A stretch of 64,000 nucleotides of DNA, taken from NCBI RefSeq assembly GCF_000376385.1, contig NZ_AQWN01000009.1:1-64000 (forward strand). The letters run 5' to 3'. This document shows positions 1 to 64,000 of the stretch, piece by piece (the stretch's first letter is position 1; the number at the start of each line of letters is the position of its first letter). The notes beneath the pieces are model-generated. The model searched no databases. It saw nothing but the letters and a program-made list of their open reading frames with translations, and had not been told where the DNA came from. Source of the DNA: Desulfurispora thermophila DSM 16022 (GTDB lineage: Bacteria; Bacillota; Desulfotomaculia; Desulfotomaculales; Desulfurisporaceae). The position numbers and the translations under genes are program-made.

Positions 1-33
1 CCTTTGCCTTGCGCTGTTCAGTTTTCAAGGATC
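1..33 (-). promoter_or_regulatory. rRNA operon leader (boxA-like motif), edge of window
   Basis: Read on the minus strand, this segment contains CCTTGAAAACTGAACAG, the motif found in Firmicutes just ahead of 16S (and in the 16S-23S spacer) as part of the antitermination and processing leader. Two tandem promoters lie 50-190 bases upstream on the same strand, which favours the 16S leader over the internal spacer. The rRNA gene itself would start beyond the left edge, so it cannot be confirmed here. Confidence 0.7.
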
Positions 34-84
34 GGGTTTTCTTTTCTGGCTATCGCTGCTGGTGTCCCGGCAGCGACGTTTTTT

Positions 85-114
85 ATCTTAGCACATCTTA
101 TGCTCTCCTGGCAA
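85..114 (-). promoter_or_regulatory. Probable rRNA promoter P2
   Basis: On the minus strand there is a -35 box TTGCCA (109-114), an 18-base spacer and a -10 box TAAGAT (85-90). It faces the rRNA leader motif at the window edge and lies about 100 bases downstream of a second promoter, the tandem arrangement common for Firmicute rRNA operons. Confidence 0.7.
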
Positions 115-191
115 GTGTTTTTTTATGCCAGTTTTGTTTCTCTGTTCCCTCTCCCCCGGCCGCTTTGCTCCTGTGTCCGCCGGGAGTTCCT

Positions 192-220
192 ATGCTATCA
201 CAGCTGTACTAACATGTCAA
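192..220 (-). promoter_or_regulatory. Probable rRNA promoter P1
   Basis: On the minus strand a perfect TTGACA -35 (215-220) is followed by a 17-base spacer and TAGCAT as the -10 (192-197). No coding region follows before the window edge, only a second promoter and the rRNA leader motif. Confidence 0.75.
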
Positions 221-254
221 ATGGTATTTTATGGCAGATAATAGACAATAAAGT

Positions 255-276
255 CAGCCCACCGTGTGGTGGGCTG
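255..276 (-). terminator. Terminator after the 201-aa gene
   Basis: A 9-bp GC-rich stem (255-263 with 268-276, loop GTGT) follows the stop of the minus-strand gene at 304. The T-tract on the minus strand is weak, so termination may be partial. It separates that gene from the rRNA promoters. Confidence 0.55.
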
Positions 277-303
277 CTGCAAGATTGCTTTGACAGGAAC
301 AAC

Positions 304-909
304 TCAATTGCTCCCCAGCTTAATGGCACATGATTTAACATGACGGAAGATATCCCGAAAAGCATCCAGCATAGCTTGATAAATGTCAGCGGACTGAGGC
401 GTACAAATACCCTGGTCAAAGCGCTGCTGATGCTGTTTTGAGTATACTGCACAATTATCTATCATTTGTCCACAATATTCCACCAGCTTATCTTTGAGAG
501 CTACCTCGTATCTCTCCACAAAACTCTTCAATTCTCGCAGAGCAGTTTTGGCACCGTCAATCAATACTGTCAGTTCATCTACAGCCCACTTGCTAAAAAG
601 CACGCTCTGGTTAACTTTATTCTCGGTAGATTGCATGACCTTCAGCAAATTAAGCCGTATATACTCCATGTCCCGCATTACTTCATACTTACCTGCCGCT
701 TCTCTAGTAGTCTCCCCTTTAACCAATGGCACCTTAAGCACCTTTTTTTTCATGGTGTTTACAGTGTTATGACTAATCTGTTGCACCTGGGTAAGATAAT
801 GAGCACGGTGCCGGTAAAAGTCACTGGCAATGCCCTCCAGCATCACAGTCAAGTCACTGATTACACTACCCAGATCAAGGTCCCCATCACCATTTCTATG
901 ACGCACCAT
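304..909 (-). CDS. Conserved hypothetical helical protein (201 aa)
   Basis: I do not recognise this protein. It is predicted to be soluble and largely alpha-helical, with long charged amphipathic stretches, no signal peptide, no membrane segment and only a few scattered cysteines. The start is placed at ATG 909 because a strong GGGGGGAG lies just upstream; an in-frame ATG at 948 has no ribosome binding site. It is the last gene before the rRNA promoters and is divergent from the ComFB-like gene. A four-helix PhoU-like or phasin-like fold is possible from the pattern, but nothing specific supports it. Confidence 0.7.
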   Translation of the reverse strand: MVRHRNGDGDLDLGSVISDLTVMLEGIASDFYRHRAHYLTQVQQISHNTVNTMKKKVLKVPLVKGETTREAAGKYEVMRDMEYIRLNLLKVMQSTENKVNQSVLFSKWAVDELTVLIDGAKTALRELKSFVERYEVALKDKLVEYCGQMIDNCAVYSKQHQQRFDQGICTPQSADIYQAMLDAFRDIFRHVKSCAIKLGSN

Positions 910-1091
910 AAAACAACTCCCCCCTTGAAGCGATATTCCCCCCGGCATTTAATTCTAATTATACATCCGGCCATCCAAAAAATATATATTTTTTACAGAG
1001 GATTCTTGGATTATGGCGTTGAAAATACGTATTATTATTGTAAGGTAGATTCAGGCCGAGAGACCTGGAGACAAGCGGAGGGGAGCAAGCC

Positions 1092-1370
1092 GTGTTGATA
1101 AACTGTACTGAACTGGCTGTAAGAGAGCTGTTACCGGAAGTTTTGGAACAATACAAAAGGACATATGGCCAAATATGCACCTGCCAGCGCTGTCAGGAGG
1201 ATATCATGGCATTAGCTTTAAACTACTTACCACCTCATTATGTGGCTACAGAAAAAGGCTATATCCTAACCAATGTCAATTTACAACAGCTGGGTGGTCG
1301 CACAGCTGTTCTAGCCCAACTCTGCCACGCCGCCCAAAAGGTAATGGAGAATCCCCGCCACGACGTCTGA
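1092..1370 (+). CDS. comFB: ComFB-like late competence development protein
   Basis: A 92-residue protein of the ComFB family: an N-terminal helix with LPEVLEQY, a CxxC pair (TCQRCQEDI), then the family-typical ALNYLPPHYV segment and a C-terminal helix. ComFB proteins are small cytoplasmic proteins first named from the Bacillus comF locus, and in other phyla some bind c-di-nucleotides; the role here is unknown. The start is a GTG preceded by GGAGGGG. The gene stands alone, closed by a terminator just after its stop, so it is not co-transcribed with the RelA-like gene. Confidence 0.8.
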   Translation: MLINCTELAVRELLPEVLEQYKRTYGQICTCQRCQEDIMALALNYLPPHYVATEKGYILTNVNLQQLGGRTAVLAQLCHAAQKVMENPRHDV

Positions 1371-1371
1371 G

Positions 1372-1392
1372 CCGCCATACAGGCGGTTTTTT
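1372..1392 (+). terminator. Intrinsic terminator of comFB
   Basis: A CCGCC/GGCGG stem with a 5-base loop is followed by six T residues, directly after the comFB stop. Confidence 0.85.
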
Positions 1393-1475
1393 ATTCTCCA
1401 GGCAGGAAAAGTCGTTATTAATAGAAAATAATTAATTAATCAAATTTCATTATCCCGGCGGGGAGAGATAGCAAA

Positions 1476-2699
1476 ATGAGCAGCACTGTAGAAAACATAA
1501 AAAAACAATACTATGAGAACTACGCTGATATTTGCATTGCCGCCGATTCAATTGTTGAAGACCTAAAGTCATTTTTTACCACTTTTCAAAGGGCTTATCT
1601 GTTACAAATTAAGCAATACCCACTTTATCGTTTTGAATCACGCGTCAAGTCCTGGGAAAGCATAGCCGACAAAATTGAGCGCAAAGAGCAATACAAAGAT
1701 GTTTCCAGCTTGAATGATATACCTGATATTATTGGTGTATATGTCATTGTAGAATTGGATGAAGACGTAGACAAGGTGATAAAACTATTTGAAAGAGAAA
1801 AAAATTATTTACTGCAAAACTCCCACATTACTTCGTTGGAATACTCGCCTACACGACATGAAAACGGCAAGTTATCCCATCACTATGATGGTATCTATAC
1901 ATTAAAAGGTCGGAATAGATTGGAAAAATACAACTTTGAAATACAGGTCCGGTCCGAGGTGGAAAATCTCTGGTCCAACATCGAACATATGTCCTTCTAT
2001 AAAAACCGCACCAAGAACCGTAATGACCGCATTTTAAACCGGCTCAAAGAACATTCTTATAACCTTTTGCTGCAAGCTGATGATGTTTTGAGTATTTTGC
2101 GCCGGGAAAGAATGAAAAATGACCTGCTGGATCTAAAGGAGAAAATGACCGAGGCCCTGGAAAATGTCTTTGATGGGATTAAGATCAGGGATATTGAAGC
2201 AATATCGGACTATTTGTATAAATGCCTGGCGTTGCCATTTGACAGTGTGAGCGTGGAAGAGCTTGAACAGATGTTCATAGCCGCCGCCCGGATAGAACGG
2301 GAACAAATCGACATTTCACTGCAGTTATTTCAACCTGTCGCAGAACACCGTCGTTTATACGAATATTTACTAGCCAACATGAGCTTGAGTGATGAAATAA
2401 TCCTCAAAATTGGGTTGTCTGTATCTGAATCTCAGGCTGCTATTGAGTATCTGCTTTCTTCCATGGAAGAAGCACGCTGCAAAAACTGTGGCCAGTGGCT
2501 AAATTATGCTGACGCAGATTTTTTCGCCGCAATGGTGGAAATGCGGGGAGATTTCTATTGCCGCACCTGTGCAGAATCATTACTGAGCTACTGTACGATA
2601 TGCGGCTCAATTTTGACCACGGAAAAAGTATGCCGCAAATGCGCCAATAAAAGGCATAAAAAATGGACGTCAAAGACAAACACCAAGCAAATCAGGTAA
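1476..2699 (+). CDS. RelA/SpoT-domain protein with C-terminal zinc ribbons
   Basis: A 407-residue protein with a RelA/SpoT nucleotidyl(pyrophospho)transferase domain at about residues 45-205. The synthetase signature RVKSWES..K..RK (56-70), the DIIGVYVIV strand (84-92) and EIQVR (155-159) with the following LWSNIEH are visible. There is no HD hydrolase domain and no TGS/ACT. After a helical middle, two C2C2 zinc ribbons follow (Cys 335/338/362/365 and 373/376/386/389). Family proteins make (p)ppGpp or, for toxic members, pyrophosphorylate tRNA. Two usually conserved positions differ: GIRV reads GVYV, and the substrate-tyrosine motif GY[KR]..H reads HYDGIY. The product is therefore uncertain. 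ATG with a strong GGGGAGAG; monocistronic between terminators. Confidence 0.8.
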   Translation: MSSTVENIKKQYYENYADICIAADSIVEDLKSFFTTFQRAYLLQIKQYPLYRFESRVKSWESIADKIERKEQYKDVSSLNDIPDIIGVYVIVELDEDVDKVIKLFEREKNYLLQNSHITSLEYSPTRHENGKLSHHYDGIYTLKGRNRLEKYNFEIQVRSEVENLWSNIEHMSFYKNRTKNRNDRILNRLKEHSYNLLLQADDVLSILRRERMKNDLLDLKEKMTEALENVFDGIKIRDIEAISDYLYKCLALPFDSVSVEELEQMFIAAARIEREQIDISLQLFQPVAEHRRLYEYLLANMSLSDEIILKIGLSVSESQAAIEYLLSSMEEARCKNCGQWLNYADADFFAAMVEMRGDFYCRTCAESLLSYCTICGSILTTEKVCRKCANKRHKKWTSKTNTKQIR

Positions 2700-2710
2700 A
2701 CGATAAAAGG

Positions 2711-2736
2711 CCCCGCTCATATAGCGAGGTCTTTTG
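2711..2736 (+). terminator. Terminator after the RelA-like gene
   Basis: An imperfect CCCCGCT/AGCGAGG stem is followed by TCTTTTGC and further T-rich sequence. The hairpin overlaps the last codons of the convergent adhE gene. Confidence 0.6.
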
Positions 2737-5386
2737 CTTTTTCTTCCGGTAGCAAACCTGTTCCGGCCAAAAGATTAAAGTTTAACAAATAAGGGTTGAC
2801 CTGCTCGCTCAGGGGAGAGCCATAAGCCAACCGGTAGAGGTCCATGAGTTCTGCCACCATTGGTTGTCTGGGATTAGTACCTGTAACCTGATCAGCATAG
2901 GCATCATCAGCCATTTTCTCCAATCGCCGGCCGAAATCAAGCGGTTCAATGCCGGTGTCTTTGATAAAACGCGGCAAGCCCAATTCCGCCGACAAATTAA
3001 CCACAGCCCCAATTAACGCCCTTACTCCGCTGCTGTGGTCAGAAACGGGAAAACCCAGATGACTGGCAATGCGGGCGTATTTCTCCGGTGCCCGGTAATA
3101 TTCATACTGGGGAAAAGCGGCAAAACGGGTCGGTGTGCTGGCATTATAAGCAATAACATAAGGCAGAAATATAGCATTGGCCCGTCCGTGGGGGATGCCA
3201 AACTCGCCGCCCAGCTTATGGGCCAAACTGTGGTTGATGCCTAAAAAAGCATTGGTGAAGGCCATACCGGCTATACAAGAAGCGTTATGCATCCGCTCCC
3301 TGGCCTCCCGGTCCTGCGGGTTCTTAAAGGAACGGGGCAAATATTTAAAGACCAGTTCGATAGCCTGCAAAGCCAGGCCGTCTGTAAAATCGGAAGCCAT
3401 AACCGATACATAGGCCTCAATGGCATGGGTGAGCGCATCCATACCCGTGTCGGCAGTAACACCGGGCGGCATGGTCATAGCCAAATCGGGGTCAATAATT
3501 GCCACATCAGGAGTCAATTCGTAGTCTGCCAGAGGATACTTAACATGCCTTCCCTTATCACTAATCACAGCAAAAGCGGTTACTTCCGAACCCGTCCCGC
3601 TTGTGGTGGGTATGGCGATCAGGCTGGACTTGCGCCCCAGGCGAGGGTACTTATAGGTCCTTTTCCTGATGTCTAAAAACTTAAGCTTTAAAAACTCGAA
3701 TTCAACTTCGGGGTGCTCATAGAAAAGCCACATGGCCTTTGCGGCATCAATGGGCGAACCGCCACCCAGGGCAATGATCGTGTCGGGCTTGAACCTCTGC
3801 ATAGCCTGACATCCCCGTCTTACCGTTTCCACCGATGGATCGGGCTCTACATCGCTAAATATTTCTACAATTACCTTATTCTGCCTTTTATTGAGATGAT
3901 AGAGCACTTTATCCACCATGCCCAACTGGAATATTACCGGATCAGTCACCAGAAACACCCGGTTAATATTGGGGAACTTGCTCAAATACTGTAATGAACC
4001 GTGTTCAAAATAAATTCTCTCCGGTACTCTAAACCACTGTAGTTTTTCCCGTCTGCGGGCCACTCGTTTGATATTAATCAAATTATCCACACTGACATTG
4101 GAAGTAGTGCTGTTGCTACCCATAGAACCACAGCCCAGGGTGAACGAGGGAACATTTATATTATAAAGATCGCCAATCGCCCCATGGGTGGCCGGCGAGT
4201 TAACAATTACCCTGCCTACCCGCAAGCGGCTGGCAAACTCCTGAATCACCTGCTCGTCTTCCGCATGTATGGCAGCCGAATGGCCCAGCCCGCCAAACTC
4301 CACCACCTTCTCGGCCAGTTCTATCCCCTGCCGCCATTCATCTACATAGTAGCACGCCAGCACGGGGCTAAGTTTTTCCATGGAAAGGGGATGTCCCATA
4401 CCTACCCCATTAAGCTCGGCCACCAGTACCCGTGTGGTGGGCGAGACCACTATACCTGCCATTTCCGCTATGCGCACAGCCGGCTGCCCGGCCACCGCGG
4501 GATTTAATGAACACTGGTTGTCGCGCGACTTGACCATTAATTGCTCTAACTTGCTTATCTCTTCCGGGTGTAAAAAATATGCTCCATAACTTTGCATAAG
4601 CTCTACAAATCTGCCGGCAATTTCCCTATCAACAATAACCGCCTGCTCTGAGGCACAGATCAGACCGTTATCAAAAGTCTTGCTCATCAACAGGTCTGTT
4701 ACGGCCCGCTCCAATCTGGCCGAACTGTGAATATAACAGGGAACATTACCCGGCCCCACCCCCAGAGCTGGTTTACCTGTAGAATAAGCGGCCCGTACCA
4801 AACCGGCCCCACCCGTAGCCAGTATTAACGCCACCCCGGGATGCTTCATCAAGTAGCCGGTAATTTGCTCACTGGAATGTGGCAACCAGGCAATACACCC
4901 TTCCGGAGCACCGGCTGAGAGAGCGGCTTTATACATAACTGCTGCAGCCGCCTGGCTGCATTGCTGAGCGCCGGGGTGAAAACTGAAGATCACCGGGTTT
5001 CTAGCTTTCATGCAAATGAGCGCCTTAAACATGGTGGTGGATGTGGGATTGGTGACGGGCACGATGGCCGCCACCACTCCTACCGGCTCAGCAATTTCCA
5101 GGTAATCCTCTTCCTGGTTTTCATTGATCACGCCCACGGTTTTTTTGTATTTAATGTTATGGTAAACCGCCTCGGTGGCAAAAATATTTTTAATCATTTT
5201 GTCCTCGTAGATGCCCCGACCGGTTTCCTCAACTGCCATTCTGGCCAGTTCCCGGTATTTCTCCAGACCGGCTAAGGCCATGGCCTGCACAATCTTGTCC
5301 ACCTGTTCTTGATCATACTCCATGAACCGCTCCGCTGCTCGCAATGCTTTTTCTACCAGACTGTCTACAGTGACAAATTGCTCCAT
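2717..5386 (-). CDS. adhE: Bifunctional acetaldehyde-CoA/alcohol dehydrogenase
   Basis: At 889 residues this is full-length AdhE, which reduces acetyl-CoA to acetaldehyde and then ethanol with NADH (or the reverse), forming cytoplasmic spirosome filaments in characterised members. The N-terminal half is a CoA-acylating aldehyde dehydrogenase with the catalytic cysteine in GLICASEQ near residue 245. The C-terminal half is an iron-dependent alcohol dehydrogenase with GGGSPIDAAKAM and the metal-ligand region HSLAHKLGG...IPHGRAN. A linker joins them near residues 440-460. The start ATG has AGGAGG seven bases upstream. A 13-bp inverted repeat sits 28-67 bases upstream of the start and may control it. 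Monocistronic, divergent from the Cys-rich gene. Confidence 0.97.
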   Translation of the reverse strand: MEQFVTVDSLVEKALRAAERFMEYDQEQVDKIVQAMALAGLEKYRELARMAVEETGRGIYEDKMIKNIFATEAVYHNIKYKKTVGVINENQEEDYLEIAEPVGVVAAIVPVTNPTSTTMFKALICMKARNPVIFSFHPGAQQCSQAAAAVMYKAALSAGAPEGCIAWLPHSSEQITGYLMKHPGVALILATGGAGLVRAAYSTGKPALGVGPGNVPCYIHSSARLERAVTDLLMSKTFDNGLICASEQAVIVDREIAGRFVELMQSYGAYFLHPEEISKLEQLMVKSRDNQCSLNPAVAGQPAVRIAEMAGIVVSPTTRVLVAELNGVGMGHPLSMEKLSPVLACYYVDEWRQGIELAEKVVEFGGLGHSAAIHAEDEQVIQEFASRLRVGRVIVNSPATHGAIGDLYNINVPSFTLGCGSMGSNSTTSNVSVDNLINIKRVARRREKLQWFRVPERIYFEHGSLQYLSKFPNINRVFLVTDPVIFQLGMVDKVLYHLNKRQNKVIVEIFSDVEPDPSVETVRRGCQAMQRFKPDTIIALGGGSPIDAAKAMWLFYEHPEVEFEFLKLKFLDIRKRTYKYPRLGRKSSLIAIPTTSGTGSEVTAFAVISDKGRHVKYPLADYELTPDVAIIDPDLAMTMPPGVTADTGMDALTHAIEAYVSVMASDFTDGLALQAIELVFKYLPRSFKNPQDREARERMHNASCIAGMAFTNAFLGINHSLAHKLGGEFGIPHGRANAIFLPYVIAYNASTPTRFAAFPQYEYYRAPEKYARIASHLGFPVSDHSSGVRALIGAVVNLSAELGLPRFIKDTGIEPLDFGRRLEKMADDAYADQVTGTNPRQPMVAELMDLYRLAYGSPLSEQVNPYLLNFNLLAGTGLLPEEKAKDLAI

Positions 5387-5414
5387 GCAATATCCTCCTC
5401 ATCCGCACAATAAC

Positions 5415-5453
5415 AATAATGGTATTAAGCAAAAACCGCCTAATACCATTATT
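5415..5453. repeat. 13-bp perfect inverted repeat in the adhE / Cys-rich gene intergenic region
   Basis: Arms AATAATGGTATTA (5415-5427) and its exact complement (5441-5453) flank a 13-base spacer. The element lies between the divergent adhE and the small Cys-rich gene. It does not match the Rex consensus known for adhE control in many Firmicutes (TTGTGA-N6-TCACAA-like). It could be an operator or a stem in the adhE 5' untranslated RNA. Confidence 0.75.
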
Positions 5454-5506
5454 CCTGAAGCACCCTTTTTATATGCTGCAATAAGCTATTAAGGAGGACG
5501 TACTGC

Positions 5507-5749
5507 ATGAATACAATTTGCCCTCTATGTAACGGACTTTACTCAACCAGTGTTGAATGCGATTGCGGCAGTGATATGCTGGACAAGGGACCGGTGAATG
5601 ATTACCTGGGCCCTTACAGTCCCTATTCGCCAACAGAAAGCGCTTTCCCCGCTTGTATACACCTTTTCCGCTGTCCTACTTGCAATAGAGATAAAAGGAA
5701 AATAATCAATCGCACAGATATTTTTTCAAGTCCTCCCACGTATCAATGA
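5507..5749 (+). CDS. Small Cys-rich hypothetical protein (80 aa)
   Basis: An 80-residue protein with three cysteine pairs: CPLC near the N-terminus, CDC around residue 18 and CPTC near residue 57. This suggests one zinc site or a small zinc ribbon. The middle has a short PYSPYSP stretch. The ATG has a perfect AAGGAGG eight bases upstream, which is the best evidence that it is real. It is divergent from adhE and overlaps the end of the convergent HAD gene by 44 bases. Function not recognised. Confidence 0.7.
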   Translation: MNTICPLCNGLYSTSVECDCGSDMLDKGPVNDYLGPYSPYSPTESAFPACIHLFRCPTCNRDKRKIINRTDIFSSPPTYQ

Positions 5750-6353
5750 TCAGGTCCGGTTGGTATTTAGAAAGTTCCTCACGGGTAGCCATTCCCCAGG
5801 TGACCGCGACAACACGAACACCTGCCGCCCGTCCACTGAGCAAATCAAAATAGCTGTCCCCCACCATGACAGCAGCCTCAGGTTTCACCTGCAGCACTTG
5901 CAAAGCTTTGAGCACCGGCTGCGGAGCCGGTTTGGGCTCAGTGACGTCGTAAGCGGTTATAACAACATCGAATAGATCCGCAATGCCTGTTACCTTCAGT
6001 GTGCGCATGGTGCCCGGTCTGCCTTTGGATGTTACCAATCCAGTCAATATCTCCTTTTGTTTAAGCGATACCAGCAATTCGCGGCTGCCGGGAAAAAGTG
6101 CCGCATATTGATCGTGTTCGGCATGATAGTATTGCTGGTAAAGCGTGATAAACTCATCGGCTCTGTCACCTGCGAAATGGAGAGCAATATCTTTTAGAGT
6201 GCGCCCGATCCAACGCATAACTTCACCGTCGGCCCATGGCAAATTCAACTCGGCAAAAACTTTCTGGTAAATCATTTTCAGCAACGGGAGTGTATCGGCC
6301 AAAGTACCATCCAGATCAAACAATACTGCTTGCACAGAATCATTTTTCTGCAT
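5706..6353 (-). CDS. HAD-superfamily phosphatase (Gph/PpaX-like)
   Basis: A 215-residue haloacid dehalogenase hydrolase with all four motifs: FDLDGTLADT (motif I, nucleophile Asp), VTSK (motif II), the lysine in EPKPAP (motif III) and VGDSYFD (motif IV). A helical cap domain follows motif I, as in phosphoglycolate phosphatase and the pyrophosphatase PpaX, which act on small phosphate esters or pyrophosphate. Substrate cannot be decided by eye. The start is placed at ATG 6353 because the GGAG at 6366-6369 abuts an alternative GTG at 6365. Convergent with the Cys-rich gene, divergent from the aminotransferase. Confidence 0.88.
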   Translation of the reverse strand: MQKNDSVQAVLFDLDGTLADTLPLLKMIYQKVFAELNLPWADGEVMRWIGRTLKDIALHFAGDRADEFITLYQQYYHAEHDQYAALFPGSRELLVSLKQKEILTGLVTSKGRPGTMRTLKVTGIADLFDVVITAYDVTEPKPAPQPVLKALQVLQVKPEAAVMVGDSYFDLLSGRAAGVRVVAVTWGMATREELSKYQPDLIIDTWEDLKKYLCD

Positions 6354-6460
6354 AAGACATATCACTCCAAAAAAAGGTATATCATTACTACTTGGCGAAA
6401 AAAGTAGAAAGGGGAACTGTAATTATCCCACCAGCACTATTTTATAAGGGAGTGGAAGCC

Positions 6461-7651
6461 ATGGCAATCAGCAAAGAAGTAGAACAAAACCTCACCCGGG
6501 CCTCCTGGATACGCAAAATGTTTGAAGAAGGAGAAAGGCTCAGGGCCATACATGGGCCGGATAAAGTATTCGACTTTACACTGGGTAACCCCAATGTGGA
6601 ACCGCCGGCCAGGTTTCATACTGAACTAAGGAAAATTGCCGAAAAACCCCTGCCCGGCATGCACCGTTACATGAGTAACGCCGGTTATCCGGAAACCCGG
6701 GCAGCGATAGCTACTGTATTGGCGGAAGATTCCAAGTTACCTTTTACGGAAAAACATATTGTAATGACTGTAGGAGCTGGCGGAGGGCTTAACGTAGTTT
6801 TGAAAACTCTCCTGGACCCGGGCGATGAAGTAATAGTATTAAAGCCGTATTTTGTAGAGTACCGGTTTTACATAGCCAATCACCAGGGTGTAACAGTAGA
6901 AGTTGCCACCGACCAGTATTTCCTACCCGATTTTATCGCTCTGGAACAGGCCATCAACAAGAATACCAAAGCGATTATTATCAACTCACCAAACAACCCC
7001 ACCGGCGTGGTGTATGATGAAAATGTTCTCCGGCAACTGGGGCAATTGCTGAATAAAAAGCAACAAGAATTGCAAAAAGAAATCTACCTGATTTCCGATG
7101 AGCCTTACGCCAAGATTGTTTATGAAAATACCAAAGTGCCCAGCGTATTTTCTTTTTATTCCAACAGCATTATGGTCACTTCGCACAGCAAGGACCTGGC
7201 CCTGCCGGGAGAGCGCATCGGCTATATTGCTGTCAGCCCGCAGGCAAGCGGCCTGGAACTGTTAATCGAAGGCCTGGTTTTTGCCAACCGCGTGCTGGGT
7301 TTTGTCAACGCGCCGGCCTTGATGCAGCATCTGGTCAAACACCTGCAAAGGGAAACTGTTAACATTGCCGAATATCAGGAAAAAAGAGATATCCTCTACA
7401 ACCACCTAACCGGGCTAGGCTTTCAAATGGTCAAACCAATGGGGGCCTTTTATCTCTTTCCGCGTTCCCCGCTACCCGACGAAATGGAGTTTGTGCGCCT
7501 GGCCCAAACTTTCAACATCCTGGTTGTACCTGGCAGTGGCTTTGGCATGCCGGGTTATTTCCGTTTATCATATTGTGTTGACAAACAAATCATTCTAAAT
7601 TCCTTACCCGCCTTTACCGCTCTGGCCCAAAAACTTGGCCTTCCGGCATAA
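6461..7651 (+). CDS. PLP-dependent class I/II aminotransferase
   Basis: A 396-residue fold-type I aminotransferase (AspC/AspB group). Visible features are LGNPNVEPP at the N-terminus, SPNNPTG (substrate binding), SDEPYA (the Asp that holds the pyridine nitrogen) and SHSKDLALPGERIGY with the Schiff-base lysine. FRLSYC near the C-terminus carries the arginine expected to bind the substrate carboxylate. The amino-acid substrate is not clear. Start chosen at ATG 6461, preceded by AAGGGAGTGGAAGCC; a TTG 69 bases upstream has weaker support. The stop codon lies in the loop of an 11-bp hairpin shared with the convergent gene. Confidence 0.92.
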   Translation: MAISKEVEQNLTRASWIRKMFEEGERLRAIHGPDKVFDFTLGNPNVEPPARFHTELRKIAEKPLPGMHRYMSNAGYPETRAAIATVLAEDSKLPFTEKHIVMTVGAGGGLNVVLKTLLDPGDEVIVLKPYFVEYRFYIANHQGVTVEVATDQYFLPDFIALEQAINKNTKAIIINSPNNPTGVVYDENVLRQLGQLLNKKQQELQKEIYLISDEPYAKIVYENTKVPSVFSFYSNSIMVTSHSKDLALPGERIGYIAVSPQASGLELLIEGLVFANRVLGFVNAPALMQHLVKHLQRETVNIAEYQEKRDILYNHLTGLGFQMVKPMGAFYLFPRSPLPDEMEFVRLAQTFNILVVPGSGFGMPGYFRLSYCVDKQIILNSLPAFTALAQKLGLPA

Positions 7652-7662
7652 GCCGGAAGGCC
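7637..7662. terminator. Hairpin between convergent genes
   Basis: A perfect 11-bp stem (GGCCTTCCGGC with its complement, loop ATAA) covers the aminotransferase stop codon and lies 4 bases from the end of the opposite gene. It lacks a T-tract, so it may stabilise 3' ends rather than terminate on its own. Confidence 0.5.
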
Positions 7663-7666
7663 TGAC

Positions 7667-7981
7667 TCACTCTTCCACCAACATGAGTAGTTTCTCATGC
7701 ATATGAACGTTCAGCTGCCGCATCACACTGCGTAAACTGGCCGGGTCGGTCAATATGAAACCATCTTCCCAGCGTTCCAGCAAGTATGACACAAACTCCA
7801 TGAAACCGCTGGCCAGTGTAAGAGTGTACAGCTCTCGGTGCCGGTTGTTTTCTGGTTGACAGCTGTCGTTTTTGTGCGTCAGCTTGAAGTTGCCCAGTTT
7901 CTTGTCCTCCCGGGTCCAGGATACAACCCCATCCATAATATGCACTTCCTGCCCACAGGCATCGCATACAAACCTGGCCAC
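7667..7981 (-). CDS. Hypothetical protein with N-terminal CxxC (104 aa)
   Basis: A 104-residue cytoplasmic protein. It begins with FVCDACGQEVH, a likely half zinc site, and also has a C in NDSCQPEN with nearby His residues. The rest is helical. GTG 7981 is chosen as the start because GGGAGGGG lies six bases upstream; a TTG at 7999 is the other option. A perfect palindrome sits about 75 bases upstream of the start, suggesting control by a dimeric regulator. Function not recognised. Confidence 0.7.
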   Translation of the reverse strand: MARFVCDACGQEVHIMDGVVSWTREDKKLGNFKLTHKNDSCQPENNRHRELYTLTLASGFMEFVSYLLERWEDGFILTDPASLRSVMRQLNVHMHEKLLMLVEE

Positions 7982-8055
7982 CTTTAACCCCTCCCTCAAG
8001 TCTCCGAGGTATTCCCCAAGAAATGCTGCTAGATCTGGATATCTTATTGTACCTA

Positions 8056-8073
8056 TTGTAAATATTTATTTAC
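8056..8073. promoter_or_regulatory. Palindromic operator-like site
   Basis: TGTAAATA and its exact complement TATTTACA are separated by only two bases. On the minus strand it lies just upstream of a TACAAT -10-like box leading to the gene at 7981, so a repressor bound here would block the promoter. No regulator family is assigned. Confidence 0.5.
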
Positions 8074-8138
8074 AGTTCTATAATACTATAAAATAGTTTG
8101 CCATTACCAGTAAAAATCCTTCCCTAAAAGAAAAGAAA

Positions 8139-8170
8139 AATAGCTGTCCGCTAGTAGACAGACAGCTATT
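8139..8170 (-). terminator. Terminator of the SCP2 gene
   Basis: A perfect 10-bp stem (8139-8148 with 8161-8170) is followed on the minus strand by TTTTCTTTTCTTTT. It lies 19 bases after the SCP2 stop. Confidence 0.85.
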
Positions 8171-8188
8171 CAACACACTAGACCAGAA

Positions 8189-8503
8189 CTAACCCAGCAG
8201 GGACTGCAGTTTCATCGCCAACCCCATATCTCCGGCAATTTTAATTTTGCCGCTCATAAAGGCCATCATGGGGTTCAAAGCACCGGACAGCATACTCTTG
8301 AAATCGTCAGCACTCATTGAGATAGTAATGTTGGGGCTATCGGCCTTTCCTTCCGATACAGTAGCAGCTCCATCGTTAAAATTCACATAAAACGCTCCAG
8401 CATCGCCCAGCTCAAATTGAAAAATGGCCGTAGTTCCTTTCATTTTGCTGGGATCGGCAAGCTTGGGCTGCAGGACAGACATAATTTCGTTCACCGCAGA
8501 CAT
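8189..8503 (-). CDS. SCP2 sterol-carrier-domain protein
   Basis: A 104-residue single-domain SCP2 (sterol carrier protein 2) protein. The pattern FQFELGDAGAFYVNFNDG...NITISMSADDFKSMLSG, followed by FMSGKIKIAGDMGLAMKLQSLL, is the SCP2 signature. These domains bind acyl or lipid ligands in a hydrophobic tunnel, and stand-alone bacterial members often sit near fatty-acid genes. ATG 8503 is chosen, with AAGGAGG nine bases upstream. It is monocistronic with its own terminator, and a 28-base palindrome resembling TetR-type fatty-acid regulator sites lies 38 bases upstream of the start. Confidence 0.88.
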   Translation of the reverse strand: MSAVNEIMSVLQPKLADPSKMKGTTAIFQFELGDAGAFYVNFNDGAATVSEGKADSPNITISMSADDFKSMLSGALNPMMAFMSGKIKIAGDMGLAMKLQSLLG

Positions 8504-8540
8504 GCTCAACAACCTCCTTAATTAAGGGTATTTTGTTTGT

Positions 8541-8568
8541 AATCATGAATGAACGCTCATACATGATT
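8541..8568. promoter_or_regulatory. Palindromic operator upstream of the SCP2 gene
   Basis: Arms AATCATGAATGA and TCATACATGATT (11 of 12 positions symmetric) flank the centre ACGC. The core TGAATGA-N4-TCATACA resembles sites of TetR-type FadR repressors of fatty-acid degradation known from Bacillus (TGAATGA-N4-TCATTCA). The regulator is not in this window. Confidence 0.55.
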
Positions 8569-8775
8569 TTTCTAACAGCCTTATATTCTATATATTCAAG
8601 CCAATTCCTGCCTTGCTGCAAATAAATTTTGAATATTTGTATTATTGGGTGGACTCTAACATTGTCTATATTATTAATTGGGGGCAGGAAAAATCCCCAC
8701 TCTTGAGAAATAAATAAATATAAATTATCCATTTGACAAGCGTAAAGGTTATCACAACTCGGGGAGTGAAGGATT

Positions 8776-9621
8776 TTGCGCACCTGGTATATCGAAGATG
8801 CGGGAGGTGGATGTCGGGCTTTTTCCGAAGTACTGGTCCTGGTATCTGAAAAACCCAGAGAAGTATATACCTCTCTCGTACCCTTAACCTGGCAAACCGG
8901 ACAAACCCTGGAAGAAGTTGTACTGGAGCTGGTACTGGAAATGATGTCCAGGGCGGGAGTAACAAAAGAAGATCAAATTCTGGTCTGCTCGGGCAACATC
9001 TTCAACGACTTACACAAATATCTGCAGGAAAACCAGTACAACTGGTCTACAGCCCGCATGGAGGGGTTGGCCCACGAAATAGCCGAACAGGTCTTTTTTG
9101 AGCAAATTGTCAACGCCGGCTTCCCAGCTTATATCAAGCTCACCAGCCGTAATTACCGTGAGTTTTATCAACTGGTGGAAAAATGGGTGCTGGAGAACAA
9201 AAGCCGCCTGCGTTATTTAAAAGACCGCCGGGTCAGGCAAAAGCCAATTGGGAACAAATACTGTTACAAAGCCAACCGCTCCCGCCCACGACACTGCAGT
9301 AAATGCCATTCAAGCATTCTCCCATACACCCCCATGGTTGAATGCCGGATGAACGTCCATGGAAAAAAAGTTCACCGCTACTATCACCCCGAATGCTCAC
9401 CCGTTAAACCCCTTAAAAACAAGCTGGTTACCATAGAGACAACTCTGAATGGACAGCCAACCTGTGGGGTAGTAACAAAGAGCAACCGGGAAGAACGGTG
9501 CACGCTGTGCCAAAAGTCAATCCCGGCCGGCCAGCCCGCTTTTTTTTGCTACAACAATGACCAACTGCTGTCTTTTCATTTATCCTGTTTGAGCATCATG
9601 AATACACCAGCAGAGGCTTGA
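8776..9621 (+). CDS. Hypothetical protein with two C-terminal zinc fingers (281 aa)
   Basis: The first 150 residues form an alpha/beta domain that I do not recognise (it begins RTWYIEDAGGG and includes ILVCSGNIFNDL, possibly a nucleotide- or nuclease-like fold). The C-terminal part is basic and holds two matching CxxC...HxxC fingers: CSKC...YYHPEC and CTLC...FHLSC. The duplication suggests nucleic-acid or protein binding. The start is TTG, preceded by GGGGAGTGAAGG. It overlaps the end of the convergent phosphoesterase gene by 26 bases. The 270 bases upstream hold no other gene, only the SCP2 operator and promoter region. Confidence 0.75.
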   Translation: MRTWYIEDAGGGCRAFSEVLVLVSEKPREVYTSLVPLTWQTGQTLEEVVLELVLEMMSRAGVTKEDQILVCSGNIFNDLHKYLQENQYNWSTARMEGLAHEIAEQVFFEQIVNAGFPAYIKLTSRNYREFYQLVEKWVLENKSRLRYLKDRRVRQKPIGNKYCYKANRSRPRHCSKCHSSILPYTPMVECRMNVHGKKVHRYYHPECSPVKPLKNKLVTIETTLNGQPTCGVVTKSNREERCTLCQKSIPAGQPAFFCYNNDQLLSFHLSCLSIMNTPAEA

Positions 9622-10318
9622 AATGCAGATAATCGGCACTGACCAGGTGGAAATTTATTCCCCAACAGTTGTCCGGTAGACGATACCGGCAGGCGCGCGC
9701 GTGCAGGTGGCCATATACTACTGTGCTGACGGAAAATTTTTGCATTATTTCTATAAATCCACTGTGCTCATGCTTTTCATTAGTAGGCATGTAATGCATC
9801 ATAACAATAATTTTCTTATTCCCTGCGGCAGCGGATTGTAAAGAATTTTCCAACCGGATCAGTTCCCGGCGGTATATTTTCTGATCATTCTCTCCAAATA
9901 CTGCACTATTGGGGCACTGCCAACCTCTTGTACCGCAAATCTGCACTTCACCAAGGTCTATGCTGTCATTTTGAATCACCCTGGTATTGGGTGGCAGAGC
10001 CGCCCTGACTCTGGATAGGCTCTGCCACCAGTAATCGTGATTACCCTGCACCAAAATAATGTTCCCAGGCAATTTTCCCAGGTATTGCATATCGTAAACC
10101 GTTTCTTCCAGACGCATGGCCCAGGAAATATCACCGGGTACCAAAACAACATCCTCGGGCTTGACGATTTTACACCAGTTTTCGTAAATCCGCCTGGGGT
10201 GATCCTGCCAGGCCGGATCCACCTCAGACATGGGCTTGTAAAGAGGAGCCCGCCACTCCTTGGTGTCAGGCGGAGCGGAAAAGGAAAGGTGCAGATCGCT
10301 GATTGCATATATTCTCAT
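9596..10318 (-). CDS. Calcineurin-like metallophosphoesterase
   Basis: A 240-residue metallophosphoesterase with the complete dinuclear metal motif set: SDLH near the start, PGDISW, QGNHD, a histidine in MMHYMP and GHLH near the C-terminus. It resembles bacterial YkoQ/YaeI-type and other small phosphohydrolases, with the substrate unknown. ATG 10318 is used, with a weak AGGGG upstream; a GTG 24 bases upstream is possible. No signal peptide, so cytoplasmic. It is convergent with the zinc-finger gene (26-base overlap). Confidence 0.9.
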   Translation of the reverse strand: MRIYAISDLHLSFSAPPDTKEWRAPLYKPMSEVDPAWQDHPRRIYENWCKIVKPEDVVLVPGDISWAMRLEETVYDMQYLGKLPGNIILVQGNHDYWWQSLSRVRAALPPNTRVIQNDSIDLGEVQICGTRGWQCPNSAVFGENDQKIYRRELIRLENSLQSAAAGNKKIIVMMHYMPTNEKHEHSGFIEIMQKFSVSTVVYGHLHARACRYRLPDNCWGINFHLVSADYLHFKPLLVYS

Positions 10319-10393
10319 TCTATTATTTACCCCTAAAACCACGTTTTTTTCATGGTACCACTTTTAGCCCTCCAATGAAAGGGTGTCTGAGCA

Positions 10394-10588
10394 GTGAATG
10401 AATACAAACTGGTAATTGTGGTGGAAACCAAGGAACACAGTTACATTAGAATGTTTGTCAACAACGTCCTGGTTAACCCCGAAGGGTTGATCCGTTTAAA
10501 ACACTCGGAACTGGATCAACTGTTCAAAGACCTTTTTCGGGGTTCCCGGGGCAAGTGCATTAAGTGCCGCTGCACTCAGGGCAGATAG
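10394..10588 (+). CDS. Small hypothetical protein (64 aa)
   Basis: A 64-residue protein with a beta-rich first half (YKLVIVVETKEHSYIRMFVN), then LIRLKHSELDQLFKDLFRG and a basic tail ending in KCIKCRC. The start is GTG with AAAGGG about ten bases upstream. The last residues hold a possible metal-binding CxxCxC. It lies upstream of the sodium symporter but is separated from it by that gene's own strong promoter. Function not recognised. Confidence 0.6.
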   Translation: MNEYKLVIVVETKEHSYIRMFVNNVLVNPEGLIRLKHSELDQLFKDLFRGSRGKCIKCRCTQGR

Positions 10589-10615
10589 GAACAAACCGAC
10601 AGGTTAATTTATCAA

Positions 10616-10644
10616 TTGACAAGGGGCCTGCATTGCAGTATATT
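10616..10644 (+). promoter_or_regulatory. Promoter of the NSS transporter gene
   Basis: A perfect TTGACA -35 (10616-10621), a 17-base spacer and TATATT -10 (10639-10644) lie 40 bases upstream of the start codon. Confidence 0.8.
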
Positions 10645-10683
10645 GGGCATTGGTTGTCCAAGAAATACTGAGAAAGGCGGAGG

Positions 10684-12078
10684 ATGATGGCAAAATATTC
10701 AGAAATTCAACCCCAGACGAAGCAGGCCCCCCCGAGGGAAGGTTTTACCAGCACACTGGGTGTAATTGCCGCTACTCTGGGCTCAGCCGTTGGCCTTGGT
10801 AATATATGGAAATTTCCTTATATGACCGGTCAGAACGGTGGAGCAGCTTTCCTGTTCATTTATATTGTTTGTGTTACTGTTGTAGGCCTGACCATTATGA
10901 TTTCCGAGTTTATTATCGGCCGGCACGCCGGTGCCGCCACAGTGGGCGCTTACAAAAAACTTGCTCCCGGTAGCAAATGGTATCTGGCTGGCACCAGTAA
11001 TATCCTGGCTGCTTTTTTAATTATGGCCTTTTATACCACCGTTGCCGGGTGGGTATATGCATACGCCTTCCAAGCCATGACCGGCTCTCTATCTTTTTCC
11101 CGGCCGGAGGATTATAAGCTGGCCTTTGCCAGTTTCACAGGTGATCCGTGGCTACCACTGTTCTGGCAATGGATTGCCCTGGCTGTTACGGGCGCAGTAA
11201 TTCTGGCCGGAGTGAAAAATGGGATAGAGCGTATAACCAAGACATTGCTGCCCGTTCTCTTCGTACTGCTCCTGCTCTGCGATGTTCGCGCCCTCACCCT
11301 GGATGGCGCATCAGCAGGACTTGCCTTCTTGTTTAAGCCCGACTTCAGCAAGATAACCGGCGTTACCATCCTTTTGGCCCTCGGACTTTCCTTTTTTAAA
11401 CTGTCTGTGGGCATGGGCACCATGACCACCTATGGCAGCTATATAGACAAGAATCAAAACTTGATTTCTACTGCTGCCAAAGTGATGTTTTCCGATACCC
11501 TGGTTTCCATCCTGGCCGGGATAGCCATTTTTCCCGCTGTGTTTGCCTTCGGGTTTCAGCCCGATGCCGGCCCGTCTCTGTTGTTTCTGACCATTCCAAT
11601 GGTCTTTAGCTCCATGCCTTTAGGACAGCTTTTCCTGGCCATGTTTTTTGTGCTTACGGCCATTGCCGCTACAGGCGCCATGATTTCGCTTTTAGAAGTG
11701 CCGGTTTCTTACTTATGCGAAGAAAGGAAGTGGCCGCGTTGGCAGGCAACCGCTGCCAGCGTTCTGGGCATTGCTCTACTGGGTAGCACAGCCACCCTGT
11801 CCACCAGCACATTGAGCAACTTTACTCTATTTGGTAAAACCATGTTTGATCTATTCGACTTCGCATCCTCAAATATTCTATTGCCTGCCGGCGGTATTGC
11901 TATTGCCATCTTTGTCAGCCGGGTACTGAGTACAAAAGTGATTTTTGCCGAAGCTACCAACAACGGCCAGCTGAAAAACCACCGCCTGGTGACCGCTTAT
12001 TACTTCAGCGTGCGCTACCTGGCCCCAATTGCCATAGCAATTATTTTGCTGAATAGCCTGGGGCTGGTTAAGCTCTAG
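10684..12078 (+). CDS. Sodium-dependent NSS/SNF-family transporter
   Basis: A 464-residue integral membrane protein of the neurotransmitter:sodium symporter family (LeuT/MhsT/TnaT group), which imports amino acids or related solutes with sodium. The family signature GSAVGLGNIWKFPY (TM1, with the unwound sodium and substrate site) and the NGGAAF segment are intact. About 11 hydrophobic helices can be counted, fewer than the 12 of eukaryotic members and usual for bacterial ones. The ATG at 10684 abuts GGCGGAGG, so the next ATG (10687) may be the true start. It has its own promoter and a bidirectional terminator. Confidence 0.93.
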   Translation: MMAKYSEIQPQTKQAPPREGFTSTLGVIAATLGSAVGLGNIWKFPYMTGQNGGAAFLFIYIVCVTVVGLTIMISEFIIGRHAGAATVGAYKKLAPGSKWYLAGTSNILAAFLIMAFYTTVAGWVYAYAFQAMTGSLSFSRPEDYKLAFASFTGDPWLPLFWQWIALAVTGAVILAGVKNGIERITKTLLPVLFVLLLLCDVRALTLDGASAGLAFLFKPDFSKITGVTILLALGLSFFKLSVGMGTMTTYGSYIDKNQNLISTAAKVMFSDTLVSILAGIAIFPAVFAFGFQPDAGPSLLFLTIPMVFSSMPLGQLFLAMFFVLTAIAATGAMISLLEVPVSYLCEERKWPRWQATAASVLGIALLGSTATLSTSTLSNFTLFGKTMFDLFDFASSNILLPAGGIAIAIFVSRVLSTKVIFAEATNNGQLKNHRLVTAYYFSVRYLAPIAIAIILLNSLGLVKL

Positions 12079-12102
12079 TAAATAATTTCCAGATTTGCAT
12101 AT

Positions 12103-12139
12103 AAAGAACCCGGCACGACAGAACAGTGCCGGGTTCTTT
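12103..12139. terminator. Bidirectional terminator
   Basis: A perfect 14-bp stem (12103-12116 with 12126-12139, loop of 9) sits between the transporter and the convergent DUF2680 gene. Confidence 0.85.
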
Positions 12140-12168
12140 ATACTTTATACTTTTGGATATTGAGTTAA

Positions 12169-12525
12169 TTAGCGCTGCACACTTCCAGTAGCAGGAGCTT
12201 GGTTTTGCCAGAAACCGCCTCCCCAGCGGCCCATGCCCATACCGCGCCACATGCCCATACCGCCTGCCCGCGGTCCACCCAGCGGGCAAACAAAGCCGTT
12301 CTGGGCATGGAACTGGTACATCTGGTCGAAGTGTTGTTTTAACGCCTCACCTTGCTCCTTGCTCAACCGGCCGTCCTTTACCGCCTGGTCCACGTAAGCC
12401 TTTTTGGCATTAAACATTTGTTCAAACCATGCTTTGGCACTGTTTGTGGTGTCGGCGGCAAATGCCGGAATGGCCAGCGCAGCGACCAGAGCGATTAACA
12501 CCACGACTCCCAATATTCTTTTCAT
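12169..12525 (-). CDS. Secreted DUF2680-family protein
   Basis: A 118-residue exported protein. It has a classic signal peptide (MKR, hydrophobic core, cleavage after AIPAFA near residue 23). A helical DUF2680 domain with KAYVDQAVKDGRLSKEQG follows, then a low-complexity tail rich in Gly, Met, Trp and Arg (about residues 84-108). The family is common in Peptococcaceae and Clostridia and has no established function. The Met/Trp-rich tail could bind metal or membrane, but that is speculation. ATG with GGAGGTGTGAGGC upstream. Monocistronic. Confidence 0.82.
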   Translation of the reverse strand: MKRILGVVVLIALVAALAIPAFAADTTNSAKAWFEQMFNAKKAYVDQAVKDGRLSKEQGEALKQHFDQMYQFHAQNGFVCPLGGPRAGGMGMWRGMGMGRWGGGFWQNQAPATGSVQR

Positions 12526-12707
12526 GCCTCACACCTCCTTGGTTTTATTTGCCCTTAGTATAGCAATCTATTGTGACAACAAAAGCACGCCTTTGTCACA
12601 GTTTTGTTACAAAATAATTTTCCTAATAATTGTTGACATATCTACCTGACAGTGCAAATATATTTATAGTTAGGAATCATTATTATTTACAACAAGAGGG
12701 AGTTAAT

Positions 12708-13139
12708 ATGCCGGAAGCAAATCAGTTTTTTAGAAGACTCAAACAACATGGCTATAAAATCACTCCACAGCGCCAGGCCATACTACAATGCCTGTTGGAT
12801 AACCCGGGGCATCACAGCGCAGAAGAAATACACCAGATAATTAAAACTCACTACCCCCACATCAGCCTGGACACTGTTTATCGCAACCTGCACACCATGG
12901 TTGCCCTGGGTCTGGTAATCGCTCTAAATTTTGCTGACGGAAGAAACCGTTACGAACTTGCCACGGAAGAACATCACCACCACCTCATTTGCCTCTCCTG
13001 CGGGCAATCAGAGCAAATAGACTTTTGCCCGCTAAGTTACATGGCAGATACCATCAGCAGAGAGAGAAACTTTACCATTTGCAAGCACAGCTTCGAGATC
13101 TACGGCTATTGCCATAACTGCCGGCAAAACCAAAAATAA
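12708..13139 (+). CDS. Fur-family metalloregulator, probably of the znu operon
   Basis: A 143-residue Fur/Zur/PerR-type repressor. An N-terminal winged helix (KITPQRQAILQCL...SLDTVYRNLHTM) binds DNA. The C-terminal part has EEHHHHLICLSCG, with structural zinc cysteines at 95/98 and 135/138. The metal specificity cannot be read directly, but the gene directly precedes a znuACB-type uptake operon 19 bases away, so a zinc (Zur) or manganese regulator is likely. ATG 12708 follows AGAGGGAG. The upstream 170 bases are AT-rich and contain TTGACA at about 12634; no clear Fur box is visible there. Confidence 0.9.
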   Translation: MPEANQFFRRLKQHGYKITPQRQAILQCLLDNPGHHSAEEIHQIIKTHYPHISLDTVYRNLHTMVALGLVIALNFADGRNRYELATEEHHHHLICLSCGQSEQIDFCPLSYMADTISRERNFTICKHSFEIYGYCHNCRQNQK

Positions 13140-13158
13140 GACGGGGAGGGAAAGATCA

Positions 13159-14139
13159 GTGCCCAACAACAAGCGGTTGGGAATATTTCTGTTGGGAATA
13201 TTTCTTCTGACTGTATCTATTTTATTTTTAACAGCGGGTTGCATTGGTAATACTGAACAAAAGACTATCGCCACCCGGGAAGACTCCGCCGAGCGAATTG
13301 TTGTCTTTACGACTATATTCCCACTTTACGATTTTGCATCCCAGGTTGGCCGGGACAAGGTAGAGGTAATCAACATCATGCCTCCCGGTGTGGAACCACA
13401 CCACTGGGAACCCAAACCCGCCGATCTGGCAGGCATGCAAAAAGCGAATGTATTTATTTACTGTGGCGCCGGACTGGAAGGTTGGGTGGAAAACACTTTA
13501 CAAAGCTTGCAACAAAAAAACCTGGTTGTTGTTGATGCCAGCCGGGGCATCAACCTGATTGACGCAGCCGGAGAAGAAAGTCATGACCCTAAAGACACCC
13601 ATCTAGAGAAAAAGGATCCGCACATTTGGTTGGATCCGGTAAATGCATCGGTAATGGTGGACAATATTCTCCAGGGTCTTTGCCAGGCCAGCCCGCAAAA
13701 CGCAGCATTTTTTCAAGCCAACGCCAACCAATATAAAGAAAAATTGGCCGAACTGGACAGCGCCTTCCGCCAACTGGGACAGCAGGCCAGGGTTAAACAC
13801 TTCGTCACTTCACATGCTGCTTTTGGCTACCTGGCAAAACGCTATGGCTTAACCCAAATCCCACTGCGGGGCCTGAGTGCCGACAGTGAACCAACCCCCA
13901 AAACCATGATGCAGGTCGCCCAACAGGTAAAGAAATTAAAGATAAAACACATTTTTTTTGAAAATTTAATCAGTCCCCAGGCTTCCCAGGCTCTGGCCCG
14001 GGAAACTGGCGCTACCACGCTGGTGCTACACCCGCTGGCCAATTTGACACGAGAGGAATTTGCCGCCCGCAAAAGCTATCTGGACATAATGCAGGAAAAC
14101 CTGCACAATCTTCAAATTGCTTTGCAAGCACGCCAATGA
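13159..14139 (+). CDS. znuA: Metal ABC transporter substrate-binding lipoprotein (ZnuA/AdcA-type)
   Basis: A 326-residue cluster A-I solute-binding lipoprotein. The signal peptide ends in the lipobox LTAGC, so it is anchored outside the membrane. Metal-ligand segments are recognisable: PHHWEP (first His), DPHIWLDP, SHAAFGYLAKRYGL and the C-terminal ENLISPQ and ETGA region. The flexible loop ahead of DPHIWLDP (HDPKDTHLEKKDPH) is short and only mildly His-rich; long His loops are typical of zinc rather than manganese members. GTG start after GGGGAGGG. Second gene of the fur-znuA-znuC-znuB operon. Confidence 0.9.
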   Translation: MPNNKRLGIFLLGIFLLTVSILFLTAGCIGNTEQKTIATREDSAERIVVFTTIFPLYDFASQVGRDKVEVINIMPPGVEPHHWEPKPADLAGMQKANVFIYCGAGLEGWVENTLQSLQQKNLVVVDASRGINLIDAAGEESHDPKDTHLEKKDPHIWLDPVNASVMVDNILQGLCQASPQNAAFFQANANQYKEKLAELDSAFRQLGQQARVKHFVTSHAAFGYLAKRYGLTQIPLRGLSADSEPTPKTMMQVAQQVKKLKIKHIFFENLISPQASQALARETGATTLVLHPLANLTREEFAARKSYLDIMQENLHNLQIALQARQ

Positions 14140-14167
14140 AAAGTTATGCTACAGGTGGTTAATAAAA

Positions 14168-14920
14168 ATGACAACGCAACCAGTTGTATCCCTGCAAAAA
14201 GTATCTTTCAGTTACGGCTGTCATCCTGTATTAGAAGATATCACCCTGACGGTTAATCAGGGAGAGGCCGTAGCTATCACCGGTCCCAATGGAAGTGGTA
14301 AAACAACTTTGCTCAAACTGCTGATGGGACAGCTCAAGCCCCAGTGCGGCAAAATAGAGATATGCGGCCTACCGGCTTTACAGGCCACAGGCCGCGCATT
14401 AACCGGCTATGTACCACAAAAAGCGACTAATTTTAATCTGCAATTTCCGGCCAGTGTCCTGGAAGTAGTCCTGACCGGCCGCACAGCCCGTAAAAAGCTC
14501 TGGACCAGACTTCGGGAGGCAGATTACCAGATAGCGCTGGAAGCCCTGGACAAAGTAGGACTAAAACATCTGAGCCGGCATTTGTTGAGCAGTCTTTCCG
14601 GAGGACAGCAGCAGCGTGTGTTTATCGCCCGCGCCCTGGCCCAACAACCCCGCATCCTGCTGTTGGATGAACCCAGTGTCGGTCTGGATGCCGCTAGTTT
14701 ACACAGCTTATGCCGGTTGCTGGACGAGCTGCGCCGCGAACAACAACTCACACTGTTCATAGTAACCCACGAGCCGGCCCTGATCACCCAGGTTGCCACA
14801 CGGCAGGTCTGCTTGAACCTGCACGTCTGTTCCTGCCAAAATTCGTCCAGGGAACAGGAGCAGCTTTCTTATTTAAACTGCCCTCGCTTTTTACCCCTTT
14901 ACAATAGCAGCAAGGCCTGA
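14168..14920 (+). CDS. znuC: Metal ABC transporter ATPase
   Basis: A 250-residue ABC ATPase that powers import of the metal captured by the upstream lipoprotein. Walker A GPNGSGKTT (39-47), signature LSGGQQQR, Walker B ILLLDEP and the H-loop THEP are all present. The last 35 residues, after the usual end of the domain, contain three cysteines (CSC and LNC), which may be a small extra metal-sensing tail or simply drift. ATG 14168 is used, 28 bases after the znuA stop, with AGGTGG upstream. Confidence 0.92.
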   Translation: MTTQPVVSLQKVSFSYGCHPVLEDITLTVNQGEAVAITGPNGSGKTTLLKLLMGQLKPQCGKIEICGLPALQATGRALTGYVPQKATNFNLQFPASVLEVVLTGRTARKKLWTRLREADYQIALEALDKVGLKHLSRHLLSSLSGGQQQRVFIARALAQQPRILLLDEPSVGLDAASLHSLCRLLDELRREQQLTLFIVTHEPALITQVATRQVCLNLHVCSCQNSSREQEQLSYLNCPRFLPLYNSSKA

Positions 14921-14936
14921 AGGATGGTGGCTTACG

Positions 14937-15770
14937 GTGTCCATACTGACTTATGAATTTATGCAACATGCCCTTCTGGCCGGCTTTATCTGCGCCATTA
15001 TCTGCCCGGCGGCAGGGCTTTTCATTACCCTGCGCCGCCTCTCATTGCTGGCCGATGCCCTGTCCCACATCTGCCTGGCCGGAGTGGCGGCTGGACTATT
15101 AGCCGGCTTTTCCCCGCTCTTCACTGCAGGAGCATTTGCTGTTGGTGGCGCTTTGGGACTGGAAATGCTGCGCGAAAAATACAGGCACCATGCCGAACTG
15201 GCTATTGCCATCATGCTTTCCGCCGGCATGGCGGTAGGAGCCATTCTACTCAGCTGGGGACAGGGTCTAAATGCCAATGTGATGAGTTACCTTTTCGGTA
15301 GTATCATCACAATAAGTATGAGCGATTTAAAATTAATGCTTTTGTTCAGCCTGCCCGTACTCATGCTAATTTATTTTTTTTGGGACCAGTTGTTTTTTAT
15401 CACTTTTGATGAGGAAAACGCCCGCCTAACCGGACTGCCGGTACGCACCCTGAACATTGCTTTCACTTCGCTCACAGCACTCACCGTTGCCGCCGCTATT
15501 CGACTGGTGGGCATCCTGCTGGTTTCATCTTTAATGGTACTGCCGGTGGCTTCAGCCATGCAACTGGCTGGCAGTTTCCGGCAGGCAATGTTTCAATCCG
15601 TGCTGTTTGCTCAGATCTCCGTCTTGGCCGGACTTCTCTTTTCTTTCCATTTCAATCTAGCACCAGGTGGTACCATCATCTTGTGTGCCATCTCCATGCT
15701 GCTCGGTACTCTTTACATCAAGCACAACCGTAGTAAAAGCAAAAGCAATATTACTACCAAACAAGCTTAA
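14937..15770 (+). CDS. znuB: Metal ABC transporter permease
   Basis: A 277-residue ABC-3 family permease with about eight hydrophobic helices. GFICAIICPAAGLFITLRR at the N-terminus and LRRLSLLADALSH are typical of the ZnuB/MntB/AdcB family. It forms the membrane channel for the metal. The start is GTG after AAGGATGG, 16 bases after the ATPase gene. The short cytoplasmic C-terminus is basic (HNRSKSKSN). An intrinsic terminator closes the operon. Confidence 0.92.
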   Translation: MSILTYEFMQHALLAGFICAIICPAAGLFITLRRLSLLADALSHICLAGVAAGLLAGFSPLFTAGAFAVGGALGLEMLREKYRHHAELAIAIMLSAGMAVGAILLSWGQGLNANVMSYLFGSIITISMSDLKLMLLFSLPVLMLIYFFWDQLFFITFDEENARLTGLPVRTLNIAFTSLTALTVAAAIRLVGILLVSSLMVLPVASAMQLAGSFRQAMFQSVLFAQISVLAGLLFSFHFNLAPGGTIILCAISMLLGTLYIKHNRSKSKSNITTKQA

Positions 15771-15782
15771 GCTTGAACCTTT

Positions 15783-15817
15783 GCCCCGCTCGCTATTTTG
15801 CCCAGTGGGGCTTTTTT
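15783..15817 (+). terminator. Terminator of the fur-znuACB operon
   Basis: A GCCCCGCT...AGTGGGGC stem (one mismatch) is followed by six T residues. Confidence 0.85.
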
Positions 15818-15899
15818 ATAGATAATGATTAGCCATTCAATGTAATGACAAACTGTTCACTGTTAATTATTGACCAATTAATAAAAAAGTATTTAATTG

Positions 15900-15929
15900 C
15901 TAATAATTCTGAATATAATTAATTATTAG
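15900..15929. promoter_or_regulatory. Inverted repeat overlapping the acs promoter region
   Basis: CTAATAATT (15900-15908) and AATTATTAG (15921-15929) are perfect 9-bp arms with a 12-base spacer that includes a TATAAT box (15914-15919). A protein bound here would cover the probable -10 element of the acyl-CoA synthetase gene. Confidence 0.45.
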
Positions 15930-15959
15930 ATTATTGTACGCAAAGGGGAGATGGGTTGT

Positions 15960-17900
15960 ATGACCAAACCCAAACACGGTACCGGTGTTGTACCACCGCA
16001 GGTACAACACTTTATCAACTGGGCTGCCCGTGATCCAGAGGGTTTTTGGGAAAACGCCGCCCAAAAAGCTGCCCACGATATCTACTGGCATAAAAAATGG
16101 GACAGAGTTTTTAACTGGGAATACCCGCACTTTTTCTGGTACAGCGGCGGTTTGACCAATATATGCTATAACTGCGTCGATTACAAAGTAAAGCGCGGTC
16201 TGGGAGGACGGGCCGCCATCATCAATGAAAGCGGTGAAACCGGCGAGGTAAGGGTGATTACCTACGCCCAGTTGTTGCACCTGGTTAAACAGTACGCCGC
16301 CGCCCTGCGCGGGCTGGGAGTGCAGAAAGGCGATCGCGTAGCCGTATATATGCCTTCCAGTATTGAATCGCAGGCAATCATGCTGGCCCTGGCCCGGATA
16401 GGTGCCGTTCACGTGGTGATTTTTGCCGGCTTTTCCGCTCTAGCCGTGGCTGATCGTCTGAAAATTTCCGGAGCCCGCTTTATCATTGCTCAGGATCAGA
16501 ACCTGCGGCGGGGCAAACCAGTCAATTTAAAACAAATAGTTGACGATGCCCTGGCTATGTGCCCGCCGGAACAGATCCAAAAAGTTGTTGTATTGCGCAA
16601 AGGTGAAAACCCACCTATGAAACCGGGTCGGGATATTTTCTGGGAAGAATTCCTGGCCGGTGCCGCCGGACAGAGCAGCGATGTAGAATGGATGGAGTCC
16701 AATGAACCGCTGTTTTTACTACCCACTTCGGGTACGACTGCCAAACCAAAAGTGACCGTGCAAAAACACGGCGGTTACCAAATTTACATTTATTCCATGG
16801 GCAAATGGATATATGGCCTGCGGGAGGACGACATCTGGTTCTGCACCTCGGACATCGGCTGGATAGTGGGTCACAGCTACCTGACATATGCCCCTCTTCT
16901 CACCGGTTGTACAACCATTGTCTATGAAGGCACACCGGATTATCCCCGCCCTGACATGTGGTGGGAGCTGACAGCGCGCAACCGGGCTACCGCCCTGTGG
17001 CTATCGCCCACCGGTGTGCGCGGTTTAATGCGTCTGGGCATTGAACACGCCCGCAAATACGACTTGAGTTCGGTGCAGCGCATTTTTTGCGCCGGCGAGG
17101 TGCTCAACCCGCCCGCCTGGTCCTGGTTGCAAGAACAGGTTTTTGAAAATAAAATTCCTGTAATGGACCATATGTGGCAAACCGAAACTTCCGGACCCAT
17201 TTTCGCCAACCCTTACGGTCTGGGCATGATCCCCATCAAGCCCGGTTCGGCCCACATTCCGGTACCGGGAATTGTCGCCGACATCATTGATGACAAAGAT
17301 GGGCATTCCCTGGGTCCGGGCGAAAAGGGCATTGTGGTCATTAAACGACCCTTCCCAGGACTAACCTCCACCCTCTGGGGCGACCCGGAAAGCTACAAGC
17401 GAGAGTACTGGGAACGCCTGCCGGTAACCAAGGGCATGTATATCTGCGGCGATGCCGCAGCCTGGGACGAGGACGGGTACATCTTCTTTGCCGGTCGTTC
17501 CGATGAGGTAATCAAGATTGCCGCCCACCGCATTGGCACCATTGAAGTGGAAAACGCCCTGATTTCCCACCCGGCAGTGGTTGAGGCTGGCGTTTCCGGT
17601 GTTCCGGATGAGTTGAAAGGAGAGGTGGCCTGCGCTTTCGTTGTCCTGCGCACCGGATACGCACCCAGCGAAGATTTGAAAAAGGAACTCATCGAGCATG
17701 TGCGCAAGACCATGGGAGCCATAGTGGTCATGCGTGATATTCAGTTTGTCAGTTCCCTGCCCAAAACCCGCAGTGGTAAGATCATGCGCCGGGTAATGAA
17801 AACACTGTGGGCGGAAAGAGAACTGGGCGATCTGTCCACCATTGAGGAAGAGGCTTCGGTGGATGAAATCCGCGAAGCGATCAAGAAAATGCGCGGCTGA
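15960..17900 (+). CDS. AMP-forming acyl-CoA synthetase (acetyl/propionyl-CoA ligase)
   Basis: A 646-residue member of the Acs/PrpE branch of ANL ligases, which activates acetate or propionate with ATP and CoA. Visible motifs are PTSGTTAKPK (phosphate loop, with Ala where Gly is usual), DIGWIVGHSY, the adenine-binding region CAGEVLNPP, GRSDEVIKIAAHRIG (hinge) and the catalytic lysine in KTRSGKIMRR. The length is typical of Acs. The start is ATG 15960, nine bases after AAAGGGGAG; an ATG at 15951 abuts that sequence. Monocistronic, with an AT-rich inverted repeat at its promoter and a strong terminator. Acetate versus propionate cannot be settled by eye. Confidence 0.88.
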   Translation: MTKPKHGTGVVPPQVQHFINWAARDPEGFWENAAQKAAHDIYWHKKWDRVFNWEYPHFFWYSGGLTNICYNCVDYKVKRGLGGRAAIINESGETGEVRVITYAQLLHLVKQYAAALRGLGVQKGDRVAVYMPSSIESQAIMLALARIGAVHVVIFAGFSALAVADRLKISGARFIIAQDQNLRRGKPVNLKQIVDDALAMCPPEQIQKVVVLRKGENPPMKPGRDIFWEEFLAGAAGQSSDVEWMESNEPLFLLPTSGTTAKPKVTVQKHGGYQIYIYSMGKWIYGLREDDIWFCTSDIGWIVGHSYLTYAPLLTGCTTIVYEGTPDYPRPDMWWELTARNRATALWLSPTGVRGLMRLGIEHARKYDLSSVQRIFCAGEVLNPPAWSWLQEQVFENKIPVMDHMWQTETSGPIFANPYGLGMIPIKPGSAHIPVPGIVADIIDDKDGHSLGPGEKGIVVIKRPFPGLTSTLWGDPESYKREYWERLPVTKGMYICGDAAAWDEDGYIFFAGRSDEVIKIAAHRIGTIEVENALISHPAVVEAGVSGVPDELKGEVACAFVVLRTGYAPSEDLKKELIEHVRKTMGAIVVMRDIQFVSSLPKTRSGKIMRRVMKTLWAERELGDLSTIEEEASVDEIREAIKKMRG

Positions 17901-17914
17901 TTCAAGAGCAGGCC

Positions 17915-17944
17915 AAAACCCCCCGCACAGCGGGGGGTTTTTTA
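17915..17944. terminator. Terminator between acs and the convergent gene
   Basis: A perfect 12-bp GC-rich stem with a 3-base loop is flanked by A- and T-runs on either side, so it can work in both directions. Confidence 0.9.
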
Positions 17945-18175
17945 ACATTCAACCACCTGAAAGCGGCGAAAAACATAGCCATTATCCAGTAAGAAGGCTA
18001 TTATTCCTTCCGCATCGGCCTGGTTGGCATCATAGGTAATGTCGATTCTCTCCTTATCCAACAGGCATTCCACAGCAATAATGCCGACGGCACCCACCAG
18101 AGCGACCTGGGCCTGTTCCCACCTGCTTTTATCAGGCAGGCCGTTCAGTTTTAATACTTTTAAAAAATCTCCCAT
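17942..18175 (-). CDS. HMA-like small protein lacking the CxxC motif (77 aa)
   Basis: A 77-residue protein with the beta-alpha-beta-beta-alpha-beta pattern of heavy-metal-associated domains: VLKLNGLPDKS, then VGIIAVECLLDKERIDITYDANQADAEGIIAFLLDNGY. The metal-binding GMTCxxC loop is replaced by NGLPDKSRW, so copper binding in the usual way is not expected. ATG with GGAGGGAGGTATATT upstream. It lies 39 bases downstream of, and in the same direction as, the Mrp-like ATPase gene, so the two are probably co-transcribed. Confidence 0.7.
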   Translation of the reverse strand: MGDFLKVLKLNGLPDKSRWEQAQVALVGAVGIIAVECLLDKERIDITYDANQADAEGIIAFLLDNGYVFRRFQVVEC

Positions 18176-18214
18176 AATATACCTCCCTCCAGGAGCGATG
18201 GGAGATAAATATCT

Positions 18215-19042
18215 TTACATACCGGGCAAGAAAGGCTTGCGAAATGCTGTTGTCTGGTAATCCTCTATACGACCCCGGTCAGCCAATTCGGCCAGCTGAG
18301 GATCAATGGGCAGCACTTCCAGTACCGGTAGCCCCTCTACACTGGCGGCATCATCCAGGCGGCTGCGACCAAATATGTGCACTTCTTTGCCACAATCAGG
18401 GCATTTAAAATAACTCATATTTTCCACAATGCCAATGATAGGAACACTCATGTGTCGGGCCATTTTGATGGCCTTGCGCACCACCATGCGAGACAACTCC
18501 TGGGGTGATGTGACTACCACAATACCATTTAGTGGCAAAGATTGCATTACTGTCAGAGGCACATCACCCGTACCGGGCGGTAAGTCTACTATTAGATAGT
18601 CAAGGCTGCCCCAGGCCACATCGGTCCAGAACTGCTTTACTGCACCAGCCAGGATAGGACCCCGCCAGATAACCGGGTCATCTTCATTGGGCAACAAAAG
18701 GTTGATGGATATAACGGGAATGCCCAGATCCGAGGATTTTACCGGCAGCAGCTTATCATCAAACTGCTGTGGTCTTTGCCTGATGCCAAACATCTTGGGT
18801 ATACTCGGACCTGTAATGTCAGCATCCATAATACCCACTTTGTAACCCTGACGAGCCAAACCCAGGGCCAGCAGGGCCGTAACGGAAGATTTACCTACTC
18901 CCCCTTTACCGCTGACCACAGCTATGACATTTTTAATGTTGTTGTATTCGTTTTGCGGCAACACCTCTGGTTTCTTGCAATTGTCCGGTGTGCAGCCGGA
19001 ATCTTTTTGATGGCAACTGCTGCACTTGCTGTCTGTGCTCAT
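18215..19042 (-). CDS. Mrp/NBP35-family iron-sulfur carrier ATPase
   Basis: A 275-residue P-loop protein of the Mrp/ApbC/NBP35 group. The deviant Walker A is KGGVGKSS, followed by IMDADITGPS and DYLIVDLPPGTGD. A conserved SYFKCPDCG pair near residue 215 can hold a bridging Fe-S cluster. An N-terminal extension carries CSSC, CTPDNC-type cysteines (residues 7-22), like NBP35. These ATPases deliver Fe-S clusters in the cytoplasm. ATG after GGGGGAGAGG. Promoter region upstream (19043-19234) is shared with the divergent amidase gene and is rich in GACAAAA repeats. Confidence 0.9.
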   Translation of the reverse strand: MSTDSKCSSCHQKDSGCTPDNCKKPEVLPQNEYNNIKNVIAVVSGKGGVGKSSVTALLALGLARQGYKVGIMDADITGPSIPKMFGIRQRPQQFDDKLLPVKSSDLGIPVISINLLLPNEDDPVIWRGPILAGAVKQFWTDVAWGSLDYLIVDLPPGTGDVPLTVMQSLPLNGIVVVTSPQELSRMVVRKAIKMARHMSVPIIGIVENMSYFKCPDCGKEVHIFGRSRLDDAASVEGLPVLEVLPIDPQLAELADRGRIEDYQTTAFRKPFLPGM

Positions 19043-19120
19043 AATCCTCTCCCCCTGATTACTTTAAAACTAGGCAATCACATAATAACAAGCAAATAAT
19101 CATATGTCAATAAACTGGCG

Positions 19121-19147
19121 GACAAAATTGTCTTGTCTGCGGGACAA
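19121..19147. repeat. Cluster of GACAA repeats between divergent genes
   Basis: A perfect 12-bp palindrome GACAAAATTGTC (19121-19132) is directly followed by TTGTC-N5-GACAA (19133-19147). Four copies of the same half site thus lie within 27 bases in the intergenic region shared by the Mrp-like and nitrilase-like genes, suggesting a regulator site. Confidence 0.45.
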
Positions 19148-19234
19148 AATATCTTTCTCTCGCCAGCAAAAGCTTTTTCAGGTAAAATACTGCCAGGGTT
19201 TTGTCAATAAGATACGCTGAAGGAGACCGGAACA

Positions 19235-20086
19235 ATGAAGGACACCCGTATCGCTGTAGTGCAAATGCAGCCCCGCCTGGGAGATATTGATTATAACCTG
19301 AACAAAATAAAGCAGTTCATTCAACAAGCTGCCCGCCACCTGGTAGACATTGTTTGCTTCCCGGAAATGTGCCTGCAAAGCTACAACCGGGAAATGGCCG
19401 CCCAGTTGTCGGTACCCCTAACAGGACCGGAGTGTTCCACCATCAGTTCCTGGGCCATGCAATACAGGGTTACCGTGCTGGCCGGATTTGCTGAAGAGTG
19501 CGCGGAAAAAGGAGGAAAGCCATTTATCTCCCAGCTGATTGCCCTGCCCGACGGTAGTATGGCAGTTTACCGCAAAACACATCTGGGTAAAAGCGAAACA
19601 CCTTTTTTTCAACCAGGAAACAATCTGCCAGTTTTTGAAACCCCTACATGCAAAATTGGTGTCCAGATCTGCTGGGATTTGCATTTCCCGGAAGCGAGTG
19701 CTGTACTGGCCCTGAAAGGAGCAGAAGTAATATTTGCCCCCCACGCCTCGCCGGTCATTGTAGGTGATCGCAGGGGTATCTGGCTGAAATATCTGGCGGC
19801 ACGCGCTTACGATAATACCGTTTATCTGGCCGCCTGCAACTTGACCGGTCGGGTGGGAAAACAGCACTTTTGTGGAGGCGCACTGGTTCTGGACATGCGG
19901 GGCAATCTACTGGCTGAGTCATTTCACAATCAGGAAGACATGTTGATATGCACCCTGCCGGCCGCTCCGCTCAATTATGTCCGTTCCGGCAATCCACGCT
20001 CTATGCGGGATACGTTCTATCTGGCCTGCCGCCGCCCCGAACTTTACCGTGAGCTGTATCCCGAAGCATGCGACTTGTCAGATTAA
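19235..20086 (+). CDS. Carbon-nitrogen hydrolase (nitrilase superfamily)
   Basis: A 283-residue nitrilase-superfamily amidase with the Glu-Lys-Cys triad at E44 (CFPEMC), K114 (YRKTH) and C146 (QICWD). These enzymes hydrolyse nonpeptide C-N bonds. The closest-looking subgroup includes N-carbamoylputrescine amidase and related amidohydrolases. The polyamine genes are nearby on the opposite strand, but no agmatine deiminase is present to supply carbamoylputrescine, so the substrate remains open. ATG after AAGGAGACC. Followed 53 bases later by a 46-aa gene on the same strand. Confidence 0.88.
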   Translation: MKDTRIAVVQMQPRLGDIDYNLNKIKQFIQQAARHLVDIVCFPEMCLQSYNREMAAQLSVPLTGPECSTISSWAMQYRVTVLAGFAEECAEKGGKPFISQLIALPDGSMAVYRKTHLGKSETPFFQPGNNLPVFETPTCKIGVQICWDLHFPEASAVLALKGAEVIFAPHASPVIVGDRRGIWLKYLAARAYDNTVYLAACNLTGRVGKQHFCGGALVLDMRGNLLAESFHNQEDMLICTLPAAPLNYVRSGNPRSMRDTFYLACRRPELYRELYPEACDLSD

Positions 20087-20139
20087 CAGAGCAGTGCTAA
20101 GATAAACTAAATATTTTTACAAACGAGGGAGGGGGATTA

Positions 20140-20280
20140 ATGGGTACTTCAATCCTCATCGTGCTGGGTTTAGCACTGCTTGCGGCTCTGATTGCCCAGT
20201 CGGTAAGCGCATCGGCAACTGATATTACTCTGGCTACCGGAGGTTTTGAAGAAAAAGAAGACCACCACGGCCATCATTAA
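20140..20280 (+). CDS. 46-aa membrane microprotein with His-rich tail
   Basis: A 46-residue reading frame starts at ATG with GGGAGGGGG six bases upstream. Residues 5-22 are strongly hydrophobic (ILIVLGLALLAALIA), followed by a small-residue stretch SVSASAT that could be a signal-peptidase site. The charged tail is EEKEDHHGHH. It is either a single-pass membrane peptide or a secreted 20-residue peptide able to bind metal through its four histidines. A perfect terminator follows the stop, supporting a real transcript. No known family recognised. Confidence 0.7.
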   Translation: MGTSILIVLGLALLAALIAQSVSASATDITLATGGFEEKEDHHGHH

Positions 20281-20307
20281 TTTTTGTTTTGCTCTGTTTA
20301 TTATGCG

Positions 20308-20339
20308 AAAACCGGCCCATGAAGTAGGGCCGGTTTTTT
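20308..20339 (+). terminator. Terminator after the 46-aa gene
   Basis: An 11-bp perfect stem (AAAACCGGCCC and its complement, loop of 8) ends in a T-run. Confidence 0.88.
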
Positions 20340-20417
20340 AATAAAGACAGGCGATAATATGCTCGCGCCCCATAAATTTAATTAACAGGACGCAAAACTA
20401 CTTTTTTCACCTATTAC

Positions 20418-21281
20418 TTACCTGCGGCGCGGTGCCCAAAGCAGTATAGCTTCCCTGACCAGCTTGGCCGCCAAAATCCCCGTAGCACCGCTGGGGTCAT
20501 AAACCGGACAAACTTCAACGATATCCAGCCCCACAACATCAAGACCGGTCATCTGGTATAGCGCATCAAAAAGCGCCCGAGGTGTAACCCCTCCTGGTTC
20601 CGGCGTACCGGTACCCGGAGCAAAGGCCGGATCCAGCACGTCAATATCCAGACTGATGTAAACCGGCCGGCCCGCCAACTGCTGCACAACCTCGTGCAGC
20701 AATTGCTGGTCCCACTGGCGATACAAATGGCAATTGCCCGAGGCAAAGGCAAATTCTTCCCTGGTTCCCGAACGAATGCCAAACTGATACAGGTTTCCTG
20801 CTCCCACAACCTCGCAGACCCGTCGCATCACTGTTGCGTGAGAAAGAGCTTCACCCAGGTATTCGTGCCGCAAATCGGCATGAGCATCGAAATGAAGCAC
20901 GGCCAGACCCGGATGCACGCGGGCTGCCTCTTCAATAGCAGGTAAACTCACCAGATGCTCTCCCCCCAGAAGCAGAGGAGTTTTGCCCTGGCGATATAAT
21001 GGTCGCAAAACCTCCGCAATGCGGCTTAAACTCCCGACCACCCGGCCGGGCTGCATGATTACATCACCGGCATCGGCGAAAGCAACTTCCCCCAGCTGCC
21101 GGTCCAACTCCGGACTGTATTCTTCCAGCCCTACGCTCATCAAGCGGATGTGCCGGGGGCCCTCCCTGGTACCCGGTCGGAAACTCACTGTAAAATCCAT
21201 AGGTGCGCCTACTATAACTAGTTTTGCCTGCTCAATATCATCAGCAGCAGCCAGAAACCGGCAGTCCCTCTCCAGGTACAA
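20418..21281 (-). CDS. speB: Agmatinase / ureohydrolase
   Basis: A 287-residue member of the arginase/agmatinase family, which releases urea from agmatine to give putrescine. Binuclear manganese motifs are present: GGEH, HFDAHADLR, SLDIDVLDPA and a later conserved Glu. The substrate could also be N1-aminopropylagmatine, as in some thermophiles that run the pathway through that intermediate. The start is taken as TTG 21281 after GGGGGTGG; a TTG at 21299 lacks a ribosome binding site. It follows speE with a 21-base gap and shares its transcript. Confidence 0.9.
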   Translation of the reverse strand: MYLERDCRFLAAADDIEQAKLVIVGAPMDFTVSFRPGTREGPRHIRLMSVGLEEYSPELDRQLGEVAFADAGDVIMQPGRVVGSLSRIAEVLRPLYRQGKTPLLLGGEHLVSLPAIEEAARVHPGLAVLHFDAHADLRHEYLGEALSHATVMRRVCEVVGAGNLYQFGIRSGTREEFAFASGNCHLYRQWDQQLLHEVVQQLAGRPVYISLDIDVLDPAFAPGTGTPEPGGVTPRALFDALYQMTGLDVVGLDIVEVCPVYDPSGATGILAAKLVREAILLWAPRRR

Positions 21282-21302
21282 TTGCCCACCCCCGTACAAA
21301 TA

Positions 21303-22133
21303 TTACTTAATCAGGTCGGCAACAAAAGGCGGCAATTCAAAGCACGCCCTATGTATACCAGGACTGTAGTACTTGGTTGCCAAATCCGGAATGCGGCTCA
21401 CATCAACCTGGAGCGGGTCATGCTTTTTGCTGCCCATGGTAAAGGTCCATAACCCGCCTGGGTAAGTGGGTATGCAGGCCAGATAAAGCCTGGTTAAAGG
21501 AAATGCACTGGATATTTCCTTATAAACACGCGCAATCAAGTCCCGGTTAAAGAATGGCGATTCGGTTTGGGCTACAAACAGGCCATCATCGGTCAAAGCT
21601 TCGGCCACACTGCGGTAAAACTCACCGGCAAAGAGACCCACTGCTGGACCAATCGGATCCGTAGAGTCAACAATAATCATGTCGTATTTGTTTTTACTTT
21701 GCTGCACATGTTTAATGCCGTCGTCAATAATCACTTCCACGCGGGGATCGGTCAGCGCACAGCTGATTTCCGGCAGGTATTTCTGAGCCGCTTCCACCAC
21801 TTTAGCATCGATTTCCACCAGGGTAGCCTTTTCCACACTGGGGTGCTTGATAATTTCTCTAATTACTCCGCCGTCACCCCCACCTACCACCAGCACCCGG
21901 CGAGGATTGGGCAAAGTATTGAGCCCCACATGGGCCATCATTTCATGATAAACAAACTCGTCTTTAATGTTGGTCTGAATTATGTTATCCAGAAAAAGCA
22001 TCCGCCCAAACTCGTATGTATCAACCACCATCAGCTCTTGGTAAGGCGTTTTTTCATAGTGCAACATTTTAGATACCCGGCAAGATATGCGCAGGTCCGG
22101 CGTTTGCATTTCCGATGCCCAAAGTTCTTGCAT
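21303..22133 (-). CDS. speE: Spermidine synthase (polyamine aminopropyltransferase)
   Basis: A 276-residue aminopropyltransferase that moves the aminopropyl group of decarboxylated S-adenosylmethionine to putrescine (or agmatine). An N-terminal beta domain is followed by a Rossmann fold with [13 protein letters not shown], the acidic loop [10 protein letters not shown] and the catalytic region [15 protein letters not shown] after GGAGAGC. It is first in the speE-speB transcript; the decarboxylase gene upstream ends in its own terminator. The speD gene needed for the aminopropyl donor is not in this window. Confidence 0.95.
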
Positions 22134-22232
22134 AACTCTTGCTCTCCTTCCTGTAAAAATTTCCTTAACTACAGTCCTGTATTAATATATACCAAAAGCC
22201 ACGCCAGAAAAAGTATCTGTCCGAAAAAATAA

Positions 22233-22257
22233 TAAAAAAGCGCCCCCAGGAGCGCCA
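22233..22257 (-). terminator. Terminator of the arginine decarboxylase gene
   Basis: On the minus strand, GCGCTCC and GGGGCGC form a 7-bp stem with one G-T pair, followed by TTTTTTATTATTTTTT. It separates the decarboxylase transcript from speE-speB. Confidence 0.8.
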
Positions 22258-22270
22258 CAGACAGGCAAAA

Positions 22271-22729
22271 TTAATACCAGAGCGGAACGGCGGCCAGAGC
22301 ACAGCCTATCTTCTTAACCACATGCTCCACAGCCCTCACTTCGGTCCGCACCAATTCCATCTGGCGGGTACGGAAGGCTTCCTCCAACATGGCCAGGATC
22401 CTTTTTTCAGCTTCTTCCTTGCCGCATAACCCGGAAAATTCCATGATGACGCCAAAAGTATCCGCTGAGAAGCCAATCCCCACTGCTGCTGAAATGAGCT
22501 GACCGGGCTCCTTGCTTACAATGTAACCGTAAGCTGTAGGTACAAGCGAACCCGGGGGAATTTTCAGTTCTGGATCATGCTGGGCACCGGGTGGTAAGAT
22601 GCTGCTCACACGCAAAAGATTGATGTTGCCTATGCCACCAGCCAGGAGTGCATTGTCAAAAGCCGTCAAGCCGCTTTCCCCTTCGGCGGCAGCAGCAGTA
22701 AGAAAATATTTTTTGGGAGTTGGCAGCAT
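22271..22729 (-). CDS. Pyruvoyl-dependent arginine decarboxylase
   Basis: A 152-residue PvlArgDC-family proenzyme that converts arginine to agmatine. The self-cleavage site is VSSILPPG; cleavage between Ser42 and Ser43 would create the pyruvoyl group at the start of the larger beta chain. LLAGGIGNINLLR and the C-terminal region match the family, known mainly from archaea and Chlamydia and also from Clostridia. ATG 22729 is chosen, seven bases after GGAG; an ATG at 22735 is too close. It opens a polyamine set with speE and speB. Confidence 0.93.
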   Translation of the reverse strand: MLPTPKKYFLTAAAAEGESGLTAFDNALLAGGIGNINLLRVSSILPPGAQHDPELKIPPGSLVPTAYGYIVSKEPGQLISAAVGIGFSADTFGVIMEFSGLCGKEEAEKRILAMLEEAFRTRQMELVRTEVRAVEHVVKKIGCALAAVPLWY

Positions 22730-22762
22730 GTTCATTCTCCTTCCTTATAAAATGCCATAAAA

Positions 22763-22790
22763 ATGCATTTACGCAGCATCATAAATGCAT
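22763..22790. promoter_or_regulatory. 9-bp inverted repeat in the decarboxylase leader
   Basis: ATGCATTTA and TAAATGCAT are perfect arms with a 10-base spacer. They lie between the predicted transcription start and the ribosome binding site of the arginine decarboxylase, so they could be an operator or an mRNA hairpin. Confidence 0.55.
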
Positions 22791-22811
22791 CGCTTAAAAC
22801 ACACAGACATT

Positions 22812-22840
22812 ATTATATTTTAACAGAACACCCTTGACAA
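22812..22840 (-). promoter_or_regulatory. Promoter of the arginine decarboxylase gene
   Basis: On the minus strand TTGTCA (22835-22840), a 17-base spacer and a perfect TATAAT (22812-22817) lie about 85 bases upstream of the start codon. Confidence 0.8.
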
Positions 22841-22924
22841 CAATTTTTTGCATAGTCTCCCCTGAACTGTGAAAAGATATCGGAGGACGGATAAAAATCA
22901 TCTGGTTAAGGAGGTTACTACTGG

Positions 22925-23416
22925 ATGGCCAATACTGTATTGGGGGTTTTTCAAGACCGCAACACGGCAGAGCGGGCGGTTAACGAACTGCGCAGTAAAG
23001 GATTTGAGCAGGAAATATCCATTGTCGCCAAAGACGAAAAAGGCGGCGGTGCCGACTACGTTGCCAGAGGCCACGCCCCGGCTACCGGTATGGACAGCAT
23101 AACCAATGGAGTCACCGCCGGCGGTGCTGTCGGCGGACTGCTGGGCCTGGCGGCCGGCGTGGGCGCCCTGGCCATCCCGGGAATTGGACCGGTTCTGGCT
23201 GCCGGTCCGCTGGCCGGTTTCCTAACGGGCGCCGCTACCGGTGGACTGGCAGGCGGTCTGGCCGATTACGGCATACCGGCAGAAAGAGGTCGCTATTATG
23301 AAGAAAAGGTGAAGCAAGGACATGTCCTGGTCTCGGTACGGTGTGATCATGGCAAGATCAATGAAGCAGCGAACATACTGCACCGCTATGGGGCACAGGA
23401 TGTGGAGACACACTAA
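22925..23416 (+). CDS. YflT/GSP17M-like general stress protein
   Basis: A 163-residue protein with an N-terminal ferredoxin-like half (VLGVFQDRNTAERAVNELR). A central glycine/alanine-rich helical hairpin (about residues 62-110) looks like a membrane-interacting segment, and a repeated half at the C-terminus ends HRYGAQDVETH. This matches general stress protein 17M and low-temperature-induced families of Firmicutes and cyanobacteria, which are sigma-B controlled in Bacillus. The biochemical role is unknown. ATG after AAGGAGG. Monocistronic, with a terminator at 23426. Confidence 0.8.
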   Translation: MANTVLGVFQDRNTAERAVNELRSKGFEQEISIVAKDEKGGGADYVARGHAPATGMDSITNGVTAGGAVGGLLGLAAGVGALAIPGIGPVLAAGPLAGFLTGAATGGLAGGLADYGIPAERGRYYEEKVKQGHVLVSVRCDHGKINEAANILHRYGAQDVETH

Positions 23417-23425
23417 CATGAGTAG

Positions 23426-23460
23426 CAGCACTGCTTGCTTGGCAGTGCTGTCCTTAATTT
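23426..23460 (+). terminator. Terminator after the stress protein gene
   Basis: CAGCACTGC and its complement form a 9-bp stem with a 7-base loop, followed by TCCTTAATTTT. Confidence 0.8.
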
Positions 23461-23561
23461 TACACGTTTTGTGCAACACTGACTGGTTCCCATTCTATAA
23501 CAGAATTTCTCCTGCATTTTGAAAATAACGTCCTGCGGCAAATAATTATCTTAGCCCGTAA

Positions 23562-24413
23562 CTATTTAAGCAGCTCCAGATATTTACGTTTGTACTCCAG
23601 AGCATCCTCTACCTGCAATCCATCGGCCTCACAAATAATTGTACAATCCAGCCCATACTCCACCATTAGATCCGCAAGATGCGAAAAATCCGGTCCAAAA
23701 CCGGCATCCCGCGTGGTGCGATGACGCTTTTCACCCGCCCTGGTGAACTCAATCTGGCTGAAATGAATGTGCAGCTGTTTTAATATATCCGCACCCAACT
23801 GGCCTTGAATTTTATCCAATACAGCTGCAAAATGTTCCTTTTTTGTAAAACCACCCTGGCTGGCAGCATGCAGGTGAGCAAAATCAACTACGGGTACTAC
23901 CCGGGGAGAAACAGTACAGAGTGCCAGCACCTCTTCCAGGTTACCCAATTGGGCAGGTTTACCCATGGTCTCGGCACCCAGCCGCACATCACCCAGCCCG
24001 CCGGCATCGGCCTGATCAATTATTTCCGCCAGCAATCGCTGGGCACGTAACAAGGCCTGGGCTCTATCTCCCTGCTTGCCGGCTCCGGGATGAAAAACAA
24101 CCAGTCCGGCTCCCATCCAATGCGCTGCCTGCAGGGATTTCATGAGGTGCATGACTGTTTTTTCTTTTATTTGACTGTCTTCAGTGGCCAAATTTACATA
24201 ATACGGAGCATGCAGGCTCAAAGAGATATCATATTCTCTGGCTTTTTCACCCAGGCGCCGCGCGGTCTGTTCTCCAATTGTCACACCTCTACCACACTGA
24301 TACTCATAAGCGCTCAGTCCCAATTGGGCGAGGTAATAAGGCATGTCCAACGAACTCTTAAACCCCTGGGCATAAAAAGAGTCAGGGTTGCCGGCACTAC
24401 CAAAACGAGGCAT
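23562..24413 (-). CDS. Endonuclease IV-like TIM-barrel protein
   Basis: A 283-residue AP-endonuclease family 2 protein. Metal ligand positions of Nfo are recognisable: LSLHAPYY, VVFHPGAG, LGAETMG, DFAHLHA, LHIHFSQ and ICEADG. Nfo cuts DNA 5' to abasic sites in base-excision repair using three zinc ions. The protein is at the length of bacterial Nfo, and divergence in the GFG and DNA-contact regions leaves a related sugar-isomerase role possible. ATG after GGAGTAGGTG. Monocistronic, divergent from the Gln-rich gene. Confidence 0.82.
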   Translation of the reverse strand: MPRFGSAGNPDSFYAQGFKSSLDMPYYLAQLGLSAYEYQCGRGVTIGEQTARRLGEKAREYDISLSLHAPYYVNLATEDSQIKEKTVMHLMKSLQAAHWMGAGLVVFHPGAGKQGDRAQALLRAQRLLAEIIDQADAGGLGDVRLGAETMGKPAQLGNLEEVLALCTVSPRVVPVVDFAHLHAASQGGFTKKEHFAAVLDKIQGQLGADILKQLHIHFSQIEFTRAGEKRHRTTRDAGFGPDFSHLADLMVEYGLDCTIICEADGLQVEDALEYKRKYLELLK

Positions 24414-24547
24414 ATTTTCACCTACTCCAGACAGTATTTCTCCTTTCTCCTCACTATAGCGATTTTAACAAAAATTCAGTGCATACATAAGCAAAAAAAA
24501 TGAAATAATATGGCCAACAAAACAAATTTTTTAGCAGGAGGATGATT

Positions 24548-25033
24548 ATGCACCACACTCAACAATTACAGCAACAAATACAGCGACTGCGGCAAGAGGT
24601 AAACGACATCACTCGTCGTCTGCAACAAACCGCAACAGTGTTGAATCAAGAGATGAACCAGATCAGCAACCTGGCCCAAATGCAAGATATACAGCAAGGC
24701 TTTGGCCAAGCAAGCACATATGCTCAGGCTGGATATGGCCAACAAGCGTTTGGTGCTGCTGGTATGCAAACAATGGGAGCGCAAATGCAGCCATTTATTC
24801 CGGGATATGGTCAGAGCAATCAATTCCAATCCCAACAAGGCGGTCAGTATACCCAAATGCAACCCCTCGCCGGATTTGTGGCCCAAAACTTTTCGGCATC
24901 CCAGCTTCCCACACTAATGCAGGGTCAACAACAAAGCGGTCAAATGAGCGGCATGGCTGGAACGGGCGTTATGGGTACCGGTTACCAACAACAATACCTG
25001 CCCCAGGGCATTAGCCAGTATGGCTTCCGCTGA
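24548..25033 (+). CDS. Gln-rich low-complexity protein with N-terminal coiled coil
   Basis: A 161-residue protein. Residues 1-45 form a coiled coil rich in Gln (QQQIQRLRQEVNDITRRLQQT). The rest is low-complexity Gln/Gly/Met/Tyr/Ala sequence with YGQ and QQ repeats and no cysteines. Such composition occurs in spore-coat or surface proteins and in prion-like disordered proteins; a spore-coat role would fit the organism but is a guess. ATG 24548 is used since AGGAGG abuts an ATG at 24542. A strong terminator follows, so the gene is separately expressed. Confidence 0.75.
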   Translation: MHHTQQLQQQIQRLRQEVNDITRRLQQTATVLNQEMNQISNLAQMQDIQQGFGQASTYAQAGYGQQAFGAAGMQTMGAQMQPFIPGYGQSNQFQSQQGGQYTQMQPLAGFVAQNFSASQLPTLMQGQQQSGQMSGMAGTGVMGTGYQQQYLPQGISQYGFR

Positions 25034-25048
25034 TAACAAATCACCACA

Positions 25049-25085
25049 GCAGACGGCAACATAATTTCCGTCTGCTTTTTTATTT
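25049..25085 (+). terminator. Terminator after the Gln-rich gene
   Basis: GCAGACGG and its complement form an 8-bp stem with an 11-base loop, followed by TTTTTTATTT. Confidence 0.88.
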
Positions 25086-25258
25086 CTGTACATTTTTCCT
25101 GCCACCTCTTTGCCGGCTACAGATAAGATAAGCGTTTAGTAAGAAGTTTATATATAAAAACACAAAAAATATCATAATAAAACAAAATAAGCCCATAGGC
25201 AAATTGCCATATTATGGTTATTATAATATTATAATTGCCAAGAGATGGGGTGGGTAAA

Positions 25259-25504
25259 TTGAGCAGGGCAATTCGCGAAGGAGCATCATACAGCCAAAAA
25301 GATGTGGTGGATTTTTTAACTGAATTCTCCAGTTTTAAGGATCGGGTAGAGAAAAAATTTAAGGAAGTAGCCAAAGAATTAAGCGGAAAGCATAATGAAC
25401 ATGAACTGTGGGTAAATCTCTATTTGATTTCAACCGATTACGCTGAGGAATTGGCCAATCGCAAAAACAAATCGGCTGAATCACAGATGCAAAAGGTTTC
25501 TTGA
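25259..25504 (+). CDS. Small helical hypothetical protein (81 aa)
   Basis: An 81-residue, highly charged helical protein (DVVDFLTEFSSFKDRVEKKF, then HELWVNLYLISTDYAEEL). No cysteine and no membrane segment. The start is TTG 25259 after GGGGTGGG, and an AT-rich TATAAT-bearing region precedes it. The intrinsic terminator begins at the stop codon. Function not recognised; the helical pattern and size would suit a small adaptor or regulatory protein. Confidence 0.68.
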   Translation: MSRAIREGASYSQKDVVDFLTEFSSFKDRVEKKFKEVAKELSGKHNEHELWVNLYLISTDYAEELANRKNKSAESQMQKVS

Positions 25505-25534
25505 ATCAGGAAGAGCATTTCTTCCTGATTTTTT
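25504..25534 (+). terminator. Terminator after the 81-aa gene
   Basis: An 11-bp stem (AATCAGGAAGA with its complement, loop GCATT) is followed by TTTT. Confidence 0.9.
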
Positions 25535-25648
25535 GTCGCTCTTGCCGTATTGTCCAATTTATGGTAAGCTCAAAAAAAACGAGTGTACGAGCAATAATTA
25601 ATGTCTAAACCGGTTTATCTATTTCTCTATCAGGGAGAGTACTAATTC

Positions 25649-27898
25649 ATGGCAACAAAAAAACCACTAAGAACAAGCAAAAAAGCAAAGGCCACCGTCT
25701 CTAAACAAAAACCTTTTTTTGGTTTTGCCCTGCCTCCCCGTATCAAAACCGACCTCCTGGCACTGGCTCTCATCGCCGGAGGTGCGCTCTGCCTGACCGC
25801 TTTATTAACCGACACAGTAGGATTCGTAGGCAATTTATTGCGTCAGGCTATGCTCTTCACCTGCGGCCGGGGCAGCTACTTGATCCCCCTGCTGTTGTTT
25901 TTAACCGGTTATCTACTAACCCGACAACCGCTGGAAACCAACTCACCGGACAGGCTTCTCCTGCCCATACTGGGCGTGGCCATCTTAACAGTAAATGCGC
26001 TTACATTAATCCAGCTCATAACGGCAAGCAACACCCTCCAATTGCCCGACACCATTCACAATGAGCAAGGAGGGGGAATTATCGGTGGTTTGACAGCCTG
26101 GGTGCTCTTAAAGAGTTTTGGTATAGCCGGCAGCTACATCATCATCATAGCAGCCAGCCTGGCTGCTATGCTTTTGCTGGCCAGTCGCCCCATTTCGCAA
26201 CTGCTTATGGCAGGCCGGAACAGGCTACCGCAGCCCCGCTTAAGTTTCAGTCAAATAATCGACTTCTTTTTTACCGAGGCAGAGGACGAGGCAACACGCA
26301 ATCAGAAACCGGTACGTTTGCACCACGAGTCAAAGAACTCGCCAGTCAGGGCATTACATGTGACAGGCGATTCAAACCCATCTACCAGACAGGAAACATT
26401 TACACCGGTAAAAAATGAGATACCCAAGGAAAAACAGGATCGGGAACCACCTTCCCAACCCGTATCCTTATCCGATGGCAGGCCCTACCGGCTGCCCCCA
26501 CTTTCCTTACTGGGTACTCCCCCGGTACCCGCCAATAGCATGAACGATACCGAATTAACCCGGCGGACCAAAATACTGGAAGAAACCCTGGAGAGTTTCG
26601 GTATACCGGCAAAGGTAAGCGAAATATGCGTTGGCCCGGCCATCACCCGGTATGAAATCCAGCCCCCGCCAGGAGTCAAAGTAAGCCGTATTGTCGGCCT
26701 GTCCGATGATATTGCCTTAAGCCTTGCCGCACCGGGCGTGCGCATAGAAGCCCCTATCCCGGGCAAAGCGGCTGTGGGCATCGAGGTACCCAACCCGGAA
26801 ATAACCCCGGTACATTTGAGGGACTTGCTGGAAAGCCGGGAATTCACCCATCCCTCATCCCGTCTCACGGTTGCCCTGGGTAGAGACATAGCCGGCACGC
26901 CGGTGGTTGCGGACCTGGGGAAAATGCCCCATTTGCTTGTTGCCGGTGCCACCGGGTCGGGGAAAAGCGTATGTATTAATACTTTAATCGCCAGCATTTT
27001 ATTCCGGGCCACACCAGATGAAGTTAAGTTCTTGATGATCGACCCCAAAATGGTGGAATTGGCCACTTACAACGGTATACCCCATTTAATATCGCCCGTG
27101 GTCACCGACCCCAAAAAGGCTGCCGGCACCTTACGCTGGGCAGTAAAGGAAATGGAGAGGCGGTATGAACTTTTCGCCCATTGCGGCGTCCGGGATATTG
27201 CCCGTTACAACCAGGTCAATCAGACCGCCCTGCCGTATATTATTGTCTTGATTGACGAATTGGCCGACCTGATGATGGTAGCCCCGGCCGATGTAGAAGA
27301 CTCCATTTGCCGGCTGGCTCAAATGGCCAGAGCGGCAGGGATTCACCTGGTAATTGCCACCCAAAGGCCATCGGTGGACATCATCACCGGGTTGATTAAA
27401 GCCAACATTCCCTCCCGCATCTCTTTTGCCGTTTCCTCCCAAACCGATTCACGTACAATTCTGGACATGGGGGGGGCGGAAAAACTGCTGGGTAAGGGTG
27501 ATATGTTATTCTTCCCGGTAGGAGCACCCAAGCCCATACGGGTGCAGGGGGCATACCTTTCCGACAGCGATGTGGAAGCGCTGGTAAAATACCTTAAAGA
27601 ACAAGCCCAACCTGTTTACGACGAACAAGTTCTAAAAGCACCGCCGGCGGAAGGCAAAAAAGCGGTAGCCGATGAGTATGAAGACGAGCTACTACCCCAG
27701 GCGGTGAAAATATTTATTGAATCTGGCACCGCATCCATCTCTCTTTTACAGCGCCGGTTACACATCGGCTATGCCCGGGCCGCCCGCCTGGTAGATATAA
27801 TGGAACAAAAAGGTATTGTGGGCGGCTTTGAAGGCAGCAAGCCCCGGGCCATCCTGATGAGCATGGAACAATATCGCCAAACCTTTCCGGAAAACTAA
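25649..27898 (+). CDS. FtsK/SpoIIIE DNA translocase
   Basis: A 749-residue DNA pump that moves chromosomes through the division or sporulation septum. The N-terminus is basic, then about four membrane helices (residues 30-190), a short charged linker, the RecA-like motor with [11 protein letters not shown] (Walker A), LIDELADLM (Walker B region) and [13 protein letters not shown] winged-helix gamma domain at the C-terminus ([20 protein letters not shown]) reads directional DNA motifs. The size is that of SpoIIIE rather than enteric FtsK. ATG after GGGAGAG. Context (GerMN gene downstream) is consistent with a sporulation role. Confidence 0.95.
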
Positions 27899-27965
27899 GT
27901 GCTTGACTGCTCAATAAACCAGTGATAGCATGAAAGAAAGAAAAAAGAAAGGAGCCTCACCTGTC

Positions 27966-28115
27966 ATGCCGGAAATGTTTGACTTTAGCATTTTCTATGC
28001 CAGTCTGGCTTTCTGTACAGCCATCGGTATATTATCCGTAGTGTTTGCCCGGCCCATTAAAGAGATCATAGCAGAAGTAGACCGTCAATCCGACGGCCGA
28101 ACTGTCCAACACTGA
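27966..28115 (+). CDS. Single-helix membrane microprotein (49 aa)
   Basis: A 49-residue protein beginning MPEMFDF, with one membrane helix (FYASLAFCTAIGILSVVFA) and a short charged tail KEIIAEVDRQSDG. The start at ATG 27966 follows AAAGGAG; the first ATG at 27930 has no ribosome binding site. It lies 67 bases after spoIIIE and ends in a terminator, so it probably belongs to the same transcript. Function unknown. Confidence 0.65.
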   Translation: MPEMFDFSIFYASLAFCTAIGILSVVFARPIKEIIAEVDRQSDGRTVQH

Positions 28116-28142
28116 CCACACCTGTATCAACTGTTACTGTGG

Positions 28143-28176
28143 AGCGACCTGGTTACAACCAGGTCGCTTTGTTTTT
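28143..28176 (+). terminator. Terminator of the spoIIIE transcript
   Basis: AGCGACCTGGTT pairs with its complement around a very short loop, followed by TTTGTTTTT. Confidence 0.9.
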
Positions 28177-28291
28177 GGTAATATTTTACTAAAAGTAAAA
28201 GTTACCTAACACCGGTAAAAATGTGTTATTATATTGATATAACACTATTGCCAAATTAAATTTTTATTTAAAATCCAAAGGGGATTGTACT

Positions 28292-29158
28292 GTGAGAAAA
28301 TATAGTGGTATTTTATGTCTGATGCTACTATTGTTTTTATCGGGTTGCCGGTCTTGGACATCCGGCAAAGAAACTCAACCGGCGACACCATTGCCGCCAC
28401 CCCCACCCATCAAGAAACAAACGGCGCAATATTTGGATTTAGCTATATACTATTTGAAGGATGACGGCCAGCAACCCTACCTGGTTCGTGAAGTACACAG
28501 GGTCCCATATACCACAGCTGTAGCTTCTGCTGCACTGCATGAACTAATCAGCACACCTCCCCACACCCCGGGCGCTCAGACCGTCTTGCCCCCTCAAACA
28601 AAGGTGCTGGGAATAAAAATAGAAAACGGTCTGTGTACAGTAAACTTTTCCGAAGAAGTGCTGAAAGCCAATGTGGGAGCGGCAGGAGAGGCCCTGGGCA
28701 TTCAAAGCATTGTGAACACACTTACTGAATTTCCTGAAATCAGACAAGTATCCTTTCAAGTTAATGGCCAGGTAGACGAAAGAGCCAAAAACTGGTGGGG
28801 ACATGTAGGACTCTACAACCAGCCTTTTAAACGCGATTTAAGCAGTGTTGTCAAACCCCCCATCTGGGTAACTTACCCGCTGCCCAACCAGGTGGCCAGT
28901 GTTCCCTTACTGGTAAAAGGATCGGCTATGGTTTTTGAGGGAACTGTAAACGCCCGTTTAAGAGATGAACAGGGACAAGAAATAGCGAGAGGATATACTA
29001 CCGCTACTCAGGGAGCCCCCGGACGGGGTGACTTCGAACTGCGACTGACCTATCAAAAACCACCCAGCGGGAGCAAAGGGACACTGGAGGTTTTCTGGGT
29101 AAGTCCCAAAGATGGTAGCGAACTGGATAAGGTTACAGTCCCGCTCATTTGGCCATAA
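28292..29158 (+). CDS. GerMN/Gmad2-domain lipoprotein
   Basis: A 288-residue lipoprotein with lipobox LSGC at residue 19 and a proline-rich linker. A GerMN domain follows (about residues 48-165; LVREVHRVPYTT...VNFSEEV...SIVNTLTEFPEI). A C-terminal Gmad2 immunoglobulin-like domain runs from IWVTYPLPNQ to VPLIWP. GerM of Bacillus is needed for normal sporulation and germination and sits outside the membrane. GTG start after AAAGGGG. A GTGTTAT-N9-ATAACAC inverted repeat lies 47 bases upstream in an AT-rich promoter region. Confidence 0.88.
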   Translation: MRKYSGILCLMLLLFLSGCRSWTSGKETQPATPLPPPPPIKKQTAQYLDLAIYYLKDDGQQPYLVREVHRVPYTTAVASAALHELISTPPHTPGAQTVLPPQTKVLGIKIENGLCTVNFSEEVLKANVGAAGEALGIQSIVNTLTEFPEIRQVSFQVNGQVDERAKNWWGHVGLYNQPFKRDLSSVVKPPIWVTYPLPNQVASVPLLVKGSAMVFEGTVNARLRDEQGQEIARGYTTATQGAPGRGDFELRLTYQKPPSGSKGTLEVFWVSPKDGSELDKVTVPLIWP

Positions 29159-29199
29159 ATAAACCAAGAATACATTATGAAAGGAAGGTTGGCATAGAT

Positions 29200-29343
29200 A
29201 TGAGCCAAGCCAAATCAGTACCCCAGACCCTTACCCTGGAGACAATCAAACAGCGCGTCAAAGCCGACATGATCTGGGTTATCATCAGCGTCGCCATAGC
29301 ACTTACCACAGGTCTGGCTGTTGGCAATCTGGTCAAGTTCTAG
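29200..29343 (+). CDS. Single-helix membrane microprotein (47 aa)
   Basis: A 47-residue protein with a polar N-terminus (MSQAKSVPQTLTLETIKQRV) and one C-terminal membrane helix (MIWVIISVAIALTTGLAVG). ATG 29200 follows AAGGAAGG at a longer than usual distance. It lies 41 bases after the GerMN lipoprotein gene and precedes a shared terminator, so it is probably co-expressed in sporulation. No family recognised. Confidence 0.65.
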   Translation: MSQAKSVPQTLTLETIKQRVKADMIWVIISVAIALTTGLAVGNLVKF

Positions 29344-29397
29344 CCCGGCTTTTTCGCGGATGATTTTGAACATGTGAGAGTTGCTACAAGCAGGAGC

Positions 29398-29430
29398 GAG
29401 CGGTGCTTTCCAGCACCGCTCCTATTTTTT
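29398..29430. terminator. Terminator between convergent genes
   Basis: GAGCGGTGCT and its complement (loop TTCC) are followed on the plus strand by CTATTTTTTT. It also reaches the end of the minus-strand membrane protein gene. Confidence 0.85.
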
Positions 29431-29691
29431 TAACCACAACCACCATATCACCGCAGCACACATTATTAACACCACCCTGGCATAATCCAGCTTTTTTCCT
29501 GATAACAGGTTCTTGATTTTAAGCCACTCGGCAATAGCATATGGTACTACAAATACCAAGAAAATCATCCTGGCTACAGGCACAAAACCCGGGTGACCAA
29601 GAGTGAACAACCACAAAATAATGGACCAGAGTATTATCGCCAGAGAAATACGTACCGGGCCGGGTAATTGCTGGTACTTCAAAGTGCTCAC
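29422..29691 (-). CDS. Small integral membrane protein (89 aa)
   Basis: An 89-residue membrane protein with three hydrophobic segments (SLAIILWSIILWLFTL, MIFLVFVVPYAIAEW and VVLIMCAAVIWWLWL) and a positively charged loop before the last. No family recognised. The start could be GTG 29691 or TTG 29682, the latter better spaced from GAGGTGAG. It ends on the shared terminator and is divergent from the GNAT gene. Confidence 0.65.
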   Translation of the reverse strand: MSTLKYQQLPGPVRISLAIILWSIILWLFTLGHPGFVPVARMIFLVFVVPYAIAEWLKIKNLLSGKKLDYARVVLIMCAAVIWWLWLKK

Positions 29692-29805
29692 CTCATCTCA
29701 TATGTTTATTAAATGTTTACATATATTACCATAAAGAAACTTATGCGTACCAGCAACATAGCATATTATAATGCTATATTCTCAAAAACCAGGGGGGTTT
29801 TTTGT

Positions 29806-30876
29806 GTGCAAATTACTGTAACTCCGGTGCGTTCATTTAGTGATTTGGTATTGTTCTGCCGTCTACCATACTTGATAAACAACGATAGATCTCACATGGC
29901 CGCTTTAAGTCCAGAAGATCCTGTGCAATATTTACCCGCAAGCAACCCAACATTATCGCATATCGACCTGTCCCTTTACATTGCCTGGCAAGACAAAAAA
30001 CCGGTAGGACGAATCTCGGCCAGTTATGACCGGCTGAACCCTCGTCGCGATGTAGCGTTTTTTGGCAGCTTAATCTGTCAAAATAGCCCAACCATAATGC
30101 GTGCTCTTTTAAGGGAAACCTGTCTTTTTGCTGCCCGGCACAAATGCAATATATTGCTGGGGCCGGCAACATTCAACACCAACCAGCAGGTTGGCTTGTT
30201 AATTGAAGGCTTTATACATGGCCCTCAATACATGTTACCTTATAATCCCCCTTATTATCAACAGTTATTGGAGGAGTGCGGACTAATAAAAGAAGCTGAT
30301 TTACTGACATTCAGCTGGTCTGCTGCTCAGGGATTGCCCGACAGGATCCGGGAAAAAGCCGCACGAGCATTGAAAAATTTACCAACTGCCCGTGTCAGAA
30401 CAGTCAATGCCGGAAATATCTTTCAGGAAGCCCGGATTATCAATGAAATATTCAACCAATCTATGAACCAGCTCTGGGGCTATATCCCCGTGCGAACAGA
30501 AGAAACTCTGGCCACCCTACATTCCTGCTTGCAAGACGTGCATCCTTCACTGCAACTAGTTCTGGAGGTTGAAAAAGAGCCGGTAGGTGTTTTGCTCTTT
30601 TTCCCCGCCCCATCCCCCACCCGACCGGGTATTAAATCTGTAAGGGCCGGGATAATGGGTATAGTGCCTTCCTTTAGAAAACGAGGGTTGGATGCAATAC
30701 TAATCAAACGGGCCATTGAATTATTTCTCCAGCTGGGCTATGATGAAGCCGACCTTTCTCAGGTCCATGAAAATAATCTGGTTATGTTAAACTTGCTGAG
30801 CAAAACCTTCCAACTGAAGCAAACGCGCCGCTATAGAGTTTATGCCTGCCCGCTGGAAAGCCACCTGTCTATATAA
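29806..30876 (+). CDS. GNAT-like N-acetyltransferase domain protein (356 aa)
   Basis: A 356-residue cytoplasmic protein with two GNAT-like halves. The first (residues 1-160) contains IAWQDKKPVGRISASYD and FFGSLIC. The second ends with VGVLLFFPAP...GIMGIVPSFRKRGLDAILIKRA, the acetyl-CoA pyrophosphate loop R/Q-xxGxG/A in variant form (RKRGLDA), then HENNLVMLNLLSKTF. Related proteins are often annotated only as N-acetyltransferase. The substrate is unknown. GTG 29806 is chosen because AGGGGGG lies eight bases upstream; the open frame extends 31 codons further but without a ribosome binding site. Confidence 0.75.
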   Translation: MQITVTPVRSFSDLVLFCRLPYLINNDRSHMAALSPEDPVQYLPASNPTLSHIDLSLYIAWQDKKPVGRISASYDRLNPRRDVAFFGSLICQNSPTIMRALLRETCLFAARHKCNILLGPATFNTNQQVGLLIEGFIHGPQYMLPYNPPYYQQLLEECGLIKEADLLTFSWSAAQGLPDRIREKAARALKNLPTARVRTVNAGNIFQEARIINEIFNQSMNQLWGYIPVRTEETLATLHSCLQDVHPSLQLVLEVEKEPVGVLLFFPAPSPTRPGIKSVRAGIMGIVPSFRKRGLDAILIKRAIELFLQLGYDEADLSQVHENNLVMLNLLSKTFQLKQTRRYRVYACPLESHLSI

Positions 30877-30972
30877 CAGGATATTATTTACCTTATCGAA
30901 AAAAATTTGACAATAACCAGATACATGAGTTATGTTTTTTATAAAACCTTGTGGGGAGGCAGTACACAAAAA

Positions 30973-31107
30973 ATGTCAAGAGTTGACGCGCTAGTTGCCG
31001 AACTGGAGACATTAAGCCTGGAAGAACTTAAAGAACTCTTCGACCGGATGGCAGACACACTGGACCTGTTGGGTTGGATAAAACTAAACGAAGTCAGCTT
31101 TATTTAA
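30973..31107 (+). CDS. Small helical protein (44 aa)
   Basis: A 44-residue acidic helical protein (VDALVAELETLSLEELKELFDRM). ATG 30973 follows GGGGAGG at a long spacing of about 13 bases, so expression may be weak. It lies 96 bases after the GNAT gene. The pattern LSLEEL..LFD..A resembles many small Clostridial adaptor-like proteins, but no family is certain. Confidence 0.5.
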   Translation: MSRVDALVAELETLSLEELKELFDRMADTLDLLGWIKLNEVSFI

Positions 31108-31116
31108 ATAATGACC

Positions 31117-31144
31117 AAAAAAAAGCCCCACAAACCATGTGGGG
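31117..31144 (-). terminator. Minus-strand intrinsic terminator with no annotated gene upstream
   Basis: CCCCACA and its complement TGTGGGG with a 5-base loop are followed on the minus strand by GC and eight T residues. On the plus strand it has no T-tract. It would end a leftward transcript arising in 31145-31290, where no gene is annotated. Confidence 0.7.
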
Positions 31145-31207
31145 GTGCTCAAAGAGATTTAGGAGGCTGGTTTACTGCTAGCTGCAGTAGTATTATTTTT
31201 ACCCAAC
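31125..31207 (-). ncRNA. Candidate small RNA upstream of nagA
   Basis: On the minus strand, a TTGGTC -35-like box (31237-31242), 17-base spacer and TATGTT -10-like box (31214-31219) would start RNA near 31207, ending at the T-run of the terminator at 31117-31144. The transcript of about 85-90 nt would hold a 6-bp hairpin (31173-31178 with 31184-31189) and the terminator stem, and no good open reading frame. This is inference from promoter and terminator alone. Confidence 0.35.
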
Positions 31208-31213
31208 ATTTAA

Positions 31214-31242
31214 AACATATACACATCTCTGATTTGGACCAA
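31214..31242 (-). promoter_or_regulatory. Possible promoter of the candidate small RNA
   Basis: TTGGTC, a 17-base spacer and TATGTT on the minus strand; the -10 matches 4 of 6 bases of the consensus. It faces away from nagA. Confidence 0.35.
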
Positions 31243-31291
31243 CCGGACAAACACAAACTTATTTCACCATAAGCAATACGAGGTAGTAGCA

Positions 31292-32557
31292 GTGAAAGAT
31301 TATATTATTAAAGGCGGCAAACTGGTTACTTCCAGCGGTCTGGTGGAAAACAGCGGATTATTGGTAATGCGTGGTAAAATTGCCCTGCCGGGCGCAATGC
31401 GCCCGGAAAGCCTGTACAGCGGCTTCGCCTGCACCCTTTACCCGGGTAGCCGGTCCATAGTACAATTCCCCAAGGCTAGTGAAGACTCAGGGGCGTATGA
31501 ATTAATTGACGCTACCGGAATGTATATTACTCCGGGGTTTATTGACCTGCATGTGCACGGCGGGTGTGGTTTTGATGTTATGGACGCCAATGCCAGAGCT
31601 TTGCGGGAAATGGCTAAATACCACGCTTCAGGAGGTACTACCTCCTTTCTGCCCACAGTATCCGCCGCCTCACCCGCTCAAATGACCAAAGCCCTGCAAG
31701 CAGTGGCCGCTCTTTCCTTGCGCCATACGGGAGGAGCTACTATATTAGGCGCTCATCTGGAGGGTCCCTTCCTAAACCCGGCTAGTGCCGGAGCGCTGGA
31801 CAAAAACAATCTGCGTCCCCCTGACATCAAAGAGATGGATTCGTTGCTCGCCACGGCCGAAGGTAACCTGCGCATGATTACCATTGCCCCTGAGTTGCCC
31901 GGCATAAGAGAAGTTATTCGCATGAACACCAGAGAAGGTGTTGTGGTAGCCGCTGGCCACTCCCGGGCCAGTTATGAGGAAACAATGCAAGCCATAAAAT
32001 ACGGCGTAAGGTATGCCGTACACACATTCAATGCCACCACTCCCATGCACCACCGTGACCCGGGTCTGCTGGGAGCCGTACTCACCGCCCCCGAAGTAGT
32101 CACGGAAGCCATTGCCGACAACTACCACCTGCACCCGGCCATGCTGCAACTCTTACTGTCTATAAAGGGCAAGCGCGGGGCAACTCTGGCCACCGACGCC
32201 ATTCGCGCGGCAGGCATGTCCGACGGCACATACAAGTTTTCCGGCCGGCAAATTACCGTGCAAAACGGCAAAACTTCCACTCCCGGCGGCACTCTGGCCG
32301 GCAGCACCATCACCATGGCCATGGCCGTGCGCAACGCCGTCCGCCACGGTAACATATCCCTGCCGGACGCTGTACGTATGGCCAGCGCCAACCCGGCCCG
32401 GGTGCTGGGCCTGGAGGATCAAAAAGGCTCGCTGGCACCGGGGATGGACGCGGACATTTTGTTGCTGGACGAAGATCTGGAAGTGCGCCTGGTCATGGTG
32501 CAGGGAGAAATTGTAATAGACAGAAGAGAACAGCTCAAACAGGTAGAAAGCAAATAA
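31292..32557 (+). CDS. nagA: N-acetylglucosamine-6-phosphate deacetylase
   Basis: A 421-residue amidohydrolase that removes acetate from N-acetylglucosamine-6-phosphate in amino-sugar recycling. Motifs are HVHGG (metal site), GAHLEGPF, GHSRASY, HTFNATTPMHHRDPG and TDAIRAAG with the catalytic Asp. The N-terminal 60 residues form the small beta domain. GTG start with ACGAGG ten bases upstream. No nagB or PTS genes are adjacent, so it may mainly serve cell-wall recycling; MurT-GatD lies just beyond. A terminator overlaps the stop. Confidence 0.93.
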   Translation: MKDYIIKGGKLVTSSGLVENSGLLVMRGKIALPGAMRPESLYSGFACTLYPGSRSIVQFPKASEDSGAYELIDATGMYITPGFIDLHVHGGCGFDVMDANARALREMAKYHASGGTTSFLPTVSAASPAQMTKALQAVAALSLRHTGGATILGAHLEGPFLNPASAGALDKNNLRPPDIKEMDSLLATAEGNLRMITIAPELPGIREVIRMNTREGVVVAAGHSRASYEETMQAIKYGVRYAVHTFNATTPMHHRDPGLLGAVLTAPEVVTEAIADNYHLHPAMLQLLLSIKGKRGATLATDAIRAAGMSDGTYKFSGRQITVQNGKTSTPGGTLAGSTITMAMAVRNAVRHGNISLPDAVRMASANPARVLGLEDQKGSLAPGMDADILLLDEDLEVRLVMVQGEIVIDRREQLKQVESK

Positions 32558-32584
32558 CGGCACGGTAGTTACCGCGCCGTTTTA
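32557..32584 (+). terminator. Terminator of nagA
   Basis: An 11-bp stem with one mismatch (ACGGCACGGTA against TACCGCGCCGT) is followed by TTTTAT. Confidence 0.8.
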
Positions 32585-32598
32585 TATTGCGAAACAAA

Positions 32599-32724
32599 CT
32601 ATACCAGCTCACTGACTATATAGTTTTTGTTCAGTTCCCACATTTCTTTCAGAGCTTCCTGAGTAACTATGCGGTAATAAACCTCGTCGCCTTCCACCCA
32701 GGTTACTAAATATTTCCTGGTCAT
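32599..32724 (-). CDS. 41-aa small hypothetical protein
   Basis: A 41-residue frame on the minus strand, MTRKYLVTWVEGDE at the N-terminus and ending NYIVSELV. The ATG has GGAGGCGG six bases upstream, a strong ribosome binding site. It reads like a complete two-strand-plus-helix mini-domain (KYLVTWVEGDEVYYRIVTQEALKEM: beta, beta, helix). It is convergent with nagA, separated by the terminator. Function unknown. Confidence 0.6.
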   Translation of the reverse strand: MTRKYLVTWVEGDEVYYRIVTQEALKEMWELNKNYIVSELV

Positions 32725-32825
32725 GGGCACCGCCTCCGCATCCTGTATTCGTGTATACAATATGCTCTAATCTTATCTTAACAAAATTTTAACACTCAGG
32801 CAAGCTCTAAATCCAAAATAATAAA

Positions 32826-33575
32826 TTATTTTTTTAACAAACGTTGTACCATTACCTGCACAGCGGCCTCCTCCAGCGAATTGTCCAGGGGTGTAAGTTC
32901 CAAATTCACTCCCCGCCTGGCCAGAGCAAGAGAAATTAAATGATCCGTAAGCTTATAGTTTTTGGGCAAAAGTGGACCGTGCAGGTAAGAACAATACACA
33001 TTGCGCCACACCGCCCCTTCATAGCCATCCTGGCCATTATTCCCGTATCCTTCCGATACTCTCCCCAGGGGCTGCACTCCCTCACCCAGAAAAGTGCGTC
33101 CGGCATGGTTTTCAAAACCCACCAGCTGACCTGGCACACCATCAACCAGGCACTCCAGCAATACATTACCAATTAGTCGCTCTTCCCCAGCCACAGTATA
33201 TATATCCATAATACCCAGACCCGGGATTTTTTCCCCCTGCGCTGTCTGATAATATTTACCCAACAGCTGGTATCCACCGCAAATAGCCAGTGTCACCAGC
33301 CCTTCTTCCAGAGCAGCGGCCAGCGAAGAAACTTTCTTGGCCAGGTCCTGAGCCAAAATGTGTTGCTCGCGATCCGAACCGCCACCAATAAACAGAAAAT
33401 CAAACTGCTTAAAATCTACACTCTGCCCCAACTCCACACGGTGCAGGCAAACATTAATATTCCGCCACTGACAGCGTTTTATAAAAGCCAATACATTACC
33501 CCGGTCACCATAAAGATTCAACAAATCAGGATACAGGTGACAAACGTGCAGAACCAGCTCTTTCCCGTCTCGCAT
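32826..33575 (-). CDS. gatD: Lipid II isoglutaminyl synthase, glutaminase subunit GatD
   Basis: A 249-residue class I glutamine amidotransferase (CobQ-like). It starts CHLYPDLLNLYGDRGN, the GatD signature, and has the nucleophile in AICGGYQLLG and the histidine in YLHGPLLPKN. With MurT it amidates the alpha-carboxyl of D-glutamate in lipid II. Here the ATG at 33575 falls 50 bases inside the end of murT, so translation of the two is likely coupled; the GAAAGGG is 12 bases upstream. Confidence 0.93.
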   Translation of the reverse strand: MRDGKELVLHVCHLYPDLLNLYGDRGNVLAFIKRCQWRNINVCLHRVELGQSVDFKQFDFLFIGGGSDREQHILAQDLAKKVSSLAAALEEGLVTLAICGGYQLLGKYYQTAQGEKIPGLGIMDIYTVAGEERLIGNVLLECLVDGVPGQLVGFENHAGRTFLGEGVQPLGRVSEGYGNNGQDGYEGAVWRNVYCSYLHGPLLPKNYKLTDHLISLALARRGVNLELTPLDNSLEEAAVQVMVQRLLKK

Positions 33576-34947
33576 AAGAATTGACAACCCTTTCTACCGG
33601 CCAGAGGGCGGTATATGTGGCAAGCATATATACCCCCCGGCCCTGAGCTTGTAAAACAGTTTTTACCGCCTGCTCATAGTCAGGGATGTAGACAATTTGC
33701 TCTGCAGCCATGCCGGCATACTTGAGGCGCAGAGCCATTTCCGCACCGCGTTGCCCGGTACAAACAAACTTGCCGGTTTTACCAGCAAACTGGCTCAGCA
33801 TCTCGAAATCCACATCCCAGAGCCAAGATATGTCCCGCCCATCAGCTGCGTTATCATTGATAGCAATTAATATATCCAGAGGGACAGGTTCCACATTAGC
33901 TATAAGTTGGAGCGCCGCATTAAAACCGGCCGGGTTTTTGACCAGATTTAACAGCACTTGTTTATCGTGATATGTAAACCTCTCCAGTCTTCCTGTGGCA
34001 GTCTGATAATGGGCCAGAGCATTGGCCATAACCTGGGCAGGCAACCCCAGGTACAGGCCAGCACTACAAGCGGCCAGGGCATTGTATATATTATAAATAC
34101 CTTCCAGGGGCAGGCTGAGCATAACGGACCGGCCTTGCTTGACGGTCACCTGGCATGACAGGCAACCTCTTGCTCTACAGACCTGCACCCCTTCCACATC
34201 AGGCTCAGGCCGGCTGAAACCACATTGCAGACAACTATACGAACCCAGTTGGCTGTAGTTGTAATAGCTATAGCTGAGCACTTGCCCGCAGAAGGGACAA
34301 AACCGGCCCTCCCGGCTATCAGCACCGCTATAAGAACAAGAATTTACTGCTACATTTGTCAAACCATAAAACATGGCCGGACGACCAGTCCTGATTGACA
34401 GTTGAGCCACCAGGGGGTCATCTGCATTCAGTATCAGGTGAATCTCTTGTTTTTGTTTCTGCAGCGCTTCCGCCACGATAGCCACTGTCTTATCCAATTC
34501 ACCATAACGGTCCAATTGATCCCGGAAAAAATTGGTTACCACAACAAGACGTGGCGACAAAAATTCAAGTACTCCGGGTAGCGATGCTTCATCAACTTCC
34601 AAACTGGCATAATCTGCCTGCAGACAGCCCCTCCATCCTGCTGCAGCCAAAAAAGCGGTTGTAACACCTGTAATCAGGTTGGCTCCGGCCAAGTTTGCCA
34701 CAACTGTGTAGCCGCCGGCACGCAAAATAGACACCAGCATATTATTAGTTGTAGTCTTGCCATTGGTACCAGTCACAACAATTATCCGCTTTACACCTCG
34801 TGCCAACCTCTTAAGTATTGCCGGGTCAATGGCCAGGGCCAACTTGCCGGGCAAAGCCGAACCGCTACCCCGCCCCAGTATTCTGCTGGCCCACATGGCC
34901 AGGAGAGCCAACCACAGAGCCAAATAAAACCGCATACGCCCAAACAA
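33526..34947 (-). CDS. murT: Lipid II isoglutaminyl synthase, Mur-ligase subunit MurT
   Basis: A 473-residue Mur-ligase-like protein with VTGTNGKTTTNN (P-loop), the DUF1727 C-terminal domain and a zinc-ribbon insertion with CPFCG and CLQCG cysteines, all features of MurT. A short N-terminal hydrophobic stretch (LALWLALLAMWA) resembles that of other MurT proteins and may attach it to the membrane. The start at TTG 34947 is uncertain; ATG 34935 is an alternative. Paired with gatD in an overlapping two-gene operon for peptidoglycan D-glutamate amidation. Confidence 0.93.
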   Translation of the reverse strand: MFGRMRFYLALWLALLAMWASRILGRGSGSALPGKLALAIDPAILKRLARGVKRIIVVTGTNGKTTTNNMLVSILRAGGYTVVANLAGANLITGVTTAFLAAAGWRGCLQADYASLEVDEASLPGVLEFLSPRLVVVTNFFRDQLDRYGELDKTVAIVAEALQKQKQEIHLILNADDPLVAQLSIRTGRPAMFYGLTNVAVNSCSYSGADSREGRFCPFCGQVLSYSYYNYSQLGSYSCLQCGFSRPEPDVEGVQVCRARGCLSCQVTVKQGRSVMLSLPLEGIYNIYNALAACSAGLYLGLPAQVMANALAHYQTATGRLERFTYHDKQVLLNLVKNPAGFNAALQLIANVEPVPLDILIAINDNAADGRDISWLWDVDFEMLSQFAGKTGKFVCTGQRGAEMALRLKYAGMAAEQIVYIPDYEQAVKTVLQAQGRGVYMLATYTALWPVERVVNSYARRERAGSARLSPVS

Positions 34948-35075
34948 AATAAATCTCGCCCTTCCTGCTAAACAGTGTTAATTTCCAAGCTTTCTTTACC
35001 TTTTATTAGTTTAATATTTTACCCAACCTAATTTCTGCACTAGTATAGCACCCGCCAGCGCTAGTTTCAACCACA

Positions 35076-35099
35076 AGGGCCGGGAACAATCCCGGCCCT
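35076..35099 (-). terminator. Hairpin after the GntR gene
   Basis: AGGGCCGGGA and its complement with a 4-base loop directly follow the stop; no clear T-tract on the minus strand. Confidence 0.5.
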
Positions 35100-35825
35100 C
35101 TACTGTATACCATGCTCCTGGCAAACGCGCAGTAGCTCTGTTTCCACTTTACGCAGGTGATTATACATCAATGAGCGGGCAGTATCCTTGTCCCTTGCGG
35201 CGATAGCCCGGTAAATCATCTGGTGCTCTTCATATAGCCGGTATTCGGTATCGGACGAAGCACTCAGCCAGAGCTTTCTGGTCAAAGCCAGAGATTCGCG
35301 TATGGCTTCATGGATGGTGTTCATCAACCGGTTTAACAAATAGTTGTGTGTGGCGGCGGCAATCGCATAATGAAACTGCAGGTCCGCCTCCTCTCCGGGC
35401 AAGCCTTTGGTAACGTCTTCCCGCATTCTCTCCACTGCCGCTGCAATTTCTTGTAACTCCACTTCCGTAGCCCGCTCCGCTGCCAGGCCGGCCGATTCCA
35501 CTTCCAACGCTTTGCGCACTTCCAAAATGTTCCCGATCCTGTTTTTTTCCAGCAAAATAATAAATGTCAGCGGCTCAATAATTTCATTGCCCTCGGGCTT
35601 CCTCACATATATTCCTTCCCCATGGCGAATTTCCAATATACCGGCCAGGTTTAAGGCAGACAGCGCCTCCCGTACAGAAGCGCGACTTACCTGTAACTGT
35701 TCGGCCAGCTCCCTTTCGGTAAGTAGCTTGTCTCCCGGATTAAGCTGCCCATTGATTAACAATTCTTTAATCTGATCCAGAATGGTCTCGGAAGTGCGTT
35801 TTGTTTTCACTGGTTTAAATTCCAT
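35100..35825 (-). CDS. FadR-subfamily GntR regulator
   Basis: A 241-residue transcription factor. The N-terminal winged helix (GDKLLTERELAEQLQVSRASVREALSALNLAGILEIRHGEGIYV) is GntR type. The C-terminal helical FCD domain (about residues 95-225) has the metal-coordinating pattern with D..FH, HR/HQ-type histidines as in PdhR/LldR/FadR relatives. These proteins respond to small organic acids such as lactate or acyl-CoA. ATG 35825 with the upstream GGAAG. The upstream region carries three copies of TCATAATA, probably its own operator. It lies beside the CbiO-like gene but is divided from it by a terminator. Confidence 0.9.
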   Translation of the reverse strand: MEFKPVKTKRTSETILDQIKELLINGQLNPGDKLLTERELAEQLQVSRASVREALSALNLAGILEIRHGEGIYVRKPEGNEIIEPLTFIILLEKNRIGNILEVRKALEVESAGLAAERATEVELQEIAAAVERMREDVTKGLPGEEADLQFHYAIAAATHNYLLNRLMNTIHEAIRESLALTRKLWLSASSDTEYRLYEEHQMIYRAIAARDKDTARSLMYNHLRKVETELLRVCQEHGIQ

Positions 35826-35895
35826 AGCCCAAATACTTCCTTTATAGATTGATTGTATTGTAAATGCTCAAAACCAATTCCATTGTACACTAAAA

Positions 35896-35942
35896 TCATA
35901 ATAAAAAATAGATAAAAATATTATGAATGACTACTCATAATA
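35896..35942. promoter_or_regulatory. Three TCATAATA half sites upstream of the GntR regulator
   Basis: TCATAATA occurs at 35896-35903 and 35935-35942, and its complement TATTATGA at 35919-35926. The last two form an 8-bp inverted repeat with an 8-base spacer. This is a plausible GntR operator, about 70-115 bases upstream of the start codon. Confidence 0.5.
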
Positions 35943-36000
35943 AATATTACTCCCTTCACCCCAAAATGTCAAAAGCTTTCCCGAACAGCAATAGCTGCAT

Positions 36001-36028
36001 AAAAAAACCGGGCCGCTGACCAGCCCGG
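36001..36028 (-). terminator. Terminator of the CbiQ-CbiO transcript
   Basis: CCGGGC and its complement GCCCGG (36008-36013 with 36023-36028) are followed on the minus strand by seven T residues. Confidence 0.85.
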
Positions 36029-36052
36029 AGTAAATCCATGACAAAACAATAA

Positions 36053-37537
36053 CTAGCGCACACCCGGCAACAAATATGTTGTGCAGTTACGATCATGTTC
36101 CACTACCAACAGCCAGTGTCCACGGGCTCCCAGTTCCAGCCAGACTACCCCCGCATCGTCCGTGGTAGCCTGCCACACATACCCCGGTTCTTCGCGCAGG
36201 TGATAGGTACCCTTTACTATTGCCCCGGCCAGTGGCTTTCCCTGCCAAAATACCTGGAATTTGACCTTGTCACCATACCTGTACGAAGCTACCGGATTGG
36301 GCTGCAACAATAAATCCACCCCGACTGCGGCACCGTCCAGTTGCTGCGGCGCCAGGTCATGCCCTACCGGCACATCCATTATGGCTGTAAAAACGGTTTC
36401 TGCTTTTTCTGAAAAATGGTTAACCTGCATTATTGCCCGGTAATAACCCTCTCCACCGGCCTCGAAAACCAAATTGTGTACATCGGGAGCAACCGGCGCA
36501 GTCAAAGCCCACACGTCCTCTTGCGACTCACCAATTACCCGCGCTACCAGCTTTGCCTGCTGCGGCCAAATACTTCTGCGCATGGGGGCACCGCAGACAG
36601 CGCGTAAAACAACTTCCTCCCCGGTGTGATAATGCAGGTGCAAAGGCTCCAACCAAACTAACTTGTCCATACCAGGTTCCTCCCCCATATAACCATGGTC
36701 CGGCGCAACACTATTTTCTTGCGATGCCCGCCTTAACAAGTCTTCCAGCACCATTACCCCATCGACCAATCGCAGGGGCAGGGGTTTTCCCTGCCAGGCC
36801 GTGGCGAGTGAAAACATTTTGCTCACAACCGGCAGGCGCAACTGGCAGCGCTCCACCAGCTGTCTGTCTACCAAAAGCTCCGCCCCGCCCCGGGCGGCCA
36901 CTCGCCCGGACTGCAAAACGACAACTTGCTCCGCCCACTCCGCAGCCAGGTCCACATCATGGGTGGCAATAATGATTGTTGTGCCATTCTGGTGCAAGCG
37001 GTGCAGGATTTGCACCAACCCATCCCTGCTCGCCGGGTCAAGAAAGGCCATCGGTTCGTCCAGCACAATCACCCTGGGCTGCATGGCCAGCACTCCGGCA
37101 ATGGCCACTCTCTTCTTCTGTCCGTAACTAAGGTGATAGGGTGCTTTATCGGCCAATGCGGTCAGCCCCACCGTGTACAGGGCTTCCTCCACCCGCCGTT
37201 CCACTTCTCCAGGCGAAAGTCCCATGTTCACCGGCCCGAAAGCCACATCCTCGCGGACGGTATGACAGAAGACCTGGTCATCCGGGTCTTGAAAAACCAT
37301 GCCCACCAGCGAGCGAATCAAAGGTGCGTTTTTCCCGTTCGCATCATAACCACCCACCATAACCTTACCCCGCTGCGGCAAGTTTATGGCATTGAAATGT
37401 AATAGTAAAGTTGATTTTCCCGCCCCGTTGGGGCCCAATACAGCCACCCTGCTTCCCGCAGCAATCTCCAGATCAATCCCGTCCAGCGCCTTCGTCCCGT
37501 CTTTATATTGAAAATGCAGATCCTCCACTTTTATCAT
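36053..37537 (-). CDS. cbiO: Cobalt/nickel ECF ATPase fused to a DUF4198-like domain
   Basis: A 494-residue protein whose first 245 residues are a complete CbiO-type ABC ATPase: GPNGAGKST (Walker A), LSYGQKKR (ECF-type signature), VIVLDEP (Walker B) and THDVD. A linker follows (about 246-290). The remaining 200 residues form a beta-rich domain with PLHLHYHTGEEV, GEGYYRAIMQ, VKFQVFWQGKPLAGA and ATTDDAGVVWLELGARGHWLLV, the pattern of DUF4198 domains. DUF4198 proteins occur beside nickel/cobalt transport genes, usually outside the membrane; here no signal or membrane segment is seen. ATG 37537 after GGCGGAG. Downstream of cbiQ, 41 bases away. Confidence 0.85.
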   Translation of the reverse strand: MIKVEDLHFQYKDGTKALDGIDLEIAAGSRVAVLGPNGAGKSTLLLHFNAINLPQRGKVMVGGYDANGKNAPLIRSLVGMVFQDPDDQVFCHTVREDVAFGPVNMGLSPGEVERRVEEALYTVGLTALADKAPYHLSYGQKKRVAIAGVLAMQPRVIVLDEPMAFLDPASRDGLVQILHRLHQNGTTIIIATHDVDLAAEWAEQVVVLQSGRVAARGGAELLVDRQLVERCQLRLPVVSKMFSLATAWQGKPLPLRLVDGVMVLEDLLRRASQENSVAPDHGYMGEEPGMDKLVWLEPLHLHYHTGEEVVLRAVCGAPMRRSIWPQQAKLVARVIGESQEDVWALTAPVAPDVHNLVFEAGGEGYYRAIMQVNHFSEKAETVFTAIMDVPVGHDLAPQQLDGAAVGVDLLLQPNPVASYRYGDKVKFQVFWQGKPLAGAIVKGTYHLREEPGYVWQATTDDAGVVWLELGARGHWLLVVEHDRNCTTYLLPGVR

Positions 37538-37578
37538 AGCCACTCCGCCCTACACCCCACAGTCAGTAATAACGTCAT

Positions 37579-38403
37579 TCATTTAAATAACGCCACCCAT
37601 CCCGCAGCGCTGTTGTCCAACCAGAACAGACAAAGAGCTACCATCATGATGCCGGTCGCAAAGGCTAAATCGTGCCAAATTAAAGTACGTTCATCCAATA
37701 CACGCACCGGCTGTCCAAAACCACGGGCCAACATGGCTGTATAAACGCGCTCGCTCCTTTCCCATGAGCGCAAAAACAAGGTACCCAGGTCGGCAGACAG
37801 TGTGGACATCGTATGTCTGTGCCAGAACACTTTACCCGGGCGGAAATTGCGAGCCAGGCGGGCTGTACGCATGGACTTTAACTCTGCCTGCAACACATAA
37901 ATGTACCGCACAGCAAACTCAATGATTTGTAAAAGCAACACAGGCAGCTTTAATGCTCTAAAACCGGCAAAAAGCTGTGACCAGCCGGTGGTTAAGAGCA
38001 GCATGTTCATAGCCAGGAATGCATTTACCACTCGACCGGACAGAATCCAGGCCTTTTCCATCCCCTGCCGGCTGGCGGCAATGATAAACACTTTCCAATC
38101 CCAGACCCACAACTGCTCCCCTGGTGTAATGAATGGGAAGAGCAACAACATCACAAGTGTAAAGGGTATGACCCAGGCCAACCTTAGCAGCAAGTCTTTT
38201 GCTTTAATGCCGGCTAGAAGATTAACTACCAGCATAAACCCGCCTGCTACCAGCAAGAGTACCGGTGATGATAGTGTGGTTACTATCACCACATAGCTGA
38301 CTAAAACCAAAATCTTCATTCGCGGGTCAATACCTCCCAGCCAATTGCGCCGCCCGCTATCATTACCAATATCCATAACGCCCTGCTGGTGGGCCATGCA
38401 CAT
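37579..38403 (-). CDS. cbiQ: ECF transporter T component, cobalt/nickel type
   Basis: A 274-residue EcfT/CbiQ membrane protein. It has about five to six helices, then the two short ATPase-coupling Ala-Arg motifs (MRTARLARNF near residue 190 and AMLARGFG near 230). It links the CbiO ATPase to a substrate-binding S component. No S component (CbiM/NikM) or CbiN lies within this window. ATG with AGGAGG eight bases upstream. The 155-base leader carries a strong promoter, three repeats and an intrinsic terminator. Confidence 0.9.
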   Translation of the reverse strand: MCMAHQQGVMDIGNDSGRRNWLGGIDPRMKILVLVSYVVIVTTLSSPVLLLVAGGFMLVVNLLAGIKAKDLLLRLAWVIPFTLVMLLLFPFITPGEQLWVWDWKVFIIAASRQGMEKAWILSGRVVNAFLAMNMLLLTTGWSQLFAGFRALKLPVLLLQIIEFAVRYIYVLQAELKSMRTARLARNFRPGKVFWHRHTMSTLSADLGTLFLRSWERSERVYTAMLARGFGQPVRVLDERTLIWHDLAFATGIMMVALCLFWLDNSAAGWVALFK

Positions 38404-38431
38404 GAGCCATTCCTCCTAACAACAAAAAGAC

Positions 38432-38479
38432 AAAAAGCCACAGCAAGTCTCGTTATTACAACAACAAGACCTCCGTGGC
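38432..38479 (-). terminator. Attenuator-like terminator in the cbiQ leader
   Basis: A long hairpin (38437-38479; GCCACGGAGGTCTTGTT on the 5' side, paired with an almost complete complement) is followed on the minus strand by TTTTTGTCTTTTTG, only 30 bases before the cbiQ start. It begins about 45 nt from the predicted transcription start. Confidence 0.7.
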
Positions 38480-38517
38480 CCTTCCATGGCTTTATACCAT
38501 CGCAATGCCTTCGTGGC
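38470..38517. repeat. Three imperfect GCCACGGAGG-like repeats in the cbiQ leader
   Basis: On the minus strand GCCACGAAGG (38508-38517), GCCATGGAAGG (38480-38490) and GCCACGGAGG (38470-38479) repeat within 48 bases. The last is part of the terminator stem. The first two sit inside small hairpins (ATGCC...GGCAT and ATGG...CCAT). Confidence 0.55.
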
Positions 38518-38529
38518 ATCATTAATATT

Positions 38530-38558
38530 ATTATAGCTCTACCTACCGTCTACAGCAA
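38530..38558 (-). promoter_or_regulatory. Promoter of cbiQ-cbiO
   Basis: On the minus strand TTGCTG (38553-38558), a 17-base spacer and a perfect TATAAT (38530-38535). The start of RNA should fall near 38523. Confidence 0.8.
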
Positions 38559-38570
38559 GTAACAATTTTC

Positions 38571-38597
38571 AAAAAAAAACGGCCCACCCCGGGCCGT
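38571..38597 (-). terminator. Terminator of the CoA-transferase gene
   Basis: ACGGCCC and its complement (38579-38585 with 38591-38597) are followed on the minus strand by nine T residues. It overlaps the last codon region of the gene. Confidence 0.9.
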
Positions 38598-38598
38598 G

Positions 38599-39960
38599 TT
38601 AAATCAAGTGCATTTTGCGAGCCGCCCGCCGCAAGTCTTCTCGAAAGTCCGGATGAGCTACGGAAATCATGGCCAGCGCCCGCTCGCGGGCTACCTTGCC
38701 CCGCAGTTTGGCCACACCATATTCTGTAACCACATAATCCACATCGTTGCGCGAACAGCTTACCACCGCACCGGACTTCAAGGCCGGCACGATTTTACTC
38801 ACCGAACCATTGCGGGCAGTGGAGCGAAGGACAATAATCCCTTTGCCACCTGGTGAACGCAGGGCTCCGCGGGCAAAATCGGTCTGTCCGCCTGTGCCGC
38901 TGTATTGATAATGCCCCAAACTTTCCGACGCACACTGCCCCAACAAATCTACTTCCAGGGCTTCATTGATGGCCACCATCTTGTAATTCTGGCCAATGAT
39001 ATATGGATCATTGGTGTAGGAAACCGGATATAGTTCCACCATGGGAGTATCGTGAATAAAATCGTAGAGCCTCCTCGTGCCGGCTGCAAAACAACCGATC
39101 AGCTTGCCGGGGTGCAGCGTCTTTTTGCGGTTATTGACCGCCCCGCTGTTGACCAAATCCACCATGCCCTCGGTCAGCATTTCCGAATGCACGCCCAGGT
39201 CCTTTTTATCCTGTAAGGCCAGGGCAACGGCATGAGCAATCCTGCCCAGCCCCAACTGGATGGTCGATCCGTCATCCACTAATGAGGCCGCATACCCGGC
39301 GATGCTTCTTTCCACTGCAGATACTTTGGGCACAGGTAACTCCAGGAGCGGGCTGTTGTTTTCCACCAGACAGTCCACCTGCGAAATGTGAATTAACGAG
39401 TTCCCCCTGGTCCGGGGCATGTACTCATTCACTTCCAGAATAACGATTTTTGCCAGTTCGGCAGCAGTAGAAGAGTAATCCACGGAAGTACCCAGGCTGA
39501 AATATCCCCTCTCGTCCATGGGTGATACCATGGCCATAAAAACATCTACGGTCAAATATTCCTGCATCAGGCGGGAGTACTCGTAAAAATAACCCGGCAT
39601 GTAATCGGCCCATCCTTCATTCACCGCCTGGCGGTTTCCATCACTGTTGAACCAGGAAACATGCCGCAAATGCCCCACCAGTTCCGCTTTTAAATAGGGA
39701 GGCCGACGCAGGGGCAACATCTGGTGAATTTTCACATCCTGCAGTTGCGTAGCCCGCCTGGTCAGTGCTTCTACCAGCGCCAACGGTTCCCCGCTACCCA
39801 TCGGAAGCACTACGTTATGCCCGTTTTGAATTAATTGCACAGCCTGATCGGGACCGGTAACCTTGGCCATATACAGTTCCCTGACCGCTTTGCGTCCTGC
39901 CGGAAAGGTAACAAGCTGTAGTTTTCTGGCCGGATCCTTGTGCATAAGCTGTACTGCCAT
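38599..39960 (-). CDS. Acetyl-CoA hydrolase/4-hydroxybutyrate CoA-transferase family
   Basis: A 453-residue family I CoA-transferase (AbfT/Cat1/Ach1 type) that exchanges CoA between acetate, butyrate, 4-hydroxybutyrate or similar acids. The catalytic glutamate lies in INEALEVDLLGQ, followed by GTGGQTDFARGA, and the N-terminal half has the LPMGSGEP loop. Which acids are used is not readable. ATG after GGGGAGG. A near-perfect sigma-54 promoter lies 57-73 bases upstream and the adjacent gene encodes a sigma-54 activator, so expression is probably inducible. Confidence 0.9.
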   Translation of the reverse strand: MAVQLMHKDPARKLQLVTFPAGRKAVRELYMAKVTGPDQAVQLIQNGHNVVLPMGSGEPLALVEALTRRATQLQDVKIHQMLPLRRPPYLKAELVGHLRHVSWFNSDGNRQAVNEGWADYMPGYFYEYSRLMQEYLTVDVFMAMVSPMDERGYFSLGTSVDYSSTAAELAKIVILEVNEYMPRTRGNSLIHISQVDCLVENNSPLLELPVPKVSAVERSIAGYAASLVDDGSTIQLGLGRIAHAVALALQDKKDLGVHSEMLTEGMVDLVNSGAVNNRKKTLHPGKLIGCFAAGTRRLYDFIHDTPMVELYPVSYTNDPYIIGQNYKMVAINEALEVDLLGQCASESLGHYQYSGTGGQTDFARGALRSPGGKGIIVLRSTARNGSVSKIVPALKSGAVVSCSRNDVDYVVTEYGVAKLRGKVARERALAMISVAHPDFREDLRRAARKMHLI

Positions 39961-40016
39961 TTATTGATACCTCCCCGCGTAATAATCAAAAAATGCAATT
40001 GGTCAGCAATAACTCT

Positions 40017-40033
40017 AGCAATATTCATGCCAA
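40017..40033 (-). promoter_or_regulatory. Sigma-54 (-24/-12) promoter of the CoA-transferase gene
   Basis: TTGGCATGAATATTGCT on the minus strand matches the YTGGCACGRNNNTTGCW consensus at all but one defined base, with GG and GC elements exactly ten bases apart. Confidence 0.85.
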
Positions 40034-40079
40034 TAATTGTGAATTTATAGAATATTTAAATGACTGTATTTCTAACACC

Positions 40080-40142
40080 CCACGGAAGTAGCACCGTGGT
40101 TATATGTCTACGACGCATACACTCTGTCCCATCAGCAGGACA
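40080..40142. promoter_or_regulatory. Two inverted repeats, likely activator binding sites
   Basis: CCACGG-N8-CCGTGG (40080-40099) and TGTCC-N8-GGACA (40125-40142) both have an 8-base spacer ending in AGCA. Their centres are 44 bases apart, close to four helical turns, and they lie 50-110 bases upstream of the sigma-54 promoter, as expected for enhancer sites. The rest of the 39961-40280 gap holds this circuit only. Confidence 0.5.
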
Positions 40143-40256
40143 AAACATTTTTTTTGCGTTCACCCTGTATGTCTTTAAAGGTTTAATAATCGCATTTTCA
40201 GGCATTTTTTTGTCATCTGTCAACCGGGTAGACACTTGAATGATATGCAGCTGATC

Positions 40257-40278
40257 AAAAAAGGGCCGGTACAGGCCC
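40257..40278 (-). terminator. Terminator of the sigma-54 activator gene
   Basis: GGGCC and GGCCC (loop of 6) are followed on the minus strand by six T residues; the stem touches the gene's last bases. Confidence 0.8.
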
Positions 40279-40280
40279 TA

Positions 40281-42014
40281 TCAATCGTCTTTAATTCCAT
40301 AACGTTTCAGTTTTTTGTAAAGACCCGCCCGTGATATACCCAATAGCTTTGCCGCCTGACGCTTGTTGCCCCCTGCTGCCGCCAGGGCTTCCAAAATGGC
40401 CTCCTTTTCCGCTTCTTCCACCAGATTGGGCAGGCCGATATGGTTATGCCGCATTCCTCTTTGCAGGCTGACTTTTTGCAGGTACATGGGCAGGTGTTTC
40501 TTCTGAATTACCGGACCGTCCAGCACGTTAAAAGCTCGCTCAATCACGTTTTCCAGTTCCCGCACATTGCCCGGCCAGTGGTGCTGCCAGAAAATCTCCC
40601 GCACTTCCTCGGAGATACCATGCACTCGCTGCCCAAACTGCTTGTTGAATTTATTAATAAAATGGTCAATCAACTCGGGCAGGTCATCCAGACGTTCCCG
40701 CAGGGGCGGAATGGCCAGGGTAACCACATTGATCCTGTAGTACAGGTCTTCACGAAATTCATGTTTGGCAATCAACTCTTCCAGGTTGCGGTTGGTGGCG
40801 CAAATCACCCGTACATCAATGCGCCGGGGCTTGCTGTCTCCCAGCCTCTCCACTTCCTTTTCCTGTAATACCCGCAATAGCTTGGCCTGCATGGTGAAAG
40901 ACATATCGCCAATCTCATCCAGAAAGATTGTCCCCCCGTTGGCCAGCTCAAACTTGCCTATTTGACCACCTTTTCTGGCCCCGGTGAATGCACCTTCCTG
41001 ATAGCCGAACAGCTCGCTTTCCAGCAAATTTTCCGGCACCGCGGCGCAATTTACTTTGACAAACGGCCCCTTGGCCCGCAGGCTTTCCGTGTGCAGAGCG
41101 TGGGCAAACAATTCTTTCCCCGTACCGCTCTCCCCTTGAATCAAAACGGTAGAATTGCTCAAGGCCACCCGGCGGGCAATTTCTTTCACATTTTGCAAGC
41201 TTTTACTGCTGCCAATAATCTGATCAAAGGAAAAGCGGGTGCGGTGAACCCTCTCCAACTCATCTTTGTAGTAGTCCAGCTGGCTTTTCAGATTGCGGAT
41301 TTTTTTCATCAAAGCGTACAGGTCGTCCACATTGCGGAAGACAACCGTACCCAGGGCTCCCACAATTTGACCATCTTTAATAATGGGTACTCTACTAGCA
41401 ATGATTTCCTGTCCATTGAGCGTGGTGATGTAACCATACTCGGGTTCACCGGTCTCCATGGCCTTGGGGAAAATGGGGTTTCCATATACTTCGTGCACTT
41501 TTTTGCCTATGATTTCCTCCGGAGTCTTATTAAAGAAATTGGCAAAGTTGCGGTTGGCCAATGTAATCACATAATCTCTGTTTACGGCCACCACACCGTC
41601 ACTGGACAGATCCAGAATAGTCTCCAGCAGGTTCTTCAGCTCCCGGATCCGCTCATTATCAGTGCTCAGTTCATCAATCAGATTCTGTATCTCGGTTATC
41701 TCCTGAAAAACAGCAATGGCCCCGACAATTTTTCCATTCACAATAACCGGGGTGCGGTTGGTAATATACATGCCGTTTTTGAGGTGCAAACGGCGCCCCA
41801 GTTGCGGCTTCCCGTCCACCATAACTTCCAGGAGCCCGGTGGTGGGGAAAAAATCCTTCACATGCCGGCCCAGGATTTGATCGGCGGGCAAATCTAAAAA
41901 GCGCTCCACTGCTCGGTTCACATAAATTATTTTCCCCGTTATGTCCACGGCCAGAATATGATTGGCAGTATTGTCCATCAGGGTATGCAAATCCAGCAGA
42001 CTTTTACTCTGCAA
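40281..42014 (-). CDS. Sigma-54-dependent activator with two PAS domains
   Basis: A 577-residue bacterial enhancer-binding protein. Two PAS sensor domains occupy about residues 8-115 and 125-245. A AAA+ domain follows with GESGTGKE (Walker A), GAFTGA (sigma-54 contact loop, intact), FLDEIGD and WPGNVREL. A Fis-type helix-turn-helix ends it (GNKRQAAKLLGISRAGLYKKLK). It should sense a small molecule and turn on sigma-54 promoters, most simply the adjacent CoA-transferase. Start taken at TTG 42014 after GGGGGTGG; a TTG at 42041 is possible. An 8-bp inverted repeat lies upstream. Confidence 0.93.
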   Translation of the reverse strand: MQSKSLLDLHTLMDNTANHILAVDITGKIIYVNRAVERFLDLPADQILGRHVKDFFPTTGLLEVMVDGKPQLGRRLHLKNGMYITNRTPVIVNGKIVGAIAVFQEITEIQNLIDELSTDNERIRELKNLLETILDLSSDGVVAVNRDYVITLANRNFANFFNKTPEEIIGKKVHEVYGNPIFPKAMETGEPEYGYITTLNGQEIIASRVPIIKDGQIVGALGTVVFRNVDDLYALMKKIRNLKSQLDYYKDELERVHRTRFSFDQIIGSSKSLQNVKEIARRVALSNSTVLIQGESGTGKELFAHALHTESLRAKGPFVKVNCAAVPENLLESELFGYQEGAFTGARKGGQIGKFELANGGTIFLDEIGDMSFTMQAKLLRVLQEKEVERLGDSKPRRIDVRVICATNRNLEELIAKHEFREDLYYRINVVTLAIPPLRERLDDLPELIDHFINKFNKQFGQRVHGISEEVREIFWQHHWPGNVRELENVIERAFNVLDGPVIQKKHLPMYLQKVSLQRGMRHNHIGLPNLVEEAEKEAILEALAAAGGNKRQAAKLLGISRAGLYKKLKRYGIKDD

Positions 42015-42045
42015 CTTCCGCCACCCCCGGTCATGTTGCAAAAAA

Positions 42046-42084
42046 GAAACATATGTCTATGTTGTTTACATTGAATTATGTTTC
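42046..42084. repeat. 8-bp inverted repeat upstream of the activator gene
   Basis: GAAACATA and its complement TATGTTTC with a 23-base spacer lie 32-70 bases upstream of the TTG 42014 start, possibly an autoregulatory site. Confidence 0.4.
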
Positions 42085-42132
42085 TACATTAATGGACAAA
42101 TTCCTGCTATAAAATTATTAAACAAGCTAATA

Positions 42133-42768
42133 TTAAGAATATTCATACCACATACCATCAACTTTTTCCGCCGGTATGCTGTCCACATCCTCCACCGCCC
42201 CGGCACGCTCGTCAATTATGTCCAGATCCCCGTAATAAGCGCCGTCACCCGACTGGGCCGCATGCTCTCCTGTCCGCGCCACACTGCGAAAAGCATCCAT
42301 CCAATCCAGCTGCACACTATCCAGCCCGGGCCGAAAGGGCTGACGCAATATGTCTTCCATCACTTCTTCCTCCACCGGGCGGTCCTGATGCACCGGAGCG
42401 ACCTCGCTGGCTTCCTGACAGCCCTTGCACATTGTAGTTTGGGGCACGGCCTGAAGTCTCTCCCAGGGTATGCGCCGGCCGCAGGCGGTACAAATGCCGT
42501 ATGTACCGCTGTCTATTCTTTGCAGGGCATCATTGACAGCCCCCAGGGTGATTTTGGCACTCTCCTTTAAAGCAAGGTCCTTGCTGCGTTCAAAGATTTC
42601 GGTTGCCACATCGGCCGGATGGTTGTCATACAGAGATATTTCCCCGACCGCATCGGCCATGGGCTCATGTAAACCACTTTCTTGCATGGAAGTGGCCAGT
42701 GCCTGCAGATCGGCTTTTTGTTTTTCCAATTGCCGGCGTATTTTTTCCAGATGTTCCTTCGCCCCCAT
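42133..42768 (-). CDS. yteA: TraR/DksA-type zinc-finger protein (YteA family)
   Basis: A 211-residue protein with an N-terminal coiled coil (residues 1-60), then GTYGICTACGRRIPWERL and the paired cysteines ...MCKGCQ of the DksA/TraR zinc finger. The acidic C-terminal extension matches the YteA sporulation-associated group of Firmicutes. DksA relatives act on RNA polymerase near the secondary channel, whereas YteA function is not well defined. ATG after AAGGAG. Monocistronic between the activator and DUF5665 genes. Confidence 0.85.
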   Translation of the reverse strand: MGAKEHLEKIRRQLEKQKADLQALATSMQESGLHEPMADAVGEISLYDNHPADVATEIFERSKDLALKESAKITLGAVNDALQRIDSGTYGICTACGRRIPWERLQAVPQTTMCKGCQEASEVAPVHQDRPVEEEVMEDILRQPFRPGLDSVQLDWMDAFRSVARTGEHAAQSGDGAYYGDLDIIDERAGAVEDVDSIPAEKVDGMWYEYS

Positions 42769-42865
42769 GTACTACAACTCCTTACAAACTATTATTGGTA
42801 CCACAAACAAAGCAAATACCTGTTTACAATACACCAGCTGTGCACGAACATGCTCCGGTATGACA

Positions 42866-43183
42866 TTAGTATTTGCGGCTCTCCAGCTGAGCTTGTACAA
42901 TGTCCACAATATCGGCAATAAAATTACCTACCAGAGGCAGGTTGAGCGTTACCATCTTGCGCAGGATGAGGATCACTATTGCCCCCAGGATGGCGAAACC
43001 AATGGCTATCCCCAGACCCCGGGCCAGGCCGGATATAAAATTGACCCACAATAGGCGGGGGGTGTTGTGCAGCAGATCCACATATTCGGCCAGCTTCATT
43101 TTCTCCAGGTTGACGGTTAAGCGGGTTATTTTTTCCTGTAAGGCCTGGAGCAATTCTTCCTGGCTTGGTTTTCCGTGCCGCAT
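42866..43183 (-). CDS. DUF5665-family membrane protein (105 aa)
   Basis: A 105-residue protein with an N-terminal helical region (QEKITRLTVNLEKMKLAEYVDLLHNTPRLL split by short turns). One or two membrane helices follow (GIAIGFAILGAIVILILR), then an amphipathic C-terminal segment. This matches the DUF5665 pattern found beside many Clostridial genes; no function is known. ATG 43183 after AGGAGG. The next genes upstream are secF/secD, separated by a terminator, so this gene is separately expressed. Confidence 0.8.
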   Translation of the reverse strand: MRHGKPSQEELLQALQEKITRLTVNLEKMKLAEYVDLLHNTPRLLWVNFISGLARGLGIAIGFAILGAIVILILRKMVTLNLPLVGNFIADIVDIVQAQLESRKY

Positions 43184-43218
43184 AACCAATCCTCCTGTAC
43201 TTAATTTGCCCGAAAAAC

Positions 43219-43247
43219 AAAAAAAGACCCGTGCCCGAAGCACGGGT
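43219..43247 (-). terminator. Terminator of secDF
   Basis: ACCCGTGC and its complement (loop of 5) are followed on the minus strand by TCTTTTTTTG. Confidence 0.9.
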
Positions 43248-43270
43248 ACCGGCAATTAAATATTTCCACT

Positions 43271-44146
43271 TCAAGCTGTACGCAAAGCTTTCTTCTTCTC
43301 CATCATTTTCAGGTCGTACCAGAGGGGACTGGCATTGAAAATGGAAGAATAAGCACCGCTGGAAACACCGATCAACATAGCCAGTACAAAATTCTTGATT
43401 GTTGTACCACCCAGGAAATACAGAGCCAACAACACAAACATCACGGTCAGTACCGTGTTGATGGAGCGGGTCAAAGTCTGCCAGAGGCTGACATTGATCA
43501 GCTCGCCCAGCTCTTCCCCCCGCCGGTGTACTCGCATGTTTTCCCGGATCCGGTCAAAAATAATAATAGTGTCGTTGATCGAATAACCAATAATTGTTAA
43601 CAGGGCCGCCACAAAGGCGCTGTCCACTTCAAACTGAAATAATGAGAAAATACCCGTGGTCACCAATACATCGTGCAGAAGGGCGATTATCGCGGCAATA
43701 CCCTGCTTGAATTCAAAACGCAGGGTGATGTAAACCACCATCAAGACCGAGGCAATGAGCAGAGCCAGCAGAGCGTTGCGGGTGAGTTCCCGCCCGATCA
43801 CCGGGCCGACATGGTCGCTGCGCAAAAGGGTGGTCTGTCCCAGGTTTTTACGCAAAGCATCCAGCAGTTTGTCATTCTCCTCCTGACTGAGGGGCCGGGT
43901 ACGGATAATAAAATCCCGCTCGCCGCTTTGTTGCACGTTACGACCGCTACCCAGGTCCAGACTCTCCACCACCTGACGCACCCGGTCTATGGTCACCTGC
44001 TGAGTAAACCGCACTTCCAGGATATTACCACCCGTAAAATCAATACCCAGATTCAGACCCCGCACCATAAGGGAAAACAGACCGGGGATAATTATGGCCA
44101 AAGATAAAATATACCAGTATTTACGCAATTTAATAAAATGAAACAC
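43271..44146 (-). CDS. secF: Protein translocase subunit SecF
   Basis: A 291-residue membrane protein with six helices. The short periplasmic-type loop GIDFTGGN follows helix 1, and helices 4-5 carry LLTIIGYSINDTIIIFDRIREN, the D..VVIFDR-like motif of SecF. With SecD it uses the proton or sodium motive force to pull secreted proteins through SecYEG. It starts at ATG, with a 12-base gap after secD, and ends in a strong terminator. Confidence 0.97.
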   Translation of the reverse strand: MFHFIKLRKYWYILSLAIIIPGLFSLMVRGLNLGIDFTGGNILEVRFTQQVTIDRVRQVVESLDLGSGRNVQQSGERDFIIRTRPLSQEENDKLLDALRKNLGQTTLLRSDHVGPVIGRELTRNALLALLIASVLMVVYITLRFEFKQGIAAIIALLHDVLVTTGIFSLFQFEVDSAFVAALLTIIGYSINDTIIIFDRIRENMRVHRRGEELGELINVSLWQTLTRSINTVLTVMFVLLALYFLGGTTIKNFVLAMLIGVSSGAYSSIFNASPLWYDLKMMEKKKALRTA

Positions 44147-44158
44147 CGTCTTCCCCCC

Positions 44159-45406
44159 TTATGCACCGTACACGCGCGGATTTTTAGAAATATTGGCCGC
44201 CGCCACCAGGCGCAGTAACCAGCGGGTCAGCGTAATAGCCGTAAACATACTGGCAGCAATACCGATGATCAAGGTCACCGCAAAGCCGCGAATAGGCCCC
44301 GTACCCAGATAATACAGCACAATGGCCGCCAGCACAGTGGTGGCGTTGGAATCAAACACCGCCACAAAGCCGCGCTTGAACCCGGCATCAATAGCGGCAC
44401 CAATGCTCTTGCCGGCCCGCAGTTCTTCCTTGATCCGCTCAAATATGACCACGTTGGCATCCACGGCAATGCCCAGAGAAAGCAGAAAACCGGCAATACC
44501 GGGCAAAGTCATGGTCACGTGCATACCGACATAGATGAACAATACAATAAGGGCATAAACAAGCAAAGCAAAATTAGCAATCAAGCCCGGTAGGCGATAA
44601 TATATCAACATAAACACCAAAATGGCCACTGTACCCACTACGGCAGCGTGCTTGGACTTGGCCAGCGAGTCCGCCCCCAGGGCTGGTCCCACAGCCCGTT
44701 TTTCTTCCACATCCACCTTAACCGGCAGGGCACCAGAACGCAACAGAATAGCAATGGTATGAGCCTCGTCCAGGCTACGATACCCGGTAATGCGCGCCCG
44801 CCCGTTGAGAATGGGTTCCTGTACTGTAGGCGCCTGCAGGACTTGACCATCCAGCAAAATGGCTATTTGTTTATTCACATTGGCGGTTGTGGCATCGGCA
44901 AATTTTTTCGCACCGGCCGGTGTAAACTCCAGATCCACTTCCACCGCGCCCGAAGTAGCATCTTTCGCTTCCCGGGCGTCTTTCAGGTCGGCCCCGGTCA
45001 GGATGGTCTTCCCGTCCATGGTCTTGAATTCCAGATAAGCCACTTTGACCAGGTCGTTTACCGCTTTTTCCGGATCCTTAATCCCGGCCAGTTCTACAAT
45101 CAGCCGGCGCTCGCCCTGCTGCTGGATTACCGGCTCGGCCACACCAAACTGGTTAACCCGGTTTTCAATCACGGCCCGCAGCTGGCGCATGGCTTCGGGT
45201 GTAACCTTGGCCTCCGGTGTGTCCTTGGCCTCCAGCACCACATGCACCCCACCGCGCAGATCCAGGCCCAGGTTAACATCTTTGACTACTGGAAAATATT
45301 TGTTCCAGGTGGCATTCTTCACCCCCAGCGGGACTACCGCCACCACGGCCACAGCCGCCACCAGCAGCAAAATTGCTGCCAGGATCAAAACCTTGTTCCA
45401 TTTCAT
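44159..45406 (-). CDS. secD: Protein translocase subunit SecD
   Basis: A 415-residue membrane protein with helix 1, a large extracytoplasmic P1 domain (GLDLRGGVHVVLEA, then RVNQFGVAEPVIQQQG), and the C-terminal helix bundle ending with FLLSLGIAVDANVVIFERIKEEL. Partner of SecF, directly downstream. The Firmicute form is short, as here. ATG start with GGGGGAAAC-like purine-rich sequence upstream. Separated from yajC by a probable terminator, which could set different levels of YajC and SecDF. Confidence 0.97.
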   Translation of the reverse strand: MKWNKVLILAAILLLVAAVAVVAVVPLGVKNATWNKYFPVVKDVNLGLDLRGGVHVVLEAKDTPEAKVTPEAMRQLRAVIENRVNQFGVAEPVIQQQGERRLIVELAGIKDPEKAVNDLVKVAYLEFKTMDGKTILTGADLKDAREAKDATSGAVEVDLEFTPAGAKKFADATTANVNKQIAILLDGQVLQAPTVQEPILNGRARITGYRSLDEAHTIAILLRSGALPVKVDVEEKRAVGPALGADSLAKSKHAAVVGTVAILVFMLIYYRLPGLIANFALLVYALIVLFIYVGMHVTMTLPGIAGFLLSLGIAVDANVVIFERIKEELRAGKSIGAAIDAGFKRGFVAVFDSNATTVLAAIVLYYLGTGPIRGFAVTLIIGIAASMFTAITLTRWLLRLVAAANISKNPRVYGA

Positions 45407-45451
45407 ATTTCAGTTTCCCCCGCTTTCAAGCAGATGTTGCCACGCAAAACC

Positions 45452-45482
45452 ATAAAAAAGAGAGCAGCCCTGGCCACTCTCT
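45452..45482 (-). terminator. Hairpin with T-run between yajC and secD
   Basis: AGAGAG and CTCTCT (45459-45464 with 45477-45482) are followed on the minus strand by TTTTTTATGG. It lies 46 bases before secD and would reduce read-through from yajC. Confidence 0.6.
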
Positions 45483-45490
45483 CCCGCAGT

Positions 45491-45778
45491 CTATTCATTG
45501 GGCTCAGTATCACCCGGCTGGATGACCTGACTGATGGCGGACTTTAAAAACTCGACACGGACATTGTCAGCCAAACGTAGAATAACGCTGTCTTCTTTGA
45601 TTTTGACAATGGTGCCATAAATGCCGCCAATGGTAATCACGCGGTCATTTACCTGCAAATTTTTCAACATTTGCTGGTGCTTTTTCTGCCGCTGCTGTTG
45701 AGGACGGATCATCAAAAAATACAGCAGGGCAAACAATGCCACAATATAAAAAAGACTGACCAGCTGTGAATTATTCAA
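45491..45778 (-). CDS. yajC: Preprotein translocase accessory subunit YajC
   Basis: A 95-residue protein with one N-terminal membrane helix (LFYIVALFALLYFLMIRPQQQRQK) and a soluble domain with LQVNDRVITIGGIYGTIVKI, typical of YajC, which associates with SecDF. The start is TTG 45778, nine bases after GGAGG. It is downstream of tgt in the classic tgt-yajC-secDF order. Confidence 0.95.
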   Translation of the reverse strand: MNNSQLVSLFYIVALFALLYFLMIRPQQQRQKKHQQMLKNLQVNDRVITIGGIYGTIVKIKEDSVILRLADNVRVEFLKSAISQVIQPGDTEPNE

Positions 45779-45868
45779 CTCTCCTAGCCTCCTTTCCCAA
45801 ATGTGAGTTATTCTCCCCTTCCGGGCCAATTTCCTTTCAGCAGCAGATTAAATTTGACTCATTTTTCT

Positions 45869-47029
<1,161 letters not shown>

Positions 47030-47033
47030 CTAT

Positions 47034-48068
47034 TCAGATGATCAGCATGGCATCACCAAAACTGAAGAACCGGTAAGAAAGGCGCACCGCTTCCTGGTAA
47101 GCGGCGAGAATTTTTTCCCTGCCGGCCAGGGCACTGACCAGCATGAGCAATGTAGAACGGGGCAGATGGAAATTGGTGATCAGACCGTCAATCACTTTGA
47201 ACCGGTACCCCGGATAAATAAAGATATCCGTAAAGCCCTTTCCCGGACACACCGTACCGTCGGGTGCAGCCACACTTTCCAAGCAGCGGGTGCTGGTGGT
47301 CCCCACGGCAATTACCCGGCCCCGGCCGGAACTTTTCACTTCATTAATAACCTGCGCGGCCTCAGCCTCCAGCTCATAATACTCGGCATGCATGGTATGT
47401 TTTTCCACCTCGGCCACCTGCACCGGGCGAAAGGTACCCAAGCCCACATGCAAAATTAAACGGACAATATGCACCCCTTTATCCTGAAGCTGCTCCAAAA
47501 GCCGGGGTGTGAAGTGCAACCCGGCCGTAGGAGCAGCCACCGAACCGGGAGTTTTGGCATACACTGTCTGGTAACGGTTGGGGTCAACCGGCTCTTCCTT
47601 GATGTAAGGAGGCAGGGGCAAACTGCCCAGTTCGCCCAGTACCTCTAACAAGGGCCGGTGGCAGTCAAACAGGATCACCCGGCCGCCGGAAGCGGTTTTT
47701 TCCCGCACCTGACCTCTGATGCGCTGTTCACCGCTACCAAAGACAAGCACCGTACCGGAAGGCACTTTCCGGCCCGGTCGCACCAGCGCTTCCCAGACAT
47801 TGTTTTCCACCTGATGCAAAAGCAGCACTTCCACCCGTCCGCCTCCCGGCTCCTTGACAGCCCACAGGCGGGCCGGGATTACCTTGCTTTGGTTCAAGAC
47901 CAGACAGTCACCCGCTGAGAGGTACTCCGGCAGGTCCTTAAACAAGCGATGTTCCAGGGCAAAAGGCTCCCGGTGCAGCACCATCAAACGGGATAAATCT
48001 CTTTCCGCCGCCGGCTGCTGGGCAATGAGGTGCGGAGGTAGGTAGTAGTCGAAGTCATCTACGCGCAA
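47034..48068 (-). CDS. queA: S-adenosylmethionine:tRNA ribosyltransferase-isomerase
   Basis: A 344-residue enzyme that adds the epoxycyclopentanediol ring to preQ1 in tRNA. The family pattern LPPHLIAQQPAAERDLSRLM, SAGDCLVLNQSKVIPARL and TYQTVYAKTPGSVAAPTAGLH (split here by short words) is clear, and the C-terminus has NFHLPRSTLLMLVSA. ATG or near start as given (residue 1 MRVDDFDY). It follows spoIID with an 11-base gap and precedes tgt. Confidence 0.97.
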   Translation of the reverse strand: MRVDDFDYYLPPHLIAQQPAAERDLSRLMVLHREPFALEHRLFKDLPEYLSAGDCLVLNQSKVIPARLWAVKEPGGGRVEVLLLHQVENNVWEALVRPGRKVPSGTVLVFGSGEQRIRGQVREKTASGGRVILFDCHRPLLEVLGELGSLPLPPYIKEEPVDPNRYQTVYAKTPGSVAAPTAGLHFTPRLLEQLQDKGVHIVRLILHVGLGTFRPVQVAEVEKHTMHAEYYELEAEAAQVINEVKSSGRGRVIAVGTTSTRCLESVAAPDGTVCPGKGFTDIFIYPGYRFKVIDGLITNFHLPRSTLLMLVSALAGREKILAAYQEAVRLSYRFFSFGDAMLII

Positions 48069-48079
48069 TGCTATTCCCC

Positions 48080-49480
48080 TTACTCGCTGAACATATTTAC
48101 TAACTGAACGTCTGTAAAATAGTATGACAGAATGTCCCGGTAGTTATAACCCTGCAGGGCCATACCGCGCGCCCCCCACTGGGACATACCCAGGGCATGC
48201 CCCCAGCCGCTGCCGGTAAAAGTAATTGCCGCCAAATTGTTTTGCTGGTCAAACTGCTTTTGCACATCAAAAGGTGCACTTTTCAGGGCCAGCGCGCTGC
48301 GCAAGCGGTCGGCATTGGCAATTTCCAACTGGACGGGACTGCCGGACTGGTCCAGACCGGTTACTTGAAGTCTCTTGATCCGCTGCCCTATAGCGGTACG
48401 TTCCTTGATCACCACATCGCTCACAGTGGTCAGGTTGTATTTGCTCCAGGCCAATTGTCTGGCCAATTGGTCAGCAGTAAAAGTAACCTGCCAGTTATAA
48501 TGACGGTCATTTTTATCATAGGGGTCGGGTTTACCCCGCAGGTAGGGCACCGGGTTTTGCCACATGTCTTCGCTGTTTTCCGTAAAGCCCCCGCTGCTGC
48601 TGTGGAAAAGAGCATCAATCACCTTACCGTCATAGAGCAAGATTTGCCCCCGCGTACTATCCACCGCCGCATTGGTATCCGGGTTTTCCACCCGCATGCC
48701 CAGATATACCTGGCTACGCTCATCGGGCCAAACATCAAAGCCCCGGCTGGCGGCATTGCCGGACAAAATTTGCTTCACGGCATAGGTACGGGCAGCTACA
48801 GCCTGGGCTTTCAGCGCCTCCGCCGGCCAGCTGGCAGGCATTTCCGATGGCACCACACCGTATAAGTACTCTTCCACAGGTAGCTGATTAACCAGCAAGA
48901 AACCGGCCTCCCGCTGGATAAAAAACATGTCCCCCCTGTAACTGCCGTTGAGAGGTCCACCGGAAAATTGAACCACCCCACTGCCATTTTGGTTACGGGC
49001 AATTTGCTCATGGCCACCCGCAGTCAACAGCACCAGGGAACTCGACAGGGCAGCCATTTTGTGCAGGCCGCTGGCCGTCTGAACAAAAAGACCCTGCTCC
49101 GCCCCGGGGATAGCCACTTCAATTTGACCGGCCGCACTCTGAACAACCAGTGGCCGGCCACCCTGGCGCAGCCATAGATCGCTGCTGCTTTGAGCCAAAC
49201 ATTTATCCCCCTGGTATAAGGACAGTTCTCGGTTTTGCATTCTGACCTGGTAAACCTGTCCGTCCTCCAGCGCTGCCAGTACACGGCCCCCGCTTTGCTC
49301 CTGCAAAACATAGTTACCCTGCACCCGGAAGCTCTGGCTGGACACATCCTGTGCCAGACACACTTTGACCGCTTCCGGCCAATTCTGCCCCCGGGCGGGA
49401 AGTGGTGCCACCAGCATCACTCCTATCATACTAAACAAGGACACAACAAACAGTCTGATTATATGTATACGTTTGCCCAT
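48080..49480 (-). CDS. spoIID: SpoIID/LytB-domain protein
   Basis: A 466-residue exported protein with a signal peptide (residues 1-31, GKRIHIIRLFVV...). A long beta-rich region of about 170 residues follows, then a SpoIID domain (about 190-450) with EEYLYGVVPSEMPASWPAEALKAQ (split), AVAARTYA and SGGFTENSEDMW. SpoIID is a lytic transglycosylase of the sporulation DMP engulfment machine, and LytB is a related autolysin modifier. Start at ATG 49480, nine bases after AAAGGG. Its placement next to queA-tgt is usual in Clostridia. Confidence 0.88.
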   Translation of the reverse strand: MGKRIHIIRLFVVSLFSMIGVMLVAPLPARGQNWPEAVKVCLAQDVSSQSFRVQGNYVLQEQSGGRVLAALEDGQVYQVRMQNRELSLYQGDKCLAQSSSDLWLRQGGRPLVVQSAAGQIEVAIPGAEQGLFVQTASGLHKMAALSSSLVLLTAGGHEQIARNQNGSGVVQFSGGPLNGSYRGDMFFIQREAGFLLVNQLPVEEYLYGVVPSEMPASWPAEALKAQAVAARTYAVKQILSGNAASRGFDVWPDERSQVYLGMRVENPDTNAAVDSTRGQILLYDGKVIDALFHSSSGGFTENSEDMWQNPVPYLRGKPDPYDKNDRHYNWQVTFTADQLARQLAWSKYNLTTVSDVVIKERTAIGQRIKRLQVTGLDQSGSPVQLEIANADRLRSALALKSAPFDVQKQFDQQNNLAAITFTGSGWGHALGMSQWGARGMALQGYNYRDILSYYFTDVQLVNMFSE

Positions 49481-49596
49481 GCTGCCCAACCCTTTCAGCA
49501 ATAAATCCAGCATATCCATAATCCACAATTGTACAATTATTCGACATTTTTCCTGCCAAACCTGCTGCCGCTATAAATGTATTGATAGCCTGTCCT

Positions 49597-49821
49597 TTAA
49601 CGACGGAAAAAAAAGTTCAAGAGCAAGGTCAGCAACAAACTCAGGACAATACAAGTAACTATGGGAAAATAAAATGTGACCGGACCTCTTTGCCAGACAA
49701 TATCTCCCGGTAGACGACCCAACGACAGGAATTTGCCACCCCAGAGCAACAAAAGCCCCAGCATGGCCAGCAAAAGCCCCCCCCAGAGCAATACACGGCC
49801 CAACATATCCAGAGGAGTCAT
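49597..49821 (-). CDS. DUF2905 membrane protein (74 aa)
   Basis: A 74-residue protein with two membrane helices (VLLWGGLLLAMLGLLLLWG and VTCIVLSLLLTLLLNFF) joined by the conserved loop GRLPGDIVWQR, the DUF2905 signature. The function is unknown but the neighbourhood with ruvCAB and queuosine genes is conserved across Firmicutes. ATG after GGAGGTGG. It overlaps the queH stop by 4 bases (ATGA). Confidence 0.9.
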   Translation of the reverse strand: MTPLDMLGRVLLWGGLLLAMLGLLLLWGGKFLSLGRLPGDIVWQRGPVTFYFPIVTCIVLSLLLTLLLNFFFRR

Positions 49822-50366
49822 GCCTTGTCCACCTCCGGTCCCCGGTAGTAACGCTCCTTTTCACTGTAGATACAACCGCAGTAAGGCTGTCTGTACAGAT
49901 TGAGCTGGCGAGACACAGCCGTTGCCTGTTTATAACCGGGTCGCCAGTCTTCATAATAAAATGGCACACCGGTCGCCCGACCGATTTCCTCACCCAGTTG
50001 GCGGATCAAATCGTGCTTTTGCCAGGGACTGACCAGCAGGGTGCTGGTAAAGGCCTCGAAGCGGCCCCGCCGGGCCACGGCGGCCGCCGCCTTCAGGCGC
50101 ATAGCATAACAGTAAAGACAGCGATTTTGTTCCCGGTGTACCACGGCCTGCAGAAAATCTTCCAATTGGTAACGGCCATCAAAAATTACCGGCAGTTCTA
50201 TGCTCCGGGCATAGTCCTGCAATGTGTCCCTCCGGCGCTTGAATTCCGTATACGGGTGGATGTTGGGATTGTAAAAAAAACCCTGCAGTTCATGGCCATC
50301 CTGGCGCATTTTGTCCACCGGCCAGATGGCACAGGGAGCACAGCATATGTGCAACAATATTCGCAA
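49818..50366 (-). CDS. queH: Epoxyqueuosine reductase QueH
   Basis: A 182-residue QueH (DUF208), the non-B12 enzyme that reduces epoxyqueuosine to queuosine in tRNA. It starts RILLHICCAPC, and RCLYCYAMRL and PYCGCIY carry the other Fe-S and metal cysteines. The start TTG 50366 follows GAGGTGAG by five bases and gives the usual N-terminus; a GTG at 50375 is possible. It follows ruvB with a 13-base gap. No queG is seen in the window. Confidence 0.93.
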   Translation of the reverse strand: MRILLHICCAPCAIWPVDKMRQDGHELQGFFYNPNIHPYTEFKRRRDTLQDYARSIELPVIFDGRYQLEDFLQAVVHREQNRCLYCYAMRLKAAAAVARRGRFEAFTSTLLVSPWQKHDLIRQLGEEIGRATGVPFYYEDWRPGYKQATAVSRQLNLYRQPYCGCIYSEKERYYRGPEVDKA

Positions 50367-50379
50367 AGCCCTCACCTCT

Positions 50380-51411
50380 TCAGTCAAACAGGGCCTTTTG
50401 CTGCCCCGGCACCGGCAGGCCCAGATGCCGGTAAGCGTGCGGCGTGGCCACCCGGCCGCGCGGGGTCCGGTCAATAAAGCCCAGCTGCAAAAGATAGGGC
50501 TCATAGACGTCCTCCAGGGTACCGGGTTCTTCACCCGTGCTGGCCGCAATGGTGTCCAGCCCCACCGGCCCTCCATTGAATTTTTGAATGATCACCCGTA
50601 AAATACGGCGGTCGATGCTGTCCAGACCCAGCGGATCCACTTCCATAAACTGCAAAGCTTCCCTGGCCACAGCGGCTGTAATGGTGCCGCCCGCCTTCAC
50701 CTGGGCATAATCGCGCACCCGCCTGAGCAACCGGTTGGCCACCCGGGGCGTGCCCCGGGCCCGGCAGGCAATCTCCGTGGCTCCGGCAGGGTCAATATCC
50801 ACCGCCATAATCCTGGCCGAACGGAGGATAATCCGGGTAAGATCTTCCACCCCATAGTATTCCAACCGGCTGATCACACCAAACCTGTCCCGCAGAGGAG
50901 AAGTGATAAGCCCTGCCCGGGTGGTTGCTCCCACCAGGGTAAAACGCGGCAAATCCAGCCGGATGCTGCGCGCGCCCGGCCCCTTGCCAATAATTATATC
51001 CAGAGCAAAATCCTCCATGGCCGGATAGAGCACTTCCTCCACCTGCCGGCTCAAACGGTGGATTTCGTCAATAAAAAGTACATCACCCGGAGCAAGGTTG
51101 GTCAGAATGGCCGCCAGATCACCCGGCCGGTCAATAGCCGGCCCGGAGGTGATGCGTATATTTACACCCAGTTCGTGGGCGATAATGGAGGCCAGAGTGG
51201 TTTTACCCAGGCCGGGCGGTCCAAATAACAAGACATGGTCCAGCGGCTCTCCCCGCTGCCGGGCCGCCTGGATGAACACAGAAATGGTCTCCTTGACCTG
51301 GGCCTGCCCGATATACTCGGCAAGGCGACGCGGCCGCAGTGAATACTCACCCTCCAGGTCTTCCTGGTGCACCGACGGGGCAACGATTCTCTCCTGTCCC
51401 ACCCTTTCCAT
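50380..51411 (-). CDS. ruvB: Holliday junction helicase RuvB
   Basis: A 343-residue AAA+ ATPase that drives branch migration. Motifs are [11 protein letters not shown] (Walker A), FIDEIHRL (Walker B), VGATTRAGL (sensor I) and the arginine of sensor II in [16 protein letters not shown]. The C-terminal winged helix is full length. ATG 51411 follows the ruvA stop by one base. Part of the ruvCAB run. Confidence 0.98.
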
Positions 51412-51412
51412 G

Positions 51413-52027
51413 CTACACCACCTTCCCGGCTGCCAGCAGCTTCAGGGCAGCTTTGATCAAGTCGGCTACAGGCATGGTCCCCTGTTGCTGTAGTACGGAA
51501 ACCACTGCTCCCCGCGCCTCGGTCCAGCTATAGCCCAGGGCCTGCAGAGCCAGAGCAGCTTCACCGGCACCCTGCTCCACTGCTCCCTCACCGGCTGAGC
51601 ATCCCGCCGGTGCGCTGGCTGTCATCTGCCGCATGCGGTCCTTCACTTCCACCACAATGCGCTGTGCTGTCTTTTTACCCACGCCCGGCGCACTGGTGAG
51701 CAAAGCAATATTTTCTTCCGCAATGGCTGCGGCCAGTCTTTCCGGCCCGGCCACCGACATTAACGCCAGAGCAGCTTTGGGCCCCACTCCCGATACGCTG
51801 ATCAACAGGCGAAAAATCTTCTGACCCTGCTCGCTATCAAAACCATACAAGCTGATATCGTCATCACGTACCAGCAAACACGTATATAACATCACTTCGC
51901 CACCAACCGCTGGTAAGTTGGCCAACAGCCGCTTCGGCACATACACCTGATAACCAATTCCCTGTACATCCACCAGCACAAAATCGGAACCGATATGAAA
52001 TAACTTGCCTCGGATAAAGCCAATCAT
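51413..52027 (-). CDS. ruvA: Holliday junction DNA helicase RuvA
   Basis: A 204-residue protein that forms the tetramer binding Holliday junctions. The N-terminal OB fold ([11 protein letters not shown]...YQVYVP) is followed by two helix-hairpin-helix motifs ([15 protein letters not shown] and [15 protein letters not shown]) and a C-terminal UBA-like domain for RuvB contact. ATG 52027 overlaps the ruvC stop by 4 bases. The linker ([12 protein letters not shown]) is typical. Confidence 0.97.
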
Positions 52028-52518
52028 CCCGGCCACACTCCCCTGTTCTGGAGCCTGAAAGCATGACACAGCCCCACCGCCAGAGCATCGGCCACGTCAT
52101 CCGGCCGGGGCACTTCGGGCAGGGCCAGCAACATGCGCACCATATACTGTACCTGACTTTTGCTAGCGCGGCCATGTCCCACTACTGCCTGTTTCACCTG
52201 CAAGGGCGTATACTCGTACACGGGCAAACCCCGGCGGGCCAACGCCAATAGAGCCACGCCCCGGGCCTGTCCCACCGTCAGAGCGGTGGTAACATTCTTA
52301 TTAAAGAAAAGCTCTTCCAGTGCCGCCTCGGCTGGCTGAAACATATCAATCACTTCTGTCAGCTGATTATAAATCATAAGCAACCGCTGGGGCAAGGGCA
52401 GGCCGGCCTCGGTTATGACAGCACCATAATGCCGCGCCCGTACCCGGCCTGCAGCTTGCATCTCCAAAACGGCATAGCCGGTAATAGCCAATCCAGGATC
52501 AATTGCCAAAATAAACAT
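52024..52518 (-). CDS. ruvC: Holliday junction resolvase RuvC
   Basis: A 164-residue RNase H-fold endonuclease that cuts Holliday junctions. Catalytic acidic residues are D7 (AIDPG), E in ALEELFF and the pair in PDDVADALAVG. The basic loop GHGRASKSQVQ is present. The start at ATG 52518 has only a distant AGGTG; a GTG at 52533 is possible. It is first of the ruvCAB-queH run. Confidence 0.95.
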   Translation of the reverse strand: MFILAIDPGLAITGYAVLEMQAAGRVRARHYGAVITEAGLPLPQRLLMIYNQLTEVIDMFQPAEAALEELFFNKNVTTALTVGQARGVALLALARRGLPVYEYTPLQVKQAVVGHGRASKSQVQYMVRMLLALPEVPRPDDVADALAVGLCHAFRLQNRGVWPG

Positions 52519-52533
52519 AAAGACACACTGCAC

Positions 52534-53157
52534 CTAATTATTTATTTTTTTTAAAAGCTGCGCCCATCTCTCGGACTTGGCCGTCTCATAGGCACTTTTG
52601 ACCCGTTCCACTACAGCAGTGGATAAATTGTTACTGCTCAATTCCTGGGCAAACTGCGTCAAGATAGCATATACCTCAGCATCACACTGGTTTTCCAAAG
52701 TCCGTCCAGCGCTGATATATTTGCGGGCAATTTCTTTCACCGACCCACCGTTCTGGCGGGCAGCCATATACTCTTCTTTTGCCGCATACACCAGCCCGTA
52801 CAACCGGCTCTCGTAACTGGCAATGCGGGACTGCAACTGGTTCAAGTACCGGTTTTCTATTTCCCCCTGTTTTTCCCGCTCCGGGTTTTGTTCTGATACT
52901 TCACCGGCATGTTTTTCTGCTCCCGGGTATAAAGTCGAACCGTTTTCCGCGCCCAATACCTCCCGGCGCATCTGCTGCAAATCTTGTTGAATTTGTTTCT
53001 GCACAGCTGGAGGCACCTCTTGCTTTTCCGCTTTAAGCAATGCCTCCTGTGTCAAGTGTTCCGGCACTCCAAAGAAACCGACGCTGTACAACAAATACAA
53101 AATCAGCCCACTCCCAACCAACAACACCACAATCCCGGGCAGAACAAATCTCTTCAT
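52534..53157 (-). CDS. Membrane-anchored hypothetical protein (207 aa)
   Basis: A 207-residue protein with one N-terminal helix (VLPGIVVLLVGSGLILYLLYSV) and a long charged helical tail. Residues 45-105 look coiled-coil and disordered (EKQEVPPAVQKQIQQDL). It has one cysteine and no catalytic motif. It ends 16 bases before ruvC and lies after a bofC-like gene, so a sporulation or cell-envelope role is possible but not shown. Many Peptococcaceae have a similar unnamed protein here. Confidence 0.7.
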   Translation of the reverse strand: MKRFVLPGIVVLLVGSGLILYLLYSVGFFGVPEHLTQEALLKAEKQEVPPAVQKQIQQDLQQMRREVLGAENGSTLYPGAEKHAGEVSEQNPEREKQGEIENRYLNQLQSRIASYESRLYGLVYAAKEEYMAARQNGGSVKEIARKYISAGRTLENQCDAEVYAILTQFAQELSSNNLSTAVVERVKSAYETAKSERWAQLLKKINN

Positions 53158-53257
53158 TACATCCCAACCCCTCGCAATTCATTCCCTTATGTCTTCGCCC
53201 CAAAAGATTCACCAGAATAAAGTTCTTGCCGGGGTCGATTTATTCCTGCCGGAAAAA

Positions 53258-53286
53258 TAAAATCCGACCAGTTGGTACTAGTCGGA
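53258..53286 (-). terminator. Terminator after the bofC-like gene
   Basis: TCCGAC and GTCGGA (53263-53268 with 53281-53286) are followed on the minus strand by TTTTATTTTT. Confidence 0.7.
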
Positions 53287-53892
53287 GCTATTCTCATCCA
53301 AATTATCCAACGCTGCCTGCAGGGATACTTCGTCAGTGAATTCCAGCTCTTCTCTCAGACGCTGTTGCTCTTCTTCTGGCAATTGCTGGAATTTTGCCGC
53401 TTTCTGCACTTTCTCCCGCCAGGCAGCGGGCAATGCACTTACGTTCCAACTCTCCAGCACCTGCAAGAGCTTCTGGTCATAACCCAGCGGCCCCTGATAA
53501 ACGGCCAGTTTTTCCCCCTGCAGTCCCAGGTGGCGGTAAGCAATGTGCTTGCTGCAAAAGCTATCTATGCGCCGGTCCAGATGCAGGCAACCATGTTCAT
53601 CAGTATAAACCTGCCACCCTTCCTCCGCCGGAAAGATATCTCTTATTTGGGCCAGACTTTTACCCTGCAGCTGTTTGTATAACTCCCCCTGGTATATGAG
53701 ATGGCTGTCACCACACCAGTAGATATACTGCTCCTTTAACAGTGTTTTGTCCGTTACCCTTTCACCCACCACTTTTTCTTCAGCGGACCAAAAAGCCAGT
53801 GACATCCCGGGCAGTACCTGAAAACCCAGCGCCAGGTAGACCGCCAAAGCTGTCACAGCGAGCAATGCCAATAATTTGCATAGTTTTTGCAA
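53278..53892 (-). CDS. bofC: BofC C-terminal-domain sporulation protein
   Basis: A 204-residue protein with a signal or anchor helix (LLALLAVTALAVYLALGF) followed by the BofC domain (HLGLQGEKLAVYQG...LQVLESWNVSALPAAWREKV). Bacillus BofC is an intermembrane inhibitor of the SpoIVB protease that delays sigma-K activation. The N-terminal half differs from Bacillus BofC. TTG start after GGAGGG. Terminated separately from the next gene. Confidence 0.78.
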   Translation of the reverse strand: MQKLCKLLALLAVTALAVYLALGFQVLPGMSLAFWSAEEKVVGERVTDKTLLKEQYIYWCGDSHLIYQGELYKQLQGKSLAQIRDIFPAEEGWQVYTDEHGCLHLDRRIDSFCSKHIAYRHLGLQGEKLAVYQGPLGYDQKLLQVLESWNVSALPAAWREKVQKAAKFQQLPEEEQQRLREELEFTDEVSLQAALDNLDENSSD

Positions 53893-53958
53893 CTTGTCAC
53901 CCTCCTGCCGGCATATTCCAAATTATTATAAATTATATCCCGCCAGCAGATGGGCTAA

Positions 53959-53988
53959 ACAAAAACCATCCTGCCAAACAGGATGGTT
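53959..53988 (-). terminator. Terminator of yebC
   Basis: AACCATCCTG and its complement (loop CCAAA) are followed on the minus strand by TTTTTGTTT. Confidence 0.85.
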
Positions 53989-54718
53989 ACTGCTCTTCTA
54001 TTTCAAAATTAGCATAAACTTCTTGCACATCATCGTGGTCTTCCAGCGCTTCCATCAGTTTGAGCATCTGCTCCGCTTCCTTGCCGGCAAGCTTTACCGT
54101 GGACTGGGGCAACATGGTCACTTGTGCCGCGGCCACCACAATGCCCTGTTCCACCAGCTTTTGCCTGACCGTTTCCACCTCTTCCGGTGCGGTATAAATC
54201 TCGAAACTGTCATCCTCTGTCCTCATATCTTCCGCCCCGGCATCCAGAGCGGCCATTAACAAATCGTCCTCGCTCAAGTTATCGCCCGGCTCCACCACAA
54301 TCAGGCCTTTTTTCTGGAACTGCCAGGCCACACAGCCGGTTTCGCCCAGATTGCCGCCGTTTTTGGCAAACAGGTGCCTGATTTCTCCCGCCGTACGGTT
54401 GCGGTTGTCGGTCATGATCTCCATCATCACCGCCACCCCGCCCGGACCATAGCCTTCATAAACCAGCTCTTCGTAATTGCCGCCCCCCAGCTCACCGGTA
54501 CCCTTTAAAATGGCCCGCTGGATATTATCGTTGGGGATATTGGCTTCCTTGGCCCGCATGATCGCCGCTTTGAGACGCGGGTTGTTGTCCGGATCCCCGC
54601 CTCCCAGGCGGGCGGCCACAATAATTTCCTTGGAAAGGCGGGTGAAAACCTTGCCCCGCTGCGCATCAACCTTGGCCTTTTTTCTCTTTATTGTCGACCA
54701 CTTGGAGTGCCCGGACAA
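53987..54718 (-). CDS. yebC: YebC/PmpR-family transcription and translation factor
   Basis: A 243-residue protein of the YebC/PmpR family, with three domains and the N-terminus [15 protein letters not shown], the strongly conserved opening, and [27 protein letters not shown] (split) in the middle. YebC proteins have been described as DNA-binding regulators and as ribosome factors easing proline stretches. The start is placed at TTG 54718, nine bases after GGGAG, because family members begin MxGHSKW; an ATG at 54727 is the alternative. Confidence 0.93.
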
Positions 54719-54769
54719 AATACTCATCTCCCTTCCAGCATTACGGAAAATATTTTAGCATAAAAAGCG

Positions 54770-56212
54770 CTAGTCCCGCCAGGTTTTTATGCTGAAAAAC
54801 ACCAGCACCGTATAGATCTCCAAACGTCCGGTAAGCATGCACAGAGAGAGTACCCACTTGGCCGCCGCCGGCAGGCCGGCATAATTGGTCATGGGACCCA
54901 CCAGACCAAAGCCCGGCCCCACATTGCCCAGTGTAGCCGCCACGGCCGACAGGGAACTTAGCATATCTATGCCCAGTGAGGAAATATAGATGGTTGCTGT
55001 AGCCAAAATCAGTATATAAAGAAAGAAAAAATTTTGCACACTTTCCACTACTTCCCGGCTCACAACTCCCGTTCCCAGGCGCACAGGCACCACCGCCTGG
55101 GGATGGAGCAACCTGGTAACCTGCCGGGATACCGCCTTGACCAATATGAGCAGGCGGGCGTTTTTAATACCACCACCCGTAGAACCGGCACATCCCCCAA
55201 TAAACATCAGAGCCAGCAGAATAAATTTACTGAATGCCGGCCAGCGGTCAAAGTCGGCAGATGCAAAACCAGTGGTGGTAATAATGGAGGAAACCTGAAA
55301 GAGCGATTGGCGCAGGGCCTGTCCCCAGGACATATGCAGAGAATTGCTCAGTTCCCAGCTGATAAGCAGGGTACTGATAGCAATTATGCCCATGTACAAA
55401 CGGGTCTCGTTGTCCTCCCACAGGGGGCGCCACTTACCCTTGAGCAGGTAAAAGTGTAAAGCGAAGTTCATACCACAAATAATCATAAAAAAAGTGATAA
55501 TCAGTTCGATAGCCAAACTGTCATAAGCGGCAACACTGAGATTTTTGCTGGAAAAGCCACCCGTGGCCACTGTACCAAAAGTATGGATAACCGCATCGAA
55601 GAAATCCATGCCGGCCAGTTTGAGCAACACTATTTCCGCCGCTGTAATGATCAAATAGACTTTGTACAACTCCCGGGATGTGTTAACAATGCGCGGCACC
55701 ATCTTGCTCTTGGTGGGACCGGGCACCTCGGCCTTAAACAATTGCATACCGGCGATTTTTAACGAAGGGATCAGAGCCAGCGTAAGCACAATGATACCCA
55801 TACCGCCCAACCAGTGGGTGGTGCTGCGCCACAGGAGCAGGCCGTGTGAAAGCGCCTCTACGTCTTTGATCACCGAGGCACCGGTTGTAGTAAAGCCAGA
55901 CATAGCTTCAAAAAAGGCGTCCGCCAGGCTGTTCAATGTACCGGTCATCATATAGGGGAGTGCTCCGAACAAAGCGCAAAAAAACCAGGCCAATGCAGCA
56001 ATCACAAAACCTTCCCGGTAGCCCACCTGCGTGTTCCTGGGCCTGGCCAGTATCATCAACCCACCGGCGCAGGCTGTAAGAATAAAGCAAATCAACAGCG
56101 CCCGGGCATCGCTCTCCTGTCTGGTCAAAGCCAGCAAAAAAGAAGGCAGTAGCAAGCCCGCCTCACACAAAAGCACCAGACCCAATGTTTTTATGATCAA
56201 CAGCCTGTTCAA
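54770..56212 (-). CDS. trkH: Potassium uptake channel TrkH/KtrB
   Basis: A 480-residue membrane protein with four helix-P-loop-helix repeats. The filter-like segments FTTTGASV, VATGGFSS, ITTTGFASAD and NVGPGFG are visible. It imports potassium (and possibly sodium) with TrkA as the cytoplasmic regulator. TTG start after GGAGG, overlapping the trkA stop in TTGA. Cotranscribed with trkA. Confidence 0.95.
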   Translation of the reverse strand: MNRLLIIKTLGLVLLCEAGLLLPSFLLALTRQESDARALLICFILTACAGGLMILARPRNTQVGYREGFVIAALAWFFCALFGALPYMMTGTLNSLADAFFEAMSGFTTTGASVIKDVEALSHGLLLWRSTTHWLGGMGIIVLTLALIPSLKIAGMQLFKAEVPGPTKSKMVPRIVNTSRELYKVYLIITAAEIVLLKLAGMDFFDAVIHTFGTVATGGFSSKNLSVAAYDSLAIELIITFFMIICGMNFALHFYLLKGKWRPLWEDNETRLYMGIIAISTLLISWELSNSLHMSWGQALRQSLFQVSSIITTTGFASADFDRWPAFSKFILLALMFIGGCAGSTGGGIKNARLLILVKAVSRQVTRLLHPQAVVPVRLGTGVVSREVVESVQNFFFLYILILATATIYISSLGIDMLSSLSAVAATLGNVGPGFGLVGPMTNYAGLPAAAKWVLSLCMLTGRLEIYTVLVFFSIKTWRD

Positions 56213-57561
56213 GCTCTAATGCCTCCTACCGCACACATGGCCTCAACCAGGTGCACGTTGTGTCCCAGAGCAAATACCACCAGGCGATCCTCGGGCAGAA
56301 TCATCTCCTGCCCTCGGGGAATGATGATCCTGTTATCCCGGCTGATAGCACCCACAATTACTCCGCGGGGCAAACCCGCTTTGGCCAGCACTTTATTGGC
56401 CAGCTTGCTGCCCCCCTGCACAATGAGCTCCATAACTTCGGCCTGCTCATTCAGCAGCAGCACCAGAGACAATAACCTGCCGCCCCGGATAAAGCGCAAA
56501 ATCTCGCCAATAGTAATCAGGCGGGGACTGATGGCCGCATCCACACCCAGCTTTTCCACCAGCGGAGCATAGCTGGGCCGGCTCACCTTGGCAATCACCC
56601 GCTTGGCCCCCAGTTGTTTGGCCAGCAGAGCAATGAGCAGGTTTTCCTCATCAATGCCCGTTACGGCGATGAAACCATCGGTTTCTCTAATCCCTTCCCG
56701 TTTTAAGAGATCCACATCGGTTCCGTCACCCCGCAACACCAGGACGCCGGGTAATTTCTCCGCCAGTTCTTCACAACGCTGGGGGTTTTGCTCAATAATC
56801 TTCACCCGCATACCCCGGTCGGAGAGATGGTCAGCCAAATAGTAGGCAATACGGCCACCACCCATGATAATGATGTTTTGCAAGCGCCGCTGCTTGCGCT
56901 TGAACTTACCACCCAGTTTTTCAATGCTACCGGCTTTTCCCAACCAGTACAGGTGATCGCCCGGCAGCAACATGTCCTTGCCGGAAGGAATGATCATCTC
57001 GCCCTGGCGGGAAATCCCCACCAAAAGCAAATCCTCGGGCAGTACCAGATCTTTAATCTTTCTATTCACCCAACCAGTATGGGTTTCATCCAGAGTCACT
57101 TCCAATAGTTGCACTTTACCATTGGCAAAAGGTTCCAAGTGCACCGGCAGGGCCAGGGTCAAAAGGCGTACAATCTCCAGAGCTGCTGCATATTCCGGGT
57201 TAATCACCAGATCGATGCCCAGGTCTTCCTTGGAAATAATTAACTCGTGAGCATATTCGGGATCACGCACGCGGGCAATTGTTCTGGCTATCCCCACCCG
57301 CTTGGCGGTCATACAGGCAATCATATTTATCTCATCACTGCTGGTCACAGCTACCAGCAGGTCGCTACCGGCAATCGCCGCATTGGACAGCAACATGGCG
57401 CTGGAACCACTGCCGCGCAATGTCATCACATCCAGGTGTTCGCTGAGCTGGGTGAGTTTACTCTCATCCCGGTCCACCACCACCACATCGTGCCCTTCTT
57501 CTATCAAGCGACGGGTAATCTCCAGCCCCACTTTGCCCGCACCAATAACTGTGATTTTCAT
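56209..57561 (-). CDS. trkA: Trk system regulator TrkA
   Basis: A 450-residue peripheral protein with two RCK pairs: each has a Rossmann fold (VIGAGKVGLEITRRL and IIMGGGRIAYYLADHL) and a TrkA-C domain. NAD(H) or ATP binding gates TrkH. The conserved VVVDRDESKL acidic end of strand 2 is present. ATG after TGGAGG. The trkA-trkH order in one transcript is usual in Clostridia. Confidence 0.95.
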   Translation of the reverse strand: MKITVIGAGKVGLEITRRLIEEGHDVVVVDRDESKLTQLSEHLDVMTLRGSGSSAMLLSNAAIAGSDLLVAVTSSDEINMIACMTAKRVGIARTIARVRDPEYAHELIISKEDLGIDLVINPEYAAALEIVRLLTLALPVHLEPFANGKVQLLEVTLDETHTGWVNRKIKDLVLPEDLLLVGISRQGEMIIPSGKDMLLPGDHLYWLGKAGSIEKLGGKFKRKQRRLQNIIIMGGGRIAYYLADHLSDRGMRVKIIEQNPQRCEELAEKLPGVLVLRGDGTDVDLLKREGIRETDGFIAVTGIDEENLLIALLAKQLGAKRVIAKVSRPSYAPLVEKLGVDAAISPRLITIGEILRFIRGGRLLSLVLLLNEQAEVMELIVQGGSKLANKVLAKAGLPRGVIVGAISRDNRIIIPRGQEMILPEDRLVVFALGHNVHLVEAMCAVGGIRA

Positions 57562-57606
57562 TTTATTAAATACCTCCAGATAATGCCTGGCGAAACATAT
57601 TGGTGA

Positions 57607-57638
57607 GAAAAAAATAAAAACTGCTCCTCCTGCAGCAG
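57607..57638 (-). terminator. Terminator after the yunB gene
   Basis: CTGCT and AGCAG (57621-57625 with 57634-57638) are followed on the minus strand by TTTTTATTTTTTT. Confidence 0.75.
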
Positions 57639-57709
57639 CACTGTCTATGATTATTTATACTAACTGGTAAGAGATAAAGCAAGTACAATTTTTTGCGAGC
57701 TATAGCGCC

Positions 57710-58366
57710 TTATCTATCCGCGGGCAAAGACGAAAGCCAACCGGAAAGGCCGAAATAAACCCGGGGGACATCCCCCACAATAATGCTTTCCACCACCGGA
57801 ACGGTTGTGTTGAGCGGAACAATTTCGTTTACGGCCGGGGCAATCACCTTAATTTCGGTAACGAAAGATAGAGCAATCTGATGCCTGGTCTGGTTAATTC
57901 CTGCCGATTCAAATCTGTCCTGCCAGTTCACCCGCAAAGCACCTGCCGGCATTATGCGGATGGTAATCCGCGGCCCGTAATCAGCCAGCCAGATTAAACC
58001 GGTAAGCACACCCAGAGGCAGCCGCACGGTTTGCTGCGGCAATTTTTCCAATTGGCGATTTACCGCCAGGCTAACCCGGGTGGCAAACTTGTTCATCTGC
58101 ACAGTGTTGGCCTGCATCATCACCACCCGGCCCTGCTGGTCCTGGTGGACAGTAATAAAATCCTGATATTGATAATTGCCGGCCTGCAGTTCTTCCTGCA
58201 CAGCGCGGTTAATCATCTCCGTAGCCAGTTGCGTGACCCGGTAAGTGGTCAACCGGAAAAAAGCCGGACGCAAACGCGCATCCAACCAATATAGCATAAA
58301 CAAAATCACAACAAGGAGGAGCAATACTTTTCCCCAGCGCCTCCACGGGCGATTCTTTTTAAACAT
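57710..58366 (-). CDS. yunB: Sporulation protein YunB
   Basis: A 218-residue membrane-anchored protein with one N-terminal helix (VLLLLVVILFMLYWLDARL). A large extracytoplasmic region follows with the family pattern AEMINRAVQEEL, PQQTVRLPLGVLTGL and VYFGLSGWL. YunB is a sporulation protein of unknown mechanism in Bacillus. ATG 58366 is used after GGTGGTGA. It is separate from the FGGY-operon genes upstream, with no terminator in the 82-base gap. Confidence 0.9.
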   Translation of the reverse strand: MFKKNRPWRRWGKVLLLLVVILFMLYWLDARLRPAFFRLTTYRVTQLATEMINRAVQEELQAGNYQYQDFITVHQDQQGRVVMMQANTVQMNKFATRVSLAVNRQLEKLPQQTVRLPLGVLTGLIWLADYGPRITIRIMPAGALRVNWQDRFESAGINQTRHQIALSFVTEIKVIAPAVNEIVPLNTTVPVVESIIVGDVPRVYFGLSGWLSSLPADR

Positions 58367-58454
58367 GATCAATCACCACCGGACAGGTCCGCTTCCCAGC
58401 GCCAAGCATGAGAAACCGGGATATCTTATTCAATATATGCCCGGAGGAATTGTT

Positions 58455-60008
58455 CTAGAACAGCGATTTTTGTGCTGCCAGCACCCTGTACAGCGGCTTC
58501 ACCCGCCGATATAAAGGCTTGTAAACTCGCTCGTAAAGCTCATTGTAGACACCGGCATCAGCTTTATCCGGCGGGATGGTTTCCTGATAGCGGACCATAC
58601 CGCCCACAGCTTCTGCAATACTCGCATATACACGCAAACCGGCCGCCGCCACCACTGCCGCGCCCAGGGCCGAGGTCTCCCAGGTGTGCGGCCGAACAAC
58701 CGGCATATTGAATACTCCGGCAGTGATCTTAAGCATCTGGTTGCTACGCGAACCGCCACCGGATACACAAAGGGTGGCCATTTTACGCCCCGTCCTTTTT
58801 TCCAGCCTTTCCCCGCCTTCGCGCAGGGCAAAAGCCAGTCCTTCCAGCAAAGCCCTGTAGAAATGACCCCGGGTGTGGATATCCCGAAAACCAATCACAC
58901 TGCCCCGCGCTTCCAGTCCGGGTAAGCGCAGACCGGGAGACCAGTATGGTTGCACCACCAGCCCCTGACAGCCGGGCGGAATGGACTGGATAACCCGGTC
59001 AAATACCTCCTCGGGCGCCTGGCAACTTTCCCTGGCCACAGTCTGCTCCAGAGAGCCGAACTCGCGGATAAACCAGGATATTAACCAGAACCCGCGATAG
59101 ATCTGCACCTCCAGATTGTAGCAACCCGGTACGGCACTGGGGTAGGGGGGTAACAGCGGTAGCGGTTCCAGATAACGGTTGCTGGTAACATTAATTGTCG
59201 CCGTGGTACCATAGCTGATGCTGGCCTGCCCTTCTTGCAGGCATCCCGAACCCAGCACTTCACAGGCTTTATCTGCCGCTGCCGCCACCAGCGGCATTCC
59301 GGGCGGGATACCTGTAACCTCGGCAGCACTTTTACTCACCTGGCCGAGAATTTGCCCCGGTTTTACCAAACGTGGCAATTGTTCTGGTCGGACAGACAGA
59401 GCGTGCCATTTCCAGTCGTTATTTGCCGCCCAATCCTGCCGCCGGTAGTCAAAAGGCAGGTAGCCCACCTGACACCCCACCGAGTCAACCAGCTCACCAG
59501 TCAGTTGCCAGGTCAGGTAGCCGGAAAGAAACAATACTTTATCCGTCCTGTTCCATATGTCCGGGCGATGCGCCGCAAACCAGTTCACCTCGGCCTGGGA
59601 CTGCAGATAGTGCAAAGTCTGCCGCTGCCCCAGCAGTGTAAAAAGCCAGCGCCAGTGCCAGGGCAACACCGGCACTTGTTCCGCCCGCCGTTGATCCAGC
59701 CATAAAACCGCCGGATACAGCAGGCGGCACTCGTTATCCAAAAGCACTACCGTGCTGCGCTGCGTGGTCAGTGTCAGGCCAAGCAACCTCTCTTTATAAC
59801 CGGCATTTTCCTGCCAGAGCATATTCACCGCCCGGCAGAGGCTCCGCCAGTACACTGCCGCCTCCTGCTCCGCCCAGCCGGGCTGCGGCACTTGCCAGGG
59901 TGGCAAGAACACTTTCTGCATGGCCACAATATTGCCGCGCAGATCAAAAAGCACCGCCCGAACACTCTGGGTACCAACGTCTATAGAGAGAATCAGCTGG
60001 TCAGCCAT
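58455..60008 (-). CDS. FGGY-family carbohydrate kinase
   Basis: A 517-residue sugar/polyol kinase of the glycerokinase/xylulokinase fold. SIDVGTQSVRAVLFD (phosphate 1) opens it, then TTQRSTVVLL, VLWLDQRRAE, and the C-terminal GGSRSNQMLKI and ETSALGAAV motifs. Its substrate is probably a sugar or polyol, but which is unclear. ATG 60008 with GGAGGTGATC upstream. It lies nine bases after the GlpA-like gene, in an operon with a YgcU-like flavoprotein; E. coli has an equivalent kinase, YgcE, beside YgcU. Confidence 0.9.
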   Translation of the reverse strand: MADQLILSIDVGTQSVRAVLFDLRGNIVAMQKVFLPPWQVPQPGWAEQEAAVYWRSLCRAVNMLWQENAGYKERLLGLTLTTQRSTVVLLDNECRLLYPAVLWLDQRRAEQVPVLPWHWRWLFTLLGQRQTLHYLQSQAEVNWFAAHRPDIWNRTDKVLFLSGYLTWQLTGELVDSVGCQVGYLPFDYRRQDWAANNDWKWHALSVRPEQLPRLVKPGQILGQVSKSAAEVTGIPPGMPLVAAAADKACEVLGSGCLQEGQASISYGTTATINVTSNRYLEPLPLLPPYPSAVPGCYNLEVQIYRGFWLISWFIREFGSLEQTVARESCQAPEEVFDRVIQSIPPGCQGLVVQPYWSPGLRLPGLEARGSVIGFRDIHTRGHFYRALLEGLAFALREGGERLEKRTGRKMATLCVSGGGSRSNQMLKITAGVFNMPVVRPHTWETSALGAAVVAAAGLRVYASIAEAVGGMVRYQETIPPDKADAGVYNELYERVYKPLYRRVKPLYRVLAAQKSLF

Positions 60009-60017
60009 TTTACGAGA

Positions 60018-61553
60018 TCACCTCCCAGCCGGCAAGCTATAAGCGGATTGGCGCAGTTTCAGGTAGCGGTTTACTTCTTCCTGCCAGCGATCTTCATTCC
60101 ACCCCAGAAGTGCCAGCACCCGTTCCTTAATACCCGGCAAGAGCGCCGCACCCCCGTCGGGTAACAGAATTCCCAAACGCAGCCGGCGCAGCAACAGGTC
60201 GTCCAAATGCACCACCATCTCCCGGGCGGCAACATGCGCCAGTTCTCTCCAGGTATAGGGCGTACCGGCTATCAAATCATCCGGACCACCCGCTCCGCCC
60301 GTTGTTGCCCCGTTCCAGAAGATCCGGGGCAACTCCAGCCTCGCCGACTGAATAGCCTCTGTCTCCCCCTTACCGGTTGCCAGCCTACCGGGTACACCTG
60401 CCGCGCGAATACCAGCCATTGCCAACGCCTTTTGAGCCATTAACCGGAAAGTGGTCAGCTTGCCACCGGTAACCGTTATCAGACCAGACTCATCTTTTAC
60501 CAGCATATCTCTTTTCTCCCGCGAGGGATCTTTTTTACCACTGCCCACCACCGGGCGCACACCGGCAAAAGTAGCCAGAACGTCCTTTTCACTCAGGCCC
60601 AGGTGAGGAAAGGTAAATTGGACAGCTTCCAGTAAATATTCTTTCTCCTCGTAGCTGATGCAGGGTTCCTCGGACAATTCCCCCCGGTGATCCAGGTCGG
60701 TAGTACCCACTAAAACCGCTCCCAGCCAAGGAAAAATATACAGCGGTCGTCTGTCCCGGGGATGGAACAAGTTAATGCCCTGCTCCAGAGGTATTTTGTG
60801 GGCAGAGAAAATCAGATGGCTGCCGCGCAGCGGCCTGATCAGCGGCTCTCTCCCCAGACTCCGGCGCAGGCTATCCACCCATGCCCCGGTAGCGTTTATC
60901 ACTACGCGGGCAGAAATCTCAAACTCATTACCAGTTTCTTCATCACGCGCCACCAGGCCACAAACACGCCCCGCGCGGTCAATAAGCAAATCCACAGCCC
61001 GTACGTAGTTCACCGCCCGGCCACCACAGGCCAGCGCATTTAACAGCACTTGCATGACCAGACGGGCATCGTCTGTTCGGGCATCCAGGTAGGCCAGCCC
61101 CTGGTGCCACTTACCCACTGCCAGCAGGGGTACCGCTTGTTCCAGTTGCCGGGAGTTGTAACGGCTACGACTTTTGCGTCCGGCCAACCTGTCATAAACC
61201 GCCAGACCCAACCGGCAGGAAAGAGGCAATAAGAACTCGCCTTGCTGGAAGGGAATAACGAACGATTGAGGCTGCACCAGAGCGGGAAAGGCGCGCAACA
61301 GCCATTCCCTTTCCCGTACCGCCGCACGGGTAAGCCCGAACTGCCCATGCCTTAAATAACGCAAACCGCCGTGTACCAGTTTTCCCGAACGGCTGGAAGT
61401 ACCCCAGGCAAAATCCTTTTGCTCCAGCAGCAGCGCCTTTAGCCCCGCTTCAGCTGCCAACCACAGGATAGCGACCCCGCTGATTCCCCCGCCAATCACC
61501 ACCAGATCCCAGGGCCCGGCCAGCTGATGGGCCAGATCATGACGCCACTCCAT
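60018..61553 (-). CDS. FAD-dependent glycerol-3-phosphate dehydrogenase (GlpA/GlpD-like)
   Basis: A 511-residue flavoprotein oxidising glycerol-3-phosphate to dihydroxyacetone phosphate. The FAD fold DLVVIGGGISGVAIL opens it, followed by the conserved TSSRSGKLVHGGLRYL (split). NATGAWVDS and PLRGSHLIF are typical, and a C-terminal domain with the GlpD-C helices is present. Electron acceptor unknown; no glpB/glpC follow. ATG 61553 after AGGGCGAGG. Middle gene of the flavoprotein-dehydrogenase-kinase operon. Confidence 0.9.
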   Translation of the reverse strand: MEWRHDLAHQLAGPWDLVVIGGGISGVAILWLAAEAGLKALLLEQKDFAWGTSSRSGKLVHGGLRYLRHGQFGLTRAAVREREWLLRAFPALVQPQSFVIPFQQGEFLLPLSCRLGLAVYDRLAGRKSRSRYNSRQLEQAVPLLAVGKWHQGLAYLDARTDDARLVMQVLLNALACGGRAVNYVRAVDLLIDRAGRVCGLVARDEETGNEFEISARVVINATGAWVDSLRRSLGREPLIRPLRGSHLIFSAHKIPLEQGINLFHPRDRRPLYIFPWLGAVLVGTTDLDHRGELSEEPCISYEEKEYLLEAVQFTFPHLGLSEKDVLATFAGVRPVVGSGKKDPSREKRDMLVKDESGLITVTGGKLTTFRLMAQKALAMAGIRAAGVPGRLATGKGETEAIQSARLELPRIFWNGATTGGAGGPDDLIAGTPYTWRELAHVAAREMVVHLDDLLLRRLRLGILLPDGGAALLPGIKERVLALLGWNEDRWQEEVNRYLKLRQSAYSLPAGR

Positions 61554-61644
61554 AGTCCCACCTCGCCCTGCCAATCAAAACACCCATTTATTTCCCCTGA
61601 CACCACTCTTTGCAAACGGGATATATACTTAAGCGCTCAAAAAG

Positions 61645-63234
61645 CTAAAAAAGCTTGCCCGGGTTCATAATCCCGTGCCGGTCAAATAGCCTGACCGCAC
61701 CGGCAATCAACTCCAAGCCCAGTTCTCCTTTTTCCGCCGCCAGATAAGGTTTGTGGTCGGTACCCACACCGTGCTGGTGACTGATGGTACCCCCGTACCG
61801 CACAATAATGCGGCTGGCCAGCTCTTTCAGCTGTTGCCAGCGGCGCAAATTTTCCTCCGGCTGCGCCGCCAGACGAAACAAATAAGTTACATAAATACTG
61901 CAACCGTCGGTGTAAACATGGGAAAGGTGGCTGTAGGCGTGCACCCTCTCCCCAATGTCTGCCAGTCCCTGCTGCAAGCTTTGCACCAGTTCGCCGGCCA
62001 GAGCAACAGCTTTGCTCCAGGGTACGGCAGTTTCCAGCGTATCCACTGCGTAGCCACCTTCCCAAAGGCTGTTGCGCAGGTAAGGCACCTGAAAGCGGGT
62101 ATGATACCATTGCTGACCCGGCTTACTGCCCAGCATCACACCCCCGTAGCACCGCACCACCTGGGCCACCCGCCGGCGGGCAAAATCAACCTCGGGTTCG
62201 CTACCGGCCGCACCAAATAACAACAAACACTTATTCCCACCCACACCACGCCAGGTCAGATATTTCTCCAACCAGCGTATTAGTCTGGAGTGTCCGGCCA
62301 TGGCCAGGGTTGTAGCCGTTTCCTGCGGGTCGCTCAACCGCAGCATCACCAAGGGCAGCCGCTGCCGTACCAATTCCTGCACAGCAGCAACACCAGCATC
62401 CAGGTCGGGCAAAAAACAGCCACCAAAATACTCCCTTCCCGGCCGGCGACGTACCCGCACCGTAACCTCGGTCAATACACCGCATCTTCCTTCCGAACCC
62501 AGGACCAGTTCTTTCAAGTCCGGGCCGGCAGCACTGGCCGGCAGGGGAGGCATAAAAAGCGTCCCGCAAGGCGTTTCCAGCCTCCCCCCGGCAAAAAGCC
62601 GCTCAATCCGCCCGTATCCCAGGGACTGCTGGCCACTGGAACGGGTAGCCACCCAACCGCCCAGGGTGGAATACTCAAAGGACTGGGGATAATGCCCCAA
62701 TGTATATCCCCTCTCGGCCAGCTGCTCTTCCAAACGCGGGCCGCTCACGCCGGCCTGAAATGTCGCCAGATGACTTTGTTCATCCAGATCCAGCAAACGA
62801 TCCATACGGCTGAGGGCCAAAACCAGCACCGGTGCGTCACCTACCGGCGTCAGATGACCCACCACACTGGTGCCACCTCCATAGGGTATCACACTAATAC
62901 CGTGTTTTTGGGCATAGCCCAGAAGTTGCCGCACCTCATCACTGCTCACAGGAAAAGCCACCCCGTCCGGCACGCGCCCCACCCGCCCGCTGCGCAACTC
63001 AATCCAGTCCGGTAAGCTCTGTCCCCGGCTGTGACGCAAGCGGATCTCGGGATCCGTAACTACTAGAGAATGATGGGGCAAGCGCCCGGGAGGCAATGTG
63101 GCCAGCACATCGTCCAAACGCGCATCAAGTGGCGGGGTACCCGGTCCCAGGAGCTGCTTTAGCAATTCCAGCGCCCCTGCCGGGAGGGGCAAATTTATCT
63201 CCTCCTCACCCCAACCGTTCCAACGCCGTACCAT
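61645..63234 (-). CDS. AGPS/YgcU-like FAD-binding oxidase
   Basis: A 529-residue vanillyl-alcohol-oxidase-type flavoprotein. The FAD-binding half has VIPYGGGTSVVGH, LDLDEQSHLATFQAGVSG and the family motif STLGGWVATRSSGQQSLGYG (given in parts). The cap half ends with SHQHGVGTDHKPY. The motifs are those of alkyldihydroxyacetonephosphate synthase (AGPS) and bacterial YgcU rather than D-lactate dehydrogenase. AGPS swaps the acyl group of acyl-DHAP for a fatty alcohol to form ether lipid; bacterial YgcU has no proven substrate. ATG 63234 after GGGAGGTGA. First of the three-gene operon. Confidence 0.85.
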   Translation of the reverse strand: MVRRWNGWGEEEINLPLPAGALELLKQLLGPGTPPLDARLDDVLATLPPGRLPHHSLVVTDPEIRLRHSRGQSLPDWIELRSGRVGRVPDGVAFPVSSDEVRQLLGYAQKHGISVIPYGGGTSVVGHLTPVGDAPVLVLALSRMDRLLDLDEQSHLATFQAGVSGPRLEEQLAERGYTLGHYPQSFEYSTLGGWVATRSSGQQSLGYGRIERLFAGGRLETPCGTLFMPPLPASAAGPDLKELVLGSEGRCGVLTEVTVRVRRRPGREYFGGCFLPDLDAGVAAVQELVRQRLPLVMLRLSDPQETATTLAMAGHSRLIRWLEKYLTWRGVGGNKCLLLFGAAGSEPEVDFARRRVAQVVRCYGGVMLGSKPGQQWYHTRFQVPYLRNSLWEGGYAVDTLETAVPWSKAVALAGELVQSLQQGLADIGERVHAYSHLSHVYTDGCSIYVTYLFRLAAQPEENLRRWQQLKELASRIIVRYGGTISHQHGVGTDHKPYLAAEKGELGLELIAGAVRLFDRHGIMNPGKLF

Positions 63235-63312
63235 AAAAACTTTCACCTCCCATAACACCAGATTAAGATCAATACTCCTTAATTAGCAATATATTCTAAA
63301 TATTTTTATCCC

Positions 63313-63361
63313 AAAAAAAATCCGGGAACTTAACCTGCCCCATGGGCAGCCAGTACCCGGG
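63313..63361 (-). terminator. Terminator of tyrS
   Basis: A two-tier hairpin (outer CCGGG/CCCGG, inner CTGCCC/GGGCAG) is followed on the minus strand by eight T residues. Confidence 0.85.
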
Positions 63362-63388
63362 TTATTCAACGGTACAAAATTACTCGTC

Positions 63389-64000
63389 TTACTCCTGCAC
63401 CCGCAGGCGCAGAAACTTGCGTTTCCCCACCCGCAGGACGCTGCCATCTACCGGCCGCAACATCATCTGCGGGTCGCTCAATTTCTCTCCGTCCAACTTC
63501 ACGCCGCCCTGCTGGATCAAGCGTTTGGCCTCGCTGTTGCTGGCGGCCAGACCGGACTGGTACAGCAGTTTGGAGAGCAATATGGCCCCACCTTCCAACA
63601 TGTCGGTCGTCAGCACATACTCCGGCACTTCATCGGGCAGGTCGTGTTGCTGAAAAATGCGCTTAAACTCCTCCTCTGCTTCCAACGCCGCCTGTGGCCC
63701 GTGGTAAAAGGAAACAAGCTCCCGGGCCAGACGCATTTTAGCATCGCGCGGGTGCAAAGTGCCGTCTTTCAGCCCCTGCGCTATCTCCTTTACCTCTTCC
63801 AGAGAAAGCGGTGTCACCAGTTCATAGTAACGGAGCATCAACTCATCGGGCAGGGACATGGTCTTGCCGTACATCTCGCGCGGTGGCTCGTCAATACCAA
63901 TGTAGTTGCCCAGGCTCTTGCTCATCTTGTGCACGCCGTCCAGGCCTTCCAAGATAGGCATCATAATGGCAATCTGGGGCTCCTGGCCGAACTCTTTTTG
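63389..64000 (-). CDS. tyrS: Tyrosyl-tRNA synthetase (C-terminal part)
   Basis: The gene enters from the right edge, so the N-terminal catalytic half is outside. The visible 203 residues begin in frame at 64000 (QKEFGQEPQIAIMMPILEGLDG), then have the class I signature KMSKS and end with an S4-like RNA-binding domain (LLSKLLYQSGLAASNSEAKRLIQQGGV). The order of the last domains matches the TyrZ-type form. It attaches tyrosine to tRNA-Tyr. A two-tier terminator follows. Confidence 0.9.
   Translation of the reverse strand, partial: QKEFGQEPQIAIMMPILEGLDGVHKMSKSLGNYIGIDEPPREMYGKTMSLPDELMLRYYELVTPLSLEEVKEIAQGLKDGTLHPRDAKMRLARELVSFYHGPQAALEAEEEFKRIFQQHDLPDEVPEYVLTTDMLEGGAILLSKLLYQSGLAASNSEAKRLIQQGGVKLDGEKLSDPQMMLRPVDGSVLRVGKRKFLRLRVQE

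Follow-up and report, generated by a model that had tools for sequence, protein, structure and literature searches.

The leader upstream of cbiQ in the 64,000-nucleotide stretch of Desulfurispora thermophila DNA analysed here (the window) is, as judged from sequence comparison, the window's copy of an undescribed conserved RNA family, which is absent from Rfam 15. We propose that this RNA is a two-hairpin transcription attenuator of a nickel/cobalt regulon, in which a factor would hold the second hairpin at low nickel or cobalt, with CooT or DUF3842 as the best candidates (probability of about 0.68). The RNA switch, which also stands before nickel-handling genes of many anaerobes, probably activates nickel import under nickel shortage. 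The original prediction of a new metal-responsive RNA or a protein-controlled attenuator at this site is supported by the strong conservation and by the nickel and cobalt genes downstream, the metal response being read from those genes.

Architecture of the cbiQ leader

The upstream gene has its own terminator (38597-38579), and the cbiQ leader therefore represents a separate unit. Its parts and the genes behind it are as follows:

38553-38558, minus strand: -35 box TTGCTG (sequence)
38530-38535, minus strand: -10 box TATAAT, separated from the -35 box by a 17-nt spacer and located 9 nt upstream of P1
38504-38520, minus strand: hairpin P1, GATGCC-ACGAA-GGCATT, where the transcript is predicted to begin (covariation)
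38481-38503, minus strand: linker of 23 nt, holding most of the look-alike repeat GCCATGGAAGG
38468-38480, minus strand: hairpin P2, GGCC-ACGGA-GGTC, the antiterminator half
38437-38483, minus strand: intrinsic terminator stem-loop, whose 5' arm is the P2 strand and which excludes P2
38424-38436, minus strand: T-rich tract of the terminator, TTTTTGTCTTTTT (sequence)
38412-38417, minus strand: ribosome-binding site AGGAGG of cbiQ (sequence)
37579-38403, minus strand: cbiQ, ECF T component and first controlled gene (PF02361, TIGR02454; ATG at 38403)
36053-37543, minus strand: operon gene 2, a cbiO-like ATPase with a C-terminal DUF4198 domain (profile matches)

The TTGCTG-N17-TATAAT promoter (minus strand, 38558-38530) and the long intrinsic terminator, both of which had been predicted in front of cbiQ, were confirmed. 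The terminator stem-loop (38483-38437) has a predicted folding energy of -29.0 kcal/mol versus -5.4 kcal/mol for P2 alone in the window leader, which makes termination the expected default. The leader is predicted to fold far more stably than shuffled sequences, with z scores of -6.0 and -7.3. The promoter was not listed by a simple promoter scan, probably because its -35 box is weak. From the three GCCAYGR-AGG hairpin repeats noted earlier, two stand as the functional pair P1 and P2, whereas the third, GCCATGGAAGG (38490-38480), resembles them but falls mostly within the linker and forms no conserved pentaloop hairpin. In the window genome, GCCAYGRAAGG showed no excess over its reversed control and the GCCAYGR repeat no clear excess, so that the significance of the leader lies in its structure and conservation, not in repeat frequency.

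The DUF4198 domain, which is fused to the CbiO-like ATPase in the window, is seen elsewhere as separate proteins in nickel/cobalt uptake loci. The window contains cbiQO without cbiM; both CbiM genes of this genome are located on another contig (L162, G000:C6:3500-11500), and no copy of the RNA was found before these two genes or before the cooT of the same genome. A second, weaker copy in the window genome (L163 1942-2019, minus strand, corresponding to G000:C4:213441-213518) has a clear P2/terminator, a degenerate P1 and no evident gene downstream, and is oriented toward the end of a gene encoding an ASKHA-type ferredoxin protein.

Conservation and structure of the RNA family

The 100 searched relatives included no member of the window's own family, the nearest being from the same order. 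A DNA similarity search of these 100 same-order genomes returned the window itself as the sole match because conservation is limited to two short hairpins, and a CbiQ peptide-pattern search of the genome contigs gave no match. The RNA family was found via CbiQ protein homologues, by reading their upstream DNA. In other families of the order, cbiQ homologues are preceded by the same plan: a promoter, a C-ANGRA-G hairpin, a linker and a second C-ANGRA-G hairpin, which opens the terminator.

Both P1 and P2 carry a C-[A-N-G-R-A]-G pentaloop. The pairs of P1 are kept at 98% in 19 copies with two-sided changes in five of six pairs, and a set of 48 copies showed 95 cells with two-sided changes versus 21 in shuffles. 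The P2 strand, including its loop, has a downstream pairing partner that is followed by T's (132 copies), with stems of at least 6 bp in 95% of these copies (~20% in shuffles) and at least 9 bp in 70% (1.6% in shuffles). Loop position 2 (U or C) has an A or G opposite it on the terminator arm and both change together, suggesting that both folds are kept by selection. The P2 loops were AUGAA (41), ACGAA (37), ACGGA (34) and AUGGA (19) among the 132 copies, and in 75 of 90 copies the P1 and P2 loops agree at position 4, which is variable (a count uncorrected for relatedness). In copies with a recognisable -10 box, this box precedes P1 by a median of 9 nt. The linker between P1 and P2 ranges from 2 to 68 nt.

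Compensatory changes, together with loops that stay invariant in many families, argue against a leader-peptide attenuator, or a constitutive terminator accompanied by chance hairpins, which we consider highly improbable. Visual inspection shows one frame open across the window leader, and some cbiQ homologues (L018, L019, L029, L036) are without the RNA, both of which agree with such an account. However, open reading frames with a ribosome site are found in 12 of 56 copies versus 9.6 of 56 in shuffles, and the common theme of the downstream genes is explained neither by a leader peptide nor by a constitutive terminator.

The suggestion that the leader fits none of the known consensus sequences held up in the proposed comparison with Rfam. 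Against Rfam 15, the window gave no match at the gathering level and the leader no credible match at a relaxed level (chance hits only), nor did copies at 20 other loci match any Rfam family. The covariance search in relatives, for which a lack of conservation had been named as one outcome that would count against the prediction, found the RNA conserved.

Distribution across genomes

Entire genomes were searched with the covariance models R1 and R2, so the matches are independent of the cbiQ context. The samples comprised 100 same-order genomes and 398 from the phylum, which are related by descent. The RNA was detected in 48 of the 398 phylum-sample genomes (covariance model, E ≤ 1e-3, with E-values that are rough owing to a short calibration). 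Since R1 and R2 were built from copies first found in this order, including that of the window, they may miss distant variants. Weak matches within coding regions (e.g. L094, L110 and L113) were set aside. Scanning 84,980 named genomes for a fixed pattern yielded 36 stretches, with matches in Syntrophaceticus schinkii, Thermacetogenium and Pelotomaculum, and added Desulfacinum infernum and other Desulfobacterota as well as Aquicultor-type Actinomycetota.

Genes downstream of the RNA

Most inspected copies precede nickel or cobalt genes; the gene lists given here are drawn from the best matches inspected and are not a full annotation of every match. The importers behind the RNA include cbiM, cbiQ, NikA-like binding proteins with permeases, FecB/FecCD systems and ECF S components, as well as NiCoT-like proteins, which were read by eye and have no Pfam or NCBIfam match. 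Further genes encode FmdE, TrmO-like, CooC-like, CooT, DUF3842 and CobN-like proteins, and LarE is found behind the RNA with LarC within the operon. In at least two families (L231, L243, L247, L227), the RNA also precedes genes of [FeFe] hydrogenase or of subunits associated with it, an expected target if the nickel-free hydrogenase replaces a nickel enzyme. Importers and [FeFe] hydrogenase under one RNA make most sense when nickel is short, from which we infer the direction of the switch (on at low nickel).

In Desulfobacterota and Actinomycetota, the copies precede CbiM, DUF4198-like proteins, TonB-type receptors and CobN-like genes (translations, by eye). At five loci of the Desulfobacterota type (L268, L272, L283, L290, L296) the RNA stands before TonB-type receptor and CobN-like genes, which may have a role in nickel or cobalt uptake.

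Proposed mechanism and comparison with known systems

From the sequence, the promoter places P1 at the start of the transcript, and P2 and the terminator share one strand and exclude each other. In the proposed mechanism, the stronger terminator would form in the unaided leader, leaving the operon off. Under nickel (or cobalt) shortage, a factor would hold P2, which could then not join the terminator, and the polymerase would read into cbiQO; metal would release the factor from the RNA. The factor would most likely be an RNA-binding protein that contacts the two near-identical loops as a dimer, since two such loops with a linker of almost any length suggest a dimeric protein reading each of them. 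The need for a protein is deduced from the weakness of P2.

Cobalamin and NiCo (czcD) riboswitches are likewise cis-acting RNAs associated with genes for cobalt or nickel, but the RNA described here has no Rfam match, a far smaller conserved core and two repeated hairpins. NikR likewise exerts nickel control over NikABCDE and ECF importers, but is a DNA-binding repressor. CsrA/RsmA sites have A-N-GGA in hairpin loops and are read by a small dimeric protein; in contrast to a CsrA site with its invariant GGA, the loops of this family have GAA as often as GGA.

Small tandem-hairpin riboswitches exist (PMC5486947), and no tested protein family is universal among the RNA-positive genomes, both of which are consistent with hairpins that bind a metal ion or a small metabolite directly without any protein. 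Guanidine-II (mini-ykkC, PMC5486947) likewise has two small similar hairpins and a linker, and ACG occurs in many loops of the present family. However, guanidine-II has ACGR tetraloops with a complementary central CG, whereas the loops here are pentaloops with an invariant last A, their loop-loop complementarity is at chance (26 of 56 copies, expected 26), and the downstream genes are different, with no Rfam match. Sequence conservation is restricted to the two short loops, and the linker may have any length. In addition, P2 is much weaker than the terminator, and a ligand stabilising P2 would turn the genes on, so that metal would act in the wrong direction for importers. We consider a protein-free riboswitch unlikely.

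Binding of both hairpins by an ANTAR-domain response regulator, as by EutV in eut leaders, with a variant target whose loop is 1 nt shorter, would account for the shared architecture. The ANTAR-target RNAs (EutV/eut, NasR/nasF, AmiR; PMC3369931) likewise comprise a pair of small hairpins whose conserved loops match, and their second hairpin, like P2, overlaps the 5' arm of an intrinsic terminator; the loop of the present family recalls the eut site AGC-AANGRR-GCU (PMC3369931). Three ANTAR proteins are encoded in the window genome, and ANTAR proteins are present in all five CooT-less RNA-positive genomes of the ANTAR-searched sample. On the other hand, ANTAR targets have a hexaloop with A1 and G4, whereas the RNA here has the pentaloop ANGRA before nickel/cobalt genes; a hexaloop stem of at least 3 bp is possible at P1 or P2 in none of 56 copies, and A1 is invariant but loop position 4 is G in 26 of 56 copies for P1 and 33 of 56 for P2. 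The linkers, of 2-68 nt, also contrast with those of eut, which have 5-12 nt and in which alterations are harmful (PMC3369931). Furthermore, ANTAR proteins occur in 37 of 43 RNA-positive genomes versus 51% of all, leaving six with the RNA and no ANTAR protein (G141, G177, G202, G281, G426 and the single-contig, 99% complete G409), and G091 is a further genome of this kind. Recognition by an ANTAR protein is thus quite improbable.

The leader peptide, kissing loops and ANTAR hexaloops were rejected on the 56-copy counts. The RNA is described by its tandem-hairpin antiterminator logic and is not filed as an ANTAR-target, guanidine-II, NiCo or cobalamin RNA.

CooT and DUF3842 as candidate factors

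For the factor that would hold P2, CooT and DUF3842 are the leading candidates. CooT is encoded in 42 of 48 RNA-positive genomes versus 30% of all (odds ratio 25), and DUF3842 in 41 of 43 versus 45% of all (odds ratio 33), co-occurrences that are confounded by shared nickel metabolism and by the descent of nickel-using anaerobes. CooT is absent from the RNA-positive genomes G101, G105, G128, G286, G375 and G451, and DUF3842 from G101 and G128. As a universal partner, CooT, ANTAR and DUF3842 were all rejected, each being missing from some RNA-positive genomes. With none of them universal and a common confounder, CooT as the sensor is a lead and not a result.

The cooT gene often lies behind the RNA itself, and operons with the order RNA-DUF3842-cooT-fmdE-cbi were found. 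The genes for DUF3842 and CooT form a conserved neighbour pair, often heading cbi operons (L263, L264, L165, L265 and others), a pairing that suggests joint function. CooT matches were also seen within open frames of 260-330 residues in place of the usual ~65 (G156, G193, G222, G272, G360, G399, G419, G437 and others), and CooT may be fused to another domain there.

CooT (PF10133, COG1532; solved structure 6FAN) was once labelled a 'predicted RNA-binding protein'. A CooT profile search against the PDB gave 6FAN, CooT itself, as the sole match above noise, and no RNA-binding relative. CooT is described as a small nickel-binding protein (Timm et al. 2017, cited in PMC6344411), and the available passages of a paper on CooT deletion (PMC10230548) make no mention of transporters. 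For DUF3842, no paper was found in the literature searched. We tentatively suggest, as a possibility that is less likely than not, that metal-free CooT (perhaps with DUF3842) may be a nickel sensor which binds the tandem ANGRA hairpins and switches on a nickel-economy regulon in three phyla.

Implications for nickel metabolism

The RNA marks a regulon of importers, chaperones, nickel-pincer synthesis, CobN-like genes and a nickel-free hydrogenase, and suggests that CooT and DUF3842 may have a regulatory function. If the suggestion about CooT is true, this protein, so far described as a nickel chaperone for carbon monoxide dehydrogenase, would become a regulator in a new metal-responsive antitermination family.
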